Of a stretch of DNA of 64,000 nt, positions 1 through 64,000 are shown one piece after another. The position numbers were made by a program, and so were the translations under genes. This DNA is from Reichenbachiella sp. (lineage in GTDB: Bacteria > Bacteroidota > Bacteroidia > Cytophagales > Cyclobacteriaceae): positions 1,226,001-1,290,000 of the forward strand of contig NZ_JAWPMM010000001.1 of NCBI RefSeq assembly GCF_033344935.1. Direction: 5' to 3'. A model generated the notes under the pieces. The model did not search any database. It was not told the origin of the DNA and saw only the letters and a program-made list of their open reading frames with translations. Position 1 is the stretch's first letter. Every line of letters starts with the position of its first letter.

Positions 1-158
1 GGTTACATACCGTAATGAGTCGTTTGCTCAACGATATTCTTTTCGACATTCCTGATAAAATTGGACCCAATGCGAAAATTGTCATTGACAAAGCAAAAGT
101 TCAGGAGAAGCTTGATGGAATGGTAGAAAATAAGGATTTGAGTCAATTTATTTTGTAA
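1..158 (+). CDS. hslU: ATP-dependent protease ATPase subunit HslU (ClpY), C-terminal end only
   Basis: The window opens inside this gene; the readable frame begins at base 3 and gives 51 residues up to the TAA at 156-158. The segment starts LHTVMSRLLNDI and ends DLSQFIL. HslU proteins end in the same way: an RRLHTV-type helix, a C-terminal small domain, then a last block of the form DLSRFIL that docks into the HslV peptidase. ClpX does not have this tail. HslU unfolds substrates for HslV in the cytoplasm. The bestrophin gene begins 11 bp after the stop and could be cotranscribed. Identification is good for so short a piece, but the N-terminal AAA+ domain is not visible. Confidence 0.85.
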   Translation, partial: LHTVMSRLLNDILFDIPDKIGPNAKIVIDKAKVQEKLDGMVENKDLSQFIL

Positions 159-169
159 GTTGCTACCGT

Positions 170-1057
170 ATGCTACTTACCACCAAAATCCCACTCAAGT
201 ATATTTTTAAGAGCACCAAAAAAGATATATTCTTTGTGTTCTGCGTGGCCTTGGTCACGGTTGTGTGCTATCGCTACTATGATATTGCGGATATTCCCCC
301 AAATATTACGGGTTTGGTGGGTACATCCATTTCTTTGGTTATTGCTTTCAAATTGAGTCAGTCTTACGATCGTTGGTGGGAAGCCCGAAAAATTTGGGGG
401 GCTATTGTCAATGATTCGAGAACACTAGTGTTGCAGCTGCGCAGCTTCACCAAAGGCAATGAGGTCTCTATTGTAAATAGAATGGCCGAGCGGCAGATCG
501 CTTGGTGTTATTCTTTGGGTCAGTCGCTGCGCAAGCTATCTCCGATTGTGGGATTGGAGTCTTTTTTGACCTCCGAAGAACTCGAACAGGTTACGAAACA
601 TAAAAATGTGCCATTGGGTTTGTTGGATTTTCACTCCCTAGATATTGCCTCCTTACATCAGGCTGGAGTTATTAATGACTACCAGCAAATGCAATTAGAT
701 GAGACCATCGTTCGATTGTGTGAATCTATGGGAAAAGCAGAGCGAATAAAAAACACCGTTTTTCCGACTACCTATCGCCTATTCTTACGCTGGTTTATTT
801 ACATATTCGTGATTTTGCTTTCTATTACTCTGGCCGAAACAGAAGGTTATGGGGACATACCACTCTTGATGTTAATCACTGCTCCATTTTTTCTCCTAGA
901 AAAAACGGCCTATTTTCTTCAGGATCCTTTTGAAAATAGACCCACTGATATTCCAGTTACACTTATTGCTACAACCATTCACACAAATATTCGGCAGCTG
1001 GTGGGCAATACAGATCTTCCTGAAGCTCCTAAAAATGGAGAGTTTTATGTGATGTAG
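170..1057 (+). CDS. Bestrophin family anion channel-like protein
   Basis: The 295-residue product has two hydrophobic segments near the N-terminus (about residues 20-40 and 45-62) and two near 205-250. The stretch SQSYDRWWEARKIWG after the second segment is the bestrophin/UPF0187 signature. Bacterial bestrophins are pentameric inner-membrane channels, usually about 280-310 residues, so the length is right. A late block with DPFENRPTDIP also fits the family, where an acidic DPFG/EN motif lies beside the pore. The ATG lies 11 bp after hslU. Physiological ion and role are unknown; bacterial members have been reported to conduct either cations or anions. Confidence 0.85.
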   Translation: MLLTTKIPLKYIFKSTKKDIFFVFCVALVTVVCYRYYDIADIPPNITGLVGTSISLVIAFKLSQSYDRWWEARKIWGAIVNDSRTLVLQLRSFTKGNEVSIVNRMAERQIAWCYSLGQSLRKLSPIVGLESFLTSEELEQVTKHKNVPLGLLDFHSLDIASLHQAGVINDYQQMQLDETIVRLCESMGKAERIKNTVFPTTYRLFLRWFIYIFVILLSITLAETEGYGDIPLLMLITAPFFLLEKTAYFLQDPFENRPTDIPVTLIATTIHTNIRQLVGNTDLPEAPKNGEFYVM

Positions 1058-1177
1058 GATAAATATCTGGAGCAATGTCTGGGTGATTATGCTTCATTTG
1101 TGTCTTGATAGCAGACTTTTCTAAGTTTTTATACTTTGAGCCGAGAATGATTATATTTATAGTCTAACCCTTGCAGC

Positions 1178-4132
1178 ATGTTTAAGAAGCTATTGAAGTT
1201 TGTTTTATTTCAAACAATAGGCCTTTGTCTTATTCAAAATCTGCATGCTCAAAAACACTCCTCCAAAGAGCAATATATTCTCAATCAATTTTCTACTGAG
1301 ACGGGCTTATCTCAAGGGAATATCTATCAAATCATGAAAGACACCGATGGATTCCTATGGATCGTCAGTGAAGATGGACTGAATCGTTTTGATGGGTATA
1401 CATTTAACGTTTTTAGTCATCGCAAGGAAGACTCTACCAGTATTTCGGATAATAGTGTTTGGTGTGTAAAAGAAGACTCCAAAGGAAGACTTTGGGTAGG
1501 GACAAACCAGGGTGGTCTTTGCTTATACAAAAAGGAACTAGATCAATTTGTGTCTTATCAGCACGAGGCTAATGATACTAGCACGATCAGTGACAATACA
1601 GTGAACGCCATTCTGGAAGATTCCAATGGAAAATTATGGATAGGTACAAGTTGGGGGGTGAATATTTTTCATCCTGAAACACAAACTTTCAAAAGAATGT
1701 TTGCCAATCAAAAAATTGAGGAGGAGGTAATCTCTTATAAGGTTTATTCGCTATTGGAGAGTATGGATCGTGAGATATGGGTAGGAACCAGTGATGGTAT
1801 TTCCATTTATGATTTAGATGGTCATTTGTTGCGATCCATTTCTCCGGGTCAGTTGGGTTTGCCAAAAGGGAAAGTAACTAATATGATTCTGGATGAAAAG
1901 GGGACAATTTGGATTTCAGTAGACGGGAAAGGTTTGTTGCGATATCATGCCTCCGACACCCGCATGCAGCTGTATGAGGCCGACCCAAACGATCCAAATT
2001 CCTTGGCTAATAATTATATCCGCAGTCTATTGATCGATCAGAATGGAAATTTTTGGATAGGCATGGACGGTTTTGGTTTTCAAATATTTGACCCTGAAGC
2101 TGAGGTATTCGTAAAGGCATTGCAAAATTCAAATTTTGAACCGGATCAAATCGAAAAGGTGTATGAAATATATGAAGATGACCACCAAAATCTTTGGTTC
2201 GGTTCATATGGGCATGGTGTGTTTTTACTCAATAGCAACAACAGCAACTTCAAACATTATACTCGAAATTATACTGATAAAAATTCTCTATCTAATAATT
2301 CCGTATTGGCTATATCTGAAGGTGAGGACGGGTTTATCTGGCTAGGAACAGATGGAGGGGGTATTAATGTTTTTGATCCTCGAAATGAAAGTTTTCGACA
2401 CATCAGAAATGACGGTAGTGATGATCGATCTATTGGTACCGATGTGATCAAGTCTTTACTCTTTGATTCTGATGGCAACCTTTGGGCAGGAACTTACAAT
2501 CATGGGCTGGATTTACTCAGGAGGGGTAGCACCAAGTTTGAACACTTTACCATAGACAATTCGGGGCTCAACAATAATAATGTTTGGGCTTTGGAAGAAG
2601 GGGATTTAGGGGAGATTTGGATAGGAACGCTAGGTGGTGGACTGAATAAGTATCAAGCTGCTTCTGGTCAAATTGAAAAAGTTGAGATCGAATTGGATAG
2701 GGATTCAACCTTGTCAAGTATCAATATTTCTGCGCTCCTCATGGATTCCGAAGGGGTCTTATGGATTGGTACCATGGGTTATGGTGTAAACGTGTTGGAT
2801 ACAAAGACCAATCAATCCTGGGGCTATTCCAATGCCATGCCCGGACCCCATCAGTTGAGCCACGATGAAATCAGATATTTTTTCGAAAGTAGTATGGGTG
2901 AAATTTGGATTGGAACTGCCTATGGTTTGAATAAATTCAATAAAGAAAGTGAGACATTTACCAAATATTTTGAATCGGATGGTCTGCCAAATAATGTCAT
3001 CAAGGGAATAGTAGAAGATGAAAACGGTTACTTTTGGATCAGCACCAATAATGGGGTATGTAGATTTGACCCAAAATCAGGTGCCACTACAAACTTTAAT
3101 CAATCCGATGGACTACAAGGTAAGGAATTTAACTACAATTCGTCCATCATGAGCCAAGAGGGCTTGATATATATGGGAGGGATAAATGGATTGAATCAGT
3201 TCGACCCTAATAGGGTGCAACCCAATCACTACCAACCCGATATTCTTTTTACTAAATTTCTACTTTTCAACCGGCCGATACGGATTAATAGGGATGGACC
3301 TTTAACTAAAGAAATCAATCAGATCGATTACCTCGAGTTAGATTACGATCAATTTATCTTTTCTATAGAATTCGCTGCTGATGAATTTCAGTTTCCGAAA
3401 AAGAATAATTATCAGTATAAACTAGAAGGCTTCGATCCGGATTGGAACGTAGTGGGTACAGCCAGAACAGCTACCTATACAAACCTGCCTGCTGGAAATT
3501 ACAAGTTCATGGTGAAGGCAACCAACAACTCTGGTGTTTGGAGCGATCAGATTAGGACGTTGGATATTGTGGTTAATCCTCCATGGTGGCATACCAAAAC
3601 CGCTTACGCTGTATTTTCGGCCTTTGCCATTTTGATGGTTTTGGTTATTGTGCGGCTACGAACCTCTTATTTGTTGGCTCAAAAAGTAAGACTTCGGCGT
3701 TTGGTTAGTAAAAGAACCAAGGAGTTGGAAGAGAAAAACGAACGCATAACCATGCAGGCTGAAGAGCTCAATGCCTTTAATGATTCATTGAATGCGCTCA
3801 ATGCAAACTTGGAAAAGACAGTCATCGAGCGTACGAATGAGCTTGTGGTAAAAAACAAGAAGCTCTCAGATTACGCCTTTCTAAATGCGCATAACCTGAG
3901 AGCTCCTGTGGCCAATATCAAGGGTCTGATTCAGCTCATGAATCTTAATTTGACTCCTGAAGAAAAAGAAGATTATATTCAAAAAATCAAAGAGCAGGTA
4001 GAAAATGTAGATGCCGTACTTTTTGATATCAATCAAAGATTGAAAAAGGATACCCTCGTAGATGCCCAAGAAATAGAGGAAATCTTAAATCAATCTATCA
4101 ACTCCTCTTCCTCTTCCGATTCTTCATCCTGA
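1178..4132 (+). CDS. Two-component-regulator-type beta-propeller sensor with Y_Y_Y domain and HisKA-like helix, no ATPase domain
   Basis: This 984-residue protein starts with a signal peptide (ending near HAQ, residue 25). About a dozen Reg_prop repeats follow (recurring LWIGT/IWIGT blocks, residues 40-670). Then come a Y_Y_Y immunoglobulin-like domain (about 735-805), one membrane segment (about 810-830), a coiled coil, and a dimerisation-helix motif AHNLRAPVANI with the candidate His near residue 905. Hybrid sensors of this family bind oligosaccharides or other ligands in the periplasm and signal across the membrane. Here the chain ends about 70 residues after the H-box, with no HATPase N, G1 or G2 boxes, so it cannot phosphorylate itself alone. 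Its last 14 codons overlap the convergent DUF4494 gene and encode a serine run. Confidence 0.85.
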   Translation: MFKKLLKFVLFQTIGLCLIQNLHAQKHSSKEQYILNQFSTETGLSQGNIYQIMKDTDGFLWIVSEDGLNRFDGYTFNVFSHRKEDSTSISDNSVWCVKEDSKGRLWVGTNQGGLCLYKKELDQFVSYQHEANDTSTISDNTVNAILEDSNGKLWIGTSWGVNIFHPETQTFKRMFANQKIEEEVISYKVYSLLESMDREIWVGTSDGISIYDLDGHLLRSISPGQLGLPKGKVTNMILDEKGTIWISVDGKGLLRYHASDTRMQLYEADPNDPNSLANNYIRSLLIDQNGNFWIGMDGFGFQIFDPEAEVFVKALQNSNFEPDQIEKVYEIYEDDHQNLWFGSYGHGVFLLNSNNSNFKHYTRNYTDKNSLSNNSVLAISEGEDGFIWLGTDGGGINVFDPRNESFRHIRNDGSDDRSIGTDVIKSLLFDSDGNLWAGTYNHGLDLLRRGSTKFEHFTIDNSGLNNNNVWALEEGDLGEIWIGTLGGGLNKYQAASGQIEKVEIELDRDSTLSSINISALLMDSEGVLWIGTMGYGVNVLDTKTNQSWGYSNAMPGPHQLSHDEIRYFFESSMGEIWIGTAYGLNKFNKESETFTKYFESDGLPNNVIKGIVEDENGYFWISTNNGVCRFDPKSGATTNFNQSDGLQGKEFNYNSSIMSQEGLIYMGGINGLNQFDPNRVQPNHYQPDILFTKFLLFNRPIRINRDGPLTKEINQIDYLELDYDQFIFSIEFAADEFQFPKKNNYQYKLEGFDPDWNVVGTARTATYTNLPAGNYKFMVKATNNSGVWSDQIRTLDIVVNPPWWHTKTAYAVFSAFAILMVLVIVRLRTSYLLAQKVRLRRLVSKRTKELEEKNERITMQAEELNAFNDSLNALNANLEKTVIERTNELVVKNKKLSDYAFLNAHNLRAPVANIKGLIQLMNLNLTPEEKEDYIQKIKEQVENVDAVLFDINQRLKKDTLVDAQEIEEILNQSINSSSSSDSSS

Positions 4133-4599
4133 ACCTCTGATAAAGGAGTAAGGTTGGCAGGAATCTCTTCTTCATCCATTTCTGGGAACACTTCTACAAG
4201 ATTAGTTTTCGTGATACTCGAAATCTCGAATGGCACAAGCATATTATCAAGACTTTTCTCCACCTTCTCATAAGCGTCTTTCACACTTTCAGCACTGGTG
4301 AGGATGTAGGTAGTGATTTTGACCTCTTTCTCAGAGTCGCCATCCACTGTCGAATATTGCACTTTGCACTTATACCAGTAGTCAGCATCTTCAAAGTTGA
4401 TCACTTCGCCAATGTTGGTTTTGGAAATAGTCATGATCTGGAATTCTCCACTGACTGTTCTTTCCATGGCGCCATAGATTCTGGACTCAGCATCGGTATA
4501 CGAAACAGCATCCACTAAATGCAGTTCGGAAGTTTGTTTGATAATTCCTTCTTCGTTTTCCTTGCCGTATTTGGCTTTGCACTGATACCAGATTTTCAT
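4090..4599 (-). CDS. DUF4494 domain-containing protein
   Basis: The 169-residue cytoplasmic protein has no signal or membrane segment. It carries two similar halves, each beginning with a WYQCKAKY or WYKCKVQY strand and ending with a T(K)TN(I/L)xEV strand. This is the pattern of DUF4494, a small family of unknown function common in Bacteroidota. The C-terminus is very acidic (a run of Glu and Asp over the last 15 residues). That acidic tail is encoded by the same bases that give the serine-rich tail of the convergent sensor gene on the other strand (43 bp overlap). No operon partner is evident. Function is unknown. Confidence 0.8.
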   Translation of the reverse strand: MKIWYQCKAKYGKENEEGIIKQTSELHLVDAVSYTDAESRIYGAMERTVSGEFQIMTISKTNIGEVINFEDADYWYKCKVQYSTVDGDSEKEVKITTYILTSAESVKDAYEKVEKSLDNMLVPFEISSITKTNLVEVFPEMDEEEIPANLTPLSEVQDEESEEEEELID

Positions 4600-4746
4600 G
4601 TTTTATGCTTTTTAGATTTAAAAAATAAAGGCGGCAAAAATAGGACTAATCGTCATTGGTTTCCAACCCAAACAGCGAATGATATTGCGTAGAAAAATGA
4701 ATTTTTCTATTTTAGAAAATCTTAATTAATTGAAGCAGAATTACAC

Positions 4747-5106
4747 ATGCCAGGATTGCAAAAAATCAATTTTCAAGGAAAGGAAATTATCTACTTGGAC
4801 TATCGAGGCCAATCAGAACAACAAATGATAGGTTACCTGAAGGAAGCAGAAAAAACCATATTGGAAGACAACAAACCGTATCTTACTTTAACCAATATTT
4901 CAGAGGCTTTTGCTACCAAAGGATTTCTGAGGCAAGCTGGAATCATGGGCGAAAAAACAGGTCATTTAACGGTCAAAGGGGCTATTGTAGGTGTGAATGG
5001 AGGTAAGCGTGTGCTGCTGAATGTATTCAACCGACTTTTTGCTGGAAAAAAAGGGCTCAAGCCTTTTGACTCAGAAAAGGAAGCACTTGAGTATCTTGTG
5101 CGTTAA
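4747..5106 (+). CDS. STAS/SEC14-like small protein
   Basis: The product has 119 residues, is soluble, and has no signal peptide. It shows alternating strands and helices: a first strand IIYLDYRG, a helix, a second strand PYLTLTNIS, and a third strand KGAIVGVNG followed by an amphipathic helix. This layout resembles the STAS/SpoIIAA-like fold of small uncharacterised Bacteroidota proteins. No phosphorylatable Ser at the usual STAS position is obvious. The CPBP protease gene starts 15 bp downstream, so the two are probably cotranscribed. The family assignment is from pattern only and is moderate at best. Confidence 0.6.
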   Translation: MPGLQKINFQGKEIIYLDYRGQSEQQMIGYLKEAEKTILEDNKPYLTLTNISEAFATKGFLRQAGIMGEKTGHLTVKGAIVGVNGGKRVLLNVFNRLFAGKKGLKPFDSEKEALEYLVR

Positions 5107-5121
5107 ACCAATCTTAATAAT

Positions 5122-6015
5122 ATGAGATTTTTAGAACAAGGGCTTGATGGCAACAATCAAGCATGGAAATATATTCTAGTTATTGTCGTGGGTTTTGTTT
5201 TGGGTCAATTGCTGGGAGCTATTCCATTTTTATATTATGCTGGACAGTCAGGTACACAGACTTTAGATTTTGTAGCGATGGGCTTGGACCCGAACTTTGG
5301 ATTGGTGTTGATGATCCTGCCTTTTATGGTATCCTTTTTACTCTGCTATATTTTCATTAAGTGGTTGCACCGCAGAGGGTTTCAACAGGTGGTTAACGGA
5401 TCGGATAATTTTAGATGGACCAAGGTTTGGTATGCCGCGGGCGTTTGGTCGGTTTTAATGGTCATCTATTTGTTGTTCGAGTACTCGATCAATTCGGAAA
5501 ATTTTATTTTTCAGTTGAATTGGACCTCGTTTTTGCCATTGGTGGTAGTTGCTATTCTGCTCATTCCTATTCAAACGACTTTTGAAGAGTATATCCTAAG
5601 AGGATACTTTGCCCAAGGTATAGTTGGCTTAACGAAGAGCCGTTGGGTGGCTGTTTTAGTCCCAGGATTGGTGTTTGCCTTGTTGCATGCTTTCAACCCT
5701 GAAGTGGAGGCGCATGGATTTTGGGTAGTGATGCCACAATACATCACTTTCGGATTTTTGTTTGGTCTTATTGCGATACTGGACGACGGGATTGAATTGG
5801 CCATGGGTGCGCATGCAGCTAACAATGTATTTCTTGCACTTTTCCTAACCAATAAGGATTCAGTTCTGCAGACACCTGCCATTTTGGAACAATTGGAAAT
5901 AAACCCCATGCGAGACACCATTACACTGATTGTATTGAGTATTGTTTTCTTTTTTGTATTGAAGAAAAAGTATGATTGGAATATGGCTATACTCAAAGAC
6001 AAGGTGACAGTCTAG
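5122..6015 (+). CDS. CPBP family intramembrane glutamic protease
   Basis: The 297-residue protein has about seven to eight hydrophobic segments. The CPBP (Abi, CAAX-protease-like) signature is present: motif 1 FEEYILRG near residue 155 (EExxxR), a motif 2 of FALLHAF type near residue 188, and a later H/N-containing segment AMGAHAANNVFLAL near residue 232. The paired Glu and the His residues form the active site of intramembrane glutamic proteases such as Rce1. In bacteria these enzymes are linked to bacteriocin immunity, peptide maturation or stress; no target can be inferred here. It follows the STAS-like gene by 15 bp. Confidence 0.85.
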   Translation: MRFLEQGLDGNNQAWKYILVIVVGFVLGQLLGAIPFLYYAGQSGTQTLDFVAMGLDPNFGLVLMILPFMVSFLLCYIFIKWLHRRGFQQVVNGSDNFRWTKVWYAAGVWSVLMVIYLLFEYSINSENFIFQLNWTSFLPLVVVAILLIPIQTTFEEYILRGYFAQGIVGLTKSRWVAVLVPGLVFALLHAFNPEVEAHGFWVVMPQYITFGFLFGLIAILDDGIELAMGAHAANNVFLALFLTNKDSVLQTPAILEQLEINPMRDTITLIVLSIVFFFVLKKKYDWNMAILKDKVTV

Positions 6016-6121
6016 CCAATATTCTCCGTTCGTTATATCATACTTGCCATTCTCAAAATAAACTTGCATTTCTCTGTTGATATGGCCTTATTGTGGATTC
6101 GTTCATTAACCGTATCAAACT

Positions 6122-7411
6122 ATGAGAAGAATATCTATTTATCTTATTGCCGTATGCGCACTTTGGGCTTCTTGCGAGCCAACTAAAAAGAAGAAAAACT
6201 TAAATGATCTGGCGATTGATTATGTACGACTCGCGCTAGAAATTGGGAAATACGATCCTGTATTTGTAGATGCCTACTACGGACCAGATTCCTTGGCTTA
6301 TACTGGAGAGGTATTGGATTCATTTCCAAAAGAGACGTTTCGGAATAGAGTAGCTGCTTTAAAGGCAGATTTGAACACATTGACGAATGAGCCCACTTCT
6401 ACAGATGAGGAAGTGATGAGAGCCAATTGGATTGCTTCTCAGTTGACTGCTTTTGATCGTCGTATCAGAATTTTTTCTGAAGAGTATGGCACTTTCGATG
6501 AAGAAGCTGAAGAATTGTTTGGAGTGAAAATCCCTTCTTATGATTCTACACACTTTATTAATTTGATAGAAAAGCTTGATCGCATATTGCCTGGAGAAGG
6601 TGAGATCGGCGATCGGGTGAAAATGTTGACCGATCAGTTTGTTATTCCTGAAGATCGGTTGGACACTGTTTTTCAGGTGGCAATAAATGAGGCGAGGAGA
6701 ATTACATCCGAAAAGTTTCACTTACCCAAGGAGGAAACCTTTACATTAGAATACGTCCAAGATAAAGTTTGGGGCGGTTACAATTGGTATCAGGGTAATT
6801 ACAACAGTTTGATTCAAATCAATACAGATAACCCTTTGGGTATTGATCGAGCGATTGATTTGGCTTGTCATGAAGGATATCCTGGTCATCACGTGTACAA
6901 CATGATGCTTGAAAAGAACCTGTACAACGAGAAAGGCTGGGTGGAAATATCCATGTACCCACTGTTTAGTCCCCAGTCTTTGATTGCAGAGGGTAGCGCC
7001 AATTATGGTATTGAAATGGCGTTTCCGGAGGAAGAATATGACCGATTTGCCACTGAGGTGCTGATGCCTTTAGCTGGGTTAGATACTGCTGGCGCTTCTG
7101 TTTATTTCGAGTACATAGAGATTAGAGAACAACTGAACTATGCAAGAAATGAAGCAGCAAGAGGAATGATAAACGGCACCATGAGTGAAGCTGAGATTGA
7201 CCATTGGCTAGAAGATTTTGCCTTAACGACTACTTCGAGACCATTTATCAAACAAAACCGTACCTACATTGTAAACTACAACTATGGGAAGGATATGGTG
7301 AAGGAGTATATTGAATCTCAATCAAATACGCTCGAGGACCGTTGGAAGCCGTTAGGAGTTTTGCTGAGCAGCCCGGTGACTCCCAAAGAAATGTTGCCTG
7401 AAATGAAATAA
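6122..7411 (+). CDS. DUF885-type metallopeptidase lipoprotein
   Basis: The 429-residue protein begins with a lipoprotein signal (lipobox WASC, lipidated Cys at residue 18), followed by a lysine-rich stretch. The motif CHEGYPGHH near residue 248 is the zinc-binding HExxxHH-like signature of DUF885 proteins, which are related to M32/M3-type peptidases. A downstream LIAEGSANYG supplies the conserved Glu expected of a third metal ligand. The length is shorter than many DUF885 proteins (550-600). It is probably a membrane-anchored periplasmic or surface peptidase, with an unknown substrate. Confidence 0.75.
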   Translation: MRRISIYLIAVCALWASCEPTKKKKNLNDLAIDYVRLALEIGKYDPVFVDAYYGPDSLAYTGEVLDSFPKETFRNRVAALKADLNTLTNEPTSTDEEVMRANWIASQLTAFDRRIRIFSEEYGTFDEEAEELFGVKIPSYDSTHFINLIEKLDRILPGEGEIGDRVKMLTDQFVIPEDRLDTVFQVAINEARRITSEKFHLPKEETFTLEYVQDKVWGGYNWYQGNYNSLIQINTDNPLGIDRAIDLACHEGYPGHHVYNMMLEKNLYNEKGWVEISMYPLFSPQSLIAEGSANYGIEMAFPEEEYDRFATEVLMPLAGLDTAGASVYFEYIEIREQLNYARNEAARGMINGTMSEAEIDHWLEDFALTTTSRPFIKQNRTYIVNYNYGKDMVKEYIESQSNTLEDRWKPLGVLLSSPVTPKEMLPEMK

Positions 7412-7485
7412 TTAACGATAATTCATAAATTACGAGTCAGGTTAATTGAATGATCTGACTTTTTCGTTTTTAACTTAGAAATGGT

Positions 7486-8094
7486 ATGAAGATAATTATT
7501 GTAGGTGGTCACGGTTCGATTGGGCGTAGAGTAGTAGACGTCCTAGCCAAAAAACATGACATCATTACAGCCAGCCGATCAAAAGGAAATGTGAATGTAG
7601 ATTTAGTTGATATTGAATCTATACGTGAGTTATATGAAACTGTTGGCGATTTTGACGCCGTCATAAGTATTGCGGGTGAGGCCAAATGGGCTCCTATGAA
7701 AGAAATGAAAGAGGGTGATTATTATGTTGGGATACGGAGCAAATTGATGGGGCAGGTCAATTTAGTCCGTGTAGGCATGGAATACATCAAACCTAATGGT
7801 TCATTTACGCTCACTACGGGTATTCTAGCTGATCATCCAGTGGATTTGACTACAAGTGCAGCCATGGTTAATGGTGGAATTCACAGTTTTGTCCGAGCGG
7901 CAGCATTGGAAATGGAAAAAGGGATTAGAATCAATGCGGTTTCCTCTGGATTGGTGGAGGATGCCATTGATAAATATCAGGATCATTTCCCTGGTCATAA
8001 TGCCATACCTATGCGCAAAGTGGTAAATGGTTACATCAAAAGCCTGGAAGGCAAAAACAACGGTGAGATCATAAGAATTTATGACAACTGTTAG
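7486..8094 (+). CDS. Short-chain dehydrogenase/reductase, small atypical type
   Basis: The 202-residue protein opens with strand IIIVGGHGSIGRRV, a glycine-rich NAD(P)-binding motif. The SDR strand SGEA-type region (VISIAGEAKW) corresponds to the NNAG motif. The usual YxxxK catalytic pair is absent: the region that should hold it reads SAAMVNGGIHSFVRAAALEME. This matches a subgroup of short SDRs with a non-canonical active site. The end NGEIIRIYDNC is typical for SDR termini. It is cytoplasmic. Reaction and substrate are unknown. Confidence 0.75.
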   Translation: MKIIIVGGHGSIGRRVVDVLAKKHDIITASRSKGNVNVDLVDIESIRELYETVGDFDAVISIAGEAKWAPMKEMKEGDYYVGIRSKLMGQVNLVRVGMEYIKPNGSFTLTTGILADHPVDLTTSAAMVNGGIHSFVRAAALEMEKGIRINAVSSGLVEDAIDKYQDHFPGHNAIPMRKVVNGYIKSLEGKNNGEIIRIYDNC

Positions 8095-8164
8095 ACTTAC
8101 ATGAATTTATTTGGTATGGTGTTTGAAGAGCTATTGCAATTGTAACATAACTGAATGTTGAGCC

Positions 8165-8575
8165 ATGAAAACTGCTATCTATAAAACCGCACTAGTTATT
8201 TCCTTTTTTACCCTTGGAGTCTTACAGTTAAGAGCGGAAGCGCCAAAAAGAAATTCGATTATTTTTTTCGAAGTTGACGACTGGGTCGAAGTTTTTGTTG
8301 ACGGAAAGAAAGTGTTTAGACAGGCAGCTGCTGAAGGTGATTTGGATGGTGAAGTTGAGTTTGATTTAAATCCTTTTATTCAGGGCAAAATCGACCCTAT
8401 TGTGGAAATCAGATTGACTAATGCAAATTGTCATACTTGCGAAGCGGGTAACGGATGGAGAGTGGAATTTGAAGTATATCAGGAAGATGAATCTGTTGAC
8501 TATATAATTGAAGAGGGCGACAGTATGGGTGGAAATGTAGTTTTTACTATTGAATATGAATGGGGCTACATATAG
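8165..8575 (+). CDS. Small secreted hypothetical protein
   Basis: The product has 136 residues with a clear signal peptide (basic start, hydrophobic core FFTLGVLQL, cleavage near LRA-EA). The mature part is acidic and predicted beta-rich, with two closely spaced cysteines in NCHTCEAGNGW that could form a disulfide or bind a metal. I do not recognise the family. The stop codon TAG ends at the base next to the end of the convergent rsmG gene, with no spacer. Probably periplasmic. Confidence 0.6.
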   Translation: MKTAIYKTALVISFFTLGVLQLRAEAPKRNSIIFFEVDDWVEVFVDGKKVFRQAAAEGDLDGEVEFDLNPFIQGKIDPIVEIRLTNANCHTCEAGNGWRVEFEVYQEDESVDYIIEEGDSMGGNVVFTIEYEWGYI

Positions 8576-9208
8576 TCATTGACGAGGTACATGCACTACT
8601 TTCTTAGTGTCGAAAAACTCTTCGCTGAAATAATCGGGCAGTTCATAGATTTTATATCTCAGTTTTGATTCTCTCAATTCTTCGGTTAGATCACCACCCT
8701 TTAAGTATAAAATGCCATTTTGGAGTTCATGATTGGACTCCTTTTTTATTTTACCTTTGGTCCAAGCGTAGAAGCCTTTCATGCGTGTGACTGCTCGACT
8801 TACAATAAAATCAAACTGACCGCTAATATCTTCTGCTCTGGAATGAACACCTCTTACATTGGTAAGACCAAGATCTTTCGCGATTTCATTCACTACTTTG
8901 ATCTTCTTGCCGATACTATCGACCAACAAAAATTCTGACTCAGGAAAGAGAATGGCTAACGGGATACCTGGAAATCCACCACCGGTTCCGATATCTAATA
9001 TTTGAGCATTTGGCTTAAAGGATTGTACTTTGGCAATGCCCAAAGAGTGCAGCACATGACGAATGTATAGTTCTTCAATATCCTTTCTTGAAACAACGTT
9101 GATTTTCGCATTCCATTCCGTATAGAGCGGCATGAGCTTTTCAAATTGCTCCTTTTGTTGGTTGGATAACTCTGGAAAGTAATTGAAGATTCCCTCTTTG
9201 TCATTCAT
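8576..9208 (-). CDS. rsmG: 16S rRNA (guanine527-N7)-methyltransferase RsmG
   Basis: The 210-residue protein matches the usual RsmG length. Motif I LDIGTGGGFPGIPLA (SAM binding) is diagnostic, followed by FLLVDSIGKKI for motif II, and FDFIVSRAVTRM for the catalytic-site region. RsmG methylates G527 in the 530 loop of 16S rRNA; its loss gives low-level streptomycin resistance in other bacteria. The gene reads leftward, 35 bp downstream of the sigma factor gene and in the same direction, so it may be in one transcript with the glycosyltransferase and sigma factor genes. Confidence 0.95.
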   Translation of the reverse strand: MNDKEGIFNYFPELSNQQKEQFEKLMPLYTEWNAKINVVSRKDIEELYIRHVLHSLGIAKVQSFKPNAQILDIGTGGGFPGIPLAILFPESEFLLVDSIGKKIKVVNEIAKDLGLTNVRGVHSRAEDISGQFDFIVSRAVTRMKGFYAWTKGKIKKESNHELQNGILYLKGGDLTEELRESKLRYKIYELPDYFSEEFFDTKKVVHVPRQ

Positions 9209-9243
9209 GACGCAAAGCTACTCAGATAGCCACTTGAAAAAGA

Positions 9244-9855
9244 TTAGATGTGTCTCTTTTTGTCTTTAACTAAGTCGTACATCAATTCTCTGGCTCTGTG
9301 TAGTTGAGCTTTTACTGTCCCAAGAGGTGCATCCAAAGTTTTAGCGATTTCGTCGTAAGATAATTCATCAAAATATCTCAATCTTACTAGTCGCTGGTAT
9401 TTTGGAGGAAGTTTAGACACGAACATCTGCACCAATTCCTTTTTCTGGGTATTAATAGCTTCGTCCTGAGGATTTCTGTTTTTGTCTTCTACATCAATAG
9501 TAACAGCTTCCCCACCGTCATCAGTGAAAGAGGTATTCAAACTGAATGTATTCAGTTTTTTCTTTCTGATAAAGTCGATGGTGTTATTAGTGGCAATTCT
9601 GAAAAGCCAGGTACTGAAGGTATAATCCTTTTTGAACTTATGAAGATTTTTGAAGGCCTTTGCAAATGCTTCAATAGTTAGATCTTCAGCGTCATCCGTA
9701 TTCCGGATCATTTTCAAGATCATATGATAAACAGGCCTTTTGTATCGCTCCATGAGCTCTGCAAAAGCTTGTTCGTCACCTTCATTTACCGCATGATCAA
9801 TGAGTTTAAAATCTTTTAGCGCCTTATCTGAAAATTGTTTTTTTATTTCTTCCAT
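9244..9855 (-). CDS. ECF-type RNA polymerase sigma factor
   Basis: The 203-residue protein has a region 2 (LMERYKRPVYHMILKMIRN, then AEDLTIEAFAKAF and TFSTWLFRIATNNTIDF for -10 recognition) and a region 4 HTH (LPPKYQRLVRLRYFDELSYDEIA, then LGTVKAQLHRARELM). Regions 1.1 and 3 are missing, so this is an extracytoplasmic-function sigma factor. Its ATG lies inside the end of the glycosyltransferase gene (13 bp overlap), which suggests translational coupling. No anti-sigma gene is adjacent, so it may be one of the constitutively present Bacteroidota ECFs. Confidence 0.9.
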   Translation of the reverse strand: MEEIKKQFSDKALKDFKLIDHAVNEGDEQAFAELMERYKRPVYHMILKMIRNTDDAEDLTIEAFAKAFKNLHKFKKDYTFSTWLFRIATNNTIDFIRKKKLNTFSLNTSFTDDGGEAVTIDVEDKNRNPQDEAINTQKKELVQMFVSKLPPKYQRLVRLRYFDELSYDEIAKTLDAPLGTVKAQLHRARELMYDLVKDKKRHI

Positions 9856-10937
9856 CTAACCTTCTTAGTGAATAACGCAATCGTGCCAAAAATAGATGCA
9901 TATCCTGCGTACAAAATGTCCATCACGGGTACAAGCCAAATGTTCATACGGTAGCCGAACTTTTTGGATGTCGAATTGATCAAAATGGTTATAAATGACA
10001 TTCTGAAAATCAACAATCCAGCAGGGATGAAATAGTTATTGGTTTGTATGGCTAAAATAATCAAAGCCAACCAAAAAACTAGATTAGAGACATTTTGTAA
10101 GCCTAGTAGAATCTTATCTTTCAATCGGTAATATTTGCCTACAGACCAGTGACGTGTTTTTTGTTTCAAATAATCGCCCCAAGATGTTTTTGGAATGGAA
10201 TAAGTAAGTGATTCGGACCCAAGTACCAATCTTGTATTTTTTTTGTTAGCTAATTCGTTGATGAGTAGATCGTCATCCCCTCCTGTAATGTGTTGAATTT
10301 TGCTAAAGCCTTTATTGTTTAGAAAAGCAGATTTTCGATAGGCAAGATTTCTACCTACTCCCATATAGGGATTTCCAGCCAATGCAAATCCGACATAGTT
10401 CATAGCGGTCCATTGTGTCTCAAACTGGATGAAATGACCTAGTAGGCCATTTCCTTTTTCATAGGGAGACAAACCTATTACGAAATCGGTATCCTTGGTA
10501 AAAGGCCCCGTCATTTCTTTAATCCACTGTTTGGATGATGGCTTGCAGTCAGCGTCAGTCAATAATAAAATATCATTTGAAGCAGCCTTGATGCCCATAG
10601 TAAGGGCGAACTTCTTTGCATTGATGTGATCATGAACCTGATCTACTCTGGCAAATTTGAGTTTGTCTGATTGGTTTTCAAGTAGATAGTCGTACGTGCC
10701 ATCGTCCGATCGGTCGTCAACAATGATGACCTCAAAATCATTGTGTTCTTGATTGAGCAATTCGGGAATTAATGCTTTTAGATTTTTGAGTTCGTTGTGC
10801 GCACATACGATCACAGAAACGGGTTGTTCTCTTTTGGCTTTGGGTTTGAAACTCAGAACTTTAACCAAAATGACCAGCCAATAAATTGTCAAAATCACCA
10901 ATGACCCCACTACCACAGCCAATACAATATCACTCAT
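9843..10937 (-). CDS. Family 2 glycosyltransferase, membrane-bound
   Basis: The 364-residue protein has an N-terminal membrane helix (about 5-28), a GT2 domain starting with VSVIVCAHNELKNLKALI and containing DDRSDDGT and TDADC (the DxD metal site). A KTRHWSVGKY motif stands for the (Q/R)xxRW acceptor motif near residue 260, and two to three membrane helices close the protein. This layout resembles processive or lipid-linked GT2 enzymes that work at the inner membrane face. The acceptor sugar is unknown. It overlaps the start of the ECF sigma gene, an odd partner. Confidence 0.85.
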   Translation of the reverse strand: MSDIVLAVVVGSLVILTIYWLVILVKVLSFKPKAKREQPVSVIVCAHNELKNLKALIPELLNQEHNDFEVIIVDDRSDDGTYDYLLENQSDKLKFARVDQVHDHINAKKFALTMGIKAASNDILLLTDADCKPSSKQWIKEMTGPFTKDTDFVIGLSPYEKGNGLLGHFIQFETQWTAMNYVGFALAGNPYMGVGRNLAYRKSAFLNNKGFSKIQHITGGDDDLLINELANKKNTRLVLGSESLTYSIPKTSWGDYLKQKTRHWSVGKYYRLKDKILLGLQNVSNLVFWLALIILAIQTNNYFIPAGLLIFRMSFITILINSTSKKFGYRMNIWLVPVMDILYAGYASIFGTIALFTKKVRWKK

Positions 10938-11022
10938 GCATTCTCCTATTTGAAATTGGTGGCAAAGATATGCGTCTGAGTGAAAAGATTATTTTATAAA
11001 TCAACCTATTTTTGCCCGCAAC

Positions 11023-12153
11023 ATGAATTTCGAATTACTTCAGAAGGATCCCAAGTCTAAAGCCAGGGCAGGCAAAATCACGACCGACCATGGTGAGATA
11101 GAAACACCTATTTTTATGCCAGTGGGTACTGCTGGTACAGTCAAGGCATTGCATCAGCGAGAGCTGAAAGAAGATGTGAAGGCTGAGATCATATTGGGTA
11201 ATACCTATCATTTGTATCTACGTCCTGGGCTTGATGTCATAGAGTCAGCAGGTGGTTTGCATAAATTCAATGGTTGGGACCGCCCGATGTTGACAGATAG
11301 CGGAGGATATCAGGTTTATTCGCTAAAAGACCGCAGAAAAATCACCGAAGAAGGGGTTAAGTTTCAGTCGCATATTGACGGATCGCGTCACAATTTCACA
11401 CCTGAAAATGTAATGGATATACAACGCATAATTGGTGCGGATATCATCATGGCATTTGACGAATGTACACCTTACCCATGCGATAGAAAGTATGCTAAGA
11501 ATTCTATGGACATGACTCATCGCTGGCTGAAAAGATGTTGTGATCGTTTTGACGAAACTGAACCAAAATATGGATACAATCAGACCTTATTTCCTATTGT
11601 GCAGGGAAGTACCTATCATGACCTAAGAACTGAATCAGCTGAGACTATTGCTTCTTTTGGAAGAGAAGGAAATGCTATAGGAGGCCTTTCTGTAGGGGAG
11701 CCGGCTGAAATGATGTATGAGTCTGCCGACTTGGTGTGTAGCATCTTACCAGAAGATAAACCCAGATATTTAATGGGTGTGGGAACACCAAGCAACCTTA
11801 TCGAATGTATCGCATTGGGTGTAGACATGTTCGATTGTGTTTTGCCGACAAGAAATGCCAGACATGGTGTGCTTTACACTTCAGAGGGCATAATTAATAT
11901 CAAAAATGAAAAATGGGAGAAAGACTTTTCCCCCATTGATCCCAATCTTGCTGGGCATGTTGATATAAATTATTCGAAGGCATATCTGAGACACCTCATT
12001 CGTACAGGAGAAATGTTGGGTGCTCAAATCGCTAGTATTCACAATCTTTCTTTCTTTTTGTGGTTGGTGAAAGAGGCTAGGGCACATATTTTGCAGGGTG
12101 ATTTCTCCACTTGGAAAAACACTATATTGCCGAAGCTTTCCAATAGACTATAA
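11023..12153 (+). CDS. tgt: tRNA-guanine(34) transglycosylase (queuine tRNA-ribosyltransferase)
   Basis: The 376-residue protein has the TGT barrel signatures: LTDSGGYQVYSL (Asp for base recognition), AFDECTPYP, GGLSVGE, and MGVGTPSNLIECIALGVDMFDCVLPTR with the nucleophilic Asp. It exchanges G34 for preQ1 in GUN-anticodon tRNAs. The C-terminal zinc site of typical bacterial TGT (CxCxxC then His) is replaced by the segment DPNLAGHVDINYSKAYL; only the IHNL His is kept. I recall similar replacements in other Bacteroidota enzymes, so this is probably a lineage trait. The LptF/G gene follows by 10 bp. Confidence 0.95.
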   Translation: MNFELLQKDPKSKARAGKITTDHGEIETPIFMPVGTAGTVKALHQRELKEDVKAEIILGNTYHLYLRPGLDVIESAGGLHKFNGWDRPMLTDSGGYQVYSLKDRRKITEEGVKFQSHIDGSRHNFTPENVMDIQRIIGADIIMAFDECTPYPCDRKYAKNSMDMTHRWLKRCCDRFDETEPKYGYNQTLFPIVQGSTYHDLRTESAETIASFGREGNAIGGLSVGEPAEMMYESADLVCSILPEDKPRYLMGVGTPSNLIECIALGVDMFDCVLPTRNARHGVLYTSEGIINIKNEKWEKDFSPIDPNLAGHVDINYSKAYLRHLIRTGEMLGAQIASIHNLSFFLWLVKEARAHILQGDFSTWKNTILPKLSNRL

Positions 12154-12163
12154 TCATTGATTA

Positions 12164-13240
12164 GTGAAACTGCTCGATAAGTACATACTATCTAAATTTC
12201 TTAAGACCTACGTTTTTGTGGTAGGGCTTTTGGTGGTGGTCATCATGGTTATTGACTTCACTGAAAAGAATGAAAAGTACATCAAGAATGACGTACCAGC
12301 GGAAGCTATTATTCAATACTATATGGCTTTTGCGCCGTGGATTGCCAATCTGATATCACCCATTACTGTCTTCATCACAACCGTATTGGTAACCTCTGGT
12401 ATGGCTGTGAAAACCGAGATTGTAGCGATTTTATCCGGTGGCGTAAGTTTTCGTCGAATGTTGGTGCCTTACTTGATTGGTGCAAGTCTTGTTGCTTGTG
12501 TTAGTTTTTATGCCAACGGATGGTTGATCCCGAATTCGGAGAAGTATAGAATTGGATTTGAAATCGAGTATTTGAAAAAGCCTTTCTATTTTAATGAAAG
12601 GGATATTCATCTCAAGGTAGCAGAAAACGACTACATCTATATTCAGCGTTATAATAATCGAACAGAATCGGCTTATCGAGTGACCATGGAACGAATTGTG
12701 GATAATAGGTTAGAGGCTAAGCTTTTTGCAAAAAAAATGACTTGGAATGATTCACTTCAGACTTGGAGGTTTAGAAATTGGGAAAAAAGAGAACTGAAAA
12801 CTTTCGGAGAAGTAATGACCAAGGGCGAGGATTTAGATTCTGCGTTCAACCTATCGCCAGCGGATTTCGATAGTAAGTATCAGCTAAATGCTACCATGAA
12901 CATGAACGAACTAGAGGAGTATATTGCTTTGTTGAAGTCCAGAGGCTCTAGTGAGGTAGGCCTCTATGAGATCGAAAAATACATTAGATATATGCTGCCA
13001 TTTACGGCTATCATATTAACCTTGATGGGCGTGTCGGTATCCGCTGAAAAATCTACCAGAGGTGGAGCAGGCTTCAAAATTGCGCTGGGTTTCGTTATTG
13101 CCTTTGTATTTATCTTACTCTTTGTACTAGTAAAAGCCATTGCCGAAGCGGGATCTATGCATCCGATATTGGCTATCTGGATACCTAATATCGTGGGCTT
13201 AGTGGCCGCACTTGTGATGTATCGATTCGTGCCCAAATGA
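12164..13240 (+). CDS. LptF/LptG (YjgP/YjgQ) family permease
   Basis: The 358-residue protein has one N-terminal membrane helix pair, a large periplasmic domain (about 110-255), and membrane helices at about 270-355, the LptF/LptG layout. The start KLLDKYILSKFLKTYVF is the conserved family entry helix. LptF and LptG form the inner-membrane ring that lifts lipopolysaccharide for LptB. The start codon is GTG, 10 bp after tgt. Whether this is LptF or LptG cannot be decided from sequence alone. Confidence 0.9.
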   Translation: MKLLDKYILSKFLKTYVFVVGLLVVVIMVIDFTEKNEKYIKNDVPAEAIIQYYMAFAPWIANLISPITVFITTVLVTSGMAVKTEIVAILSGGVSFRRMLVPYLIGASLVACVSFYANGWLIPNSEKYRIGFEIEYLKKPFYFNERDIHLKVAENDYIYIQRYNNRTESAYRVTMERIVDNRLEAKLFAKKMTWNDSLQTWRFRNWEKRELKTFGEVMTKGEDLDSAFNLSPADFDSKYQLNATMNMNELEEYIALLKSRGSSEVGLYEIEKYIRYMLPFTAIILTLMGVSVSAEKSTRGGAGFKIALGFVIAFVFILLFVLVKAIAEAGSMHPILAIWIPNIVGLVAALVMYRFVPK

Positions 13241-13246
13241 TTGATT

Positions 13247-14173
13247 ATGTCGGCGAATAAAATGCCATCTATGTTGAGTGCCTATCTCCAATTACACTTT
13301 ATTGTGTTCATTTGGGGCTTTACTGCTATTCTGGGCAAGTTGATAGAAATACCACCCGTGGAGGTCGTTTTTTATCGAACATTGATGGCGAGTGTGGGAT
13401 TGTTTATTCTTTTGAAGTGGAGGAAATTGCCCATTCAAGTACCGAGAAAGGAGCTATGGATCATACTTGGTACTGGTTTACTCATTGCTGTTCACTGGAT
13501 ACTTTTCTTCTTGGCCGCAAGGATATCGAACGTTTCAGTTTGTCTGGCTGGTATGGCCACAGCATCTCTTTGGACTAGTTTTATAGATCCTATCGTAAAT
13601 AAAAGGAAAGTCAAATTCTATGAGCCAATTGTGGCTATCATATCAGTTATAGGTATTGTAGTAGTATTTCAATCTACCATTGATGCTGCGATGGGTTTTA
13701 TCGTAGCGATTATGTCTGCTTTCTTAGCTGCTGTATTTACGGTTATTAATGGTAAACTGGTGGCCAAACAAAATCATTTTACTATCACTTATTATGAAAT
13801 GGTAGGCGCTTGTGCCACTGTAGTCCTTTTCTTTCCTATCTATGGATATTGGTTTGCTGACGATGGTCTGGCTTTGACTCTGACTACTCATGATTTTTTA
13901 TACCTGCTTATATTGAGTATGGTTTGTACCGTCTATGCGTATTCTATAGCTGTCAAATTGATGCAACGTCTAACGGCGTTTGCTATCAACTTGACTATTA
14001 ACTTAGAGCCTGTTTATGGAATTACGGTAGCTGTTTTTTTATTTGGAGGTGATGAAAAAATGGACAACAATTTTTACTGGGGAACCTCAATTATTGTACT
14101 ATCGGTGATTATGTATCCTTTGCTTCGAAGGTATTTTGAAGGAAAAAATATCAAAAGAGATATTGTCAGATAG
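13247..14173 (+). CDS. EamA/DMT family transporter
   Basis: The protein has about ten hydrophobic helices in two EamA repeats, each opening with a conserved F(I/V)WGFTAILGK or NLTINLEPVYG-type segment. The length is about 308 residues, as usual for drug/metabolite exporters. I placed the start at the ATG at 13247 rather than a TTG two codons earlier, which directly follows the LptF/G stop. It is an inner-membrane carrier with unknown substrate, probably cotranscribed with tgt and the LptF/G gene. A terminator hairpin lies 150 bp downstream. Confidence 0.85.
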   Translation: MSANKMPSMLSAYLQLHFIVFIWGFTAILGKLIEIPPVEVVFYRTLMASVGLFILLKWRKLPIQVPRKELWIILGTGLLIAVHWILFFLAARISNVSVCLAGMATASLWTSFIDPIVNKRKVKFYEPIVAIISVIGIVVVFQSTIDAAMGFIVAIMSAFLAAVFTVINGKLVAKQNHFTITYYEMVGACATVVLFFPIYGYWFADDGLALTLTTHDFLYLLILSMVCTVYAYSIAVKLMQRLTAFAINLTINLEPVYGITVAVFLFGGDEKMDNNFYWGTSIIVLSVIMYPLLRRYFEGKNIKRDIVR

Positions 14174-14321
14174 GCATCATTTACTGTGATTTTCTTAGAG
14201 CATTTTTCATTTGTCGAAGAAATGACCCAATTCATCGATAAAAAAGTTTGATTCCTCCAAAATTTTCTATACTTTAGAATTACAAAATTCCAAAAATCAG
14301 ACTGACCTAATTCAGTTTATG

Positions 14322-14352
14322 AAACCATCCCACCCAGGATGGTTTTATTTTT
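14322..14352 (+). terminator. Rho-independent terminator
   Basis: A perfect 9-bp stem (AAACCATCC with GGATGGTTT) encloses a 6-base loop and is followed by a T-rich tract. It ends the rightward tgt-LptF/G-EamA transcript and overlaps the stop codon of the convergent hydrolase gene. Confidence 0.8.
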
Positions 14353-16243
14353 CCTCCCGATTTTCTAAAACCCCCACTTCGATATAAGACGGCTTTACTC
14401 CTGATCGACCTACAAAATGCTTGGCTTTTACAAAGTCTTCGGGCTTAGCCTCAAAAATGTTTTCAACATAAGTTTGTGGGTTGATGTCAACCATTGGAAA
14501 CCAGGAACTTTGTACCTGAACCATAATTTGATGCCCTTTTTTGAAGGTATGGAGCACATCCTGTAGCGGCAACTTAATAACTTCCTCTTTTTTCGGGACA
14601 AAAGCTTCAGGGCGTTCATAGCTGTTTCGAAACCTGCCTCTGATCACCTCGCTTCTTACCATTTGATGATATCTTTTCATGGATACATCTGGCTGATGTG
14701 GGAATGGAGCATGGCTACTTGGGTATACATCGATGAGTTTGACTACCCAATCTGCCGCAGTCTGATCTGTTTTTACAACTAAGTTGGCCAATAATGAACC
14801 TGCTATGGTCAAGTCTTCTTCAAGCGGTGATGAGAGGTAATAAAGAACATCAGGTCGATCGTTGACAAAACTTTGATCATCAGTCATGTAAGACTTAGGC
14901 ATTCCTATATGATCATCGGCTATAAAAGGAACTGGATTTGAAGGATCACTCTCAAATATATCAACGCCAAATTGGTTGTCTCCAGGAGGGGTTTGTGATA
15001 GTCTCTTTTTTTCTTTGAAATAGAATTTTACTTTTTTAAGGTTTTTCGGAGGCCAAGTATCAAAGGTTTTCCACTCGTTTGTACCTGTTTGGAACATGTA
15101 GGCTTCTGGAATTTTATTTTCTCCTCTGCCTTTGAGATGATAAGCAAAGAATGGTTCTATGATGTTGTCATTGTAAAAATTGGATGTCTTCGAACCAAAG
15201 TGAACATTGCCCAGCACATCTCCATCTGTTCTTCTCCAGCCTCCGTGACCCCAGGGCCCCATTACAAGCGTGTTGTTGATGCCAGGATTGTTTTTTTCCA
15301 CAGTTTCATAAATTTTTAAAGGCCCATACAAATCCTCAGCATCAAACCATCCGCCAACTGTAAGTACCGCGCAGTTTACATTCTTAAGGTGTGGAAGAAT
15401 GTTTCGGTCTTGCCAGAAATCATCATAGTTGGGGTGTGCTACCAGATCATTCCAAAAAGAAATGCTATCTCCTAAATAGTTTTCTTTGGCCAATGAAATG
15501 GGTGTTATGGCTTTAAAGAATGCATAGCCGTCATTTGTTCCATGTTTGAACTTTGGGTTTTTTACCATCGTTGGTCCTGAGCGAGGCCTGCCGAAACTTG
15601 AGAAGAAGTTGAATGCATGAGGGTAAAAGAATGCTCCATGATGATGAAAATCATCAAAAAACCAGTCGGCAATGGGCGCCTGTGGTGAAACTGCTACTAA
15701 CGCAGGATGGGAATTGATCATGCCTGCGGCTGTGTAAAATCCCGGGTAGGATATGCCCCACTGTCCTACTTTACCGTTGTGGTTGTCCACATTCTCTAGA
15801 AGCCACTCAATCGTATCGAAAGTATCCAGGCTTTCATCAGTTCTTCTTTTGTGAGGTGTCATATCCACGAATTGACCCTCTGACATATGTTTTCCCCGAA
15901 CGTCTTGATATACAAAAATGTATTTGTCCCTAGTCATGCGCATATTAGGCCCGAGGTCGATTTTGTAATTGTTTTCACCATATGGTTGAATCGCATAGGG
16001 CGTGCGATACATGATGATCGGATATTGTTCGGAAGAGTCTTTTGGTGTGTATATGGCTGTAAATAGTTTAGTGCCATCTCGCATCGGTATGTACACTTCT
16101 TTTTTCGTGTAATTTTTATACACAAAAGCAGAATCTTCAGCTGGAGTAAATGGAATATAGGGTTCTCGTTCTGAACTACAACTAGTGATTAGAAGTAGAA
16201 AGGCGAATGAAACGGCTAAGTATTTATTTATGGTATTCATCAT
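14345..16243 (-). CDS. CocE/NonD family hydrolase (S15-like), lipoprotein
   Basis: The 632-residue protein starts with a lipoprotein signal (lipobox ITSC, then SSER). The alpha/beta-hydrolase part holds YRTPYAI, VYQDVRGK, and the nucleophile elbow GQWGISYPGFYTA near residue 160. The C-terminal jelly-roll domain (about 420-625) has the S15/CocE pattern (YYLSSPLEEDLTIAGS). Related enzymes are X-Pro dipeptidyl peptidases, cocaine esterase, glutaryl-7-ACA acylases and alpha-amino-acid ester hydrolases. The substrate cannot be told. The crcB gene lies 5 bp upstream in the same direction, so it may be the last gene of the acpH-like operon. Confidence 0.9.
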   Translation of the reverse strand: MMNTINKYLAVSFAFLLLITSCSSEREPYIPFTPAEDSAFVYKNYTKKEVYIPMRDGTKLFTAIYTPKDSSEQYPIIMYRTPYAIQPYGENNYKIDLGPNMRMTRDKYIFVYQDVRGKHMSEGQFVDMTPHKRRTDESLDTFDTIEWLLENVDNHNGKVGQWGISYPGFYTAAGMINSHPALVAVSPQAPIADWFFDDFHHHGAFFYPHAFNFFSSFGRPRSGPTMVKNPKFKHGTNDGYAFFKAITPISLAKENYLGDSISFWNDLVAHPNYDDFWQDRNILPHLKNVNCAVLTVGGWFDAEDLYGPLKIYETVEKNNPGINNTLVMGPWGHGGWRRTDGDVLGNVHFGSKTSNFYNDNIIEPFFAYHLKGRGENKIPEAYMFQTGTNEWKTFDTWPPKNLKKVKFYFKEKKRLSQTPPGDNQFGVDIFESDPSNPVPFIADDHIGMPKSYMTDDQSFVNDRPDVLYYLSSPLEEDLTIAGSLLANLVVKTDQTAADWVVKLIDVYPSSHAPFPHQPDVSMKRYHQMVRSEVIRGRFRNSYERPEAFVPKKEEVIKLPLQDVLHTFKKGHQIMVQVQSSWFPMVDINPQTYVENIFEAKPEDFVKAKHFVGRSGVKPSYIEVGVLENREEK

Positions 16244-16248
16244 AATTT

Positions 16249-16623
16249 TTAGGCTAAATAGAGCTTTCCAAGATACCAGCCCAATCCTGCGGCTCCAAGG
16301 CCTAGAATAAGACTAAGTCCCATATAGATAAAAGCAGAGCTGATGTTGTTGGTAACAAGCAAATCAACATTTTCCACACTAAAAGTGGAAAAAGTGGTGA
16401 ACCCACCACAGAAACCGGAAGTTAATAAGACAAAATAGGATCTGTCCATTTTGCCAGAATAGTGTAACAAAAGACCCAATAGAAAAGGCCCAATTACATT
16501 GACCAGCAGTGTTCCTGAAGGAGCAATGGTAGGGGTGTATTTGAGCGCCCATTGCGATATTAGAAACCTTAGTATGCTTCCCAGCATTCCACCAACTCCG
16601 ACAAATAGGGCTAATCTGATCAT
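16249..16623 (-). CDS. crcB: Fluoride efflux channel CrcB/Fluc
   Basis: The 124-residue protein has four membrane helices. It shows family motifs GGMLGSILRF at the start, GTLLVNVIGPFLLG with the pore Asn, and GFCGGFTTFSTFSVE with the two phenylalanines and the central sodium-site Thr/Ser region. Fluc channels are antiparallel dimers that expel fluoride across the inner membrane. The gene overlaps the upstream gene by 4 bp and precedes the CocE-type hydrolase gene by 5 bp. No fluoride riboswitch was recognised upstream. Confidence 0.92.
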   Translation of the reverse strand: MIRLALFVGVGGMLGSILRFLISQWALKYTPTIAPSGTLLVNVIGPFLLGLLLHYSGKMDRSYFVLLTSGFCGGFTTFSTFSVENVDLLVTNNISSAFIYMGLSLILGLGAAGLGWYLGKLYLA

Positions 16624-17057
16624 TTTTCTAATTTCTTAAATTTCTTCTTGAGATAATTGAGTGTTTTATCGTACTCAGTGTTTTCTTGCTTACTCATCAC
16701 TAATTGTTTGCCTGATAATAATTTGATAGTAAGCTCCTCGTATAGTCCTCCATAAGTTTTAATGGAGGTGTGAAACCAGTGATCTATGTCTTTTCCAGTG
16801 AATGAGATTTTTTTAAATTTGAAAGGGAACCTTGCTTCAAATTTTTCTTTTGACACCTTGATTGTTTTAAGGGAAAAAAGAATTTTCAACAGCACCAGCA
16901 AACCTATGGGGCCAGAGGTGTAAATTAAAATAAACCACCAGAGTCGATCAGTAGCAGACTGAATCTGTACGATGCCATAAATGAAAAGGCCAAAGGCAAT
17001 GAATATGAATAATCCGACAGAAAATAGTGTGCCTATTTTTGGTTTTGAAACGATCAT
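16620..17057 (-). CDS. Hypothetical two-helix membrane protein
   Basis: The 145-residue product has two hydrophobic helices (about residues 10-32 and 40-62), then a basic cytosolic domain with strands and a helical, lysine-rich end. This layout resembles bacterial PH-like domain proteins, but no motif settles it. It overlaps both neighbours by 4 bp (crcB downstream, acpH-like gene upstream), so the three are translationally coupled. Function unknown. Confidence 0.65.
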   Translation of the reverse strand: MIVSKPKIGTLFSVGLFIFIAFGLFIYGIVQIQSATDRLWWFILIYTSGPIGLLVLLKILFSLKTIKVSKEKFEARFPFKFKKISFTGKDIDHWFHTSIKTYGGLYEELTIKLLSGKQLVMSKQENTEYDKTLNYLKKKFKKLEK

Positions 17058-17647
17058 TTATTTTTTATTTGATCGGTAAAATTATGGATATGGGCCAATA
17101 TTTCTTCAAAAAAAGCCTGAAATTCCTTTTCAAATCTGTCGTAATCATCGGTGAGATTTTTGACAGCTTTTTCCATGCCTGATTTAAATGAAGTTCGTCG
17201 GGCCATTCCGCTCAAAGCGAATTGAATGCCTTCTAAGAATTGATAATTATACAGCCAGTCTCCAGTTTCCATATAGCCGAGTAGATAGCTGCACCTTTCT
17301 GGAAGGAGTGATTGGTTGTTTCGAAGTAGTTTGTAATGTCTTTGACAGAATGTTTTCAAGTCTTCTTGCGAATAATCTGACCAGTTTTTTGATAAGAAGT
17401 GATCATAATAGACATCCATTATTACCCCTGCATAATGACGGTATTCAACAGCCAACCTTCTTTTCCCTTCTAAGAAGATCGGGTGATTATCGGCATAACT
17501 ATCAATTTCACGATGAATAAGAATACCCTGTTGCACGTCTTCAGGGTACTCCAAATATTTTTTACCCTTAACGAAGTCTGCAATAAAATTTCCAATAGTG
17601 ATTGGTTCGTTGTCAAAAGAAAGATATAAATGGGATAGATAGTTCAT
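17054..17647 (-). CDS. Acyl carrier protein phosphodiesterase-like (AcpH/DUF479) protein
   Basis: The 197-residue protein starts MNYLSHLYLS and continues with GNFIADFVKGKKY, the AcpH/DUF479 signature. Conserved His and Asp follow in IHREIDSYADNHP and DVYYDHFLSKNW, as in HD-like metal-dependent enzymes. E. coli AcpH removes the 4'-phosphopantetheine arm from acyl carrier protein; the length (about 193) agrees. It is the first gene of a tightly packed leftward operon with an unknown membrane protein and crcB. Confidence 0.85.
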   Translation of the reverse strand: MNYLSHLYLSFDNEPITIGNFIADFVKGKKYLEYPEDVQQGILIHREIDSYADNHPIFLEGKRRLAVEYRHYAGVIMDVYYDHFLSKNWSDYSQEDLKTFCQRHYKLLRNNQSLLPERCSYLLGYMETGDWLYNYQFLEGIQFALSGMARRTSFKSGMEKAVKNLTDDYDRFEKEFQAFFEEILAHIHNFTDQIKNK

Positions 17648-17711
17648 TCGAAGATAATATAGGCCTTTTCCTCTGATTTCTTATATTTGTTAAAATCAAA
17701 ACCAGCTGGTC

Positions 17712-18107
17712 ATGTCAAAATCACATCTCAATATTCTTGTTCAACTTGCTAAGGTAGATGGCATCGTCGTGCAGGAGGAAGTCGATCTCATCAATGAGGT
17801 GGGGAAGGCTAATGGCATGACTGAGGAGGAGATTGCATCTTCTTTTGAGGAAGAACTGCCCATCGGAGATTTGTCGACCCTGACAGATGATGAAAAATAT
17901 GATTTGATTTACTCGATTGTCCAATTGATGAAAATCGATGGGAAGCTGTACAACGAAGAGATTAAGTTTTGTGCGAAAATGTCTGCCAAGCTTGGCTACG
18001 AAGAAGATGTTTTATTTGAACTCATGCTGAAGATCTATGCAGACCCTGATCTTTGTGCAGATAAAGAATCATTAAAAAAACAAATTCAGAAGTTTCTCAT
18101 TCCTTGA
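17712..18107 (+). CDS. TerB family tellurite-resistance-like protein
   Basis: The 131-residue all-helical protein has two acidic TerB repeats: LVQLAKVDGIVVQEEVDLINEVGKANGM-type and IVQLMKIDGKLYNEEIKFCAKMSAKLG. Each has a conserved Asp-Gly followed by Glu, as in TerB/TerB-like (COG3793) metal-binding proteins. No other ter genes are nearby, so a link to tellurite is not supported. Its last 36 bp overlap the 3' end of the convergent comEC gene. Confidence 0.8.
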   Translation: MSKSHLNILVQLAKVDGIVVQEEVDLINEVGKANGMTEEEIASSFEEELPIGDLSTLTDDEKYDLIYSIVQLMKIDGKLYNEEIKFCAKMSAKLGYEEDVLFELMLKIYADPDLCADKESLKKQIQKFLIP

Positions 18108-20177
18108 AAGTGATATCAGGTGCGCTTGATTTCGTAGATTGTAAAGATTAACTCCCATTTCTTTTGCTTCGGCTTCAAATTTATTGGAGTAATTGTAACC
18201 GTTAGTGTTGTCTAGAATTACTTCTTGAAAGTCTACATTTTCATCTAGATTCGCTAGGGATTGAATGGACTGATTTGAGATAATGACTATGTCTGCTCGG
18301 AGACGAAACTTTATCTCTTCTTCATTAAATGGTTGCGAAAAAAACAAAAGCTTTTTTCCTTCAAATACTTCCATTTTGGCAAAGTCACTTAACTGCATGT
18401 TTATGATTTGGGGAGACTGCGGTTTTGGTAGAAGACGATGTATTCGGAAGGGTGCAACGTGATTTACTTGCTTGCGAAAATCAGATAAAGAATCAGGTGA
18501 CATCAAACCAGCTTCAAAGCTTTGAATTCGATCAATTAATGGTACGTGGCTGGTCGTCGAATAGAAGATCAGTTGCTTCGCTTTGAATTGGTGTAGTATG
18601 GATGAAACTCTATCAAGACTAAAGGCTACTACAACTATACAAATAACCCATGCGTAGGTTGCTTTTCTATACTTCATCATAGCAAAAAATGCCATGATGA
18701 AGATATAAATCAAAATGGTCTGGAATTCTGAAATATATATCCAATCTATAACACTTCCATCAAGTAGCTCTACTTGACGAACGGTCCAACTCATGAATAA
18801 AACTACTTTTTCAAGTAGCCAAGCTATCCAAGTAATGATAGGACTTAACACTAAGGTCGAAATACCGAGAATCATAACGGCAAAGGCAGCAGGGATGACT
18901 ACCAGGTTGGCTAATAAAAAGTATGTTGGAAATTGGTTGAAATAAAATAAACTAAGCGGAAATGTGGATACTTGTGCAGCAATCGATACACAGATTAATT
19001 TCCAGAAGTAGTCTCCCACCCAATTATCAATATCCCAAAGAGAATAGATTTTTGGGTATATGTATACAATCCCCGCTACTGCCAGAAAGGAAAGCTGAAA
19101 GCCAATATTGAATAAGTAATAAGGATCCAGCCAGAGTAAAACAAAGGCAGCAAATGCTAAGGAATTAAATATTTGGCCTCTTCGGTTTAAAATTTGAGCG
19201 AATATGATAATGCTAAACATAGAGACCGCCCGCAAGATGGATGGAGAAAAGCCAGTCAATAGAGCGTATAGCCAGAGTGTAGCTATACTGATTGTGGGTA
19301 TAAGAAAGCGTTTGAGGTCACCCGGGGGCAATCCTCTAAAAAGCCAGGTGAGCAAGAAATAGATGATCGAAACATGAAGACCAGACACGGCCAGTACATG
19401 CATAGCTCCTGCGGCAGCATAGGCTTCTTTGGTTTCAGGGTCTAACTGGTCTTTGATTCCCAGAAGTAGAGCTAATACTATGGCTTGTTCATTTGTTCCC
19501 CTAATTTGTGATTTAATAGTTTTTTCAAAATGAGATCTCACCCTATAGACTGCGTACATCAACTGATTACCCTGGTCCTTTTTTAATAACTTAATTTGGC
19601 TCGATGAGACAAAATGCTGAAAATGAATGTGCTGATCAGCCATATATTTACTGAAATCAAATTCATAGGGATTCTTCGCATTTAACATCAATGAAGGAGA
19701 CCCGGTAATGAGTATTTTATCTCCGTAATTCAAGTTCTGAGAGGGGATACTGTCTTTTTTCTCATAGAGTAAAAGCCTAGCTGGCGACTTTAAATAAATA
19801 GTATCAGTCAACCCCAGATCTAGATCCACTTGGTAAATATGATATTTCTCTTTGTTCTTAGGGTAGGAAGTAACGGTCCCTATATAAGCTTGACATTGGG
19901 GCCATTGGGTATAGCTTGTGGCTTTTGAATCGAACAAATCTACCTGTTCATATCGTAAGGTTCCTAGCAGAAAGATTGAGATCAATAGTAGGTTGCCCCA
20001 AATGAGATTGGATGACTTTTTGAAAAGAATTTTTCCTAAAAATGCGGCTATAAAAAGGATTAATACTAGCCAAAGACAAATATTTTCAGAAGGAGAGAAA
20101 CCAAAGCGTGCGGCTATGACTCCTAGTATGAGTGCAAAAGTAATTCGAAAGAAGGGATGGTTGGTCCAAAAAGACAT
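18072..20177 (-). CDS. ComEC/Rec2 family DNA-uptake channel protein
   Basis: The 701-residue membrane protein has an N-terminal DUF4131 domain with two helices (about 5-60) and an OB-like region, then the Competence domain (about 230-510). The latter includes IVLALLLGIKDQLDPETKEAYAAAG-type and MHVLAVSGLHVSIIYFL sequences, both diagnostic. ComEC forms the inner-membrane channel for incoming single-stranded DNA. The C-terminal metallo-beta-lactamase nuclease domain of Bacillus ComEC is absent; about 180 residues of unassigned sequence follow the last helices. I recall this shorter form as usual in Bacteroidota. Confidence 0.9.
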   Translation of the reverse strand: MSFWTNHPFFRITFALILGVIAARFGFSPSENICLWLVLILFIAAFLGKILFKKSSNLIWGNLLLISIFLLGTLRYEQVDLFDSKATSYTQWPQCQAYIGTVTSYPKNKEKYHIYQVDLDLGLTDTIYLKSPARLLLYEKKDSIPSQNLNYGDKILITGSPSLMLNAKNPYEFDFSKYMADQHIHFQHFVSSSQIKLLKKDQGNQLMYAVYRVRSHFEKTIKSQIRGTNEQAIVLALLLGIKDQLDPETKEAYAAAGAMHVLAVSGLHVSIIYFLLTWLFRGLPPGDLKRFLIPTISIATLWLYALLTGFSPSILRAVSMFSIIIFAQILNRRGQIFNSLAFAAFVLLWLDPYYLFNIGFQLSFLAVAGIVYIYPKIYSLWDIDNWVGDYFWKLICVSIAAQVSTFPLSLFYFNQFPTYFLLANLVVIPAAFAVMILGISTLVLSPIITWIAWLLEKVVLFMSWTVRQVELLDGSVIDWIYISEFQTILIYIFIMAFFAMMKYRKATYAWVICIVVVAFSLDRVSSILHQFKAKQLIFYSTTSHVPLIDRIQSFEAGLMSPDSLSDFRKQVNHVAPFRIHRLLPKPQSPQIINMQLSDFAKMEVFEGKKLLFFSQPFNEEEIKFRLRADIVIISNQSIQSLANLDENVDFQEVILDNTNGYNYSNKFEAEAKEMGVNLYNLRNQAHLISLSRNEKLLNLFF

Positions 20178-20239
20178 TTCAAATCATTACTTGAAATGCT
20201 GCTGCCTAAATCTACTTAATTATTAGAAAATGAAGGTTG

Positions 20240-21184
20240 CTACCCTGCATTTTCTTCTTTGTCGTAGGCTTCTATAATCGAACGGACCAGCTTATGACGG
20301 ATGACATCTTTGCCATCCAGTTCGATAAAACCAATGTCCTTGATATTTTTCAGGATTTTTAGTGATTCAGCCAACCCTGACTTTTGTTTGGTAGGGAGAT
20401 CTATTTGTGACATATCTCCAGTTACAATCACTTTGGAGTTGGGTCCCATACGTGTCAAAAACATTTTGATTTGCATAGGCGTAGTGTTTTGAGCTTCATC
20501 CAATAAAATGAATGCGTCATTCAATGTTCGACCTCGCATATAGGCAAGAGGGGCTATTTCAATCACTCCATTTTCCATATAATACCGAAGCTTTTCACCA
20601 GGTACCATATCGTGCAGTGCGTCATAGATTGGACGCAAATAGGGGTCAATTTTCTCTTTAAGGTCACCGGGAAGGAAACCTAAATTTTCTCCTGCTTCTA
20701 CCGCCGGACGGGTAATTATGATTTTTTTGACATCTCTGTCTTTGAGGGCCTTTACTGCCAAAGCCACAGATATATAGGTCTTGCCTGTTCCTGCAGGTCC
20801 TATAGCAAATACGAGGTCCTTTTTACGAACCGCCTCTACGAGTTTCTTTTGGTTTTTTGATTTGGGAGCAATTTTAAAGCCTTTGGTCCCATAGACTAAT
20901 ACATCGGCATCGGAATCCACAAATTTGTCTTCCTCTTGATTGAGGTAAGTTTTGATTTGGTCGTTAGTGATTGTGCCGAATTTGTGATAATGTTCGACCA
21001 GAGAATTTAAAATGGCATTGATCTGTATGATCTCAGGTGAAGTACCCTGAATCCTAATTTCGTTGCCGCGTGATACTATTTTCGACTTAGGAAAGGCCGA
21101 AGCTATATCATTGATGTTTTGGTTTTCAACACCCAAAAATTCAGTGAGTGGAATGTTCTCTAGGGTAATAATTTTTTCTACCAA
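20240..21184 (-). CDS. PhoH family P-loop ATPase
   Basis: The 314-residue protein has an N-terminal KH-like segment and a PhoH ATPase domain: Walker A GPAGTGKTY near residue 134, ITRPAVEAGENLGFLPGDLKEK, Walker B ILLDEAQNTT, and VTGDMSQIDLP. PhoH-like (YbeZ) proteins are cytoplasmic RNA-linked ATPases that act with the endonuclease YbeY in ribosome quality control. No ybeY gene is next to it here. Its start lies 70 bp from the divergent SAM hydrolase gene. Confidence 0.92.
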   Translation of the reverse strand: MVEKIITLENIPLTEFLGVENQNINDIASAFPKSKIVSRGNEIRIQGTSPEIIQINAILNSLVEHYHKFGTITNDQIKTYLNQEEDKFVDSDADVLVYGTKGFKIAPKSKNQKKLVEAVRKKDLVFAIGPAGTGKTYISVALAVKALKDRDVKKIIITRPAVEAGENLGFLPGDLKEKIDPYLRPIYDALHDMVPGEKLRYYMENGVIEIAPLAYMRGRTLNDAFILLDEAQNTTPMQIKMFLTRMGPNSKVIVTGDMSQIDLPTKQKSGLAESLKILKNIKDIGFIELDGKDVIRHKLVRSIIEAYDKEENAG

Positions 21185-21254
21185 ATGAAGTATCTAATTT
21201 GCGGTCAAATTATATTTTTGCTAGACAAAATAAACAGATTTTTCAATAGCTTGT

Positions 21255-22043
21255 ATGGCCATCGTTACATTTCTTTCTGATTTCGGGCAATCCGATCATT
21301 ACGTGGCTGCAGTGAAGGCAAGCATCTTGAAAGAAAACCCTAACATCAACATTGTAGACATTTCTCATCAAATTTCTGTCGGAGACGTAGGGCATGCAGC
21401 CTATGTGCTGGATGCTGTTTTTAGAGACTTTCCGGAAGGGACAGTGCATCTTTTTGCGGTTTCAAATACGACCAAGAGGATAGTCAAAAATGTTGCGGTG
21501 AAGTTGGAAAATCATATATTCATTGGCGAGGATTCTGGTTTGATTTCTTTGTTGAGTGAAGAACGACCGGCAGCTGTGGTAGATATCAATGGGGTTAAGC
21601 CTGTGAGATCGCCTTTCATAGCTAAGACTTTGTTTGGGCCATTGGCGGGAAAAGTGGCTAGTGGAAAGAATATTCAGGATTTTGGTAAGCGATTAGAAGA
21701 TATAGAAAGGTTGATGCCTTCAAGAGCAAAAGCCACCAAGAAGCAAATTGCGGGTAATGTGATTCGAATTGATCACTATGGCAATTTGATTACCAATATC
21801 ATGAAGACAGACTTTGATGCCATCTGGAAGATCAATGATAATTTCCCTTACGTAATCAATTTTAGAAGGGAGAAGGTTTTGCAATTGCATAACCATTATT
21901 CCGACGTGACTTCTGGTGAGTGTTTTGTACTATTCAACTCAATGGGTCGACTGCAAATTGGTATCAATCAGGGCAGGGGCTCTGAACTCCTTGGTCTGAT
22001 GATAGGAGATCAAGTATTTATCGACTTTACTTTAGACACATGA
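21255..22043 (+). CDS. SAM hydrolase (DUF62, chlorinase/fluorinase-like)
   Basis: The 262-residue protein begins VTFLSDFGQSDHYVAAVKA, with the Asp that holds the substrate ribose in the fluorinase superfamily, and contains NIVDISHQI. The C-terminal beta-barrel domain (about 165-262) includes RIDHYGNLITNI. Most bacterial members use water, splitting S-adenosylmethionine into adenosine and methionine; halogenation needs special loops I cannot confirm. Its stop overlaps the next gene by 4 bp (ATGA). Confidence 0.88.
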   Translation: MAIVTFLSDFGQSDHYVAAVKASILKENPNINIVDISHQISVGDVGHAAYVLDAVFRDFPEGTVHLFAVSNTTKRIVKNVAVKLENHIFIGEDSGLISLLSEERPAAVVDINGVKPVRSPFIAKTLFGPLAGKVASGKNIQDFGKRLEDIERLMPSRAKATKKQIAGNVIRIDHYGNLITNIMKTDFDAIWKINDNFPYVINFRREKVLQLHNHYSDVTSGECFVLFNSMGRLQIGINQGRGSELLGLMIGDQVFIDFTLDT

Positions 22044-22336
22044 TCATAAGGATAGTAAGAATGACTTTTAAGGAGGAAGCTGTAGCGCAGTTTTTAAAAA
22101 TATTTGATAGCAGCAAAGAGAAAATCAGGTCGTTTCCTGGTTGTCAACACTTACAGTTACTTGCTGATGCTCATTCTATGAATGTGTTTTCCACCTATAG
22201 CATTTGGGAACGGGAAGAAGATCTAAATCAATACCGAAATTCAGCGCTATTTGGTCAGGTTTGGCCAGAAACTAAGCGATTATTCGAAGCACCTCCTGTC
22301 GCACATTCGTATATTCAAAAAATAAAATTGGATTGA
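22040..22336 (+). CDS. Antibiotic biosynthesis monooxygenase (ABM) domain protein
   Basis: The 98-residue single-domain protein has the ABM ferredoxin-like fold pattern: IRIVRMTFKEEAVAQFLKIF, then GCQHLQLL and FSTYSIWEREEDLNQYRNSALF. Small ABM proteins include quinone or heme monooxygenases, but many have no known reaction. It is translationally coupled to the SAM hydrolase gene by an ATGA overlap. No cofactor residue can be identified from sequence alone. Confidence 0.8.
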   Translation: MIIRIVRMTFKEEAVAQFLKIFDSSKEKIRSFPGCQHLQLLADAHSMNVFSTYSIWEREEDLNQYRNSALFGQVWPETKRLFEAPPVAHSYIQKIKLD

Positions 22337-22350
22337 TTGTCCTTCACGTA

Positions 22351-22381
22351 TTGATTTCTTGAAAATCTTTAGATATGTTTG
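22351..22381 (+). promoter_or_regulatory. Bacteroidota-type promoter for tRNA-Leu
   Basis: TTG at 22351-22353 and TATGTTTG at 22374-22381 are separated by 20 bases. This fits the Bacteroidota housekeeping consensus (TTTG about 19-20 bases before TAnnTTTG). The tRNA begins 63 bases downstream. Confidence 0.6.
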
Positions 22382-22444
22382 CATCCCTTTTGAAAGAGAG
22401 GATACCAGATCGCAACTTTTTAGCAATAAAAAGTTGGCTCAAAT

Positions 22445-22528
22445 GCCCAGGTGGCGGAACTGGTAGACGCGCTAGACTCAAACTCTAGTGGCTTCACGGC
22501 CGTGCCGGTTCGATTCCGGCCCTGGGTA
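22445..22528 (+). tRNA. tRNA-Leu (anticodon CAA)
   Basis: A full cloverleaf can be drawn. The acceptor GCCCAGG pairs with CCTGGGT, and the anticodon stem CTAGA/TCTAG encloses loop CTCAAAC, giving CAA, which reads UUG. A long variable arm (class II tRNA) and the T-arm GCCGG-TTCGATT-CCGGC follow. The discriminator is A and CCA is not encoded. The last 12 bases are part of the integration site of the element that follows. Confidence 0.97.
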
Positions 22529-22546
22529 CACAGACCCCTGATAATC
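22517..22546 (+). repeat. attL direct repeat in the tRNA-Leu 3' end
   Basis: The first 13 bases (CGGCCCTGGGTAC) are identical to those at 38537. Mismatches occur at 22530 and 22533, then CCCCTGATAATC is identical again. The repeat covers the tRNA acceptor end and the left arm of the tRNA terminator. Confidence 0.9.
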
Positions 22547-22575
22547 CATTGATTGTCAGGGGTTTTGTCTTTTTA
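22534..22575 (+). terminator. Rho-independent terminator of tRNA-Leu
   Basis: Stem ACCCCTGA with TCAGGGGT, 14-base loop, followed by a T-rich tail to 22574. Its left arm is inside the att repeat. A near copy with a longer stem stands at the other end of the element. Confidence 0.8.
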
Positions 22576-22576
22576 G

Positions 22577-22600
22577 GGTGGCAAATTTGGTGGCAAAACT
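22577..22600 (+). promoter_or_regulatory. Candidate integrase arm-type sites, left end (order A-B)
   Basis: Two 12-bp motifs lie in tandem: GGTGGCAAATTT (A) then GGTGGCAAAACT (B), 30 bp inside attL. The same two motifs occur at the right end in order B-A. Paired GGTGGCAAA motifs next to att sites suggest binding sites for the element's tyrosine recombinase. Confidence 0.6.
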
Positions 22601-22645
22601 TTTTTAAAAAACTATATTTTACTCGATTGAGCTTGAATATGTTAT

Positions 22646-23275
22646 TCAAATATGATTTTCGATAATACTGATAAATTTTTTTCCAGTTTCATTTAAAGAG
22701 TAATGAAGACCACCAGTCATACCTCCAAATTGGACTTTTCCGCTCATTGATATTAATTGAATAATTCCTAATCCAAGAACAGCAGATGCTTGTTCAGAGC
22801 TAATTATTTTTTTTGTCGTGAGTTTCTTTAGATCTGAAATATGGGCTAAGTTGATGATGTTTGAGAATTTGAAAAATTCATCTAGACTTATCATTTTATT
22901 TCCAAATGCCGAAAATAAGATTGATAGCAGTTTTGGTTTTTTATCTCCGTTAGTTTTGTCAATTATTTCGAGGAGGATGAGCCCAAAGTTTTCAGAGTAT
23001 TCTTTATCTGCTTCAATTCTAAGCATGATGTCATCCAATTCATTTTGAGTGAAATTTTCGATCTCCGATAAGAACTTTGCAACTTTTCTATAGAATATCT
23101 TGTCCTGAATGCTATTGCTTAATTTATAAAGACTGGTTATTGTGGAAATCAGTGGGATTTCCTTCAATACGTCGTTTTTTATTAAAGAGTCGATCCCTAT
23201 TTCAGTAAAATCCGAAAGGATTTTCTTTGATTCCGGATTATTGAGACTTTTGGTAAGTGCTTTGGTGATATTCAT
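22646..23275 (-). CDS. Hypothetical protein, last gene of the nuclease/KAP cassette
   Basis: The 209-residue protein is mostly helical. Residues 35-65 hold a moderately hydrophobic segment (KEIPLISTITSLYKL) followed by a basic FYRKVAKFL stretch. The last third has strands and a glycine-rich turn (KVQFGGMTGGLHYSLNETG) that resembles the wing of a winged-helix domain. I do not recognise a named family. It lies 90 bp downstream of the KAP NTPase gene in the same direction and nearest to the element end, a usual place for accessory or defence genes. Function unknown. Confidence 0.65.
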   Translation of the reverse strand: MNITKALTKSLNNPESKKILSDFTEIGIDSLIKNDVLKEIPLISTITSLYKLSNSIQDKIFYRKVAKFLSEIENFTQNELDDIMLRIEADKEYSENFGLILLEIIDKTNGDKKPKLLSILFSAFGNKMISLDEFFKFSNIINLAHISDLKKLTTKKIISSEQASAVLGLGIIQLISMSGKVQFGGMTGGLHYSLNETGKKFISIIENHI

Positions 23276-23365
23276 TTATTAACTTTTGTAAGTTAATCGA
23301 ATTCAATCTCAAAGTTAGTTTTTTAACGACTAGTCTATTCAGAATTGCCAAATGCCTAGAAAATC

Positions 23366-25480
23366 CTATGATTTATTGTCTAGATTTTCCCTGTGTATTT
23401 TTTGGAACCAACCAATGAGTTCGTTTTGGGTAATGGGATCTCTATCTGTTAAATTTTTTGGAGCATCTTGGTTTCCGAAGTATTGAACTGACAGGCTGTA
23501 CATTTTTGAAGGGTCAATGACTAACTTCAAATAATCATAATAAGTTTGATCAAATCCAGATTTGTATGGCTCTGGTTGACTTGTGCTTCTTACTGTAGAG
23601 CTAAAAATATTCAGAAGCCTCATCAAGTTTTTTGGCCCTTCTTCTATGAATTGGATCATTAGTTTTGATATCTCAGCAGTATTTTGTTTCCCCCAAAAAA
23701 TTAATAGATGCATTAAATTGGTTTCTTCTAACTCTTCAAACAGTTCTTTTAAACTGAATTTCTTTTTACTCCTGTTCAAAATTATTGTACCTAATTCGGT
23801 CGATTCTTCTTTGGACAAAGGCTTTATAGTGGTAGATTTTTCCCGAATTTGTAGCATTCTCCAGATTTCCCAGCCAAAATCTATAGGTTGGGCTTTTTGT
23901 AAGATATTTTTTGCAAGAATGATTCTTTTTGAATGATCATTTTTCTCTGTCAACCTAGCTAGATAAGCGGCCATTTGAGAATATATCCCGTAGTAGCCAA
24001 AGAATCCATTATCGTTAGGGTATAGGTCACCTAATTTTGCTAAATTTTGACACAAAAGTTCTGCCTCATTTGGGTTTATTTGATCTTCTAAAAATTGAAA
24101 TTTAAGAACCAGTTCGTCAATCTTCATATCTGAGAACAATTGTCTTAATTCATTCTGATTGTCATCGAAGTCTTTTGAACTTAGCTCTTCAATGAGGTTT
24201 TTGTATTTTATTTCAGATATGTCGTCTGCAGCTACTGAAAAACTGAAATATCTATCAAAATGACGAGGTGAGCAAATTCTCATTTGTTCGTACCATTCTT
24301 TGCGTTCATAACGGCTCCAGGAATGCAAATCATAAACAGCTCTTAATTGAGGAAATAATTCCTTGACTATTTCAATTATTTGATTGTTTTCAAAACAGTT
24401 GAGTGTTCCTAAACTGTCAATTCTAGATTTGATTAATTCCCCTTCACTATCGTTTCGGTTGTATTGGTTTTCATCACTATAGTTTTTGGTTAGAAGGTCA
24501 CCGTTTTCTCTTATGGCATTGTATAATTTCGGAGCAATAGCTTTAATGCATTCGATAATTAGTAAGTCAATTGTATTGACCTCATCCTTCAGCAATGGAA
24601 GGATAAAGCTCAAAGAATTTGAATATCTAATAGAAACCCTTGGCGTATCTATATAAGGAAGCATTCTCTTGTCAAAGAATTCTACGAATCTATATACTTC
24701 ATCGTCATTTAGAGATATGTTATTTTTTGCCAATATGCTATTTAACAGCTCGTTTGTAAATGTCTTTAACTGTGATTTTCTAGCTAAAGGTATGCTTAAC
24801 GGCACCTGGATAATTTTCTCCAGAAATTCATGTCCTCCCTTGGCGTATTGTTTATCAAGGGATTTTGCGACTAATTCATCATCAAAGGCCAAGACATAAA
24901 TGGTGTTTTTGAAATCTGCGGTTAGCTTAACAAGTCGAAAAATGTGTTGTATTTCAGAAATTTTTAGTCTGTCAATATCGTCTATGAAAATAACGACCTT
25001 TATGTCTGATTCTTGAAGAAGCTTATCGACTTTTGTTTTTAACTCTTCAATAGTTTTTTCAGGAAACTTAGCCTTAAAAAAATTTAATACCTTCTCTCCA
25101 AAGGTCAGTCCAGCAAATGAGCTTATTGATCCGATTAGTTCAGAATATTCTTTGATTAGCTCAACCAATTTTTCACCTTTTGATTTTAGTGATTTTTTGA
25201 GAGTTTGTCCTAATATTTCGAAAAAGGATTGCAGTAATTGCTGCTCAGAGGAGAAAAGCCATGGATTGAATTTTAGGGTAGCAAGGTTTTCAGAAGATTG
25301 TAAATTGGATTCTACGAAATTGATTACAGATGATTTGCCTTCCCCCCATTTTCCATAAACCCCAATAGTTAGAGAGTCATTTGGCTCATAGCTGGATATT
25401 GTTTTTGCCAACCTTTCAGCGAAAACAAAGCGTTGGAATCTGTCATCCTCTTTTCGACTTATTGGATTATCTGATAGCAT
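23366..25480 (-). CDS. KAP family P-loop NTPase
   Basis: The 704-residue protein has Walker A GKWGEGKSS at residues 43-51 and Walker B VVIFIDDIDRL at 162-172. FNPWLFSSEQQLLQSFF between them is typical of the KAP family (FNPWxF/FDAWxY block). The pair of membrane helices often inserted in KAP proteins is not evident, so this one is probably soluble. The C-terminal 400 residues are helical and unassigned. KAP NTPases include animal Kidins220/ARMS and bacterial proteins linked to phage exclusion (PifA of plasmid F). It starts 6 bp after the nuclease gene, so the two are one transcript. Confidence 0.85.
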   Translation of the reverse strand: MLSDNPISRKEDDRFQRFVFAERLAKTISSYEPNDSLTIGVYGKWGEGKSSVINFVESNLQSSENLATLKFNPWLFSSEQQLLQSFFEILGQTLKKSLKSKGEKLVELIKEYSELIGSISSFAGLTFGEKVLNFFKAKFPEKTIEELKTKVDKLLQESDIKVVIFIDDIDRLKISEIQHIFRLVKLTADFKNTIYVLAFDDELVAKSLDKQYAKGGHEFLEKIIQVPLSIPLARKSQLKTFTNELLNSILAKNNISLNDDEVYRFVEFFDKRMLPYIDTPRVSIRYSNSLSFILPLLKDEVNTIDLLIIECIKAIAPKLYNAIRENGDLLTKNYSDENQYNRNDSEGELIKSRIDSLGTLNCFENNQIIEIVKELFPQLRAVYDLHSWSRYERKEWYEQMRICSPRHFDRYFSFSVAADDISEIKYKNLIEELSSKDFDDNQNELRQLFSDMKIDELVLKFQFLEDQINPNEAELLCQNLAKLGDLYPNDNGFFGYYGIYSQMAAYLARLTEKNDHSKRIILAKNILQKAQPIDFGWEIWRMLQIREKSTTIKPLSKEESTELGTIILNRSKKKFSLKELFEELEETNLMHLLIFWGKQNTAEISKLMIQFIEEGPKNLMRLLNIFSSTVRSTSQPEPYKSGFDQTYYDYLKLVIDPSKMYSLSVQYFGNQDAPKNLTDRDPITQNELIGWFQKIHRENLDNKS

Positions 25481-25486
25481 TGATTA

Positions 25487-26068
25487 TTACGTTTGTGGAT
25501 GATGAAAATTGTTTTCCTGCGGGTTATTGCCATATTTCACAAAATTAACATACTCTTGACTTGACCATTGGTTGGGTAAAATCAATGGAACTCTCCCTTG
25601 TCCTCCGTAGAATTTAATTCTAAAATCATATAGTTTCTTTTCTTTTTTTTGATTTTTAATCACCTGGTCATACTTGGAGATTGATTGCTGTCCTAGCTTA
25701 AAATCACCACCATATACAACTCTAAAATCGATAGGATTTGTAAGTTTATTACAGTAACGAGCTATTATTTTGTTCCTTTTGTAAAGCTGAATTTCATCAG
25801 AAAAATCTTCTGGTTTGATTTCTATAAAGTAGGCAACGTTTTTTTCAATGGACCGAATCAAAAAATCGGGTGTGTACGATTTGGTATTTTCAAACACCTC
25901 AACATATTGCCCTTCGTTTCGGTAATAGGAATCGTATATTTTTTTAGGATGAACTAAATATGCAAAATTATTTTCCTCCATCAATAGGCAAAACCGAAGT
26001 TCCAACCTAGAATCAAATTTGCATCCGTTGTAGTATGTAGTTTTGTTAGGTAGGTTATATCTTTCCAT
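25487..26068 (-). CDS. PD-(D/E)XK nuclease, TnsA-like
   Basis: The 193-residue protein has a restriction-nuclease core: Glu23 in SRLELRF, Asp68 in SYTPDFLI and Glu83-x-Lys85 in YFIEIKP. The spacing and the YTPDF block resemble TnsA-type or related DNA endonucleases. No transposase partner (TnsB/C) is present, so a transposition role is unlikely. It is the first gene of the leftward cassette with the KAP NTPase. Its ATG directly abuts the ATG of the rightward gene at 26069, so the promoter must lie inside that gene. Confidence 0.8.
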   Translation of the reverse strand: MERYNLPNKTTYYNGCKFDSRLELRFCLLMEENNFAYLVHPKKIYDSYYRNEGQYVEVFENTKSYTPDFLIRSIEKNVAYFIEIKPEDFSDEIQLYKRNKIIARYCNKLTNPIDFRVVYGGDFKLGQQSISKYDQVIKNQKKEKKLYDFRIKFYGGQGRVPLILPNQWSSQEYVNFVKYGNNPQENNFHHPQT

Positions 26069-26662
26069 ATGCCTAAAAATATAGAAAGTTTAAAAAAACT
26101 AACTGTTGATCTTTCGGCTTTGGTGGAAAAATATGTTCAAACTACGCCTCCATCAAGATTGCCGTTGAGATCAACAGATTTAGAACAATATTCTTCAATT
26201 AAGATTCTTTTAAAGAACAATAGGTATAGTTATCTATCGCAATTGCTTAGAGATATTTTATCTAATGACCTAGGGGGTTATTTGCCACAAATGAGTTATG
26301 AAAAGAAAAAGCTTCAAACAAATGGGTATCAGTATCAATGGTTTTTTAATAGAGGAAAGGGAGGAATTAGGGTCAATAAAACTAAACAGTCCTCTGTTCA
26401 AAATTTCAAAATAAAGGATCAAATTATAAGGGAACCATTCTTCACCATTTCAGAAATAGAAATTTTTAAGCAGTATGGAGATAAATTTGAAGATTTGGTT
26501 GTAGGACGGAGGGAATTAAAAACGAAGTCGCAAGAAAGATTCGTTGGTGTCGTTATGGACATTTTGTCTAAGAGAGCTCTAAAGACAAAGCCTAGGACTT
26601 ACTACGAAAGGTTAATGACAAAATATCTCATTTATGCTGAGTACATATTGGATAGAAAATAG
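26069..26662 (+). CDS. Hypothetical protein with a DUF413/MaoP-like C-terminal part
   Basis: The 197-residue protein has no signal or membrane helix and is basic. The C-terminal part (about residues 124-195) reads FFTISEIEIFKQYGDKFEDL, then GRRELKTKSQERFV, and later a second shorter KTKPRTYYERL block. This resembles the DUF413 pattern (FT-x-E-x-x-L-x-x-YG, then a G-x-x-x-P-x-T-E repeat) from memory; the match is moderate. The N-terminal part is unassigned. It is divergent from the nuclease gene with zero spacer, so the two are probably regulated together. No other in-frame start exists before residue 74. Confidence 0.65.
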   Translation: MPKNIESLKKLTVDLSALVEKYVQTTPPSRLPLRSTDLEQYSSIKILLKNNRYSYLSQLLRDILSNDLGGYLPQMSYEKKKLQTNGYQYQWFFNRGKGGIRVNKTKQSSVQNFKIKDQIIREPFFTISEIEIFKQYGDKFEDLVVGRRELKTKSQERFVGVVMDILSKRALKTKPRTYYERLMTKYLIYAEYILDRK

Positions 26663-26793
26663 CTATTTCGTGCTAATTAAAGCTAAAATTCTATAACAAA
26701 ATGAGGCAAACAAAGAATCGATCGAACTACCGTACGTTAGGTTTTTGTGCAGATGAATGAGATAACAAAGGATTTGGATTTGTGCCTGAAATG

Positions 26794-26934
26794 CTAGCTT
26801 CTAAAGATGCTGCTTAACGTGGATCTCTCACCATTTATAACATAATCTATTAATAACAATATTCCTGGAATGACAGTCAAGACACAAAGAATCATAACGA
26901 ACCAGCGAAAGAGATTATAAATTAGTCGAAACAT
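26794..26934 (-). CDS. Small single-helix membrane protein (46 residues)
   Basis: An ATG at 26934 opens a 46-codon frame ending with TAG at 26794. The product starts MFRLIYNLFRWF, has one strong hydrophobic helix of about 20 residues (VMILCVLTVIPGILLLI) and a short polar tail. It lies in an otherwise empty 400-bp stretch (26663-27062) and resembles the other tiny membrane proteins in this element. It could be a toxin-like or holin-like peptide; the sequence does not decide. The rest of the stretch holds two hairpins. Confidence 0.4.
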   Translation of the reverse strand: MFRLIYNLFRWFVMILCVLTVIPGILLLIDYVINGERSTLSSIFRS

Positions 26935-26958
26935 ATTTCTGTTATTAAATTAGCAAAC

Positions 26959-27035
26959 AATAGACCAGTAAGGCCGCGCGTCAGTCTATTTTCTTAAGAG
27001 TGTGATGGAACGTGGAACCTTACTGACACACTCTT
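26959..27035 (-). terminator. Two hairpins downstream of the zeta-like toxin gene
   Basis: AAGAGTGTG (26996-27004) pairs with CACACTCTT (27027-27035), and AATAGAC (26959-26965) pairs with GTCTATT (26984-26990). Both lie between the toxin stop and the small membrane protein gene. The first lacks a clear U-run, so termination is only probable. Confidence 0.4.
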
Positions 27036-27062
27036 TAATTGTTTAGGCTAATGTAGTACTAC

Positions 27063-27662
27063 TTATCCCCAATTCGTCAATATATTTTGAATGTATTGTG
27101 AGAATGAAGGAGTCTCCATGAGTACTAGGTGATTGTTGTTTTTATATCCACATAAGGTATTTTGATAGTTGTCCTGACTTTCGTAAATACTTATGAGGTC
27201 AAATTCTTGATAATGGTTGTCGAGCATGTCTAGTCCTGCATAGAACCGCTCATGAATAGTTTCTACATCTACGAAATGCCCTTTCTTTTGCACACGTCTA
27301 TTTACTCGAAACTCTGCCTGTTTTGGAGAGGAGAGTCCGATGTAGATTAGATTGGTTTGAAGTCCTTCTGCTTTTGCCCTTCTGACATGATCAATTACGA
27401 GCGGATTATTGAAATTAGTTTCGAAAGCGAAGTGGTTTTTCTTACTAAATGCAAAGTCCAGTCCTTGATTGAATTTCTCTGTTATGCTATTTTTGACACC
27501 CTCTTCAATGACTGGGTCATATCCGAATTTTTTCCAGGCTGAATAAAATTCCTTGTCGAAATCAAAAGCTTCAATTCCAAAATCGGCAACTAAACTCTTG
27601 CTATGTGAGGACTTGCCAGCTCCATTAGGACCAGCTATAACTGTCAGGGTTGGAATGTTCAA
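27063..27662 (-). CDS. Zeta toxin-like P-loop kinase
   Basis: The 199-residue protein has Walker A VIAGPNGAGKSSHS at residues 8-21, FDFDKEFYSAW (the D-x-D/E region that binds the sugar substrate in zeta toxins), FAFETNF and an Arg-rich block RVNRRVQKKGHFVDVETIHERF. Zeta toxins phosphorylate UDP-N-acetylglucosamine, stalling cell-wall synthesis; related enzymes use other substrates. The only possible start is a TTG at 27662, whose bases overlap the TGA of the 55-residue gene just upstream (TTGA). Tight coupling to a small gene is typical of toxin-antitoxin pairs. Confidence 0.8.
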   Translation of the reverse strand: MNIPTLTVIAGPNGAGKSSHSKSLVADFGIEAFDFDKEFYSAWKKFGYDPVIEEGVKNSITEKFNQGLDFAFSKKNHFAFETNFNNPLVIDHVRRAKAEGLQTNLIYIGLSSPKQAEFRVNRRVQKKGHFVDVETIHERFYAGLDMLDNHYQEFDLISIYESQDNYQNTLCGYKNNNHLVLMETPSFSQYIQNILTNWG

Positions 27663-27826
27663 AGGGCTAGCTTGGTATTTCTACGAGGTAGTTTATTAGC
27701 CGAAATTTTTAGACTTGTATTAGAGAAAAAAGCTTCGTCTTCAGCTTTTAAAGCTGTCAAACTCTCATTCATAGCCTGTTGCTGACGAAGAAAAAAATCA
27801 GGAATATTTTTTTTCTCATTTTTCAT
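27659..27826 (-). CDS. Putative antitoxin of the zeta-like toxin (55 residues)
   Basis: An ATG at 27826 starts a 55-codon frame: MKNEKKNIPDFFLRQQQAMNES at the start, then LKAEDEAFF and a basic end with LPRRNTKLAL. The stop TGA at 27659-27661 overlaps the TTG start of the toxin gene by 2 bases. The protein is predicted helical and small, as epsilon-type or other zeta antitoxins are, but no named family is recognised. Position, size and overlap are the evidence; antitoxin activity is inference. Confidence 0.65.
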   Translation of the reverse strand: MKNEKKNIPDFFLRQQQAMNESLTALKAEDEAFFSNTSLKISANKLPRRNTKLAL

Positions 27827-27897
27827 ATAACAAAGATACGATTTTTGGTGGATATTCTTCGTTTGAGAAATGGATGATTTATTTTGAATAGGCTGAA

Positions 27898-28173
27898 TTA
27901 CCTCAGTTTAGACTCCCAATACTCGACTTCTCTGTCAAGCAGCATATATCGTTTAATCTTTTGGCGATACTGCCGATTAGAAGACATTTTGTACTGATGC
28001 TTACTCATTGAAGAGAGGTGGAAATTCTTGCACTTTTCACATTTGTACGGTCGTAACTTTGTGTTGTCTTCATTCTTTTTGTTTGCCTTGTTTATTTCAT
28101 TTCCTCTTTTTTGAGCCTCTTCTATATTTGAAAATACTTTCTTTGTACACTCATTCATAACATTACCAGTCAT
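27898..28173 (-). CDS. Small zinc-ribbon-like protein
   Basis: The 91-residue basic protein has RPYKCEKCKNFHLSS at residues 41-55 and a further His at KHQYK, a CxxC-x4-H type metal site. Basic helices surround it on both sides. Proteins of this shape are frequent on Bacteroidota mobile elements and may bind nucleic acid. It precedes the toxin module in the same direction, with a 71-bp gap to the antitoxin-like gene. Function unknown. Confidence 0.65.
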   Translation of the reverse strand: MTGNVMNECTKKVFSNIEEAQKRGNEINKANKKNEDNTKLRPYKCEKCKNFHLSSMSKHQYKMSSNRQYRQKIKRYMLLDREVEYWESKLR

Positions 28174-28237
28174 TTTTTGAAAACCAAACCATATTTGAGA
28201 CCTGTTTTAGTAACTAACACTCTATAATTCCAGTGAC

Positions 28238-28381
28238 TCATGAGTCAGTATTTTTTCTATGAGACTTTTGTGACTCGGAGTATTCCTTGAAATGATAAAT
28301 CAGTAGCACTACTGAAGGAATAATGATCGAAAAACCAACCAGCGTTATGATTATGATTTCAAATATTTCTTGTTTTTCCAT
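28238..28381 (-). CDS. Small single-helix membrane protein (47 residues)
   Basis: An ATG at 28381 opens a 47-codon frame with TGA at 28238. The product has a short acidic start (MEKQEIFEI), one hydrophobic helix of about 25 residues (IIIITLVGFSIIIPSVVLLIY) and a charged tail rich in Ser, Lys and His. It resembles the 40-residue protein at 29428 in its start (MEKIFEII). It reads in the same direction as its neighbours, 49 bp after the PD-(D/E)XK gene. Coding status rests on composition and position. Confidence 0.45.
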   Translation of the reverse strand: MEKQEIFEIIIITLVGFSIIIPSVVLLIYHFKEYSESQKSHRKNTDS

Positions 28382-28430
28382 ATCAGAATTCCTCTTTGTT
28401 TAGATTGGATAGGGGTTAACGTAACTGAAA

Positions 28431-29045
28431 TTAGTTCGATTCTGGGTTTAAACCTTCAATTATTGCGTTTTCGATATACTGAAGAGAGTTGTCATCTTGA
28501 TTAATGCGTATGCTTTGACATTTAGAAAAAGATGAAATTTGCAGACCATTGAGCGGGTGCAGCTCATAAGTATGGTTAACTATACTTATGTTTTTCTGAC
28601 AATACAACATTGTATAAAAAGAATCACCATAAGTCCAATGATTCATCTTTCCAACGAGATGACAATGAAACCTTAGTTTTTTATTCTTGAGTAAACCGTT
28701 GAAAACCTTATTTCGTTTGAAGTAGGCTTCAACATAATTTCTATACCTGAGAATTTGACTTAGGGCATCTAGTCTGACCTCGTCCTTTTTGAGCTCAAAG
28801 ATGTGTACATCAAAGAAAATCAACTTTTTATATCTGGTCATATGAAATGCCATAATATCTGGTATGTAGATATTTTCTATTCCTAGACGTACCTCTTTTT
28901 CAATAATGAGATTTTCTATTTTGCTCCCTTCTTCTAGAGCTTCAGGGATTAGTTCCTTTTCAATTAATGATCTTCCGTCATCATCACCCAGAAGAAGTGC
29001 GTTTTGTAAATCAACTTCGTGAAAAAATTGTGTGTCAATCTTCAT
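28431..29045 (-). CDS. PD-(D/E)XK nuclease-like protein (DUF91/NucS-like pattern)
   Basis: The 204-residue protein has a candidate nuclease core: IIEKEVRLGIENIYIPDIMAF-type region with Glu51 and Asp63, Glu84-x-Lys86 in HIFELKKDEV, and a following helix ALSQILRYRNYV with a conserved Gln and Tyr, as in the NucS/DUF91 group. The second half (110-204) is unassigned. It sits in the leftward gene block between small membrane proteins and the M48-like gene. It could process DNA for transfer or act in defence; neither is shown. Confidence 0.65.
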   Translation of the reverse strand: MKIDTQFFHEVDLQNALLLGDDDGRSLIEKELIPEALEEGSKIENLIIEKEVRLGIENIYIPDIMAFHMTRYKKLIFFDVHIFELKKDEVRLDALSQILRYRNYVEAYFKRNKVFNGLLKNKKLRFHCHLVGKMNHWTYGDSFYTMLYCQKNISIVNHTYELHPLNGLQISSFSKCQSIRINQDDNSLQYIENAIIEGLNPESN

Positions 29046-29112
29046 AATATTTGTATTTAGTTAAAATTCATTGCGTGTCAGCGAGATTCTCCAATTCAAA
29101 AACGTTTCTTTT

Positions 29113-29268
29113 TCATTTATTTGATTCGTCAATTTTCCTAATGACCTGTAATTCCTTGTCGACTTTCAGTGTAATTCTGTCAGATATTTGTCTCAGATCG
29201 ATTTGAGAAAGCAAGCCCACTTTAGCCACATATTCAACTTTAATTTGTTTGTTTTTAGGTGTTTTCAT
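29113..29268 (-). CDS. Small basic hypothetical protein (51 residues)
   Basis: ATG at 29268, TGA at 29113. The product starts MKTPKNKQIKVEYVAKVG and continues with amphipathic helices (LLSQIDLRQISDRI). The basic strand followed by helices could be a ribbon-helix-helix type DNA-binding fold, but no motif proves it. It follows a 160-bp spacer that carries three palindromic GTTACTAA-type motifs and precedes the nuclease-like gene by 67 bp. Confidence 0.45.
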   Translation of the reverse strand: MKTPKNKQIKVEYVAKVGLLSQIDLRQISDRITLKVDKELQVIRKIDESNK

Positions 29269-29293
29269 AATGGTAATATCTTATTGACATGCT

Positions 29294-29395
29294 GTTACTA
29301 ACTACTCACACTAATTGATGATTTAATTATTAAAATGTTCGATTGTAGCCTGTAAATACACATCCTGTTAGCTAAAAAAGAGTGTTGTTACTAAT
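29294..29395. promoter_or_regulatory. Repeated GTTACTAA palindromes in a leader region
   Basis: GTTACTAAC (29294-29302), TTAGCTAA (29368-29375) and GTTACTAAT (29387-29395) lie in the spacer before the 51-residue gene. The first and third sit in longer imperfect direct repeats that continue with CTCACA and an AT-rich tail. A related palindrome TTAGTAACTAA lies at 28207-28217. They may be operators for an element regulator. Confidence 0.4.
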
Positions 29396-29427
29396 TCCTC
29401 ACATTTTTTGATTCAATTAATCTTCTG

Positions 29428-29550
29428 TTAAAAGTGTTTCTTAAGCCATGAGAAGCAATACAGAGCTCCAATTACTAAGATTATTAATACGACTAAATAG
29501 AACTGAGCCTGTTCCAAAAAATCATGAATGATTTCAAAAATTTTCTCCAT
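29428..29550 (-). CDS. Small single-helix membrane protein (40 residues)
   Basis: ATG at 29550, TAA at 29428. The product begins MEKIFEIIHDFLEQAQF, has one hydrophobic helix (YLVVLIILVIGALYCF) and ends WLKKHF. Its start overlaps the 3' end of the M48-like gene by 17 bp, which suggests translational coupling. Together with the 46- and 47-residue proteins it forms a set of tiny membrane proteins in this element. Function unknown. Confidence 0.5.
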   Translation of the reverse strand: MEKIFEIIHDFLEQAQFYLVVLIILVIGALYCFSWLKKHF

Positions 29551-30409
29551 GCTGAGGTTGATTAAAGCGGTTAAAAGAATTTGTAAACTTTTCTATGGCC
29601 AGCAGTCTGCTTGATGTAGATGGGCTAGAATCTGTCATTTTCGACCAGAAAGATTTTTTTTGTTCCAAATGACGGATTTGCTCCAGAAAAGATTTTAGCC
29701 CATCACTAAATCCATGCATAACTGCATATTGATCTGCTCTGTAAACGTTTGATTTTAACACCTGTCTTTCTATCAATGAAAGTATTGAAGATAAAGCACT
29801 TAAAGGTATCCAATAGATAAGCATCAACAGGCTAAAGAATAAACTGACAACTGGTATTTTTTGGACGAATTCTAAAACATAATTGAGCATATTCGATACA
29901 ATAATCATTGGTTGTGATGCAAACTCAATCATTATGTTGAACTTCGAATCTCCATTTACATAGTGCCCAATTTCACACGCCAAAATAGCCTGTAATTCTC
30001 TTTCTCCTGAATTATTTAACAGACCAGTAGAGACCAAAATACTGTCTCCAATAATCATTGCACTTTGATCTAATTCATCGTCGATAATACTAAGTGATAT
30101 CTCCTTATAGAATCTGCATGATTTTACCACTTCCTGAACTGCTGGAAGTAAAACTTCTGCCTCATTTTGTGTAGGACGTCTTGCTCCCTTAAGGTAGATC
30201 AGAAATGAAGATAACTTAGGTGATAATAGACTCAATCCAAGATACATGGATAATACAATGGTCAGATAAAGAACCTGATCATGAAGGCTAATATTCACAA
30301 AAAAGAGGCAGATCATCCGAATAAAAAATAATACCAGGAAGATTGGTATGGCAGAATTCACAATAAACCTAAAAGTGAATAATAGCAATCGTTTTATAAA
30401 TGTAATCAT
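29534..30409 (-). CDS. Membrane M48-like protein with a degenerate zinc site
   Basis: The 291-residue protein has two N-terminal membrane helices (about 10-38 and 45-70), a domain with the M48 pattern (SAMIIGDSILVSTGLLNN, then ELQAILACEIGHYVNGDSK), two more hydrophobic helices (about 180-215), and the VYRADQYAVMHG and PSTSSRLLAI blocks. M48 proteases such as HtpX use HExxH and a Glu in EADxxA. Here the first His is Cys145 (CEIGH) and the third-ligand Glu is Arg, so protease activity is doubtful. It may be a structural partner of the ATPase encoded 2 bp upstream. Confidence 0.75.
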   Translation of the reverse strand: MITFIKRLLLFTFRFIVNSAIPIFLVLFFIRMICLFFVNISLHDQVLYLTIVLSMYLGLSLLSPKLSSFLIYLKGARRPTQNEAEVLLPAVQEVVKSCRFYKEISLSIIDDELDQSAMIIGDSILVSTGLLNNSGERELQAILACEIGHYVNGDSKFNIMIEFASQPMIIVSNMLNYVLEFVQKIPVVSLFFSLLMLIYWIPLSALSSILSLIERQVLKSNVYRADQYAVMHGFSDGLKSFLEQIRHLEQKKSFWSKMTDSSPSTSSRLLAIEKFTNSFNRFNQPQHGENF

Positions 30410-30411
30410 AG

Positions 30412-31740
30412 CTATAAATAGTTGATTTTGACTTTTTTAATCACTGATGAATCTTTGATATTTATAAAGCATTCTCCAACACCAAGAGTTTTTAGATCGT
30501 CAGGATGTACAAAAAATTCACGTGTACTCCTGACTGATCCTGCAGGTGCGGTCTCTTCATTTTTAAGTTGTCTGGTAATTTGAATGTTTTTTTTAGTGCC
30601 GAAATACTTACTAATATCTTCAGCAGTTTTGTTGCTATGGACTCTATGAGAAATGAGCATATTAGCATTGTTTAAAATTTGATCCGACCACTCTCTTAAG
30701 TCTTCTAGAGATTGAGTCCCAACCATCGTGTGTGCGCCAAATTCTCTACCTTGATTAATGAGGTTGAGCACTTGACCACCGGCAAAAACGCTGAATTCAT
30801 CGAAGATTAAAAGAACAGGTTTTCTAGTTCTTTCAATACTGGATTTAATGTCGTTGATCACAACTTTTCCAATGAAAGAGGAAAATTCAGGAAACTTTAA
30901 AGCAGGCAATGCAAAATATGCAACACCATTATTTTCAATGATCTTATCAAGTTCAATGGTGTCATTATTGTATTCTGACAGATAGCTACCAAAATCGCTG
31001 TTTATGATTAAGGAAAGATGACTATATAAGCCTTTGAGCTCACTACTTTTGGTATTAGAGGAGAAGTAAATGATTTTTTCAATTAAGTCACTTTGGGCAT
31101 TTCTGGCTTCCTTTAGAAAGGTAGTAATATCCAACATTTTCAAAATGGCTTCAAGTGTTAATTGTTCGCCCTGGGCTATGAGGAACTTTAAGACTAGTTG
31201 AATATAATCGCTGGCCAGAGTTTTATAGTAATCACTTTCCCACTCATCTTTGATGCAAATTATTCTATCTTTGACCTCACTTGGCGTTCCTTTTAAGAAA
31301 TTATAAGAAGAATATCCTAAACAGTTGAATCCTTTTATTTTTCCTTTTGCCTGACTGTCAAGAAAGTGAATCAAGCCATCTGAAGGTTTGCCGTCAACAT
31401 AAATCACAGGAAAAGATTGTTCAATAAATGCCTTGACTACATTTTTGATTGTTACTGTTTTTCCAGCTCCGGTCGTTCCTAACAATAAGCAGAATTTACT
31501 AAAGTGATCATAGGTTAAATTGAATGGAATTGAACCGTTGATTCCTAGTTGAAACTCATGAGAATTCGACTGCGGTTCGTTCGAATCACCATCCATTTTC
31601 ACGGAGACTCTGGTGCTTTTTATCTGGCTATTCAGTACTAGGACTATGATTCCTACTAGTATTAGAGAAATAGTGATGAAAAACTCTTGATAACCCAAAC
31701 TTTCAAACCAAGTCTCGAACTTCGATAAAGTCATATTCAT
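30412..31740 (-). CDS. VirD4/TraD-like (HerA/FtsK superfamily) membrane ATPase
   Basis: The 442-residue protein has one N-terminal membrane helix (about 18-38). Walker A is LLLGTTGAGKTVTI near residue 90, and Walker B is LLIFDEFSVFAGG near 308, followed by LINQGREFGAHTMVGTQSLEDL, typical of coupling proteins that pump DNA or proteins (TraG/TraD, TraM-recognition region). The all-alpha domain is reduced. It overlaps the upstream winged-helix gene by 38 bp and the M48-like gene follows by 2 bp. It would work as a hexameric motor at the inner membrane; substrate unknown because no relaxase is found. Confidence 0.8.
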   Translation of the reverse strand: MNMTLSKFETWFESLGYQEFFITISLILVGIIVLVLNSQIKSTRVSVKMDGDSNEPQSNSHEFQLGINGSIPFNLTYDHFSKFCLLLGTTGAGKTVTIKNVVKAFIEQSFPVIYVDGKPSDGLIHFLDSQAKGKIKGFNCLGYSSYNFLKGTPSEVKDRIICIKDEWESDYYKTLASDYIQLVLKFLIAQGEQLTLEAILKMLDITTFLKEARNAQSDLIEKIIYFSSNTKSSELKGLYSHLSLIINSDFGSYLSEYNNDTIELDKIIENNGVAYFALPALKFPEFSSFIGKVVINDIKSSIERTRKPVLLIFDEFSVFAGGQVLNLINQGREFGAHTMVGTQSLEDLREWSDQILNNANMLISHRVHSNKTAEDISKYFGTKKNIQITRQLKNEETAPAGSVRSTREFFVHPDDLKTLGVGECFINIKDSSVIKKVKINYL

Positions 31741-32281
31741 GATAAATTGATTCTATATATGTTTTTAAGGATTTTGGAACGAAGTAGATTACCTTTTTTA
31801 TGAAAACCGTTTTTAGATAGAAATTCCTAATCGCTTCCATCCTTGTTTTTGACTTTCGGCTTAGCTCTACTTCTATTGATATTTGCTCCCCTGAATATTT
31901 AATAAGCAGATCCGGAAAATGCTCTAGATCCACAGACTTTCTTATTTCTCGTTCAGTCATAAAACTTTCAATTTGCATTTCATCCCTTATGTTGAGAAAT
32001 ACGTCTAATATTTTTAGATCATGCTTTAAACTGGCTATATGTAACTCTCTCAATTTCTCCTGATTCGTGAATTTTGCACCTTCAGAAGTACACAGATATA
32101 TTCCTGGTTCATTATGAAATACTCGTACCAATTCGACCATTCCAGATTTTTTTAACCTCTGCATAATCTGATAAGTTCTGACTTTTGACACCTCCAAATA
32201 CGCTGCTATCTGATCAGTATTTACTTTCCCAAATCGATTGATAAATTTTAATATTTTGATATCTCTTTTTGTCATATTCAA
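31703..32281 (-). CDS. Replication-relaxation family winged-helix protein
   Basis: The 192-residue protein starts with a winged helix: RDIKILKFINRFGKVNTDQIAAYLEVSKVRTYQIM-type sequence (residues 4-40), then a wing. The C-terminal domain (about 80-192) includes HDLKILDVFLNI, FPDLLIKYSGEQISIEVELSRKSKTR and a Tyr-rich helix, the pattern of the replication-relaxation family found on plasmids and conjugative elements. The IEVELSRKSK block looks like a nuclease-fold remnant or active site. It overlaps the coupling-type ATPase gene by 38 bp. Its role may be to load DNA onto that ATPase. Confidence 0.75.
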   Translation of the reverse strand: MNMTKRDIKILKFINRFGKVNTDQIAAYLEVSKVRTYQIMQRLKKSGMVELVRVFHNEPGIYLCTSEGAKFTNQEKLRELHIASLKHDLKILDVFLNIRDEMQIESFMTEREIRKSVDLEHFPDLLIKYSGEQISIEVELSRKSKTRMEAIRNFYLKTVFIKKVIYFVPKSLKTYIESIYHEYDFIEVRDLV

Positions 32282-32304
32282 CAGCTTAGCCTATTACTCA
32301 TTTA

Positions 32305-32509
32305 TTTAATTTTCTTACTCTTACCCTCGCTTCTTTCACCTCTTTATTTTCCCATATTTTGTTTCTTCACTTTTCCACTATCCTTCTTCTTCTTCACCCC
32401 TTCAATTCTTTTATATCTACACTCATTACTTCCATATCCTTTTCCTTCATTTCTTCATTTTTATTGTAGCACTCATTACCACTTTCTCTTCTTCCCACTC
32501 CTAACCCCT
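32305..32509 (+). other. Long pyrimidine-rich tract
   Basis: About 200 bases of the top strand are almost all C and T with scattered A and very few G. This is the leader of the leftward winged-helix gene, so its RNA would be purine-rich. The stretch 32282-32701 has no gene I can support. It may be a replication or transfer start, an unstructured leader, or simply skewed sequence. Confidence 0.5.
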
Positions 32510-32543
32510 TGCGCATCGTAGAGTGTGAGGGGTTAGGAGTGGG
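32494..32543. repeat. 16-bp perfect inverted repeat (hairpin)
   Basis: CCCACTCCTAACCCCT (32494-32509) is the exact reverse complement of 32528-32543, with an 18-base loop. Beyond three unpaired G the pairing continues with TCTCTT/AAGAGA. It lies at the end of the pyrimidine tract, between the lipoprotein gene and the winged-helix gene. It could be a terminator without a U-run, or a REP-like or origin hairpin. Confidence 0.7.
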
Positions 32544-32701
32544 GGGAAGAGATATTTTTATGAATGTGTGCGATTCCATGGTTTTATAAGGTTTTTTGTT
32601 CTTATCATTTCTATAATTGAAATATTGAGTGAATTATAGATTGTATTATTGGATAGAATGAGGAATGATATTTTCATAAGCAAGTACCTTGAGATTCTAA
32701 T

Positions 32702-33223
32702 TCAATGGTTTTTTTCTTCGGGTACAGTGCCACCAAATAGTACAATTCTTCCGCAAAAGGTATGTATTATTGTTTCGTATCTTCCTTCAATTCCACCTTT
32801 AGGAATTATGATTACTCTTGATTCAGGACATATAGTTTGACAACCTATCTTGATAAGCTTTTCGCTAGGGAGCTCTCGTATTTCGTAATTGATTGTCATA
32901 CGAAAAGGCACTTCTTCCACAATCACATAATCTGCTTCATCATTCCATGAAATGTTTACATGAGCAGGATCTAAATCCCAATAGTCGCAATCGAAGCCTG
33001 AGTATCTCCAATTAAATTTTGTGGAATCGTAATTGAGAAAGCAGTGTTCTCCGAATGATTGATAGCCACATGAGATTGGGGCCGATACGCTTTCATCAAT
33101 AATCATGGGGTTTCCTGGATTAGGAATATCGCTCGAACAACTGAGGCACACCCATAGAAAGAGCAGCAACATTACGACCTCTATAAATATTATACCTTTG
33201 AGAAATTTGATTTTTGATTCCAT
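32702..33223 (-). CDS. Hypothetical lipoprotein
   Basis: The 173-residue protein has a long hydrophobic signal (residues 8-28) ending in a lipobox LSCSS (Cys29). The mature part has at least five cysteines (CGYQSFGEHC, FDCDYW, GCQTIC, TFCGR), suggesting disulfides in the periplasm, and many Asp and Glu. I do not recognise the family. It lies 7 bp downstream of the membrane zinc-finger gene in the same direction, so the two are probably cotranscribed. Confidence 0.6.
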   Translation of the reverse strand: MESKIKFLKGIIFIEVVMLLLFLWVCLSCSSDIPNPGNPMIIDESVSAPISCGYQSFGEHCFLNYDSTKFNWRYSGFDCDYWDLDPAHVNISWNDEADYVIVEEVPFRMTINYEIRELPSEKLIKIGCQTICPESRVIIIPKGGIEGRYETIIHTFCGRIVLFGGTVPEEKNH

Positions 33224-33230
33224 GATATGG

Positions 33231-33923
33231 TTAGTTTTTAGTTAAAAGATTTATTTCTGCCGAATTTTTTGCTTGAACCCTGCAACCTCTTAAGTGGCCA
33301 TTTCTTTGATTTGAGTTCTCAAATTCTCTAGCACATCGAGGGCAAACTTTTGGGTCTTGCTTTGCTACGATCTCGCTTAGTTTGGCTTGTTCTTGGCTAA
33401 TAGCTTGCTTTAGCTGGCTTCCTTCTTGCTTGAGGTTAGCTAAGTTTTGGATGGATTTAGCTAGGGATGCTTCAATTCCTTCTAGTTTCTGGCTTTCGTT
33501 CCACTTGGAAATGAAAAGATGATTGTAGGCGTAGTCAAATACACCAAAGAACAAAGTGATTACACATTTGAATGCTAGAACTAGTTTACTATTCTCAATA
33601 CTTTCTCCATTCATTAACTCATGATCCCACACCTTCCAGAAATAGGCATTAATGAAAAGGGTGAAGATGAACATGATCCATTTGATCCAATCACCGGAGC
33701 TCTTCTCACTTAATTTGAACCTATCGATATGTGAACTGAAAACGAGTAACGAGAAGACAACCACTAGAGCCACAAGGCAAGAAGCAATAAGTCGCGTATT
33801 TTCACTTAGCGGTAAGTATCTGAAGAATAGAGATTGAACTTCGAAGTATCGATAAATAACGAATACAACTAACCCTAATACAACAGCATCAAATCCAGTA
33901 AGAAAACTCGCAAGTCGGTTCAT
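33231..33923 (-). CDS. Membrane protein with coiled coil and C-terminal C2HC zinc finger
   Basis: The 230-residue protein has four hydrophobic helices (about 8-28, 43-63, 83-97, 115-133). A coiled coil follows (about 142-190, rich in Leu, Gln and Ala), then a zinc finger CPRCAREFENSNQRNGHLRGC (Cys-x2-Cys-x12-His-x4-Cys) at about 193-214. The finger is cytoplasmic if the helix count is right, so the protein could tether DNA or another protein to the membrane. It is upstream of the lipoprotein gene by 7 bp. I know no named family with this order. Confidence 0.65.
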   Translation of the reverse strand: MNRLASFLTGFDAVVLGLVVFVIYRYFEVQSLFFRYLPLSENTRLIASCLVALVVVFSLLVFSSHIDRFKLSEKSSGDWIKWIMFIFTLFINAYFWKVWDHELMNGESIENSKLVLAFKCVITLFFGVFDYAYNHLFISKWNESQKLEGIEASLAKSIQNLANLKQEGSQLKQAISQEQAKLSEIVAKQDPKVCPRCAREFENSNQRNGHLRGCRVQAKNSAEINLLTKN

Positions 33924-34133
33924 AATTTGTTGGTTTTGATTCCTGGAGGCAGACCACCTTCATAGATCGCACAGTAAATCATAATTAATTAAGCTGCTGG
34001 TCTCCCAGTTATGTTTGATCTAATCAGGTGGCAATTGCCTTCCAAGAGTCATCATGTTAATTCAAGTGGTGTCCTTTCGGACTTTTTTAAAGTGGATTTT
34101 TTAGGCATGGAGCAACTCAGAATAGTTAGAAAA

Positions 34134-34158
34134 GAACCCAGTTGATCAGGCTGGGTTC
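34134..34158 (-). terminator. Probable terminator of the vapE-side transcript
   Basis: GAACCCAG pairs with CTGGGTTC around a 9-base loop; on the bottom strand the hairpin is followed by TTTTCTAAC. It lies about 205 bp after the VapE-type stop and before the membrane zinc-finger gene. The rest of 33924-34363 has no supported gene. Confidence 0.5.
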
Positions 34159-34279
34159 ACAACTTATAAGGAGTTGCCAACCTGCAGACTATTCGTCATT
34201 GCACTGTGCTATCCCTCAGAGAGTTGCTTCCCAGCAGAGCTCAAATCTGTTTCACACAGTATTTTTAATTTCATGAAAA

Positions 34280-34360
34280 GACAGATGGTTACCTGTCTTA
34301 GTTACTTAGTAGATATTAAGACACTAAGTAACTTTCAGATATTCTTACTTACTTATGTAA
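34280..34360. repeat. Cluster of short palindromes, candidate origin or operator region
   Basis: Within about 80 bases lie GACAG/CTGTC arms (34280-34297), a perfect 10-bp inverted repeat AGTTACTTAG (34300-34309) with CTAAGTAACT (34324-34333), and a CTTACTTATGTAAG palindrome beyond. The block touches the 3' end of the VapE-type gene. Clustered short repeats beside a replication-type NTPase gene are often an origin; this is inference. Confidence 0.45.
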
Positions 34361-34363
34361 GTA

Positions 34364-35533
34364 TTAGATAATCAGTGATTTATCCCCTTTAAGTAAGTAA
34401 GACAGATAATATCCTTTTTCTTGGTACACACCGTTGTACTTCTGTTCCCTATTGAAGCCAAGTACAGACATTGCCTTACCAACTTGAATCACATTTAGCT
34501 TAATTGTTCTGTCACTTTTGGCTGTCAGGTATGAGACTATGTCGGTTGAAGACCAAAATTCATCATGCTTATCTTTAGTGCCTTGTTTCAGATACCTTTG
34601 GATTAGTTCCATTTCAGGAGTTGATACCTGGTACTTTCTATTTACTCTCTCATTTTCGGCGATTTCATCGGGTGTTAATTCATACTTAAACCCATCCTTG
34701 TAGAGTGAATATGCCTGTCCCCAAACTTTGTCTATGCTCACATTTTTAGAGTAATTCCAGTCAATAGAATCCAATTCGAAACAAAGCCATCGTACCGACC
34801 CTGTCTCGTCATTCAGGAATTCCATCTTATTCGTTGAGCCTATAAAACTCGCTCTTCTTGGAAGCATGTCAGGACGGCGTTCATACGGCCTTCTTACTTT
34901 TACAGTTTCCTTGCTGAATATGCTTTTTAGACCGTTGATTTCAACTTTCGTAAGAGTGGCCAATTCATCGAGGACAATGAGTAAGTTTTCGCATAGACTG
35001 ATTAAACTGTCCTTGTCGGTATTGATATTCTCGGTAACATAATCAGCCAATTGATTTGGAACTAGGAAGCGGCATAGAGTTGACTTACCACTATTTTGAA
35101 CTGGGTGTACGAAAATCAAGGCTTGCTTATTGAATACTTTATCATCGATTGCGCAAGCTATCGTCCTTACAAACATCTTTTTGAAGTGGTTTTCAAACCG
35201 CTCTCTTTCTTTTACTTTGATGTATGTGGAAAATGACATAATATGATCTGTCCCGTCCCACTTCGGTAATGATTCAAAATAATTGATGAAAGGATTGTAT
35301 TTAGGTACGAAATCAGACTTCATAAGAGCTACTATATTGTTTAATGAAAAATTGAAATTTTGATGTTGTAGCTCACGGTAGATATTGTTTTCGTTTAGCG
35401 CTTGCCACCTGTTGGCATTCTTTTCTTTGTACTCGTGCCTGTTTGAAATTTCATTGTATTGGAAATCGTATGTGGCACTCAAATAGTCTTCTACTATTTT
35501 GAATAGAGACTTGATTTCTTTTTTATCCGCCAA
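34364..35533 (-). CDS. VapE/virulence-associated E family NTPase
   Basis: The 389-residue protein has the VapE core. An N-terminal region holds NIVALMKSDFVPKYNPFINYFESLPKWDG. The P-loop is HPVQNSGKSTLCRFL near residue 142, then LLIVLDELATL for Walker B and a sensor block RRASFIGSTNKMEFLND, and SVRWLCFEL. VapE-domain proteins are helicase-like NTPases of phage satellites, prophages and integrative elements and probably act in their replication. No primase domain is fused. It follows the excisionase-like HTH gene by 94 bp. Confidence 0.85.
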   Translation of the reverse strand: MADKKEIKSLFKIVEDYLSATYDFQYNEISNRHEYKEKNANRWQALNENNIYRELQHQNFNFSLNNIVALMKSDFVPKYNPFINYFESLPKWDGTDHIMSFSTYIKVKERERFENHFKKMFVRTIACAIDDKVFNKQALIFVHPVQNSGKSTLCRFLVPNQLADYVTENINTDKDSLISLCENLLIVLDELATLTKVEINGLKSIFSKETVKVRRPYERRPDMLPRRASFIGSTNKMEFLNDETGSVRWLCFELDSIDWNYSKNVSIDKVWGQAYSLYKDGFKYELTPDEIAENERVNRKYQVSTPEMELIQRYLKQGTKDKHDEFWSSTDIVSYLTAKSDRTIKLNVIQVGKAMSVLGFNREQKYNGVYQEKGYYLSYLLKGDKSLII

Positions 35534-35627
35534 TGCTCTTGGGATTTAGGTTTGGAAATTGTTGAATTAACCTTACCTTTGATTCAGTACGAAATCACAG
35601 TAAGACCACGGGTGCAACCGTGGTTTT

Positions 35628-35924
35628 TCATTTTCTAGCTGCCTGTAGCAGATGCCGATTCTTTTGAATAGCAGCCTTTAACTGTGACTTGTAATACCTC
35701 ACTTTGCTACTTCCTTCTGCTTGTTCAAAGGGAATTAACCCTTTCTTTTTCCAGGTTATGATAGTTGTTTGACTTATACCTAAGAACTCCGCAGCTTGTC
35801 GTTGATTCAAAGGCTTGTCTTCGGATGAAGTAATAATCCCTAAAGTTTGAGATTTTCGAATAGCGTTAGCCACCAGTTGTTCAAGTTCATCCTCGTTTAG
35901 TTCTGTGTATGTTACTTTTCCCAT
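35628..35924 (-). CDS. Excisionase-like helix-turn-helix protein
   Basis: The 98-residue protein has an N-terminal helix and a MerR/Xis-type HTH: LNQRQAAEFLGISQTTIITWKKKGLIPFEQ (residues 39-69), then a short wing SKVRYYKSQL and a basic tail. Such proteins direct excision or regulate element genes. In the 125-bp spacer upstream, TTACGTAA (35991-35998) and CACGTAATT (36010-36018) may be its operator. It lies between the integrase-side genes and the VapE-type gene. Confidence 0.8.
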   Translation of the reverse strand: MGKVTYTELNEDELEQLVANAIRKSQTLGIITSSEDKPLNQRQAAEFLGISQTTIITWKKKGLIPFEQAEGSSKVRYYKSQLKAAIQKNRHLLQAARK

Positions 35925-36049
35925 GTTTAACTGTATTTGGTTTAAATCAGCTTTTATGGGTTCAAAGAAGACGAGAGAAAAATTTTGATTTTACGTAAAT
36001 TCAAAAAATCACGTAATTAAGTATGCCAGAAGCGTGTATAGTAGAGGTA

Positions 36050-37141
36050 TTACTTTTTCAAGACTCCGCTCGTTGCGTAAATTTCTGAGATGTCGATTTG
36101 TTTGATATAGTCATGAACTGGAATCTTGTTCTCATCAATTAAAAATTCATAAAGCGCCCTTAGAGAATAAGGGGTATTCAAATTACTTACCATAACTCGG
36201 CAGAAGCCTAGCTTGTTATATATTCCTAAAACAGTCAGCCAGTGTCTAAATAATACGACCAAGTTTCCCTTTTTAAACTGAGGAGACCATTGAATTCGGG
36301 TTTTGGCACAATTATTCTTTGAGAGAAAGGTAGCTTCTATAAGTGAGTCAATTTTATCGGAATCCATCAGTAGGAAACCTTGGTTAATCAGGTATAATAA
36401 AGAAGATTTTACAAAGTTGATATTTTGAACTTTAGAGATGGGAATATTAAGGTAGTGTTCTGTAAAGTGATCTTCAAGGATGCTTCCTTTATAATAATCA
36501 ATGTCGTTTTTCTCGCAGTACCAATTCGCTTGACCTTTTGTGCCAAAAGGCAATAATTTTCGATTGTCATTTTGCTCATTCACGGATCCAATACGCAGCT
36601 TCAGTACAGTGTCTGATTTGGTGATTTTAGAGAATTGTTTAAGTAACGTCAAATGCTTCAAGCGTAACGTAAGATTTGACCCTATTTTTTGTTCTTTTAC
36701 GTAGTCGTCAAACTGATCAAGTGAATTGAAAATTAAGGCTAAAAGATAGTTTGACTCAAAAGTGATTGAATTTTCATATAAATGCATTAAGTCATTGTAC
36801 CACTCATTTAGAGCACAATCCAGTTGCCTATCAGAGTTTTTGAAAAGTACTTCTAGTATATGAATTTCATATTCTGAAATACAAGAAATAGCAATTAGAT
36901 TGCTTCTTTTTTCAATTATTTCATGAATCTGATATACCAATTTTATGAAGGAAATTTCGGGATGCTCATATAAGAAAGTACTTATAAGAGAATTGGTCTC
37001 ACTCTCGATCTTCTCTTTTAGTTTCAGAAAGGTATTTGATTCTAGGTCGAGTTCAGACCTATCTTGAACTAGTTTTAGACAGCTTTCAAACAGCTGATTT
37101 AAGTCTTGATAATGAAGTGTATGGCTTAGGTTAGTAATCAT
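36050..37141 (-). CDS. Hypothetical protein linked to the integrase
   Basis: The 363-residue protein is almost all helical, with no signal or membrane helix. No nucleotide-binding or catalytic motif is visible. Internal features are a long N-terminal helical region (1-170), a middle part with a strand-like KLRIGSVNEQ and KGQANWYCEKNDIDYYKG, and a helical C-terminal region. It starts 5 bp after the integrase stop, so it is cotranscribed with it. Genes at this position in Bacteroidota elements often affect excision, but I cannot assign this one. Confidence 0.6.
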   Translation of the reverse strand: MITNLSHTLHYQDLNQLFESCLKLVQDRSELDLESNTFLKLKEKIESETNSLISTFLYEHPEISFIKLVYQIHEIIEKRSNLIAISCISEYEIHILEVLFKNSDRQLDCALNEWYNDLMHLYENSITFESNYLLALIFNSLDQFDDYVKEQKIGSNLTLRLKHLTLLKQFSKITKSDTVLKLRIGSVNEQNDNRKLLPFGTKGQANWYCEKNDIDYYKGSILEDHFTEHYLNIPISKVQNINFVKSSLLYLINQGFLLMDSDKIDSLIEATFLSKNNCAKTRIQWSPQFKKGNLVVLFRHWLTVLGIYNKLGFCRVMVSNLNTPYSLRALYEFLIDENKIPVHDYIKQIDISEIYATSGVLKK

Positions 37142-37146
37142 ATAGC

Positions 37147-38385
37147 TTAAATTTTATCCCATGTGTTATCCATCTCGGTTTTCTTTACATCTTCTGCGAT
37201 CTTGATATACTTTTTGAAATGCACTTCTTTTTTGTGTCCAGTGATATTCCTAACAACCATTTCCTTCATGCCCAAGATCAGAGAGTTAGTTGCAAAGGTC
37301 TTTCTAGCGGTATGACTTGATATAACCTCATGTTTTGGCTTAGTGGTTTCAATTCTATTACCGCCTACAGACCTTGAAACAACTATCTCAGAATCAATCT
37401 CTGCAGTTTTACAGCACTCTTTGATGTATGAATTATATTTCTGATTGGAGATTTTAGGTAATGGATTGTGAATGGTGTCCTTGTAGCGGTTCAAAATCTC
37501 CTTTGCGTATTTGTTTAGCGGTATTTTATGATTGACCTCTTTAGTCTTTTGAATGTTTTTTAGAATGTAGTCTGAGTGGATATGAGCAGGGAGGAGAGAG
37601 GTTAAATCCGAAAATCGCAAACCAGTAAAACAAGCAAAGCAGAAAGTATCTTTTACATGATTCAAACGATTAGATTTGAAATCGTAATTATGCAACCTTA
37701 GAAGCTCCTCAATAGTCAGGTAAACCACTTCTTTTTCTATTTCTGGAGCTTTAAATTTTCTGTAAGTAAGGGTTGTATTATAATCTCGTTCAGTTGCCCA
37801 GTTGAGAAACGATTTGAGATTAGCGATAATTTTAGAAAAGTAGTTGTCGGCTATCTTTTTTTCTATGAATGCATAAGTTCTGAAATCTTCAAAAAATTCG
37901 AAGTCTATATTTCTAAATGTCAGTTTTCTCTTTTTTTCGCTTTCGAAGTTTTTGAGAAAATTGAAGCAAGTTTGATATGCCATTAATGTACGCTTGGCTT
38001 TATTGCTTTGCCCAACTTTTATGAATTCTTCGAAGACATTGAAAAATGATTTTTTTTCAACTTCCAGGAGAGAGGGATTTTCAATTCGGTCAAGAACGTA
38101 TTTTTTCGTCAAAGTAATATTTTCCTTAAGTACAACTTTGTTGATTTGATGAACAAGCTCTTGTAAACTTTCCAGTTTTGAATTGATGATTTGGTTATCT
38201 TCTTTCGACTTGTCCCCTGATTGTTTCAGTCTTGATTTCTTATCATTCCAGTCAGATGGTTTTACTTTGGCATGCTGCACAGCTTTACGTATTCGTTGAC
38301 TACTAAATGTCAAAGTCATGAAGATAGGACACATGCCGTCTTTGTCTTTTTTTTGCTCATTTGGCTTAAAGGAAAGATTGATCAT
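37147..38385 (-). CDS. Tyrosine recombinase (integrase) of the element
   Basis: The 412-residue protein has an arm-binding N-terminal domain (1-110), a SAM-like core-binding domain (115-205), and a catalytic domain with Arg257 (TGLRFSDL), His358-x-x-Arg361 (SHTARKTF), His384 (TGHKK) and the nucleophile Tyr393 (FKKYIKI). This is the Bacteroidota integrase type (SAM_5 group). Its start lies 21 bp from the right-end GGTGGCAAA motifs and 152 bp from attR, so its own promoter is inside the recombination region. It should catalyse integration into the tRNA-Leu gene. Confidence 0.95.
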   Translation of the reverse strand: MINLSFKPNEQKKDKDGMCPIFMTLTFSSQRIRKAVQHAKVKPSDWNDKKSRLKQSGDKSKEDNQIINSKLESLQELVHQINKVVLKENITLTKKYVLDRIENPSLLEVEKKSFFNVFEEFIKVGQSNKAKRTLMAYQTCFNFLKNFESEKKRKLTFRNIDFEFFEDFRTYAFIEKKIADNYFSKIIANLKSFLNWATERDYNTTLTYRKFKAPEIEKEVVYLTIEELLRLHNYDFKSNRLNHVKDTFCFACFTGLRFSDLTSLLPAHIHSDYILKNIQKTKEVNHKIPLNKYAKEILNRYKDTIHNPLPKISNQKYNSYIKECCKTAEIDSEIVVSRSVGGNRIETTKPKHEVISSHTARKTFATNSLILGMKEMVVRNITGHKKEVHFKKYIKIAEDVKKTEMDNTWDKI

Positions 38386-38406
38386 ATAGAACTCAAATTC
38401 TTATTT

Positions 38407-38430
38407 GGTGGCAAAACTGGTGGCAAATTT
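38407..38430 (+). promoter_or_regulatory. Candidate integrase arm-type sites, right end (order B-A)
   Basis: GGTGGCAAAACT (B) then GGTGGCAAATTT (A): the same two 12-bp motifs as at the left end, in swapped order, just upstream of the integrase start. Confidence 0.6.
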
Positions 38431-38536
38431 TTTGTTCAAGTTGGAACAACTCTATTTGAATAGATTCTATTTGACCTTTGCCAGTGATTTGAGCTAATAT
38501 AAAGAGGATATAATTAATTCTGAAAACATCAAAGTT

Positions 38537-38566
38537 CGGCCCTGGGTACTCAAACCCCTGATAATC
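38537..38566 (+). repeat. attR direct repeat
   Basis: Copy of the left repeat with two mismatches (38550 and 38553). It contains the last bases of the tRNA acceptor stem without the rest of the tRNA, and the left arm of the terminator. Confidence 0.9.
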
Positions 38567-38588
38567 TTAGACTATCAGGGGTTTTTTT
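38553..38588 (+). terminator. Second copy of the tRNA-Leu terminator at attR
   Basis: An 11-bp perfect stem (AACCCCTGATA with TATCAGGGGTT) followed by seven T. It is stronger than the left-end copy and overlaps the stop codon of the convergent gene at 38587. One of the two copies is the original chromosomal terminator, the other came with the element. Confidence 0.8.
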
Positions 38589-41157
38589 ATAACAATCCTA
38601 TCTCCAATAGCTGACCTTTCACTACCTCACTCCAACATTCATAGCCCTTTTTATTTAAATGGAGCATGTCTTCTATGAAAAGTTCGGTTCTAGCTTTTCC
38701 ACCTTTATCAATCATGTAATCGTAGGTCTCAATCCAATAAAGTTGATCATCTGGATCCACCAAAGATTTGAGTTTTTTATTGAGCATGATGATCTTGGAT
38801 TGAAGGTGCATGCGACTTGGGCTAGGTTTTACAGATATGATTGAGATCGGCGCAGCGGGTACGTGCTGTTTTATTTTATCAATCAGCAAGTGAACGGTTC
38901 TGAGTATTTCCTCGGGTGTTCGGCCATTTGCCAAATCGTTATCTCCACCATAAATAACAAAGGAATTCGGGTGAATACCTTTGAAAATTTGATCGAAGTA
39001 GTGTAGGCACCATTCATAGGTAGAGCCGCCAAAGGCGAAATTGGTTGCTTTATTATTTTCTAAATCGGATTGCATAGTCTCCCAAAGCCGAAGGGTGCTA
39101 CTCCCGTAAAAAGCTATGAGGCCTTTTTCTTTTCTTTTAGGCAATACACGTCTTCTCAAGGATTTGACTTCCTGATCAAATTCTAGTTGCGCGCTCCTTT
39201 CGGTTTCAATGGTGGTCACCAGCTGCTGCACGTAATCCCGGTATTCTTTCTGATAATCATTCAAAAAAGAGTAAATGTCGTCTTTCTTGTATGGTCTGAG
39301 TTTTTCACTTAGCCTAAAGGGTTTCTTGATTTCGCAGGCAAATTTTTTGTCCGATATTCTTTTATCAAAATTTGCCATAACTACTGGAACAATCAGCGGT
39401 TCAAAATCCAGATTTTGTATCAGTTTGAAAATACCAGCTTTAAAAATCGTCGGGGAAGTTTCTGTTGTATGCGAAACTCCCTCAGGACTAATAATGATAT
39501 TTTTTTTCTGATGAAGAGCATTTTTTATCTCATTATTGAAATTTTTTAAAGCCTTTGTTTTCTGAATTTTTGATTGGTCAGATTCATCTGAATCCCTCGT
39601 GATTACATTGATGAAATCGAATTTGTTATAATAATTATCATGTCCAAATTCTTCTCGTTTGCCTAACCGCACCACTCTCTTGGCCTGTTGACCATATATT
39701 TCAAAAAGCAGATATCCGAGGTAATGAGAATCAAGAGTTATTTGAAATTGATTGGGCAAAGTGTAATATTCATCGTTACTTAAGTGATTGTAGATAAATA
39801 TACATCCCGTTTGGGCGGGCATATTTTCTAATCCTTTTACAAAAATAGATGGAATAGTAAATGCTTTTTTACAAGCCAACATACAGTCTTGTTGGATATC
39901 CTCCTTTGATTTTTTATCACTTTGTACGGTAACTTCATATATTTCAAGGAGCGCTTGATAGAAAGCAGATTCCTTCTGCGTCTTGATAAGATTATCCAAA
40001 CATAAAGAGGCCAAATTTCTCTCGGCCGGTCGGCCAGTCAATTCCACATGATGCAGAACTGCCAAAGCATCGGGAATCGTATTTTTATTAGCTAGTAAAA
40101 AGGGTACTTTATGTAAATCTGATTGTACCGAAATTTTGGTGTTGTTGCCAGTTATCAGAGTGTTGGCTACGATCTCTTCATCGTTAAACTGGGAAGTAAT
40201 GAATCGAGTGCGTACTGCTCGAAGTTGGTTGTTGATAAGCCAAAGTACTCTTTTTTGAAATTTTAATTCAAATTCCCAATGAAGTTTAAATCCTTTGGTT
40301 AGCGTAGACCAGGGAATATATCGGACGATGGAATCCTTTGTAGCAAATGCAATCATAGCACTCTCGACTCCAAGCAAAGAAGACGAACTGATCAGGTACC
40401 CAGGTGTAGAAATGGATCTAAACGGTACATTGAATTCTTTCCCTGATTCTACATCAAAGAGATTTCTGGCATACTGCACAGCGCCTGATTCAATGATAAA
40501 GACACCCTTTTTTATTTCTCCCTGATCGATAATCAGATCCCCTTTTTGATACTGGCGTCTTTCCATTTTTGGTGTTAGTAGTGCTAGGTGTTTTTCTTCA
40601 AACACTTCAAAAAATGGTGACTGCATTAAAAACAAGATGGAATCTGATGGGGTTTCAGATTCATAAGTAAGAAAACCGTTAGTTGAAGGTTGGTATGTTA
40701 TGGCTGCAGTGGTAACCTGACCTGACGAAAATAATCCACTTGTATCACTGATGAATTTGCTGGAGTGGAGATTGATAAAATTGAAAAATTTAGTGGCCAG
40801 TCTTGGATTTTGCTCTAAGGTAGCAATGAGCAATTGAGTTTCCCATTGAATGAGCTTGGCCGACTCCGTTGCGACGACAGCAGAGGTTTCATTTCTAAAG
40901 GGTGAAATAAATGCATCCATTCCAATGGGTGCAAAGGGTGAATGGCTTTTCCCTGCCAAAATCTCCTCGCTATCATTAGCCAACAGTTGATGAAAATGTA
41001 CGGTACCTTCTAGCAGAAGATAGAAATGTGCTACCCGTTCAAATTGTTTTTTTAAGGAGGTGCCTTTTTCGTATGTGACTACTTGGGCAATATCACTTAA
41101 TTCAAGAATTGCTTGAGGTAGTAGATTATTCATTAGTTGACTTGATTTAATTATCAA
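38587..41157 (-). CDS. Fusion protein: two cNMP-binding-like domains, PlsC-like acyltransferase and SGNH hydrolase
   Basis: The 856-residue protein has two cyclic-nucleotide-binding-like domains (about 20-135 and 180-300; second with KGDLIIDQGEIKKGVFIIESGAV). An acyltransferase domain follows (about 440-620) with NHLSND at 457-462 (NHxxxD box) and ISPEG at 556-560. The C-terminal SGNH domain (about 675-855) has GSST (685-688, nucleophile Ser686 or Ser687), FGGST, GGDND (737-741) and DMLH (830-833). No signal or membrane helix is seen. It may acylate and deacylate a lipid or sugar under control of a small ligand; this is inference. It stands alone next to the element. Confidence 0.8.
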   Translation of the reverse strand: MIIKSSQLMNNLLPQAILELSDIAQVVTYEKGTSLKKQFERVAHFYLLLEGTVHFHQLLANDSEEILAGKSHSPFAPIGMDAFISPFRNETSAVVATESAKLIQWETQLLIATLEQNPRLATKFFNFINLHSSKFISDTSGLFSSGQVTTAAITYQPSTNGFLTYESETPSDSILFLMQSPFFEVFEEKHLALLTPKMERRQYQKGDLIIDQGEIKKGVFIIESGAVQYARNLFDVESGKEFNVPFRSISTPGYLISSSSLLGVESAMIAFATKDSIVRYIPWSTLTKGFKLHWEFELKFQKRVLWLINNQLRAVRTRFITSQFNDEEIVANTLITGNNTKISVQSDLHKVPFLLANKNTIPDALAVLHHVELTGRPAERNLASLCLDNLIKTQKESAFYQALLEIYEVTVQSDKKSKEDIQQDCMLACKKAFTIPSIFVKGLENMPAQTGCIFIYNHLSNDEYYTLPNQFQITLDSHYLGYLLFEIYGQQAKRVVRLGKREEFGHDNYYNKFDFINVITRDSDESDQSKIQKTKALKNFNNEIKNALHQKKNIIISPEGVSHTTETSPTIFKAGIFKLIQNLDFEPLIVPVVMANFDKRISDKKFACEIKKPFRLSEKLRPYKKDDIYSFLNDYQKEYRDYVQQLVTTIETERSAQLEFDQEVKSLRRRVLPKRKEKGLIAFYGSSTLRLWETMQSDLENNKATNFAFGGSTYEWCLHYFDQIFKGIHPNSFVIYGGDNDLANGRTPEEILRTVHLLIDKIKQHVPAAPISIISVKPSPSRMHLQSKIIMLNKKLKSLVDPDDQLYWIETYDYMIDKGGKARTELFIEDMLHLNKKGYECWSEVVKGQLLEIGLL

Positions 41158-41532
41158 TGAAACAACCTAATTGTTGAAATATTGATCAGTAAAATTGATT
41201 TTAATTGAATAATGGATGGTTGTTTGTATGATTTTTTAAAAATATCAAAAATGAGCAGAATATTTTGATAATTGAATGTGTTTTTTCGCAGTTAACTAGA
41301 GTTAAGTACTGAATAACAATTCATTTGTTAGCAGTATCTGAAGCAAAATGCTTACTTGAATAATCAAAATTGTGGAAGAGCAATATCCAGCCGCTTCTCA
41401 TTTACCAATTAGGTGGTTTAGAGAGATAAGTGGTGAAACTTTGAAAAGTTCATTGAGGAAACTTGAATCTGGTGCTAACGATAGTCGAAAGCACCTCTGA
41501 CTATACTGTTGGATATAATCAAGTGTGATTGG

Positions 41533-41558
41533 AAGGGATGAGTGAGACTCATCCCTTC
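41533..41558. repeat. 10-bp hairpin in a gene-free stretch
   Basis: AAGGGATGAG and CTCATCCCTT flank a 6-base loop, about 95 bp after the altronate dehydratase stop. No U-run follows on either strand, so it is a possible terminator only. In the rest of 41158-41652 I see no gene; it is AT-rich and should contain the promoter of the fusion-protein gene. Confidence 0.45.
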
Positions 41559-41652
41559 ACTTTGTATCATAAATATGAAGAGGAGATAGCGAATTTTATA
41601 CCACCTTAGGATACAAATCTTAATCCTGTCATTGTGCTATCGATTCATGTTG

Positions 41653-43290
41653 TCAAAGCGAAACTCCTCTTTTCCACGGAATGAAATCTTCCTGATTCAT
41701 CAGTACGGCTTTGGACTGAATTTCTCCACTGGCAATTTTGATGACCTGATCGAGCATTTCTTCGCCCATTTCTGGAATACTTTTTTTCCCTTCGATCACC
41801 TCGCCTGTATTGATGTCTATGATATCTGGCATACGCTCTGCCAATTTCGAATTCGAAGACACTTTCAAGATCGGTGCAATCGGATTGCCTGTAGGCGTGC
41901 CTAGGCCTGTGGTAAAGAGCACCACATTGGCTCCAGAGCCTACGAGACCGGTCGTCGATTCCACGTCATTGCCAGGCGTGCAGAGCAGGCTCAAGCCGGG
42001 CTCGTTTGCGTACTCGGTATAGTCTAATACATCTACCACGGGTGAAGTGCCGCCTTTTTTAGCCGCTCCGGCAGATTTCATGGCGTCTGTGATCAGACCG
42101 TCTTTGATGTTGCCGGGCGAAGGATTCATGTCGAAGCCAGAGCCGACATCTTCCGCCGCTTTGGCGTAGGCCCGCATCAGTTTGATGAATTTTTCGGCAT
42201 GTGCTGGATTGTTCGTTCTGTTGATCAACTCCTGCTCTACGCCACAGAGTTCTGGAAACTCAGACAATATCGCTTTGCCTCCCAAAGCAGTTATCATATC
42301 CGAAACATGACCCAAAGTGGGATTGGCAGAAATGCCCGAAAATCCATCAGACCCACCACATTCCAATCCGATGGTGAGTTTGGATAGCGGTGCTGGCTGT
42401 CGCTCTATTTTGTTGGCTTCGATCAGTCCTTTGAATGTTTCCTTAATCGCTCCTTCGATCAAGTCGGTTTCTTTGCCCATCTCTTGCTGATCAAAAATCA
42501 GCAAAGGTTTCGTCAGCGTACCAGAAGCATCGGCTATGGCACTTTGTAGTGTGCTTACCTGTGCATTTTGGCACCCAAGACTCAGCACAGTTGCTCCTGC
42601 CACATTGGGGTTTTTCAGGTACCCGGCCAGCAAACGACACAGCGTATCGCTGTCCTCACGAGTGCCACCACATCCCGCTTGGTGCGTGATGAATTTGATT
42701 TTTACATTTTCGAATACGTGATTTTTGGCCTGGCCATTGGAGGAGGCTAATTTGATTTCATCAAACGAAGCGCCACTGGTGTATTGATTGACCAAACTGC
42801 TCGCAAAGTCACTGTATGCATTGGACTGTTCGTAGCCCAGCGCTTTTTCAAATGCCTTTTTAATGGTGAGGATATTTCTGTTTTCACAGAATACCAAAGG
42901 AAATACAAGCCACACATTATCTGTGCCCACTTGTCCGTCGGCACGGTGATAGCCATTGAAAGTGCGATTGGTGAATTTACTCACGTCAGGGGCGGTCCAT
43001 TGAAACGCGCCGTTGGTTTTGCCAGAAAATTCGGTGGCCTTATGCGCCGTGTTTTCTACAGTGATGGCTTGCCCTTGTTTGATGTCGTGCTTGGCCGTAC
43101 CTACCACCAGGCCATACATGTACATTTCTTCACCTTTGGCAAAATCGTGTAGTGCAAATTTATGTTTGGCCTGAATGCTTTGCTGTAGCGTCACTTCGGT
43201 GTCGTTTACCAGCAAAGTAGTACCTGCATCGAGGTCAGTCAGTGCCACACCCAGGTTGTCTGTATCGTTGATGGTTATTGCCTGATTCAT
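41653..43290 (-). CDS. uxaA: Altronate dehydratase
   Basis: The 545-residue protein has an N-terminal SAF domain (about 1-95) and the UxaA catalytic domain with HQAGCGGTREDSDTL, LGCQNAQ, ECGGSDGFSGISANP and the late VVLFTTGLGTPTGNPIAP. It dehydrates D-altronate to 2-keto-3-deoxy-D-gluconate, an iron-dependent step. I chose ATG 43290 because its bases overlap the TGA of uxaB (ATGA); an in-frame start 36 codons upstream lies deep in uxaB and gives a non-homologous arginine-rich extension. It is the last gene of the galacturonate operon. Confidence 0.92.
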   Translation of the reverse strand: MNQAITINDTDNLGVALTDLDAGTTLLVNDTEVTLQQSIQAKHKFALHDFAKGEEMYMYGLVVGTAKHDIKQGQAITVENTAHKATEFSGKTNGAFQWTAPDVSKFTNRTFNGYHRADGQVGTDNVWLVFPLVFCENRNILTIKKAFEKALGYEQSNAYSDFASSLVNQYTSGASFDEIKLASSNGQAKNHVFENVKIKFITHQAGCGGTREDSDTLCRLLAGYLKNPNVAGATVLSLGCQNAQVSTLQSAIADASGTLTKPLLIFDQQEMGKETDLIEGAIKETFKGLIEANKIERQPAPLSKLTIGLECGGSDGFSGISANPTLGHVSDMITALGGKAILSEFPELCGVEQELINRTNNPAHAEKFIKLMRAYAKAAEDVGSGFDMNPSPGNIKDGLITDAMKSAGAAKKGGTSPVVDVLDYTEYANEPGLSLLCTPGNDVESTTGLVGSGANVVLFTTGLGTPTGNPIAPILKVSSNSKLAERMPDIIDINTGEVIEGKKSIPEMGEEMLDQVIKIASGEIQSKAVLMNQEDFIPWKRGVSL

Positions 43291-44714
43291 GCTTTTGCAG
43301 TTAAAAAGTCTCCGATGGTCGCTCCGTCGTTGAGCATTTGTAGTTGGCTGGTCATCAATTCTCTCAATCCTTCGATTTCGTTTAGATCCTGATCCCAATA
43401 GTCGGCTTTCGCCAAAATGGTTTTTATCATCTCTTCGGCATTGAGATTGGTCGATTTGAGGCTGTTGAAGAAAATTTTCACCTCTTCGTTGTCCTGTATT
43501 TCAAAATCGCTCAAATACAATTTGATCAGATGGGTAAATGCCAGCACAAGGCCTTCCGGCAATACTTGATTGGCATTCAAACTATCTAACAGAGAAGGAA
43601 GGACCCTCACCTTATACTTCGAAATCGAATTCAAAGCGATGGATTTGAGCTCATGTCTGATGTATGGATTTTTAAACCGCTCCAATACCTCTTCGGCATA
43701 GGCCTCTAATTCATCTTTTGGCAAATTGATCGTAGGGGAGATCTCCTCGAAAATGATCTGACGAACAAACTGCCCAACTGTTTCATCTTCTACCGTTTCC
43801 TTCACAGTTTCCAAACCATTCCATAATCCTACAGGTACCATCGAAGTATGTGCACCGTTCAATATTCGAACTTTTCTTACTCTGTATGGCGTCAGGTCAT
43901 CGGTGTAAATCACGTTGAGTCCTGCTTTGTCCGCAGGAAAGGCCGCCTGAATTTCTTTGCTGCCTTCAATTACCCATAAGTGAAATATCTCTGAGGAAAC
44001 GATCAGATTGTCTTCATAGCCAACCGCTTTCTGTATCTCCGCTACTTCGTCTTTCGGGTAACCAGGTACTATTCTGTCCACCAAGGTATTGGCGAAGTAG
44101 TTGTGCAATTCCACCCATTCGGTAAATGCTTCGGGTAGATTCCAAAGTTTAGCATAACTGAGGATGGCGGCTTTTAGTTTCTCACCATTTTTGTCAATCA
44201 ACTCCACCGGAATAAACTTCAAACCTTTGTTTGCATCACCGCCGAACTGCTGAAATCGCTGCCATAAGAGTTGGGTTGCCTTTCCTGGAAAGGTGTTGGC
44301 CAAAGCCCCTTTTTCAGGGAAATCATCCGCTTTGAATACAATTCCAGCTTCGGTAGTGTTTGATATCACTAATTCCAGTTCGCTCGACAAAATCACTTGG
44401 TCATAGCTCGCTCGGTCTTCAAAAGGGTTGATTGATTGTTGGATACAGGAGATCAGACAAGTTTCGCTCGTAGCTTGTCCGTTTTGCAGTCCTCTGTATA
44501 TGTGGTGGTACAAACTGTCTTGTTTTCTGAGCATATCGGTCATGCCTTGAGCGATAGGCTGTACCACGGCCACACCACAATTGTAGTCATGCGACTGGTT
44601 CATCAGATCGATCATCCAGTCGGCAAATGCACGGAGGAAGTTGCCCTCTCCAAACTGTAGCACTTTGATGGGAAGGGGGTTGGTAGATGCTGTATTTCTA
44701 TTTAATGCTTGCAT
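43287..44714 (-). CDS. uxaB: Tagaturonate reductase (altronate oxidoreductase)
   Basis: The 475-residue protein is a mannitol-dehydrogenase-family enzyme: VLQFGEGNFLRAFADWMID at the start (NAD-binding glycine motif), FIPVELIDKNGEKL, and the family signature KVRILNGAHTSMVPVG with the conserved Lys and Asn-His region. It reduces D-tagaturonate to D-altronate with NADH in the cytoplasm. The length matches E. coli UxaB (483). It is coupled to uxaA by a 4-bp overlap and lies 6 bp after the DctM gene. Confidence 0.92.
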   Translation of the reverse strand: MQALNRNTASTNPLPIKVLQFGEGNFLRAFADWMIDLMNQSHDYNCGVAVVQPIAQGMTDMLRKQDSLYHHIYRGLQNGQATSETCLISCIQQSINPFEDRASYDQVILSSELELVISNTTEAGIVFKADDFPEKGALANTFPGKATQLLWQRFQQFGGDANKGLKFIPVELIDKNGEKLKAAILSYAKLWNLPEAFTEWVELHNYFANTLVDRIVPGYPKDEVAEIQKAVGYEDNLIVSSEIFHLWVIEGSKEIQAAFPADKAGLNVIYTDDLTPYRVRKVRILNGAHTSMVPVGLWNGLETVKETVEDETVGQFVRQIIFEEISPTINLPKDELEAYAEEVLERFKNPYIRHELKSIALNSISKYKVRVLPSLLDSLNANQVLPEGLVLAFTHLIKLYLSDFEIQDNEEVKIFFNSLKSTNLNAEEMIKTILAKADYWDQDLNEIEGLRELMTSQLQMLNDGATIGDFLTAKA

Positions 44715-44720
44715 AATTTC

Positions 44721-46013
44721 TTATTCAAATAACTGTGGTAAAAATAAACTGAGCTGTGGGATATAGGTCACCAAAAACAACACGATGATCATGGCGATAA
44801 ACAAAGGAACTAATGGCTTGATCACTTTTTCCAGTGAAATACCAGCCACACCAATGCCCACAAACAAAACCGACCCGACAGGCGGTGTACACAATCCGAT
44901 ACACAAGTTCATCACCATAATGATTCCGAAATGAACCGGATCGATACCGATGGATGTCACAACAGGTAGGAATATCGGAGTAAAAATCAATACCGCTGGT
45001 GTCATATCCATGAAAATGCCTACACACAACAATAGTATATTGATCAACAACAAGATGATGATCGGATTGTCCGAGATGCTTAACAGTCCAGCAGTCACCG
45101 CCTGAGGAATGTCGGCGTAAGCCATCACCCACGACATGCTCATGGAGCAGGCAATCAGCAGCGCTACGACCGCAGTAGTGCCCACCGAACTGACGGCAAT
45201 ACTTCTTATTTTTTCGAACGTAAGTTCTTTGTAAATCAACGCCAAAAGGAAGGTGTACAACACGGCAATTCCCGATGCCTCGGTGGCTGTAAATATCCCT
45301 ACCACGATGCCACCAATCACTACCACGAGCATCATCAAGCTTGGGAAAGCATGAATGAATGTGGATAGCAAAGTTTTTATTGTTGACTTTTCCCCTCGTG
45401 GGTAATTTTTGATTTTGGCATAGACGAAGGCTACCAGCATGAGTGCGAAACCCATCAGAATACCCGGTATGTACCCGGCCAAAAACAAGGCAGCAATAGA
45501 AACACCACCACTGGCCAGAGAGTACACAATCAGAATATTGGAAGGGGGAATGACCAAGCCTGTAGTAGATGAAGCGATATTGACCGCCGCGCTGTACGAC
45601 TTTTCATAGCCTTCTTTTTCCATGCGTGGGCCTAAGGTACCGCCTATAGCCGATACCGCCGCCATGGCCGAACCTGATATCGCACCAAACAGCATCGCGC
45701 CAATGATATTGACATATGCCAATCCTCCAGGAAACGAGCCGACCAGCGCTTTCGCGAAAGCGATCAAGCGATGGGCAATGCCTCCTTGATTCATGATTTG
45801 TCCGGCTAGGATAAAAAATGGAATGGCCAGTAAAGAAAAACTGTCTAGTCCCGTAGCCATACGCTGGGCGATGGTGGTGTAGGCAGGCATCTGATCAATA
45901 TTGACCAAAATGGTCAGCATAGAAGCTAGCCCCACGCTATAGGCCACCGGCACGCCTACCACGAGGAAAAACAAAAAACTGATCACCAATGTATATACCT
46001 CAAGATGCTCCAT
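44721..46013 (-). CDS. TRAP transporter large permease (DctM)
   Basis: The 430-residue protein has 12-13 hydrophobic helices, with FFILAGQIMNQGGIAHRLIAFA and MDMTPAVLIFTPIFLPV as DctM signatures. It forms the elevator-type, sodium-driven transport part of a TRAP system in the inner membrane. It overlaps the DctQ gene by 14 bp. Context says that the substrate is galacturonate or a short (unsaturated) oligogalacturonide. Confidence 0.92.
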   Translation of the reverse strand: MEHLEVYTLVISFLFFLVVGVPVAYSVGLASMLTILVNIDQMPAYTTIAQRMATGLDSFSLLAIPFFILAGQIMNQGGIAHRLIAFAKALVGSFPGGLAYVNIIGAMLFGAISGSAMAAVSAIGGTLGPRMEKEGYEKSYSAAVNIASSTTGLVIPPSNILIVYSLASGGVSIAALFLAGYIPGILMGFALMLVAFVYAKIKNYPRGEKSTIKTLLSTFIHAFPSLMMLVVVIGGIVVGIFTATEASGIAVLYTFLLALIYKELTFEKIRSIAVSSVGTTAVVALLIACSMSMSWVMAYADIPQAVTAGLLSISDNPIIILLLINILLLCVGIFMDMTPAVLIFTPIFLPVVTSIGIDPVHFGIIMVMNLCIGLCTPPVGSVLFVGIGVAGISLEKVIKPLVPLFIAMIIVLFLVTYIPQLSLFLPQLFE

Positions 46014-46476
46014 GACTACTTTTTAACTGGTTGAAAAAATCTGAAAGGGCGTAATAGCAAATCAATAGGCCGCTCAAGGGCAAGGCCATATACACATAGC
46101 CCAAGGACAATTGCATGGCGGATGAAGTCTGTCCCAGCTGGAATGAAATCACAACTAGTCGCGTACCGCCGATGATTAATGTGAAGATCGAAAAGACACA
46201 AATCACCAATCGGATGGCCATTTGCTGATATTGCTTTTGTTTAGCAGTGAGCTTTCTTTCGAGCAATTCAATGGCCACGTGCATGCCTTTGCCTGAGGCA
46301 TAAGCCGCACCGAGCAGACCCACCCAGATCAGCAAGTATCGGGACAGCTCGTCTGTAAATGCACTTGGGTCATTCAATACATATCTGGAGGCCACTTGCC
46401 ACAAGACATTGATCACCATAAGTCCTAATAGCAAGCTCAGGCTCGTTTCTAATATTTTGTCCAACTTATCTCTCAT
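46000..46476 (-). CDS. TRAP transporter small permease (DctQ)
   Basis: The 158-residue protein has four membrane helices and the DctQ pattern (VINVLWQVASRYVLNDPSAFTDELSRYLLIWVGLLGAAYA). It pairs with DctM as the scaffold of the TRAP permease. Its start overlaps the solute-binding protein gene by 11 bp and its end overlaps DctM by 14 bp, so all three subunits are translationally coupled. Confidence 0.92.
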   Translation of the reverse strand: MRDKLDKILETSLSLLLGLMVINVLWQVASRYVLNDPSAFTDELSRYLLIWVGLLGAAYASGKGMHVAIELLERKLTAKQKQYQQMAIRLVICVFSIFTLIIGGTRLVVISFQLGQTSSAMQLSLGYVYMALPLSGLLICYYALSDFFNQLKSSHGAS

Positions 46477-47476
46477 CTGCTAATGTGATTGGATTACTTT
46501 CAATTTTCTTGATTTCCTGAATGAGCTGATACAGCTCAGGATCTTTTTCATATTGCGCGTATAGCGGTGCTACTTTTTCCTGAAAAGGAGACTTCTTAGG
46601 ATAATAGACAGTGACACCAGCCGCCTTTACTTTCGCTAAGCTTTCTGCAACAGACGCTGCCCATACTTGCTTTTGATAGTGGACGGCACGGTCGGCAGCT
46701 TCTTGTAGCCATGTTTTCTGCTGCTCATCCAAGCTATTCCACAAATAGGTGCTTACAATGAGTACATCCGGTATCGTGGTGTGCTCGTCGATTGAATAGT
46801 GCTTGCAGATCTCGTAATGCCGCGAAGTGTAGAAACTCGGCGGATTGTTCTCGGCAGCATCTACCACACCTTGCTGCAAGGCCGTGTACAGTTCCCCAAA
46901 GGAAACGGGCGTAGGCGTGCCGCCCAGCGTACTGACCATATCGAAGGCCGACTGGCTGTTCATCACCCGAATTTTTAATCCAGCTAAGTCTAGCGGAGAT
47001 TCTATTGGAGCGTCTTTTGAGTAAAAACTTCTGCTACCTGCATCGAAGAAGCACAGGCCGCGCAAGCGATAATCGCTACCTTTCATAAGTAGTTTTTTAC
47101 CAATAGGCCCTTGCAAGACCTGCGCAGTATGTGCAGAATCTTTGAATAAATAGGGCAGTGTCAATACCTTGATCTCTGGTACAAAATTCTCCAATGCTCC
47201 TGCGGAAACTTTGGTCATATCCAAGCTGCCTATTTGGAGTAGTTCCAATAGGTCTCTTTCTTTTCCTAACTGGCCATTGGCATAAATATCCATGGTGAGT
47301 TGCCCCTCAGAGATTTCATCCAATAACCTGGCCATCTCCACCATACCAATATGGACGGGGTGTGTTTCGTTGAGCTCGTGCGCAAGCTTTAGCACACGCA
47401 CCTCTTTCTTGCCAGAGCAAGAAAGAAGGCATATACTATTCACTAACAAAACAAAACCTATCAATTTTAATTTCAT
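46466..47476 (-). CDS. TRAP transporter solute-binding protein (DctP), lipoprotein form
   Basis: The 336-residue protein has a signal with lipobox LLSC (Cys20), so it is lipid-anchored rather than free in the periplasm. The DctP core is LKLAHELNETHPVHIGM, then YANGQLGKERDLLELLQIG. The substrate Arg is in LAGLKIRVMNS, and GELYTALQQGVVDAAENNP follows. It would capture a uronate in the periplasm and hand it to DctQM. The gene lies 3 bp after uxaC. Confidence 0.92.
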   Translation of the reverse strand: MKLKLIGFVLLVNSICLLSCSGKKEVRVLKLAHELNETHPVHIGMVEMARLLDEISEGQLTMDIYANGQLGKERDLLELLQIGSLDMTKVSAGALENFVPEIKVLTLPYLFKDSAHTAQVLQGPIGKKLLMKGSDYRLRGLCFFDAGSRSFYSKDAPIESPLDLAGLKIRVMNSQSAFDMVSTLGGTPTPVSFGELYTALQQGVVDAAENNPPSFYTSRHYEICKHYSIDEHTTIPDVLIVSTYLWNSLDEQQKTWLQEAADRAVHYQKQVWAASVAESLAKVKAAGVTVYYPKKSPFQEKVAPLYAQYEKDPELYQLIQEIKKIESNPITLADER

Positions 47477-47479
47477 CGG

Positions 47480-48892
47480 CTACTGGTTGTGTTCAAATTC
47501 GAAATACTTCTTGGCATTGTAATAGCAGATGTCTTCTACCATACCGCCAAGCAAATCCATGTCGTGAGGCAGTTCGCCATTCACCACATCCGTACCGATC
47601 AGATTGCATAGTATCCTTCTGAAGTATTCATGTCTTGGGAAAGACAAGAAACTCCTGGAATCCGTAAGCATGCCCACAAATCGACTGAACAGTCCCATAT
47701 TGGATAGGGAGTTCATTTGCGCTTCCATCCCAATTTTCTGATCCAAAAACCACCATCCCGTACCGAATTGAAATTTGCCTACTGTTTTTCCGTCGTTGAA
47801 ATTGCCAGTCATGGTGGCAAAGAGATCATTGTCTCTTGGATTCAGGTTGTAAATGATGGTTTTGGCCAACTGATCGGTGTTATCCAGATTGTTGAAAAAT
47901 TTGGACATGCGCTCCGCCTGACTAAAGTCGCCCATAGAATCGTAACCCGTGTCTGGGCCGAGTTCTCTTAGGCCTCGGTCATTGTTGTTTCGTAGCGCAC
48001 CCAGGTGAAACTGCTGTACCCATCCTTTGGCATGATACATTTTGCACAAGGCGGTCAATACGTAGCCTTGCAGGTTTTCTATGGTTTCCAATGCCAATTG
48101 CTTTCCAGCTAATACAGATTGGAAATGTTGATCCAATCCGGTAGCCTTGGGGTTGAAAGCAGGAATTTGGTTGAAGCCTAAATCAGACACTCTACAGCCA
48201 TTGGTATGGAAATAATCCACTCTTTGCTGCAATGCCTCTAATAGCGTGTCTAAGCTGTTGATGGCAACACCTGATACCTCAGCCAATTGCTGTAAGTACG
48301 TCAAATAAGCTTTTGATCCATCCATGCCCAAGGCCTTGTCTGGTCTGAAGCTTGGATACACTTTCGGTGCTTTGATTTGCTCTTTGATGGCCTGGTGATG
48401 TGCTAAATTGTCTACGGGATCATCAGTAGTACAGAGCGTCTCTACATTCATCTGCAGTAAAAGCCCAATACAAGAATGTGAATCTTTTTTCAACAGAGCT
48501 GCCGTTTCAGAATATATCTCTGCAGCAGTTTCAGGCGAAAGCAATTCATCTATCCCGAAGTACCTTCTTAACTCTAAATGCGTCCAATGGTAGAGTGGAT
48601 TCCTTAAAGTATAAGGAACCGTCTGAGCCCACTTCTGGAATTTCTCTTCGTCGGTGCCGTTACCAGTCACATATTTTTCATTGATGCCATTGGCTCGCAT
48701 AGCTCTCCATTTGTAATGGTCTCCATATAGCCATGCATCTGTGATGTTGGCAAACTGATAATTGGAAGCCATAGCTTCTGGTGACAAGTGATTGTGATAA
48801 TCTATAATAGGCATCTTCGCTGCATGATTATGATACAGCTCTTCCGCCACTGAATTACTTAGTAAAAAGTCTTGATCTAAAAATTTCTTCAT
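47480..48892 (-). CDS. uxaC: Uronate isomerase
   Basis: The 470-residue protein has IIDYHNHLSPEA (metal-binding His pair), WRAMRANGI, and RGLRELGPDTGYDSMGD plus a C-terminal LVGMLTDSRSFLSFPRHEYFRR block, all UxaC signatures. It converts D-galacturonate to D-tagaturonate (and glucuronate to fructuronate). The length matches E. coli UxaC (470). It is the first gene of the leftward operon and is divergent from susC across a 504-bp control region. Confidence 0.95.
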   Translation of the reverse strand: MKKFLDQDFLLSNSVAEELYHNHAAKMPIIDYHNHLSPEAMASNYQFANITDAWLYGDHYKWRAMRANGINEKYVTGNGTDEEKFQKWAQTVPYTLRNPLYHWTHLELRRYFGIDELLSPETAAEIYSETAALLKKDSHSCIGLLLQMNVETLCTTDDPVDNLAHHQAIKEQIKAPKVYPSFRPDKALGMDGSKAYLTYLQQLAEVSGVAINSLDTLLEALQQRVDYFHTNGCRVSDLGFNQIPAFNPKATGLDQHFQSVLAGKQLALETIENLQGYVLTALCKMYHAKGWVQQFHLGALRNNNDRGLRELGPDTGYDSMGDFSQAERMSKFFNNLDNTDQLAKTIIYNLNPRDNDLFATMTGNFNDGKTVGKFQFGTGWWFLDQKIGMEAQMNSLSNMGLFSRFVGMLTDSRSFLSFPRHEYFRRILCNLIGTDVVNGELPHDMDLLGGMVEDICYYNAKKYFEFEHNQ

Positions 48893-49396
48893 TTTGTTCT
48901 TATATGTAAGCGCCTAAGACAAGCATTACTCATTTATCCCATGCATGATTAAGGGACTTCAAGGTTAGCGGGAAATAGCCTGGACTACTATTCACCTTTT
49001 ACCATTCTCTATTCAGTAATTTTTAGAATTGAATCAACGAGAAATGGATAGCAGCATTTTCTATATAACATCTAGTCATGAAAAATGTACTGCTGAAGGC
49101 CCTTATTGTATATCTGCAACGTGGTATTTGGGAGTAAACGGGCGTCAATTTTCTCTCAATTTATGTGTATTTTTACGAATCTTATTTGAAATAATGCCGC
49201 CTGCTGGATAAAGAAAACCGTCCTTACCTTCTCTAAACAACGATTTTCCAACCTTCCCAAAAAATGCTAGGCATATGTTAAGTATTGAATATTGAATCGC
49301 TGATCATCTGTTCAAATTTGAATATTCCGAATTGTATCTGGCCAGTCCTTTAGATACGAAGAGGAGCTTAACATAAGTCAAACTAAATAAGATGAT
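48893..49396. promoter_or_regulatory. Divergent control region of the pectin locus with a 12-bp palindrome
   Basis: This gene-free stretch separates uxaC from susC and should hold both promoters. The perfect palindrome TTCAAATTTGAA (49311-49322), 75 bp before the susC start, and the neighbouring direct repeat ATTGAAT-ATTGAAT (about 49284-49297) are operator candidates. I found no good TAnnTTTG element, so transcription may need an activator. The short frames in it do not look coding. Confidence 0.5.
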
Positions 49397-52300
49397 ATGT
49401 ATACAAAACTACAATCTCACTCTTCTAAGATGAAGAGGAAAATTTATCTGGGCCTCATGGCTGTTCTGTTATCTACAGCAGCAGTTGCTCAGAGTACAGT
49501 CTCCGGTACGGTGACTGACCCATCCGGTGCCACACTACCGGGTGCTGCTGTAATAGCAGAAGGAACTACCGCAGGATCCGTGACGGATCTGGATGGTAAG
49601 TATTCAGTGAGTGTTCCAGAAGGAGCAACTCGATTAAAATTCAGTTTTATTGGTTATGCTACACAGACTGTAGAGATCGGTAGTAGAAGTACGATCGATG
49701 TCGTACTTCAAGAAGATGCCGAAACTTTGAGCGAAGTGGTCGTGATTGGTTATGGTACGCAGAAGAAAACGGACTTGACAGGTGCGATCGTGGGTGTGGA
49801 CTCACAAACAATTACAGAGCGTGGTACCACTAGCCCTATGCAGTCATTGCAAGGATCTGTAGCGGGTATCACAGTGACCAACTCTTCAGGACGACTTGGA
49901 GATGATTTCAATGTAAATATTAGAGGTTCTAATACTTTGGTAAAAGAAGGTGACTCACCAGAGCCTCCTTTGTTTGTGGTGAATGGAGCCGTAGTTGATA
50001 ATATAGACTTCTTAAACCCTCAGGATATAGCAAGTATAGATATCTTGAAAGATGCTGCTTCTGCTGCGATATATGGATCAAGAGGTTCTCAAGGCGTAAT
50101 AATTATTCAAACTAAAGGTGGAGTGCATGTACCATCAGGTACTACTTTCTCTGTAGAGTCTTTTTATGGTTTTAAAGAAGCAGCTAGACTTCCTGAAATG
50201 ATGGACTATGCCACGTGGAGAGAATACCATATGGGTGCATATTTGGCAACTACTGCGGATTATGATCAATTGACTCCAGATGAGTACTACGACAAAGTAG
50301 TTTCAGCAGGATCTAATCAGGTATTGAGAAATAGATTCGAAAGCTTAGATGGATTCGATTGGTATGATGCCGTTTTGAAGTCTGGCATGCAAGCCAACAA
50401 TTACGTTTCGATGAATCATAGAGATGGCGGTTCTTCATACTCTATGGGTCTTGGTTACCAAACAGAAACCGGTAACATCGAAAATGAGTCTTTAGACAAA
50501 TACACGTTTAGAGCGAGCATCGATCAGGAGTTGAGCAAAAAGTTTAAGACAGGTGCGAGCTTTTCAGCTACTTTGACCAACAATGAAAGAGGTAATGCCA
50601 ATGCCATGCAGGATGCATTTCGATTGAACCCTTTTTTGACACCTTGGAATATTGATACCAATTTAGAGGAGATTGAAGGCGAGCTTTTTCCCAATCCTGG
50701 AAAATTATTAGATCCAAACGATCCTTCAGGTGGGACTTACGCTATCAACAAAACAAGTACCTACAATCCACTACTAGAGATCGCCAATGCCACGGACGAA
50801 ACGAGACAGTGGAATGTGCTAGGAAATATCTACTTGCAATACCAGATCGCAGACTGGATCAAAGTAAAGACTTCTTTGGCCACAGCTACTAAGCGCTATA
50901 GAAGAGGAAAATACTGGGGCGTGCTGACTGACAAAGGAAGTAAGAATGGAAACTTGGCATCTTCAGAAGTGTCTACTTATGACAACTTCAACTATGCTTG
51001 GGACAACCAATTGGATATCAATAAAACCATTGGCGACATTCATGCCTTCAATTTTATGGCATTGCAAAGTATCTATGCCGATCGTACAGAGAGAAGTCAG
51101 ATGTCTTCACTTCAGCAACCATTCGAAACAGGTTTTTACAACGTAGGATCTGGTCAACAAAGTACTTTCAACCTTGGTAATTCATTTTCGCAAAATCAGT
51201 TGGCATCTTATGCCCTGCGTTTGAACTATATGTTGAATAACAAATACATTTTCACGGTGACCAATCGTTGGGATGGCGCTTCTCAGCTAGCCGAAGGTAG
51301 AAAATGGCAATCATTCCCGTCTGTATCTGCAGCGTGGAAAATCAGTGAAGAAGCATTCTTGAATGGAAACCCTGTAGTTTCTTCGTTGAAATTGAGAGCG
51401 AGTTATGGTACGACAGGTAGCCAGAGAGTGTCACCATATTCTTCAGTGAATACACTTAATACACAAAATTATTATGATTTCAACGGTGCGTCAGCCAATG
51501 GTTGGGTAGCTGGAAGCTTAGCCAACAAATTGTTGGGCTGGGAAACTACCACTGAAGTAAACGTTGGATTAGACTACAGCTTGATGAATTACAGAATCTC
51601 AGGTAGTATCGATTGGTACACTAGAGATACGGATGATTTGATTCTGGAGCAAACGTTGCCACTTGAAACTGGATATGGCGTGATCAAAGCGAACAATGCG
51701 CTGATCAGAAACACCGGAGTGGAGGTACTTTTGAAAACAGTAAATGTCGAAACGGCCAAAGTAAGATGGGAGACCACATTTACATTTAGTAAAAATGTGA
51801 ACACCATTGAGGAACTATACGGTCAATCTGAAAACGATGATGTAGGAAATGGCTGGTTCATTGGTGAGTCTGTAAACTCTCATTACAACTATAAGTTTGA
51901 CGGAATCTGGCAAGCGGATGAAACTGACTTAGCTGAACTATATAATCAGACCGAAGGACAGGCTAAAGTACTTGATGTAAATGGAGACGGAGTAATTGAT
52001 CCAGACGACGATAGAATGATCTTGGGGTCATCTGATCCAAAGTGGACGGCTGGTTTAAACTCTCGATTGACTGTTGGCAATTTTGATTTCAACATCAATG
52101 CTTATGCAAACCAAGGCGTGTTGGCTTATAGCAATTTCCACCAAAACTTCGAAGATGTACGAGATAGAGGTCGTCAGAAGTTGAACATCGATAGCTGGTA
52201 TATTCCACAAAACAATGTGGGCGTACCTGCACAAGCTTCAAACACGTATCCACAGCCAAGAAACGCAGGTACCTACTGGAGAAACGATCAAGTGGGCTAC

Positions 52301-52531
52301 TACAAGGATGCCTCCTTTATCAAAATCAACAACATTTCATTGGGATATACATTGCCTAATGCCATGTTAGAAAAAATGAGAATCCAGAATCTCAGAGTAT
52401 ATGTAAACGTGCTCAACCCATTTGTATTCACAGAATATGATGGATGGGATCCTGAGTGGGCCGAAGCAAGTTTCGGTATTGGTAGAGTAAGTACCATCAC
52501 TACTCAGTTGGGTTTAAGTCTTAAATTTTAA
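49397..52531 (+). CDS. SusC-like TonB-dependent outer-membrane receptor
   Basis: The 1044-residue protein has a signal peptide (ending TAAVAQ, residue 31), a carboxypeptidase-regulatory-like domain (about 32-110; SGTVTDPSGATLPGAAVI), a plug domain with VVIGYGTQKKTDLTGAI as TonB-box region, SLQGSVAGITVTNSSGRLGDD, and a long beta-barrel ending in an aromatic residue (LSLKF). It imports oligosaccharides through the outer membrane with SusD as the lid. An ATG 11 codons later (49430, KRKIYLG) gives a more usual signal peptide and may be the true start. By context the substrate is oligogalacturonides. Confidence 0.95.
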   Translation: MYTKLQSHSSKMKRKIYLGLMAVLLSTAAVAQSTVSGTVTDPSGATLPGAAVIAEGTTAGSVTDLDGKYSVSVPEGATRLKFSFIGYATQTVEIGSRSTIDVVLQEDAETLSEVVVIGYGTQKKTDLTGAIVGVDSQTITERGTTSPMQSLQGSVAGITVTNSSGRLGDDFNVNIRGSNTLVKEGDSPEPPLFVVNGAVVDNIDFLNPQDIASIDILKDAASAAIYGSRGSQGVIIIQTKGGVHVPSGTTFSVESFYGFKEAARLPEMMDYATWREYHMGAYLATTADYDQLTPDEYYDKVVSAGSNQVLRNRFESLDGFDWYDAVLKSGMQANNYVSMNHRDGGSSYSMGLGYQTETGNIENESLDKYTFRASIDQELSKKFKTGASFSATLTNNERGNANAMQDAFRLNPFLTPWNIDTNLEEIEGELFPNPGKLLDPNDPSGGTYAINKTSTYNPLLEIANATDETRQWNVLGNIYLQYQIADWIKVKTSLATATKRYRRGKYWGVLTDKGSKNGNLASSEVSTYDNFNYAWDNQLDINKTIGDIHAFNFMALQSIYADRTERSQMSSLQQPFETGFYNVGSGQQSTFNLGNSFSQNQLASYALRLNYMLNNKYIFTVTNRWDGASQLAEGRKWQSFPSVSAAWKISEEAFLNGNPVVSSLKLRASYGTTGSQRVSPYSSVNTLNTQNYYDFNGASANGWVAGSLANKLLGWETTTEVNVGLDYSLMNYRISGSIDWYTRDTDDLILEQTLPLETGYGVIKANNALIRNTGVEVLLKTVNVETAKVRWETTFTFSKNVNTIEELYGQSENDDVGNGWFIGESVNSHYNYKFDGIWQADETDLAELYNQTEGQAKVLDVNGDGVIDPDDDRMILGSSDPKWTAGLNSRLTVGNFDFNINAYANQGVLAYSNFHQNFEDVRDRGRQKLNIDSWYIPQNNVGVPAQASNTYPQPRNAGTYWRNDQVGYYKDASFIKINNISLGYTLPNAMLEKMRIQNLRVYVNVLNPFVFTEYDGWDPEWAEASFGIGRVSTITTQLGLSLKF

Positions 52532-52542
52532 TATAGAAAGAC

Positions 52543-54171
52543 ATGAAAAACATTATATCAATATTATCAATGACTTTGCTCTTCTTGGTAGGCTGTGAAA
52601 GCTTCCTGGAAGAGGAGAACAAGTCGAACGTGACAGCAGAAGAGTTTTATGTCACAGCAGAAGGGTTTGACGCTTTGGTGAATTCAAATTATTCATCACT
52701 CAGAGAAATATATGGCGATTTCGCCTGGATGTTTAGTGCAGGTACTGACATGTATTCAGAAGGTAGAGATCAAGAGCCTGTAGGATTGAGTAGGTATGCT
52801 GATCTCAATGCTTCGTCCGAAGGTGTGGATCATCTGTATAAGACATGTTACATCGCTATTCAAAGAGCCAATACAGGTCTCTACTATGCAGATATCACAG
52901 AGCAAAGAGATGACTTGGCGCAGTTGGTTGGAGAGTTGAAATATCTGAGAGCGCACGCATACTTTCTGTTGGTGCAATCTTATGGAGGTGTACCGTTGAT
53001 CAATGAGTTTATTGCTGAGGCGGTTACTGAGTTCGATAGAAGTAGTGCAGAAGATATCTATACTCAGATTTTTACAGATTTAGGTGAAGCATTGCCAGCT
53101 GTAAGCACAAGTGCGTACGATGGTAGAGTCAACCAAAGAGCAGTACAGTTCTTATTGGCCAAAGCGCATTTGACTAGAGCTTATGAAAGCTTTGCAGCCA
53201 GTTCTGACTTTGCTGATGCCGCGAGCTATGCAGATTTGGCTATTGGCGGCCAAGCATTAGATATTCCATTCAGTGAGCTGTGGGCGCCAGGAAATGATTT
53301 GAATGCTGAGACTATTTTCTCTGTGCAGTTTGATGCTGGTTCGACTAGTGCTGATCCCGGAAAATTGGGTAATAGACAGCAGAATTTCTTCGGATCGTAC
53401 ACAGGAGGACCTGAGGTAGCAGGCAACGCGCCATACAAAAGTTATAACCTTTGCCCGAACCGCTTTGCCTTGAGCTTGTTTGAGCAAGGAGACGACAGAT
53501 GGGAAGGTACTTTCATGACTACTGTATATGAGAGATACTTCGATTATTTCGATGTAGATGATCACTCTACGCTGACTGCCGCACAGTTCTATGCACCGGC
53601 ATGGTACACTACTGCAGACAGCTTAGCTTTTAGAGCTACGCAGCCAGATGCAACTTATCGTCCTTTCGGAACTTACGATCCAGAAGGTGCCGATATCTCA
53701 GGCAACTGGGCTACCATCATCGTGAAGAAGTTTGATGATCCTACTTCATTGTTCGGGGCTAACGGCGACAATGGCCGTACGAGCAATAGAGACGTAGTGA
53801 TCGCAAGATTGGCGGACGCTTATTTGGTAGCTGCCGAGGCTTACTTAGGAGCTGGCGATGCTACTACTGGTTTGGCTAGATTGAATGTGGTGAGAGCTAG
53901 AGCTAATGTAGCCGATGCTACCGCTGGTGAATTTGATCTCGACTACATCCTAGACGAAAGAGGTCGCGAGTTGCTAGGAGAATACCACAGATGGTTCGAT
54001 CTGAAAAGAACCGGCAAGTTGGTTGAAAGGGCATCAGCTCATCACATGTATGTGGAAACTTCTAACTTCTCTGGAAATGGTGGCAATCTGAAAATCCTCA
54101 GACCTATCCCTCAAGAGGCGATAGACCTAAACCAGAACATGGATTTCCAACAAAATCCGGCATACAACTAA
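52543..54171 (+). CDS. SusD/RagB family surface glycan-binding lipoprotein
   Basis: The 542-residue protein has a lipoprotein signal (LVGC, Cys18) and the RagB/SusD pattern: an N-terminal helical part with NYSSLREIYGDFAWMFSAGTD, TPR-like helices with ELKYLRAHAYFLLVQSYGGVPLI, and the C-terminal RDVVIARLADAYLVAAEAYL, then ERGRELLGEYHRWFDLKRTG. It sits on the cell surface and closes the SusC barrel. It starts 11 bp after susC. A strong terminator hairpin follows. Confidence 0.95.
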   Translation: MKNIISILSMTLLFLVGCESFLEEENKSNVTAEEFYVTAEGFDALVNSNYSSLREIYGDFAWMFSAGTDMYSEGRDQEPVGLSRYADLNASSEGVDHLYKTCYIAIQRANTGLYYADITEQRDDLAQLVGELKYLRAHAYFLLVQSYGGVPLINEFIAEAVTEFDRSSAEDIYTQIFTDLGEALPAVSTSAYDGRVNQRAVQFLLAKAHLTRAYESFAASSDFADAASYADLAIGGQALDIPFSELWAPGNDLNAETIFSVQFDAGSTSADPGKLGNRQQNFFGSYTGGPEVAGNAPYKSYNLCPNRFALSLFEQGDDRWEGTFMTTVYERYFDYFDVDDHSTLTAAQFYAPAWYTTADSLAFRATQPDATYRPFGTYDPEGADISGNWATIIVKKFDDPTSLFGANGDNGRTSNRDVVIARLADAYLVAAEAYLGAGDATTGLARLNVVRARANVADATAGEFDLDYILDERGRELLGEYHRWFDLKRTGKLVERASAHHMYVETSNFSGNGGNLKILRPIPQEAIDLNQNMDFQQNPAYN

Positions 54172-54196
54172 AAGCAATCAAAACGAACATATTACT

Positions 54197-54249
54197 GTAG
54201 AAGCTGGCGGCCAAATGGTCGGTCGCCAGGATTTCTACGGCCTTTTTGT
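54197..54249 (+). terminator. Terminator or attenuator after susD
   Basis: GTAGAA and CTGGCG (54197-54209) pair with CGCCAG and TTCTAC (54224-54238), with inner pairing GGCC/GGTC. A T-run (CCTTTTTG) follows. It would reduce expression of the downstream enzymes relative to susCD. Confidence 0.65.
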
Positions 54250-54288
54250 TCGGATTTGATATGCATTTTCTAAAAGAAATCATTAGAC

Positions 54289-55527
54289 ATGAAAAAGATA
54301 TTTTATTCAATACTAGCGAGTTTGACACTCGTGATGGCTGTCTCTTGTACAGACGATGACAATACTACAGATCAATCCATAGTGGTTGATATAGATCAAA
54401 CACCAAGCGAATTTGCTCCGGTAAATTTGGATGGTGAATGGCCAAAATTTACTGGTAATATTTCCGCAGATGACAATCTCGTAAGCGTCATTTTTTATAC
54501 GGATGATAATGCTTTTATGGAAGTAACTACTTTCGATGGAGGAGCTAAATCTTATGCTTTCGATGTCGAAGTGCCTTGGGCACTTGGTATCTCGTATGTA
54601 AGAGTAGTGGCTGAGTCTGCATCAGGAGATGTAGTAGAGGGACAAAGAAAAGTGAATGTAAAAGGTGGGCCTGAAATGTCAGTTGAATTGACGGAGTTAG
54701 AAGTTGACCTTTCGGTAAATCCTACAGAAACGATTTCTGGCTCAATTACATCTGTTTCAGGTTTGGCAGAGGTAGTTTACACCTTGACGCAAAATGGAAC
54801 TTCTTCTGTGTACAAAACTATCAATCCTACGGGTACTGCAGCTAATGATTTCAGTATTTCAGAGGCTATCGATTTTGAATTAGGCATGGAAAGTTTCAAA
54901 ATCGAAGCTAAAGATTCTAAAGGCAATGAGGCTTCACATACGATCAAGATCAATGTTGTAGAATCTCCAGTTTTTGAAATGTTCTCTTATACAGGAATCG
55001 AATTACATGGTACAGACAAAAGAAAAACTGGAGTAGCGATCGGTATTTCATTGGCTGACGGCAAAGAGCATGATTACGATGCTATCATAGGAGATACGAA
55101 TGGCATGGAAATCGATTTCATGATTTCTAGCGCCGATTCTGGTACGCCACAAGTCAGATACTTCTCACCTTTGACTGAATATGGTGATAAATTCAAATTG
55201 GGAACAGAAGGCAATGCGGATTTGGTATTGAACGATACGCAATTCTCTAAACTCGACAGAGGAGATTCTGATTTCTTTGCTGCGGCAACTGCCGAAAGCA
55301 TCCAAGCGATGAGTTTAACAGATGAAGGCGCTGAAGCTACAGACATTTTGAGAGATCTGGCTCACTCTTCTACTGGCGTAGATATCATCAACGGAAAAGT
55401 GGTGTACTTCGAAACCGATTGGGGCGCGCAGTGTCTGGTGATCATCAGAGAAACCATTGACAACAATGGCAACAGAAAAGGAGATAGCTATGTGCTAGAC
55501 TTTAAGGTAGTTTATCAAACGAACTAA
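54289..55527 (+). CDS. Surface lipoprotein of the pectin locus (SusE-position)
   Basis: The 412-residue protein has a lipobox AVSC (Cys20) followed by an acidic stretch (TDDDNTTD), the usual surface-export signal of Bacteroidota lipoproteins. The mature part is predicted beta-rich: two Ig-like segments (about 35-125 and 130-225) and a C-terminal domain (about 230-412) of unknown type. Proteins at this position after SusD generally bind glycans on the surface. I do not see a catalytic motif. It lies between the susD terminator and a REP-like repeat. Confidence 0.75.
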   Translation: MKKIFYSILASLTLVMAVSCTDDDNTTDQSIVVDIDQTPSEFAPVNLDGEWPKFTGNISADDNLVSVIFYTDDNAFMEVTTFDGGAKSYAFDVEVPWALGISYVRVVAESASGDVVEGQRKVNVKGGPEMSVELTELEVDLSVNPTETISGSITSVSGLAEVVYTLTQNGTSSVYKTINPTGTAANDFSISEAIDFELGMESFKIEAKDSKGNEASHTIKINVVESPVFEMFSYTGIELHGTDKRKTGVAIGISLADGKEHDYDAIIGDTNGMEIDFMISSADSGTPQVRYFSPLTEYGDKFKLGTEGNADLVLNDTQFSKLDRGDSDFFAAATAESIQAMSLTDEGAEATDILRDLAHSSTGVDIINGKVVYFETDWGAQCLVIIRETIDNNGNRKGDSYVLDFKVVYQTN

Positions 55528-55554
55528 TTGATATGAAGAGGTGATATTATACCT

Positions 55555-55639
55555 CGTCATATCGAGCGAAGGCGAGATATCCCCAGCGGCGTGCAGCATG
55601 TCGGGGATTTCTCTACTCCTTCGTCGGTTCGAAATGACG
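55555..55639. repeat. REP-like dispersed palindromic repeat
   Basis: CGTCATATCGAGCGAAGGCG at the left is mirrored by a right part with TTCGAAATGACG; GATATCCCC pairs with GGGGATTTC. Such CGTCATTTCGAGCGAAG elements are repeated in many Bacteroidota genomes. It separates the lipoprotein gene from the enzyme genes and could end transcription or stabilise mRNA. Confidence 0.7.
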
Positions 55640-55682
55640 ATGATAAAATATCCTTTACCCAAATTTTTAAAACCCATCCATC

Positions 55683-56420
55683 ATGCGATTTTTTCAAATC
55701 TGCTTCATGGTCTTGTGCCTATGCGCATGTCAGCCAAAAGAATATACCCTTCATCTGGTGGGTGATTCTACCATGGCCGACAAGGAAAACCCTGAATCCA
55801 ATCCTGAGTTTGGGTGGGGACAGGTATTGCCTGAGTTTTTCGATGGTAATGTCACTATTGTGAATCATGCAAAAAACGGACGCAGCACCAAGAGCTTCAT
55901 AGAAGAAGGAAGATGGCAGCAAGTGATGGATGACCTGAATGTGGGTGATTATGTGTTCATCCAATTCGGTCACAACGACCAAAAAACGAATAAACCCGAA
56001 CGATACGCCAACGCCTACTCTGGTTACCGTGCCAATTTGGAGAAAATGATAAAGGAAGTAAAATCAGCAGACGCGACCCCGATCATTTTTAGCTCGATTG
56101 TCAGACGAAATTTCAATGCAGACGGCGTACTCGAAGACACACACGGCGCATACCCATTCGTCGCCAGAACCATAGCCAAAGAAATGAACGTGCCATTTGT
56201 GGACATGCAAGTGTCATCAGAAAAACTGGTAAACGAGCTGGGAGACGAACCGTCTAAAGCGCTTTACCTCTGGGTACCAGCCGATACCAACGATTATTTC
56301 CCAAAAGGGAAACAAGACAATACCCATTTTTCAAAACAGGGCGCTCAGGCCATGTGCCAATTGGCTCTGGATGAAATGAAGAAATACAGATTCAACTTTT
56401 TGAACCACCTAAAAAAATAA
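55683..56420 (+). CDS. Rhamnogalacturonan acetylesterase-like SGNH hydrolase (CE12)
   Basis: The 245-residue protein has a lipoprotein-like signal (CLCAC), block I VGDSTMADKE with the nucleophile Ser, block II NHAKNGRSTKSF, block III FIQFGHNDQK and block V DNTHFSKQGAQAM (Asp-x-x-His). This is the CE12 pattern of pectin/rhamnogalacturonan acetylesterases. It removes acetyl groups so that lyases can reach the backbone. The next gene starts on its last base. Confidence 0.9.
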   Translation: MRFFQICFMVLCLCACQPKEYTLHLVGDSTMADKENPESNPEFGWGQVLPEFFDGNVTIVNHAKNGRSTKSFIEEGRWQQVMDDLNVGDYVFIQFGHNDQKTNKPERYANAYSGYRANLEKMIKEVKSADATPIIFSSIVRRNFNADGVLEDTHGAYPFVARTIAKEMNVPFVDMQVSSEKLVNELGDEPSKALYLWVPADTNDYFPKGKQDNTHFSKQGAQAMCQLALDEMKKYRFNFLNHLKK

Positions 56421-57751
56421 TGAAGCACCTGTTCATCATATTGATTTCAATAGTTACCCTTTTGACGGAAGTCAACAGCCAGCCACTAGCATTTCCTGGA
56501 GCAGAAGGGCATGGGCGATTCGTGTCTGGCGGACGAGGCGGACAAGTGATTCATGTCGCCAATCTCAACGATGAAGGAACAGGTAGTCTCCGAGCAGCAT
56601 TGAAGCAGCCAGGTGCAAGAACCATCGTACTTGATGTGTCAGGCACCATCCAGTTAGCCTCTCCATTAGAAATAAAGAACGACAGCGTTACAATCGCTGG
56701 ACAAAGTGCACCAGGAGCCGGCATCTGTTTGGCTAATTATCCGCTCAAAATCAAAGCCAATCAAGTGATCATACGGTATATCCGTGTGCGAATGGGCGAT
56801 AAGACAGGAGTGGAAGGCGATGCAGTGAGTGCCACCCGACAGAAAAATATCATCATCGACCACTGCACCTTTAGCTGGGGTACAGATGAGACAGCGACGT
56901 TTTATGATAATGATAATTTCACCCTTCAGTGGAGCATCATTTCCGAGAGTCTCAACCAATCCGTACACAAAAAAGGCACCCACGGATACGGAGGTATATG
57001 GGGAGGCCTAGGCGCGAGTTTTCATCACAATTTGTTGGCACACCACACCAGCCGAAACCCAAGATTCTGCGGTGCGCGCTACCACAAGCAGCCCGAATTG
57101 GAAAAGGTGGATTTCTGGAACAATGTCATCTACAACTGGCAATTCAATGCGGCTTATGGTGGGGAAAAAGGCAATCACCAGATGATCAACAATTACTTTA
57201 AGTCCGGGCCTGCCACGCACGATTCCAAAAGGGCGAGAATAGTTGACCCATCTGCACCTTACGGTTATTTCTACGTGTCTGGCAACGTCGTGGAAGGTGA
57301 AGAAGCCATCAGTATCGATAACCGCGCTGGCATCGTGGGCGAAGTACCTGAGACCTATTTGCCAACTGCCCCGATGTGGCAGATGCATGCAGATGCGTCA
57401 TCAGCTCAAAAGGCTTATGGTGAAGTACTGGCCTCGGCCGGAGCATCCTTAAATCGAGATGCGCTTGATCAAAGAATCATCGAAGAAGTACAAGCAGGGA
57501 CTGCTTCAAAAGGCACAAAGAATGATGGCATCATAGACTCACAAGACCAGGTGGGCAGGTGGCCACCATTGAAAAATGAGCTGCCGTTAAAAGACACAGA
57601 TCGCGACGGTATACCTGATGCTTGGGAGATTGCACAAGGACTTGATGAGCTAGATCCATCTGATCAATCCAAGACCAGCTTTCATCCATACTACACCAAT
57701 CTGGAAATTTATTTAAACCAAATCATTGAAAATCAAGGACCAAATGAATAG
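56420..57751 (+). CDS. Pectate lyase, PL1 family
   Basis: The 443-residue protein has a signal peptide (TEVNSQ, residue 21) and a right-handed beta-helix: FPGAEGHGRFVSGGRGGQVIHVANL, IIDHCTFSWGTDETAT with calcium-binding Asp, and RNPRFCGARYHKQPELEKVDF with the catalytic Arg region. The C-terminus has a calcium-type repeat KDTDRDGIPDAWEIAQGL. PL1 enzymes cut polygalacturonate by beta-elimination and yield unsaturated oligomers. The gene overlaps the CE12 gene by 1 bp and GH105 by 8 bp. Confidence 0.92.
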   Translation: MKHLFIILISIVTLLTEVNSQPLAFPGAEGHGRFVSGGRGGQVIHVANLNDEGTGSLRAALKQPGARTIVLDVSGTIQLASPLEIKNDSVTIAGQSAPGAGICLANYPLKIKANQVIIRYIRVRMGDKTGVEGDAVSATRQKNIIIDHCTFSWGTDETATFYDNDNFTLQWSIISESLNQSVHKKGTHGYGGIWGGLGASFHHNLLAHHTSRNPRFCGARYHKQPELEKVDFWNNVIYNWQFNAAYGGEKGNHQMINNYFKSGPATHDSKRARIVDPSAPYGYFYVSGNVVEGEEAISIDNRAGIVGEVPETYLPTAPMWQMHADASSAQKAYGEVLASAGASLNRDALDQRIIEEVQAGTASKGTKNDGIIDSQDQVGRWPPLKNELPLKDTDRDGIPDAWEIAQGLDELDPSDQSKTSFHPYYTNLEIYLNQIIENQGPNE

Positions 57752-58955
57752 GCTAAAACACATACTCATCCTTCTCACGCTTGCGGCTTGCAGTCAATCC
57801 GTTGGCGAAAAAGCAGCTAGTCACCCTATCGCAGCACAGCCCGCTGTTTTCGAACAGATGGCTAGTTCTGAGTTGATCAGGCATCCTGATCCACGGTTAT
57901 TAGACTTTCGTGATACACCGAAGTGGGAGTACTCTAATGGTTTGGTTTGCTCTGCGATGATGCGGACCTATGAGGCCACCGGCAAGGAGAAGTTTTTGAA
58001 CTATGTGAAATTCTATGCCGATTCTTTAGTACGTGAAGACGGAAGTATCAAAACCTATAAGAAGAGCGATTTCAACATCGATCGAATCAATTCGGGCAAG
58101 ATCCTTTTCGACCTTTACCATCAGACGGGCGATGAAAAATACCGCTTGGCAATAGAAACACTCCGTGATCAAATGAAAGATCACCCAAGGCTGGCCTCTG
58201 GTGGTTTTTGGCATAAGAAAATTTACCCTGATCAAATGTGGCTTGACGGCTTGTATATGGGGTCTCCTTTCTTGGCGGAGTATGCCAAGGAGTTCAATGA
58301 GCCAGCGCTTTTCGATGACGTGGCGAATCAGTTCATCCTCGTCGATAGCTATACTTGGGACGCAGACAAGCAATTGTATTATCACGGCTACGACGACAGC
58401 CGCAAGCAGAAGTGGTCAAATCCTAAGACGGGCGTATCACCAAACTTCTGGGGCAGAGCCATGGGTTGGTATGCCATGGCTTTGGTAGATGTGCTGGACT
58501 TTCTGCCAGAGGATCATGCCAAGCGACCAGAGATTTTGGCCATTATCAATAAGATGGCCACAGGATTAGTGAAGTATCAAGATGCAGAAACAGGTCTTTG
58601 GTGGCAGATTCTAGATCGTGGTGGAGATGAGGGTAATTACCTGGAGGCATCGTGTTCTAGTATGTTTTCTTATTTCTTTTTGAAAGGCATCGAAAAAGGC
58701 TATTTATCAGAGGACTACAGAGCTGTGGCCAACAATGCCTACGAAGGCGTAGTGAAAAGTTTCGTGAAGCGAAACCAGGATGGCACCATCAGCTTGACGA
58801 CCAACTGCGCAGTGGCTGGTTTGGGAGGTAATCCCTACAGAGATGCGTCTTATGAGTATTATGTCAACGAGCCTAAGAGAGACAACGATCCGAAAGGTGT
58901 TGGTCCATTTATTATGGCTTCGATCCTTTACAACAATCAGAATCAAGTGAAATAA
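57744..58955 (+). CDS. Unsaturated galacturonyl/rhamnogalacturonyl hydrolase, GH105
   Basis: The roughly 403-residue protein has a lipobox LAAC and the GH105 (alpha/alpha)6 barrel: NSGKILFDLYHQTGDEKY, PDQMWLDGLYMGSPFL with the catalytic Asp, FWGRAMGWYAMALVDVLDF and CSSMFSYFFLKGIEKGY. It removes the 4,5-unsaturated uronate left by lyases. I took ATG 57744, which overlaps the PL1 stop and gives a proper lipoprotein signal; a TTG six codons earlier is less likely. Confidence 0.92.
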   Translation: MNRLKHILILLTLAACSQSVGEKAASHPIAAQPAVFEQMASSELIRHPDPRLLDFRDTPKWEYSNGLVCSAMMRTYEATGKEKFLNYVKFYADSLVREDGSIKTYKKSDFNIDRINSGKILFDLYHQTGDEKYRLAIETLRDQMKDHPRLASGGFWHKKIYPDQMWLDGLYMGSPFLAEYAKEFNEPALFDDVANQFILVDSYTWDADKQLYYHGYDDSRKQKWSNPKTGVSPNFWGRAMGWYAMALVDVLDFLPEDHAKRPEILAIINKMATGLVKYQDAETGLWWQILDRGGDEGNYLEASCSSMFSYFFLKGIEKGYLSEDYRAVANNAYEGVVKSFVKRNQDGTISLTTNCAVAGLGGNPYRDASYEYYVNEPKRDNDPKGVGPFIMASILYNNQNQVK

Positions 58956-58961
58956 ATAGCG

Positions 58962-60074
58962 ATGAGAGATACTGTCAGAGAGGAAAAGCATTTAAAACCC
59001 CACACTCACCGCACCTGTTGTGGTGTCTCTCAGGGTGGAGCAGAATGGAGCAGAACCCAGAACAGGTCTGGGGAAGGCGGTATTCTTTTAAACGCGTTTG
59101 CTTCCAAAGCACTCCTCCTCATGATAGTATCCTTAGTGTCATTCTCAAGTTTGGCACAAGCCAAATATGATATCGTAGTCGGTAAAGGCAGAAGAAGCGA
59201 TTACCAAACCGTGCAGGAAGCCATTGATGCCATCCCTGATTTCCGTAAGGCTGTAACCACGGTGTACATCCAGGCAGGTACATACAAAGAAAAATTGATC
59301 TTGCCGGTGTCAAAGACCAATGTAAAATTCATCGGTGAAGATGCTGAAACTACGATCCTGACCTTTGACAATTATGCAGATCGACTGAATGCTTTTGGTG
59401 AAAAAATGGGCACTTCAGGTTCGGCCAGCTTTTATGTCTTTGCGGATGGGTTTACAGCCGAAAATATCACTTTCGAAAACAGCGCTGGCCCAGTAGGTCA
59501 GGCGGTGGCCGTCCGAGTGGATGGTGATCGAGTCGTCTTTCGAAATTGCAGATTCCTGGGTTTTCAGGACACGCTTTACACCTATGGAAAAGATAGTCGA
59601 CAGTACTATGATCAGTGCTATATAGAAGGCACAACGGACTTCATTTTTGGTGCGTCGCAGGCCATTTTCAATCAATGTACCATTTTCTCCAAGAATGGTG
59701 GACACTACGTCACAGCTGCCAACACCGATATTGATCAAGCCTATGGATATGTCTTTCTTAACTGCAAACTGGAAAGCAATGCCCCCAGGCACGACGTGTA
59801 TTTGGGTCGACCATGGCGCGATGATGCGCGCACGGTATTTATCAATTGTGAATTGGGTGAACATATCAAGCCGGAAGGCTGGCATAACTGGGGCAAGCGA
59901 TACGCGGAGAAAAGGTCTTTTTATGCCGAGTATCAATCTTCTGGCCCAGGAGCTAATCCTGAAGGCCGGGTGAGTTGGTCTCGTCAGTTGACTGACGCAC
60001 AGGCAAGTAAGTATACGCTGGATGCTGTCTTTGGCAGTTGGGATCCCGCAAAAAATGAGATTGTGAAGCCCTAA
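58962..60074 (+). CDS. Pectin methylesterase, CE8
   Basis: The beta-helix enzyme shows GSASFYVFADGFTAENITFEN, FLGFQDTLYTYGKDSRQYYDQCYIEG-type sequence with the first catalytic Asp, DFIFGASQAIF with the second, and VYLGRPWRDDARTVF with the conserved Arg and Trp. It releases methanol from pectin, which gives pectate for the lyases. The first ATG (58962, 6 bp after GH105) gives an odd basic, Cys/His/Thr-rich stretch of about 40 residues before the signal peptide (LLLMIVSLVSFSSLAQA). The only later ATG (59121) lacks a basic start. The N-terminus is therefore unsure. Confidence 0.88.
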   Translation: MRDTVREEKHLKPHTHRTCCGVSQGGAEWSRTQNRSGEGGILLNAFASKALLLMIVSLVSFSSLAQAKYDIVVGKGRRSDYQTVQEAIDAIPDFRKAVTTVYIQAGTYKEKLILPVSKTNVKFIGEDAETTILTFDNYADRLNAFGEKMGTSGSASFYVFADGFTAENITFENSAGPVGQAVAVRVDGDRVVFRNCRFLGFQDTLYTYGKDSRQYYDQCYIEGTTDFIFGASQAIFNQCTIFSKNGGHYVTAANTDIDQAYGYVFLNCKLESNAPRHDVYLGRPWRDDARTVFINCELGEHIKPEGWHNWGKRYAEKRSFYAEYQSSGPGANPEGRVSWSRQLTDAQASKYTLDAVFGSWDPAKNEIVKP

Positions 60075-60097
60075 GTGGGAATAAATTAAAAGAGAAT

Positions 60098-61780
60098 ATG
60101 ATGAGTTTTGGAAAATTGGTCTTGGTAGGAATTTTTGCCATTTTGAGCGTAGCTGGGTTAGAATATAGTACGCCCGAGAAAACGGAAGTTGATTGGATAT
60201 ATCAAAAGGTGGAGTTTGATATGCCCAAAGTAATCGAGCCTAGTTTTCCAGACTATCAGGTGAGTATCGCCACGTACGGTGCTGTAGCAGATGGAATGAC
60301 CGACAATTCAAAAGCATTTGCAGCAGCTATCGCACATGTGGCTGGCAAGGGCGGAGGCAAAGTGGTCATTCCAAGAGGGATTTGGCTCACTGGCCCAATC
60401 ACCCTAAAAAGCAACATCAATCTACATGCAGAGGCCGGTGCTTTGGTGGTCTTTGATGATGATTTTGACAAGTATCCTTTGATAGAAACCAGCTTCGAGG
60501 GACTCGAAACTTACCGATGTCTATCTCCCATATATGGAAAAAACTTGACCAATATAGCCATTACAGGTTCTGGTTCGTTCGATGGATCGGGTGACTCATG
60601 GCGCGCGGTGAAAAGAGAAAAATTGACAGCCAGTCAGTGGAATCGAAAAGTGAAAACCGGAGGTGTATTGAGCGACGACAAACAAACTTGGTATCCGAGT
60701 GAAAAGTCGAAACAAGGGGATACTGCTGGCAATTTCAATGTGCCAGATTTGGACACTATGGAAGAACACGAAGCCATCAAAGATTTCTTGCGTCCGGTCA
60801 TGGTCAGTTTGATCGGCTGCAACAAAGTATTGCTGGATGGGCCAACCTTCCAAAATTCTCCGGCCTGGAACCTACACCCGCTGATGTGCGAAAACGTGAT
60901 CTTAAGAAACCTGAATGTGCGAAACCCGTGGTACTCACAAAATGGTGATGGCGTGGATTTAGAGTCGTGCAAAAACGTGCTGATCTACAACAATACTTTC
61001 GACGTAGGAGATGATGCGATTTGTATCAAATCCGGTAAAAATGAGGACGGATTGAAAAGAGCCATTCCCACCGAAAACGTGATCATCAAAAACAATACCG
61101 TTTTCCATGGGCATGGAGGGTTTGTAGTAGGCAGTGAAATGTCTGGCGGAGTGAAAAATATGCACGTATCCAATTGTACATTCATCGGCACGGACTGTGG
61201 CCTAAGATTCAAGAGTACCCGAGGCCGTGGAGGCGTAGTAGAAAACATCTACATCTCCAACATTGACATGATCAACATTGGCGCAGAAGCCATTCGTTTC
61301 AATCTGTTTTACGGAGGAGAATCTCCAGTAGGTGCAGACGGCGAAGTAGGAAAGGCTCGTCAGAAAGTAGACGCCCTACCCGTGACAAGAACGACCCCTT
61401 CATTCAAAAACATTTCCATGAAAAACATCACTTCGACTGGATCAGGGATAGCCGGTTTCTTTCAGGGATTGCCAGAAATGAAGCTGCAAAACATCACGCT
61501 AGAGAATGTGGTACTGGAAGGCAAAAGAGGCATTACCATCATCGATGCGGAGGCATTTGATTGGTCTGGTGTCACAGTGAAGGCTGCCAAAGGCCGATCG
61601 ATTACTTTGTTTAATACAAGCCAAATGAATTTTACAGACCTCACACTTTCAGGTGAAGGAGAACAAACGCTGATCAATGTTTATGGCGAAAGCCAAGTGG
61701 ATTTTTCTAATTCAAGCATTAGCAAATCAGATATTTTGGTAGGAAAAGAAGTAGGGAAAGGAAAGGTGAAATTTGACTAA
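60098..61780 (+). CDS. Polygalacturonase, GH28
   Basis: The 560-residue protein has an N-terminal hydrophobic signal (residues 5-22) and the GH28 beta-helix. The active-site blocks are QNGDGVDLESC (NxD), FDVGDDAICIKSGKNEDG (DD), FHGHGGFVVGSEMSGG (GHG) and LRFKSTRGRGG (RxK). The large insert before them (about 165-240) is found in exo-acting Bacteroidota enzymes. It hydrolyses alpha-1,4-galacturonosyl bonds, releasing galacturonate. PL9 starts on its last base. Confidence 0.93.
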   Translation: MMSFGKLVLVGIFAILSVAGLEYSTPEKTEVDWIYQKVEFDMPKVIEPSFPDYQVSIATYGAVADGMTDNSKAFAAAIAHVAGKGGGKVVIPRGIWLTGPITLKSNINLHAEAGALVVFDDDFDKYPLIETSFEGLETYRCLSPIYGKNLTNIAITGSGSFDGSGDSWRAVKREKLTASQWNRKVKTGGVLSDDKQTWYPSEKSKQGDTAGNFNVPDLDTMEEHEAIKDFLRPVMVSLIGCNKVLLDGPTFQNSPAWNLHPLMCENVILRNLNVRNPWYSQNGDGVDLESCKNVLIYNNTFDVGDDAICIKSGKNEDGLKRAIPTENVIIKNNTVFHGHGGFVVGSEMSGGVKNMHVSNCTFIGTDCGLRFKSTRGRGGVVENIYISNIDMINIGAEAIRFNLFYGGESPVGADGEVGKARQKVDALPVTRTTPSFKNISMKNITSTGSGIAGFFQGLPEMKLQNITLENVVLEGKRGITIIDAEAFDWSGVTVKAAKGRSITLFNTSQMNFTDLTLSGEGEQTLINVYGESQVDFSNSSISKSDILVGKEVGKGKVKFD

Positions 61781-63270
61781 TGAAAGGTAGGTTTTACATT
61801 TATAGAATGATCACATGGTGTTTTATTCTATGGGCGATAGGTTCGTGTGGCGAAGATGAAGTGACTGAGGAAATCGAGGAGGAGGTAATATTTGCCACCT
61901 CCATCGTTTTGACTGGCGAAGATCTTGAGACCGAAACCCAACGTCAGTTGCAGGTCACTTTTGTCCCCGACAATACCACCGACCAATCAGTGGCTTGGTC
62001 GGTTTCCGATGCTGCCATAGCTGAAATTTCAAGTACCGGCTTGCTTACCGCCAAACAAAACGGCACCGTGACGGTGACGGCGACTGCCTTGGATCAAAGT
62101 ACAGTAACCGCAGACCTCACACTAGAAATTAGCAGTATTTACGAACCAAGTGGCGAAGACATAGAGGTGGCCACAGCAGAAGAATTGGTGGCAGCACTTG
62201 CCGATATAGCGCCGGGCGATGTGATTTTGCTCGCAGGTGGCACCTATGCCATGACAGACAGGATCGTGCTCAATACTTCAGGCACGGCTGCTGAACTAAT
62301 CACCGTGATGGCTGATCCTGAGGCTACAGAAAGACCCATTTTGGATTTTTCTGTCCAAGAAGAAAATTCGTCCAATCAAGGCATTCAGCTCAAAGCGAAT
62401 TATTGGCATTTCAAAGGATTGGATATTCGCAAAGCAGGAGACAATGGTATGCAGATCAAGGGGAGCAACAACACCATCGAGTTTTGTTCATTTTATGAAA
62501 ATTCCGATACCGGTTTGCAGCTTGATGACGGGGCGGCTGATAATTTGATATTGAATTGCGACTCGTATTACAATGCGGACGCCAGTGTAGAAAATGCAGA
62601 TGGTTTCGCCGCCAAGCTGGGTGTAGGCAGTGGTAACAAATTTGTGGGTTGCCGGGCGTGGCAAAACCTGGATGATGGCTGGGACGGATATTTGCGAGGT
62701 GCGGATCACGTGCAAACCGAATATGAAAGTTGCTGGGCAATCAAGAATGGCATCATGAAATCTGGCGAAGTAGGCGGAGGCGATGGCAATGGTTTCAAAA
62801 CCGGAGGGAGCGATGACAAAGACCTTTCGCACCATGCTACCTACAAAAACTGTCTGGCCATAGGCAATGTGTTTGACGGCTTCGACCACAACAGTAATCG
62901 TGGAGCGGTAAGCCTCTATAATTGCGCCGCCTACGACAACGGCACCAATTACAACTTCAGTTCGAGCAATGCTTTGGCTTCATTAGAGGTGAAAAACTGT
63001 GCTGTTGTAGGTGCGACGGGCAGCCTTAATGCCACCAGCAAAGATATCACATTCAATAGCTGGCAAGATGAACTCAGCGCTACCAGCGACGACTATGAGA
63101 GCTTGGCTATTGATCTCTTGCTTGGTGAGAGACAAGCGGATGGTAGTCTGCCAGAGGTAGATTTTATGCAGTTGGTTTCTGGTAGTGATTTGATCGATGC
63201 TGGTACCAATGTTGGATTGACCTTTCAGGGTCAGGCACCAGATATAGGCGTTTTTGAAAAAGAAAATTAA
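61780..63270 (+). CDS. Pectate lyase-like beta-helix lipoprotein with Big_2 domain (PL9)
   Basis: The 496-residue protein has a lipobox GSC (Cys23) and an acidic linker. A bacterial Ig-like Big_2 domain (about 40-122; VTVTATALDQSTVTADLTL) is followed by a right-handed beta-helix with GDVILLAGGTY, YWHFKGLDIRKAGDNGMQIKG, ADGFAAKLGVGSGNKFVGCRAWQNLDDGWDGY-type region and NGFKTGG. The Lys in DGFAAKLG and clustered Asp match the PL9 catalytic and calcium site. It is surface-anchored and would cut homogalacturonan. The next gene starts 17 bp before its end. Confidence 0.88.
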   Translation: MKGRFYIYRMITWCFILWAIGSCGEDEVTEEIEEEVIFATSIVLTGEDLETETQRQLQVTFVPDNTTDQSVAWSVSDAAIAEISSTGLLTAKQNGTVTVTATALDQSTVTADLTLEISSIYEPSGEDIEVATAEELVAALADIAPGDVILLAGGTYAMTDRIVLNTSGTAAELITVMADPEATERPILDFSVQEENSSNQGIQLKANYWHFKGLDIRKAGDNGMQIKGSNNTIEFCSFYENSDTGLQLDDGAADNLILNCDSYYNADASVENADGFAAKLGVGSGNKFVGCRAWQNLDDGWDGYLRGADHVQTEYESCWAIKNGIMKSGEVGGGDGNGFKTGGSDDKDLSHHATYKNCLAIGNVFDGFDHNSNRGAVSLYNCAAYDNGTNYNFSSSNALASLEVKNCAVVGATGSLNATSKDITFNSWQDELSATSDDYESLAIDLLLGERQADGSLPEVDFMQLVSGSDLIDAGTNVGLTFQGQAPDIGVFEKEN

Positions 63271-64000
63271 GATCACGCAAGTAAATCCTAAGAGCATTCT
63301 GATTTTTATAGGGGTGCTCTTTTTTGTTGTGGTCAATGGTTTCTCGCAAGATGCGAAAATCGACACCAGCTATACGGTAAATAGCGCATTCCTAAAATAT
63401 AAAAAGGATTTCCCCAGCATAGAAGTAGTGAAAGCAAATGCTAAAAATGTCTCGATTCGGAAAAATGTGATTTATCACAATACAGAATTAAGAGACCTTA
63501 AACTCGATATTTATAGTCCAAAAAACAATGATCAGAACTTTCCAGCCATTTTCCTGATACATGGTGGCGGTTGGAAATCTGGTGACAAATCACACATGCA
63601 GGCACTCGGGACAGTACTTGCCGAGCGAGGTTATGTGGCCATGGCCATGGAATATCGACTGTCGTCCGAAGCAAAATATCCAGCAGGTGTAGAGGATGTG
63701 AAAGCAGCCGTCAGATGGGCAATGGTTCATGCTTCAGAATTGAATATCGACACCTCCCAGTTAGTGCTGCTAGGCTGCTCGTCTGGTGCGCAAATGGCTT
63801 CTCTGATAGGGATGACCGCTCACGAAAATGGGTTGCCGATCCAGGCCGTCATCAATCTGGATGGCATCTTGGCATTTCATCACCCTGAATCCAGGGAAGG
63901 GGCATCTGCAGCACGTTGGCTGGGAGGGACCTATGCTGAAGCCAAAGAAAATTGGAAAGAAGCCTCGCCGCTGACCCATGCTGGAAAGGGTGATCCTCCC
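63254..64000 (+). CDS. Secreted alpha/beta-hydrolase esterase (BD-FAE-like), cut at the window end
   Basis: A TTG at 63254 inside the PL9 gene opens a frame that stays open to the window end (249 codons). It starts with a good signal peptide: basic KKKIKITQ, a hydrophobic core ILIFIGVLFFVVV, and cleavage near GFSQ. Oxyanion motif FLIHGGGWKSGDK and nucleophile elbow LLGCSSGAQMAS are present, as in HGGGW-type carboxylesterases. An upstream ATG is lacking, so the TTG is the likely start. In this locus it may remove acetyl or feruloyl esters from pectin; this is inference. The catalytic Asp and His are probably beyond the end. Confidence 0.82.
   Translation, partial: MKKKIKITQVNPKSILIFIGVLFFVVVNGFSQDAKIDTSYTVNSAFLKYKKDFPSIEVVKANAKNVSIRKNVIYHNTELRDLKLDIYSPKNNDQNFPAIFLIHGGGWKSGDKSHMQALGTVLAERGYVAMAMEYRLSSEAKYPAGVEDVKAAVRWAMVHASELNIDTSQLVLLGCSSGAQMASLIGMTAHENGLPIQAVINLDGILAFHHPESREGASAARWLGGTYAEAKENWKEASPLTHAGKGDPP

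Follow-up and report, generated by a model that had tools for sequence, protein, structure and literature searches.

A PifA-related KAP NTPase gene and its neighbours at the left end of a tRNA-Leu-inserted element in Reichenbachiella sp.: probable mix-and-match cargo

The closest described relative of the locus presented here is PifA of plasmid F, a KAP P-loop NTPase of 741 amino acids whose gene adjoins pifC. Three articles connect PifA with the exclusion of T7, suggest membrane depolarisation and point to T7 gp1.2 and capsid gene 10 as determinants (PMC8594841, PMC9712102, PMC10286901). The first of them reports an effect of PifA on a very small part of the phages examined and questions whether it had evolved as an immunity protein (PMC8594841). 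KAP NTPases are also found in QatA of the Qat system and in Tmn, whose KAP-family NTPase is described as anti-phage (PMC11846954). A further related protein is TnsA of Tn7-like transposons, in which a TnsA-like N-terminal domain carries the residues E, D and ExK in this order.

Layout of the locus

We analysed a stretch of 64,000 nucleotides from Reichenbachiella sp. (contig NZ_JAWPMM010000001.1, positions 1,226,001 to 1,290,000), hereafter called the window. A preliminary description had proposed that four genes in it form one undescribed anti-phage system. These genes and the boundaries of the element that carries them are as follows:

22445-22529, plus strand: tRNA-Leu (anticodon caa; ARAGORN), integration site
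22517-22546, plus strand: left attachment repeat (tRNA 3' end and following bases), 28 of 30 positions identical to 38537-38566
22646-23275, minus strand: open reading frame of P209, 209 amino acids
23366-25480, minus strand: open reading frame of the PifA-like KAP P-loop NTPase, 704 amino acids (PF07693; PADLOC PifA; plasmid F PifA)
25487-26068, minus strand: open reading frame of the TnsA-like PD-(D/E)xK nuclease, 193 amino acids (PF08722), 6 bp upstream of the KAP gene
26069-26662, plus strand: open reading frame of P197, 197 amino acids, a divergent orphan with a weakly DUF413-like C-terminal half (PF04219)
37147-38385, minus strand: tyrosine integrase of the element (PF13102 and PF00589)
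38537-38566, plus strand: right attachment repeat, pairs with 22517-22546

The two repeats bound an element of about 16.0 kb, with the integrase at its right end and the four genes at its left end. The tRNA-Leu gene, the repeats and the integrase thus bear out the earlier placement of the genes at the left end of an element inserted into a tRNA gene, and the PifA-related KAP NTPase is indeed the kind of defence-type cargo that had been expected there. The interior of the element encodes a VapE-like protein, a TraG/TraD-like ATPase, a Replic_Relax-like winged-helix protein, an M48 peptidase and a zeta-toxin-like kinase, the gene for which lies at 27063-27662. A genome from the same genus retains the left flank and the tRNA, and the 12 kb around this tRNA contain none of the four genes and no integrase, VapE-like, TraG-like or M48 gene; the right-flank protein was likewise not found in this genome, which is therefore not a full empty site.

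All four open reading frames could be verified at the coordinates, strands and sizes first given for them, as could the gap of 6 bp between the nuclease and KAP genes; the KAP and P209 genes are separated by 90 bp. The fourth gene is divergent, as had been stated, but its spacing differs: there are no intergenic bases at all, and the start codons of the nuclease and P197 genes abut (CATATG, within 26060-26075), so that no promoter fits between them unless one of the starts lies further in. The codon usage is coding-like in all four frames (z 4.6 to 9.5); however, two antisense control reading frames also reach z 3.0 and 3.6, which makes this a weak test. The nuclease and the KAP NTPase are probably made from one transcript of a putative operon. 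A box that we take to be TAnnTTTG-like (TAACTTTG) was spotted by eye some 35 bp ahead of the start of P209.

P197 is a separate orphan gene. It scores 24.3 bits against DUF413 (PF04219), just below the Pfam cut-off of 25, and at best 24.7 against the DUF413/MaoP entries of NCBIfam with a cut-off of 135; membership of DUF413/MaoP was rejected, as both scores fall under the curated cut-offs. A single weak partial match was found among 295 other genomes and none in plasmid records or in the viral-contig scan, and no evidence was found that P197 belongs with the nuclease, the KAP NTPase or P209.

The KAP NTPase and the TnsA-like nuclease

The KAP protein matches the KAP domain PF07693 with 181.1 bits (cut-off 20, E 3.7e-53) and the PADLOC model of PifA (PDLC02361) with 281.9 bits (E 3.1e-84), residues 2-634 aligning to positions 7-674 of 720 of the profile. 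In a blastp comparison with plasmid F PifA, identity is just 24% over 345 columns in the N-terminal part (E 3e-29), whereas the alignment of a five-sequence KAP profile spans most of the length of F PifA (residues 14-691 of 741, E about 3e-52 to 5e-52). The P-loop YGxWGxGK and the DDxDR residues are invariant across the five aligned KAP proteins. The window protein and F PifA share the KAP P-loop NTPase, a similar length (704 and 741 amino acids) and a location on mobile elements, but differ in their neighbours, which are pifC in plasmid F and the TnsA-like nuclease and P209 genes here. The earlier link between the KAP NTPase and PifA is thus supported by both the PADLOC model and the similarity to F PifA; by the same token, the KAP gene alone already matches a named system in PADLOC and loses its status as undescribed. 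The protein had also been called soluble, which agrees with the lack of a clear transmembrane stretch by the Kyte-Doolittle scale (highest 19-residue mean 1.24). Tmn, in contrast, is described with two transmembrane domains and is set apart by this description only. The PADLOC model of QatA reaches 70.6 bits on the same protein compared with 281.9 bits for PifA, and an identification as QatA was rejected at 81.3 bits against an NCBIfam cut-off of 600.

Matches to the KAP protein are present in 45 of 296 genomes evenly drawn from the phylum, including the window's own. A search of 84,980 species genomes yielded 141 relatives from many phyla, the best 80 of which were kept. Among these best 80 of 141, a same-strand gene of at least 100 amino acids lies within 50 bp upstream of 16 of the 75 KAP genes with an upstream neighbour and within 50 bp downstream of 15 of 79, which indicates that the KAP gene mostly stands alone. 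In two genomes, it sits between ruvC and a hemN-like gene. An S8 protease gene directly precedes the relatives closest to the window protein (38-40%), namely L063, L064, L066, L067 and L065, with the exception of L062. In four of them, an AAA ATPase gene lies before the S8 gene on the same strand; L066 and L067 stem from one assembly, and the contig of L065 begins nearby, with the S8 gene alone visible. The AAA ATPase and S8 genes of L064, the sole locus scanned, match the PADLOC models of IetA and IetS, which suggests a PifA-like gene attached to IetAS. More distant homologues of both genes are found at L094 (KAP 32%), and at L047:7579-11447 two more genes lie behind the KAP gene on its strand, one with an FRG domain and then one with ankyrin repeats.

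None of the 80 KAP loci (best 80 of 141) contains a relative of the nuclease, P209 or P197 at phmmer E<=1 or a match to the P209 profile or a three-sequence nuclease profile; the fetched sequence extended 1 kb or more beyond both ends of the KAP gene in 67 of these loci and beyond at least one end in 79. No TnsA-like neighbour was present in another set of 13 KAP loci, which overlaps the 80. Conversely, KAP, P209 and P197 are absent from all three stand-alone TnsA-like loci, two of which are in one genome and one in another, and none of 29 P209 loci besides the window carries KAP, the nuclease or P197 (tblastn E<=0.01; stretches of 3.9 to 16.6 kb). The nuclease-KAP pair with its 6-bp gap was seen at the window locus only. 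The preliminary description had itself named a lack of association between the four genes as the result that would speak against it; in the neighbourhood check, the four are not associated in the sample, and without any co-occurrence in the sampled loci the proposal of one undescribed system is not supported. Two kinds of gene upstream of KAP resemble the nuclease in size and place and were rejected: the gene of about 190 amino acids in L052 and L054 is RuvC, and the one in L053 encodes a DUF1016_N protein.

The nuclease scores 26.2 bits against the TnsA-like N-terminal domain PF08722, just below the cut-off of 26.5 (E 1.2e-5). E22, D67 and E82-I-K84, which we take to be the residues expected of a PD-(D/E)xK nuclease, are invariant in the three aligned sequences, and no clear transmembrane stretch was detected (highest Kyte-Doolittle 19-residue mean 0.45). 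The protein shares with TnsA of Tn7-like transposons the N-terminal domain and the order of E, D and ExK, but falls just below the Pfam cut-off, stands alone and has no visible transposase genes. The latter had been noted before and agrees with a Pfam scan of 13 element proteins (leaving out the open reading frames at 32702-33223 and 33231-33923), in which no transposase was found; a Tn7-like element was rejected, as TnsB and TnsC are missing among these 13 proteins. The AlphaFold2 model of the nuclease is poor (pLDDT 56.8). Its best matches in the PDB are mostly nucleases, presumably of PD-(D/E)xK kinds, with E values from 0.003 up, TnsA at 0.11 and nothing at 0.001 or better; the nuclease profile reached at best E 0.55 against the sequences of solved structures.

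With the window's own genome counted, the nuclease is matched in two of 296 genomes of the phylum (E<=0.001) and in six of 118 genomes of the family (E<=0.01). In four matched genomes, the match lies solely inside open reading frames of about 895-987 amino acids, one of which (L055) was identified as a restriction-type helicase; this first TnsA-like match outside the window is located in the C-terminal part of the helicase and was set aside. Stand-alone relatives of similar size occur within the same family as two copies with identical proteins in one genome (L174:7938-8501 and L175:7241-7804, about 26 kb apart) and as one gene elsewhere. No match was found in phage or plasmid records. A literature search on TnsA-like, KAP and anti-phage contained no TnsA-like protein among the matches listed, and one on TnsA-like, defense system and nuclease returned a review of Tn7-like transposons alone.

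It is conceivable that the nuclease and KAP genes form a two-gene variant of PifA with the nuclease as effector and P209 and P197 as bystanders. The 6-bp gap, the probable common transcript and the retained catalytic residues are consistent with such a pair; however, no TnsA-like neighbour exists in the inspected KAP loci (80 and 13, overlapping), and stand-alone relatives of the nuclease occur without KAP, so that we consider it unlikely.

The P209 family

The 209-residue protein had been assigned to no recognised family, and no convincing match to it was found in Pfam, PADLOC, PHROGs or NCBIfam. P209 represents an unnamed, mostly helical family, of which 15 and 17 members were aligned. The best E values of 15 members are 0.0011 in Pfam and 0.0013 in PADLOC, and those of the window protein are 0.006 in PHROGs and 0.0014, far below the cut-off, in NCBIfam. 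Against the sequences of solved structures, the P209 profile gave a protein A domain at E 0.057, which was taken as chance. A presumed likeness to Abi-alpha (PF14337) was rejected, since none of the 15 members matches PF14337 at E<=1; a PF14337 sequence for a profile comparison was found in none of 12 genomes. The AlphaFold2 model (pLDDT 66.8) has low confidence at residues 1-50 and 178-187 and contains a possible winged helix at the C-terminus. Its matches to PDB folds are weak, many of them MarR-like (best E 0.33), and a single predicted structure, from a virus and similar in size, resembles it (TM 0.68, E 4e-8). As this model is partly of low confidence and that of the nuclease is poor, both fold results are weak.

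Relatives of P209 were found in four of 296 genomes with the single protein and in six of 247 and six of 316 genomes with the profile (overlapping phylum and class draws; own genome counted throughout). They are present on 86 of 72,556 plasmid records, 76 of the 86 coming from Enterobacter, Klebsiella and Citrobacter, and in two of 50,697 phage records; the family is thus scattered across plasmids, phages and chromosomes. No relatives turned up when viral contigs were scanned with the nuclease, P209, P197 and a further member of the P209 family, and a literature search by accession for six P209 proteins found no paper. Seven of the 76 plasmids were inspected; they are 106-112 kb in size, typed IncFIB and, as we assume, resemble SSU5-type phage-plasmids. 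In such plasmids (L142, L143, L150, L151, L152, L195, L196), the content of the site flanked by a 5'-3' exonuclease gene and dnaE varies: P209 by itself, P209 together with an FRG gene, or a 185-amino acid gene (PDC-M06B-like in L150) with P209. On small Empedobacter plasmids (L146, L147, L153), a lone P209 gene lies beside tet(X) or other resistance genes. A Klebsiella plasmid akin to those with P209 and FRG, though cited here as akin and not as a known carrier of P209, reportedly reduced phage propagation and plasmid uptake, for which the authors credit a restriction-modification system (PMC8969562).

For the analysis of neighbours, 27 loci including the window were used, leaving out the near-duplicates L143, L145 and L147. 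The P209 reading frame was found in 25; L191 and L193 were read from the record annotation. Like layouts were merged (L146 with L153; L150 with L152, L195 and L196), resulting in 21 layouts. In 11 of these, a same-strand gene of at least 100 amino acids lies within 105 bp of P209, and in 8 of 21 (7 of 20 without the window) this gene is of defence type, a raw count without a background rate. The eight defence-type neighbours are of eight different kinds. The close partners, all on the strand of P209 and at most 105 bp away, are:

Window: PifA-like KAP
L044: SIR2
L142: FRG/PDC-S15
L150: PDC-M06B (like-sized genes of L152, L195 and L196 unscanned)
L160: AbiGi
L162: GmrSD/HEC-06
L163: predicted pPIWI-associated nuclease (PADLOC weakly, 3e-6)
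L194: C5 methylase (an ordinary methylase of the plasmid would be an equally good reading)
Other partners: 128-amino acid reading frame, unscanned (L190); 199-amino acid protein, no Pfam match (L192); transposase (L197)

In L191 and L193, the annotation places an NYN-domain gene 21 bp upstream of P209 (domain checked in L191), for which no PADLOC match was obtained. The other 10 of the 21 layouts have no same-strand partner of at least 100 amino acids within 105 bp, and a role of P209 in defence is therefore guilt by association. Some P209 copies sit among conjugation genes.

P209 is best read as a gene in its own right, from a family that is repeatedly found next to defence genes of unrelated kinds. 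It is tempting to speculate, though we regard it as doubtful, that P209 is a new family of interchangeable accessories, which mobile elements plug beside unrelated anti-phage effectors (PifA-like KAP, SIR2, FRG, AbiGi, GmrSD, the predicted pPIWI-associated nuclease and PDC-M06B) to serve as a common sensor of infection or as a safety switch. That P209 also adjoins other effectors would suit a rare three-gene defence system confined to close relatives of the element, with KAP as the sensor of infection, P209 as the regulator and the nuclease as the enzyme that cuts DNA. Its genes are on the same strand with gaps of 6 and 90 bp, and the nuclease triad is intact; however, no second example exists in the 80 KAP loci (best 80 of 141), the three nuclease loci or the 29 P209 loci, and we judge such a system improbable. 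Even less probable is a set without any defence genes, in which KAP, the nuclease and P209 serve maintenance or transfer of the element. The VapE-like, TraG-like and Replic_Relax-like genes, the P209 copies among conjugation genes and one TnsA-like relative near a relaxase gene point in this direction, whereas the strong PifA match and the defence-type neighbours of P209 argue against it.

A probable mixed cargo with a PifA-like core

With a probability of about 0.6, the locus consists of a PifA-like abortive-infection gene, a possible nuclease accessory and an independent defence-island gene, P209, which together represent mix-and-match mobile cargo. The functions that we infer for these genes centre on the PifA-family KAP NTPase, which would act as the phage-exclusion (abortive infection) protein. 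By homology with F PifA, it may sense a phage product and draw on its P-loop NTPase, with the infected cell's membrane then failing ahead of phage release, as suggested for F PifA in the literature. The TnsA-like nuclease might serve this PifA as a local accessory effector, or it might act independently and be carried along with it, and P209 would be expected to act as an accessory regulator or sensor, either alone or with whichever effector it adjoins. The identity of 24% to the N-terminal part of F PifA, the lack of a pifC-like layout, the very narrow range of phages affected by F PifA and the 10 of 21 layouts in which P209 lacks a close partner count against this reading. Furthermore, the 6-bp gap suggests that nuclease and KAP are genuinely coupled, for which a purely mixed cargo offers no explanation, and the locus may, less probably, be a rare two- or three-gene arrangement.

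Taken together, one candidate new system drops out, and its core is assigned to PifA, an exclusion protein that has been known for long but is poorly understood. The locus also draws attention to the small P209 family, for which none of the four libraries searched contains a convincing model. Its members are found beside many kinds of defence genes and could be of use in the discovery or understanding of further ones.
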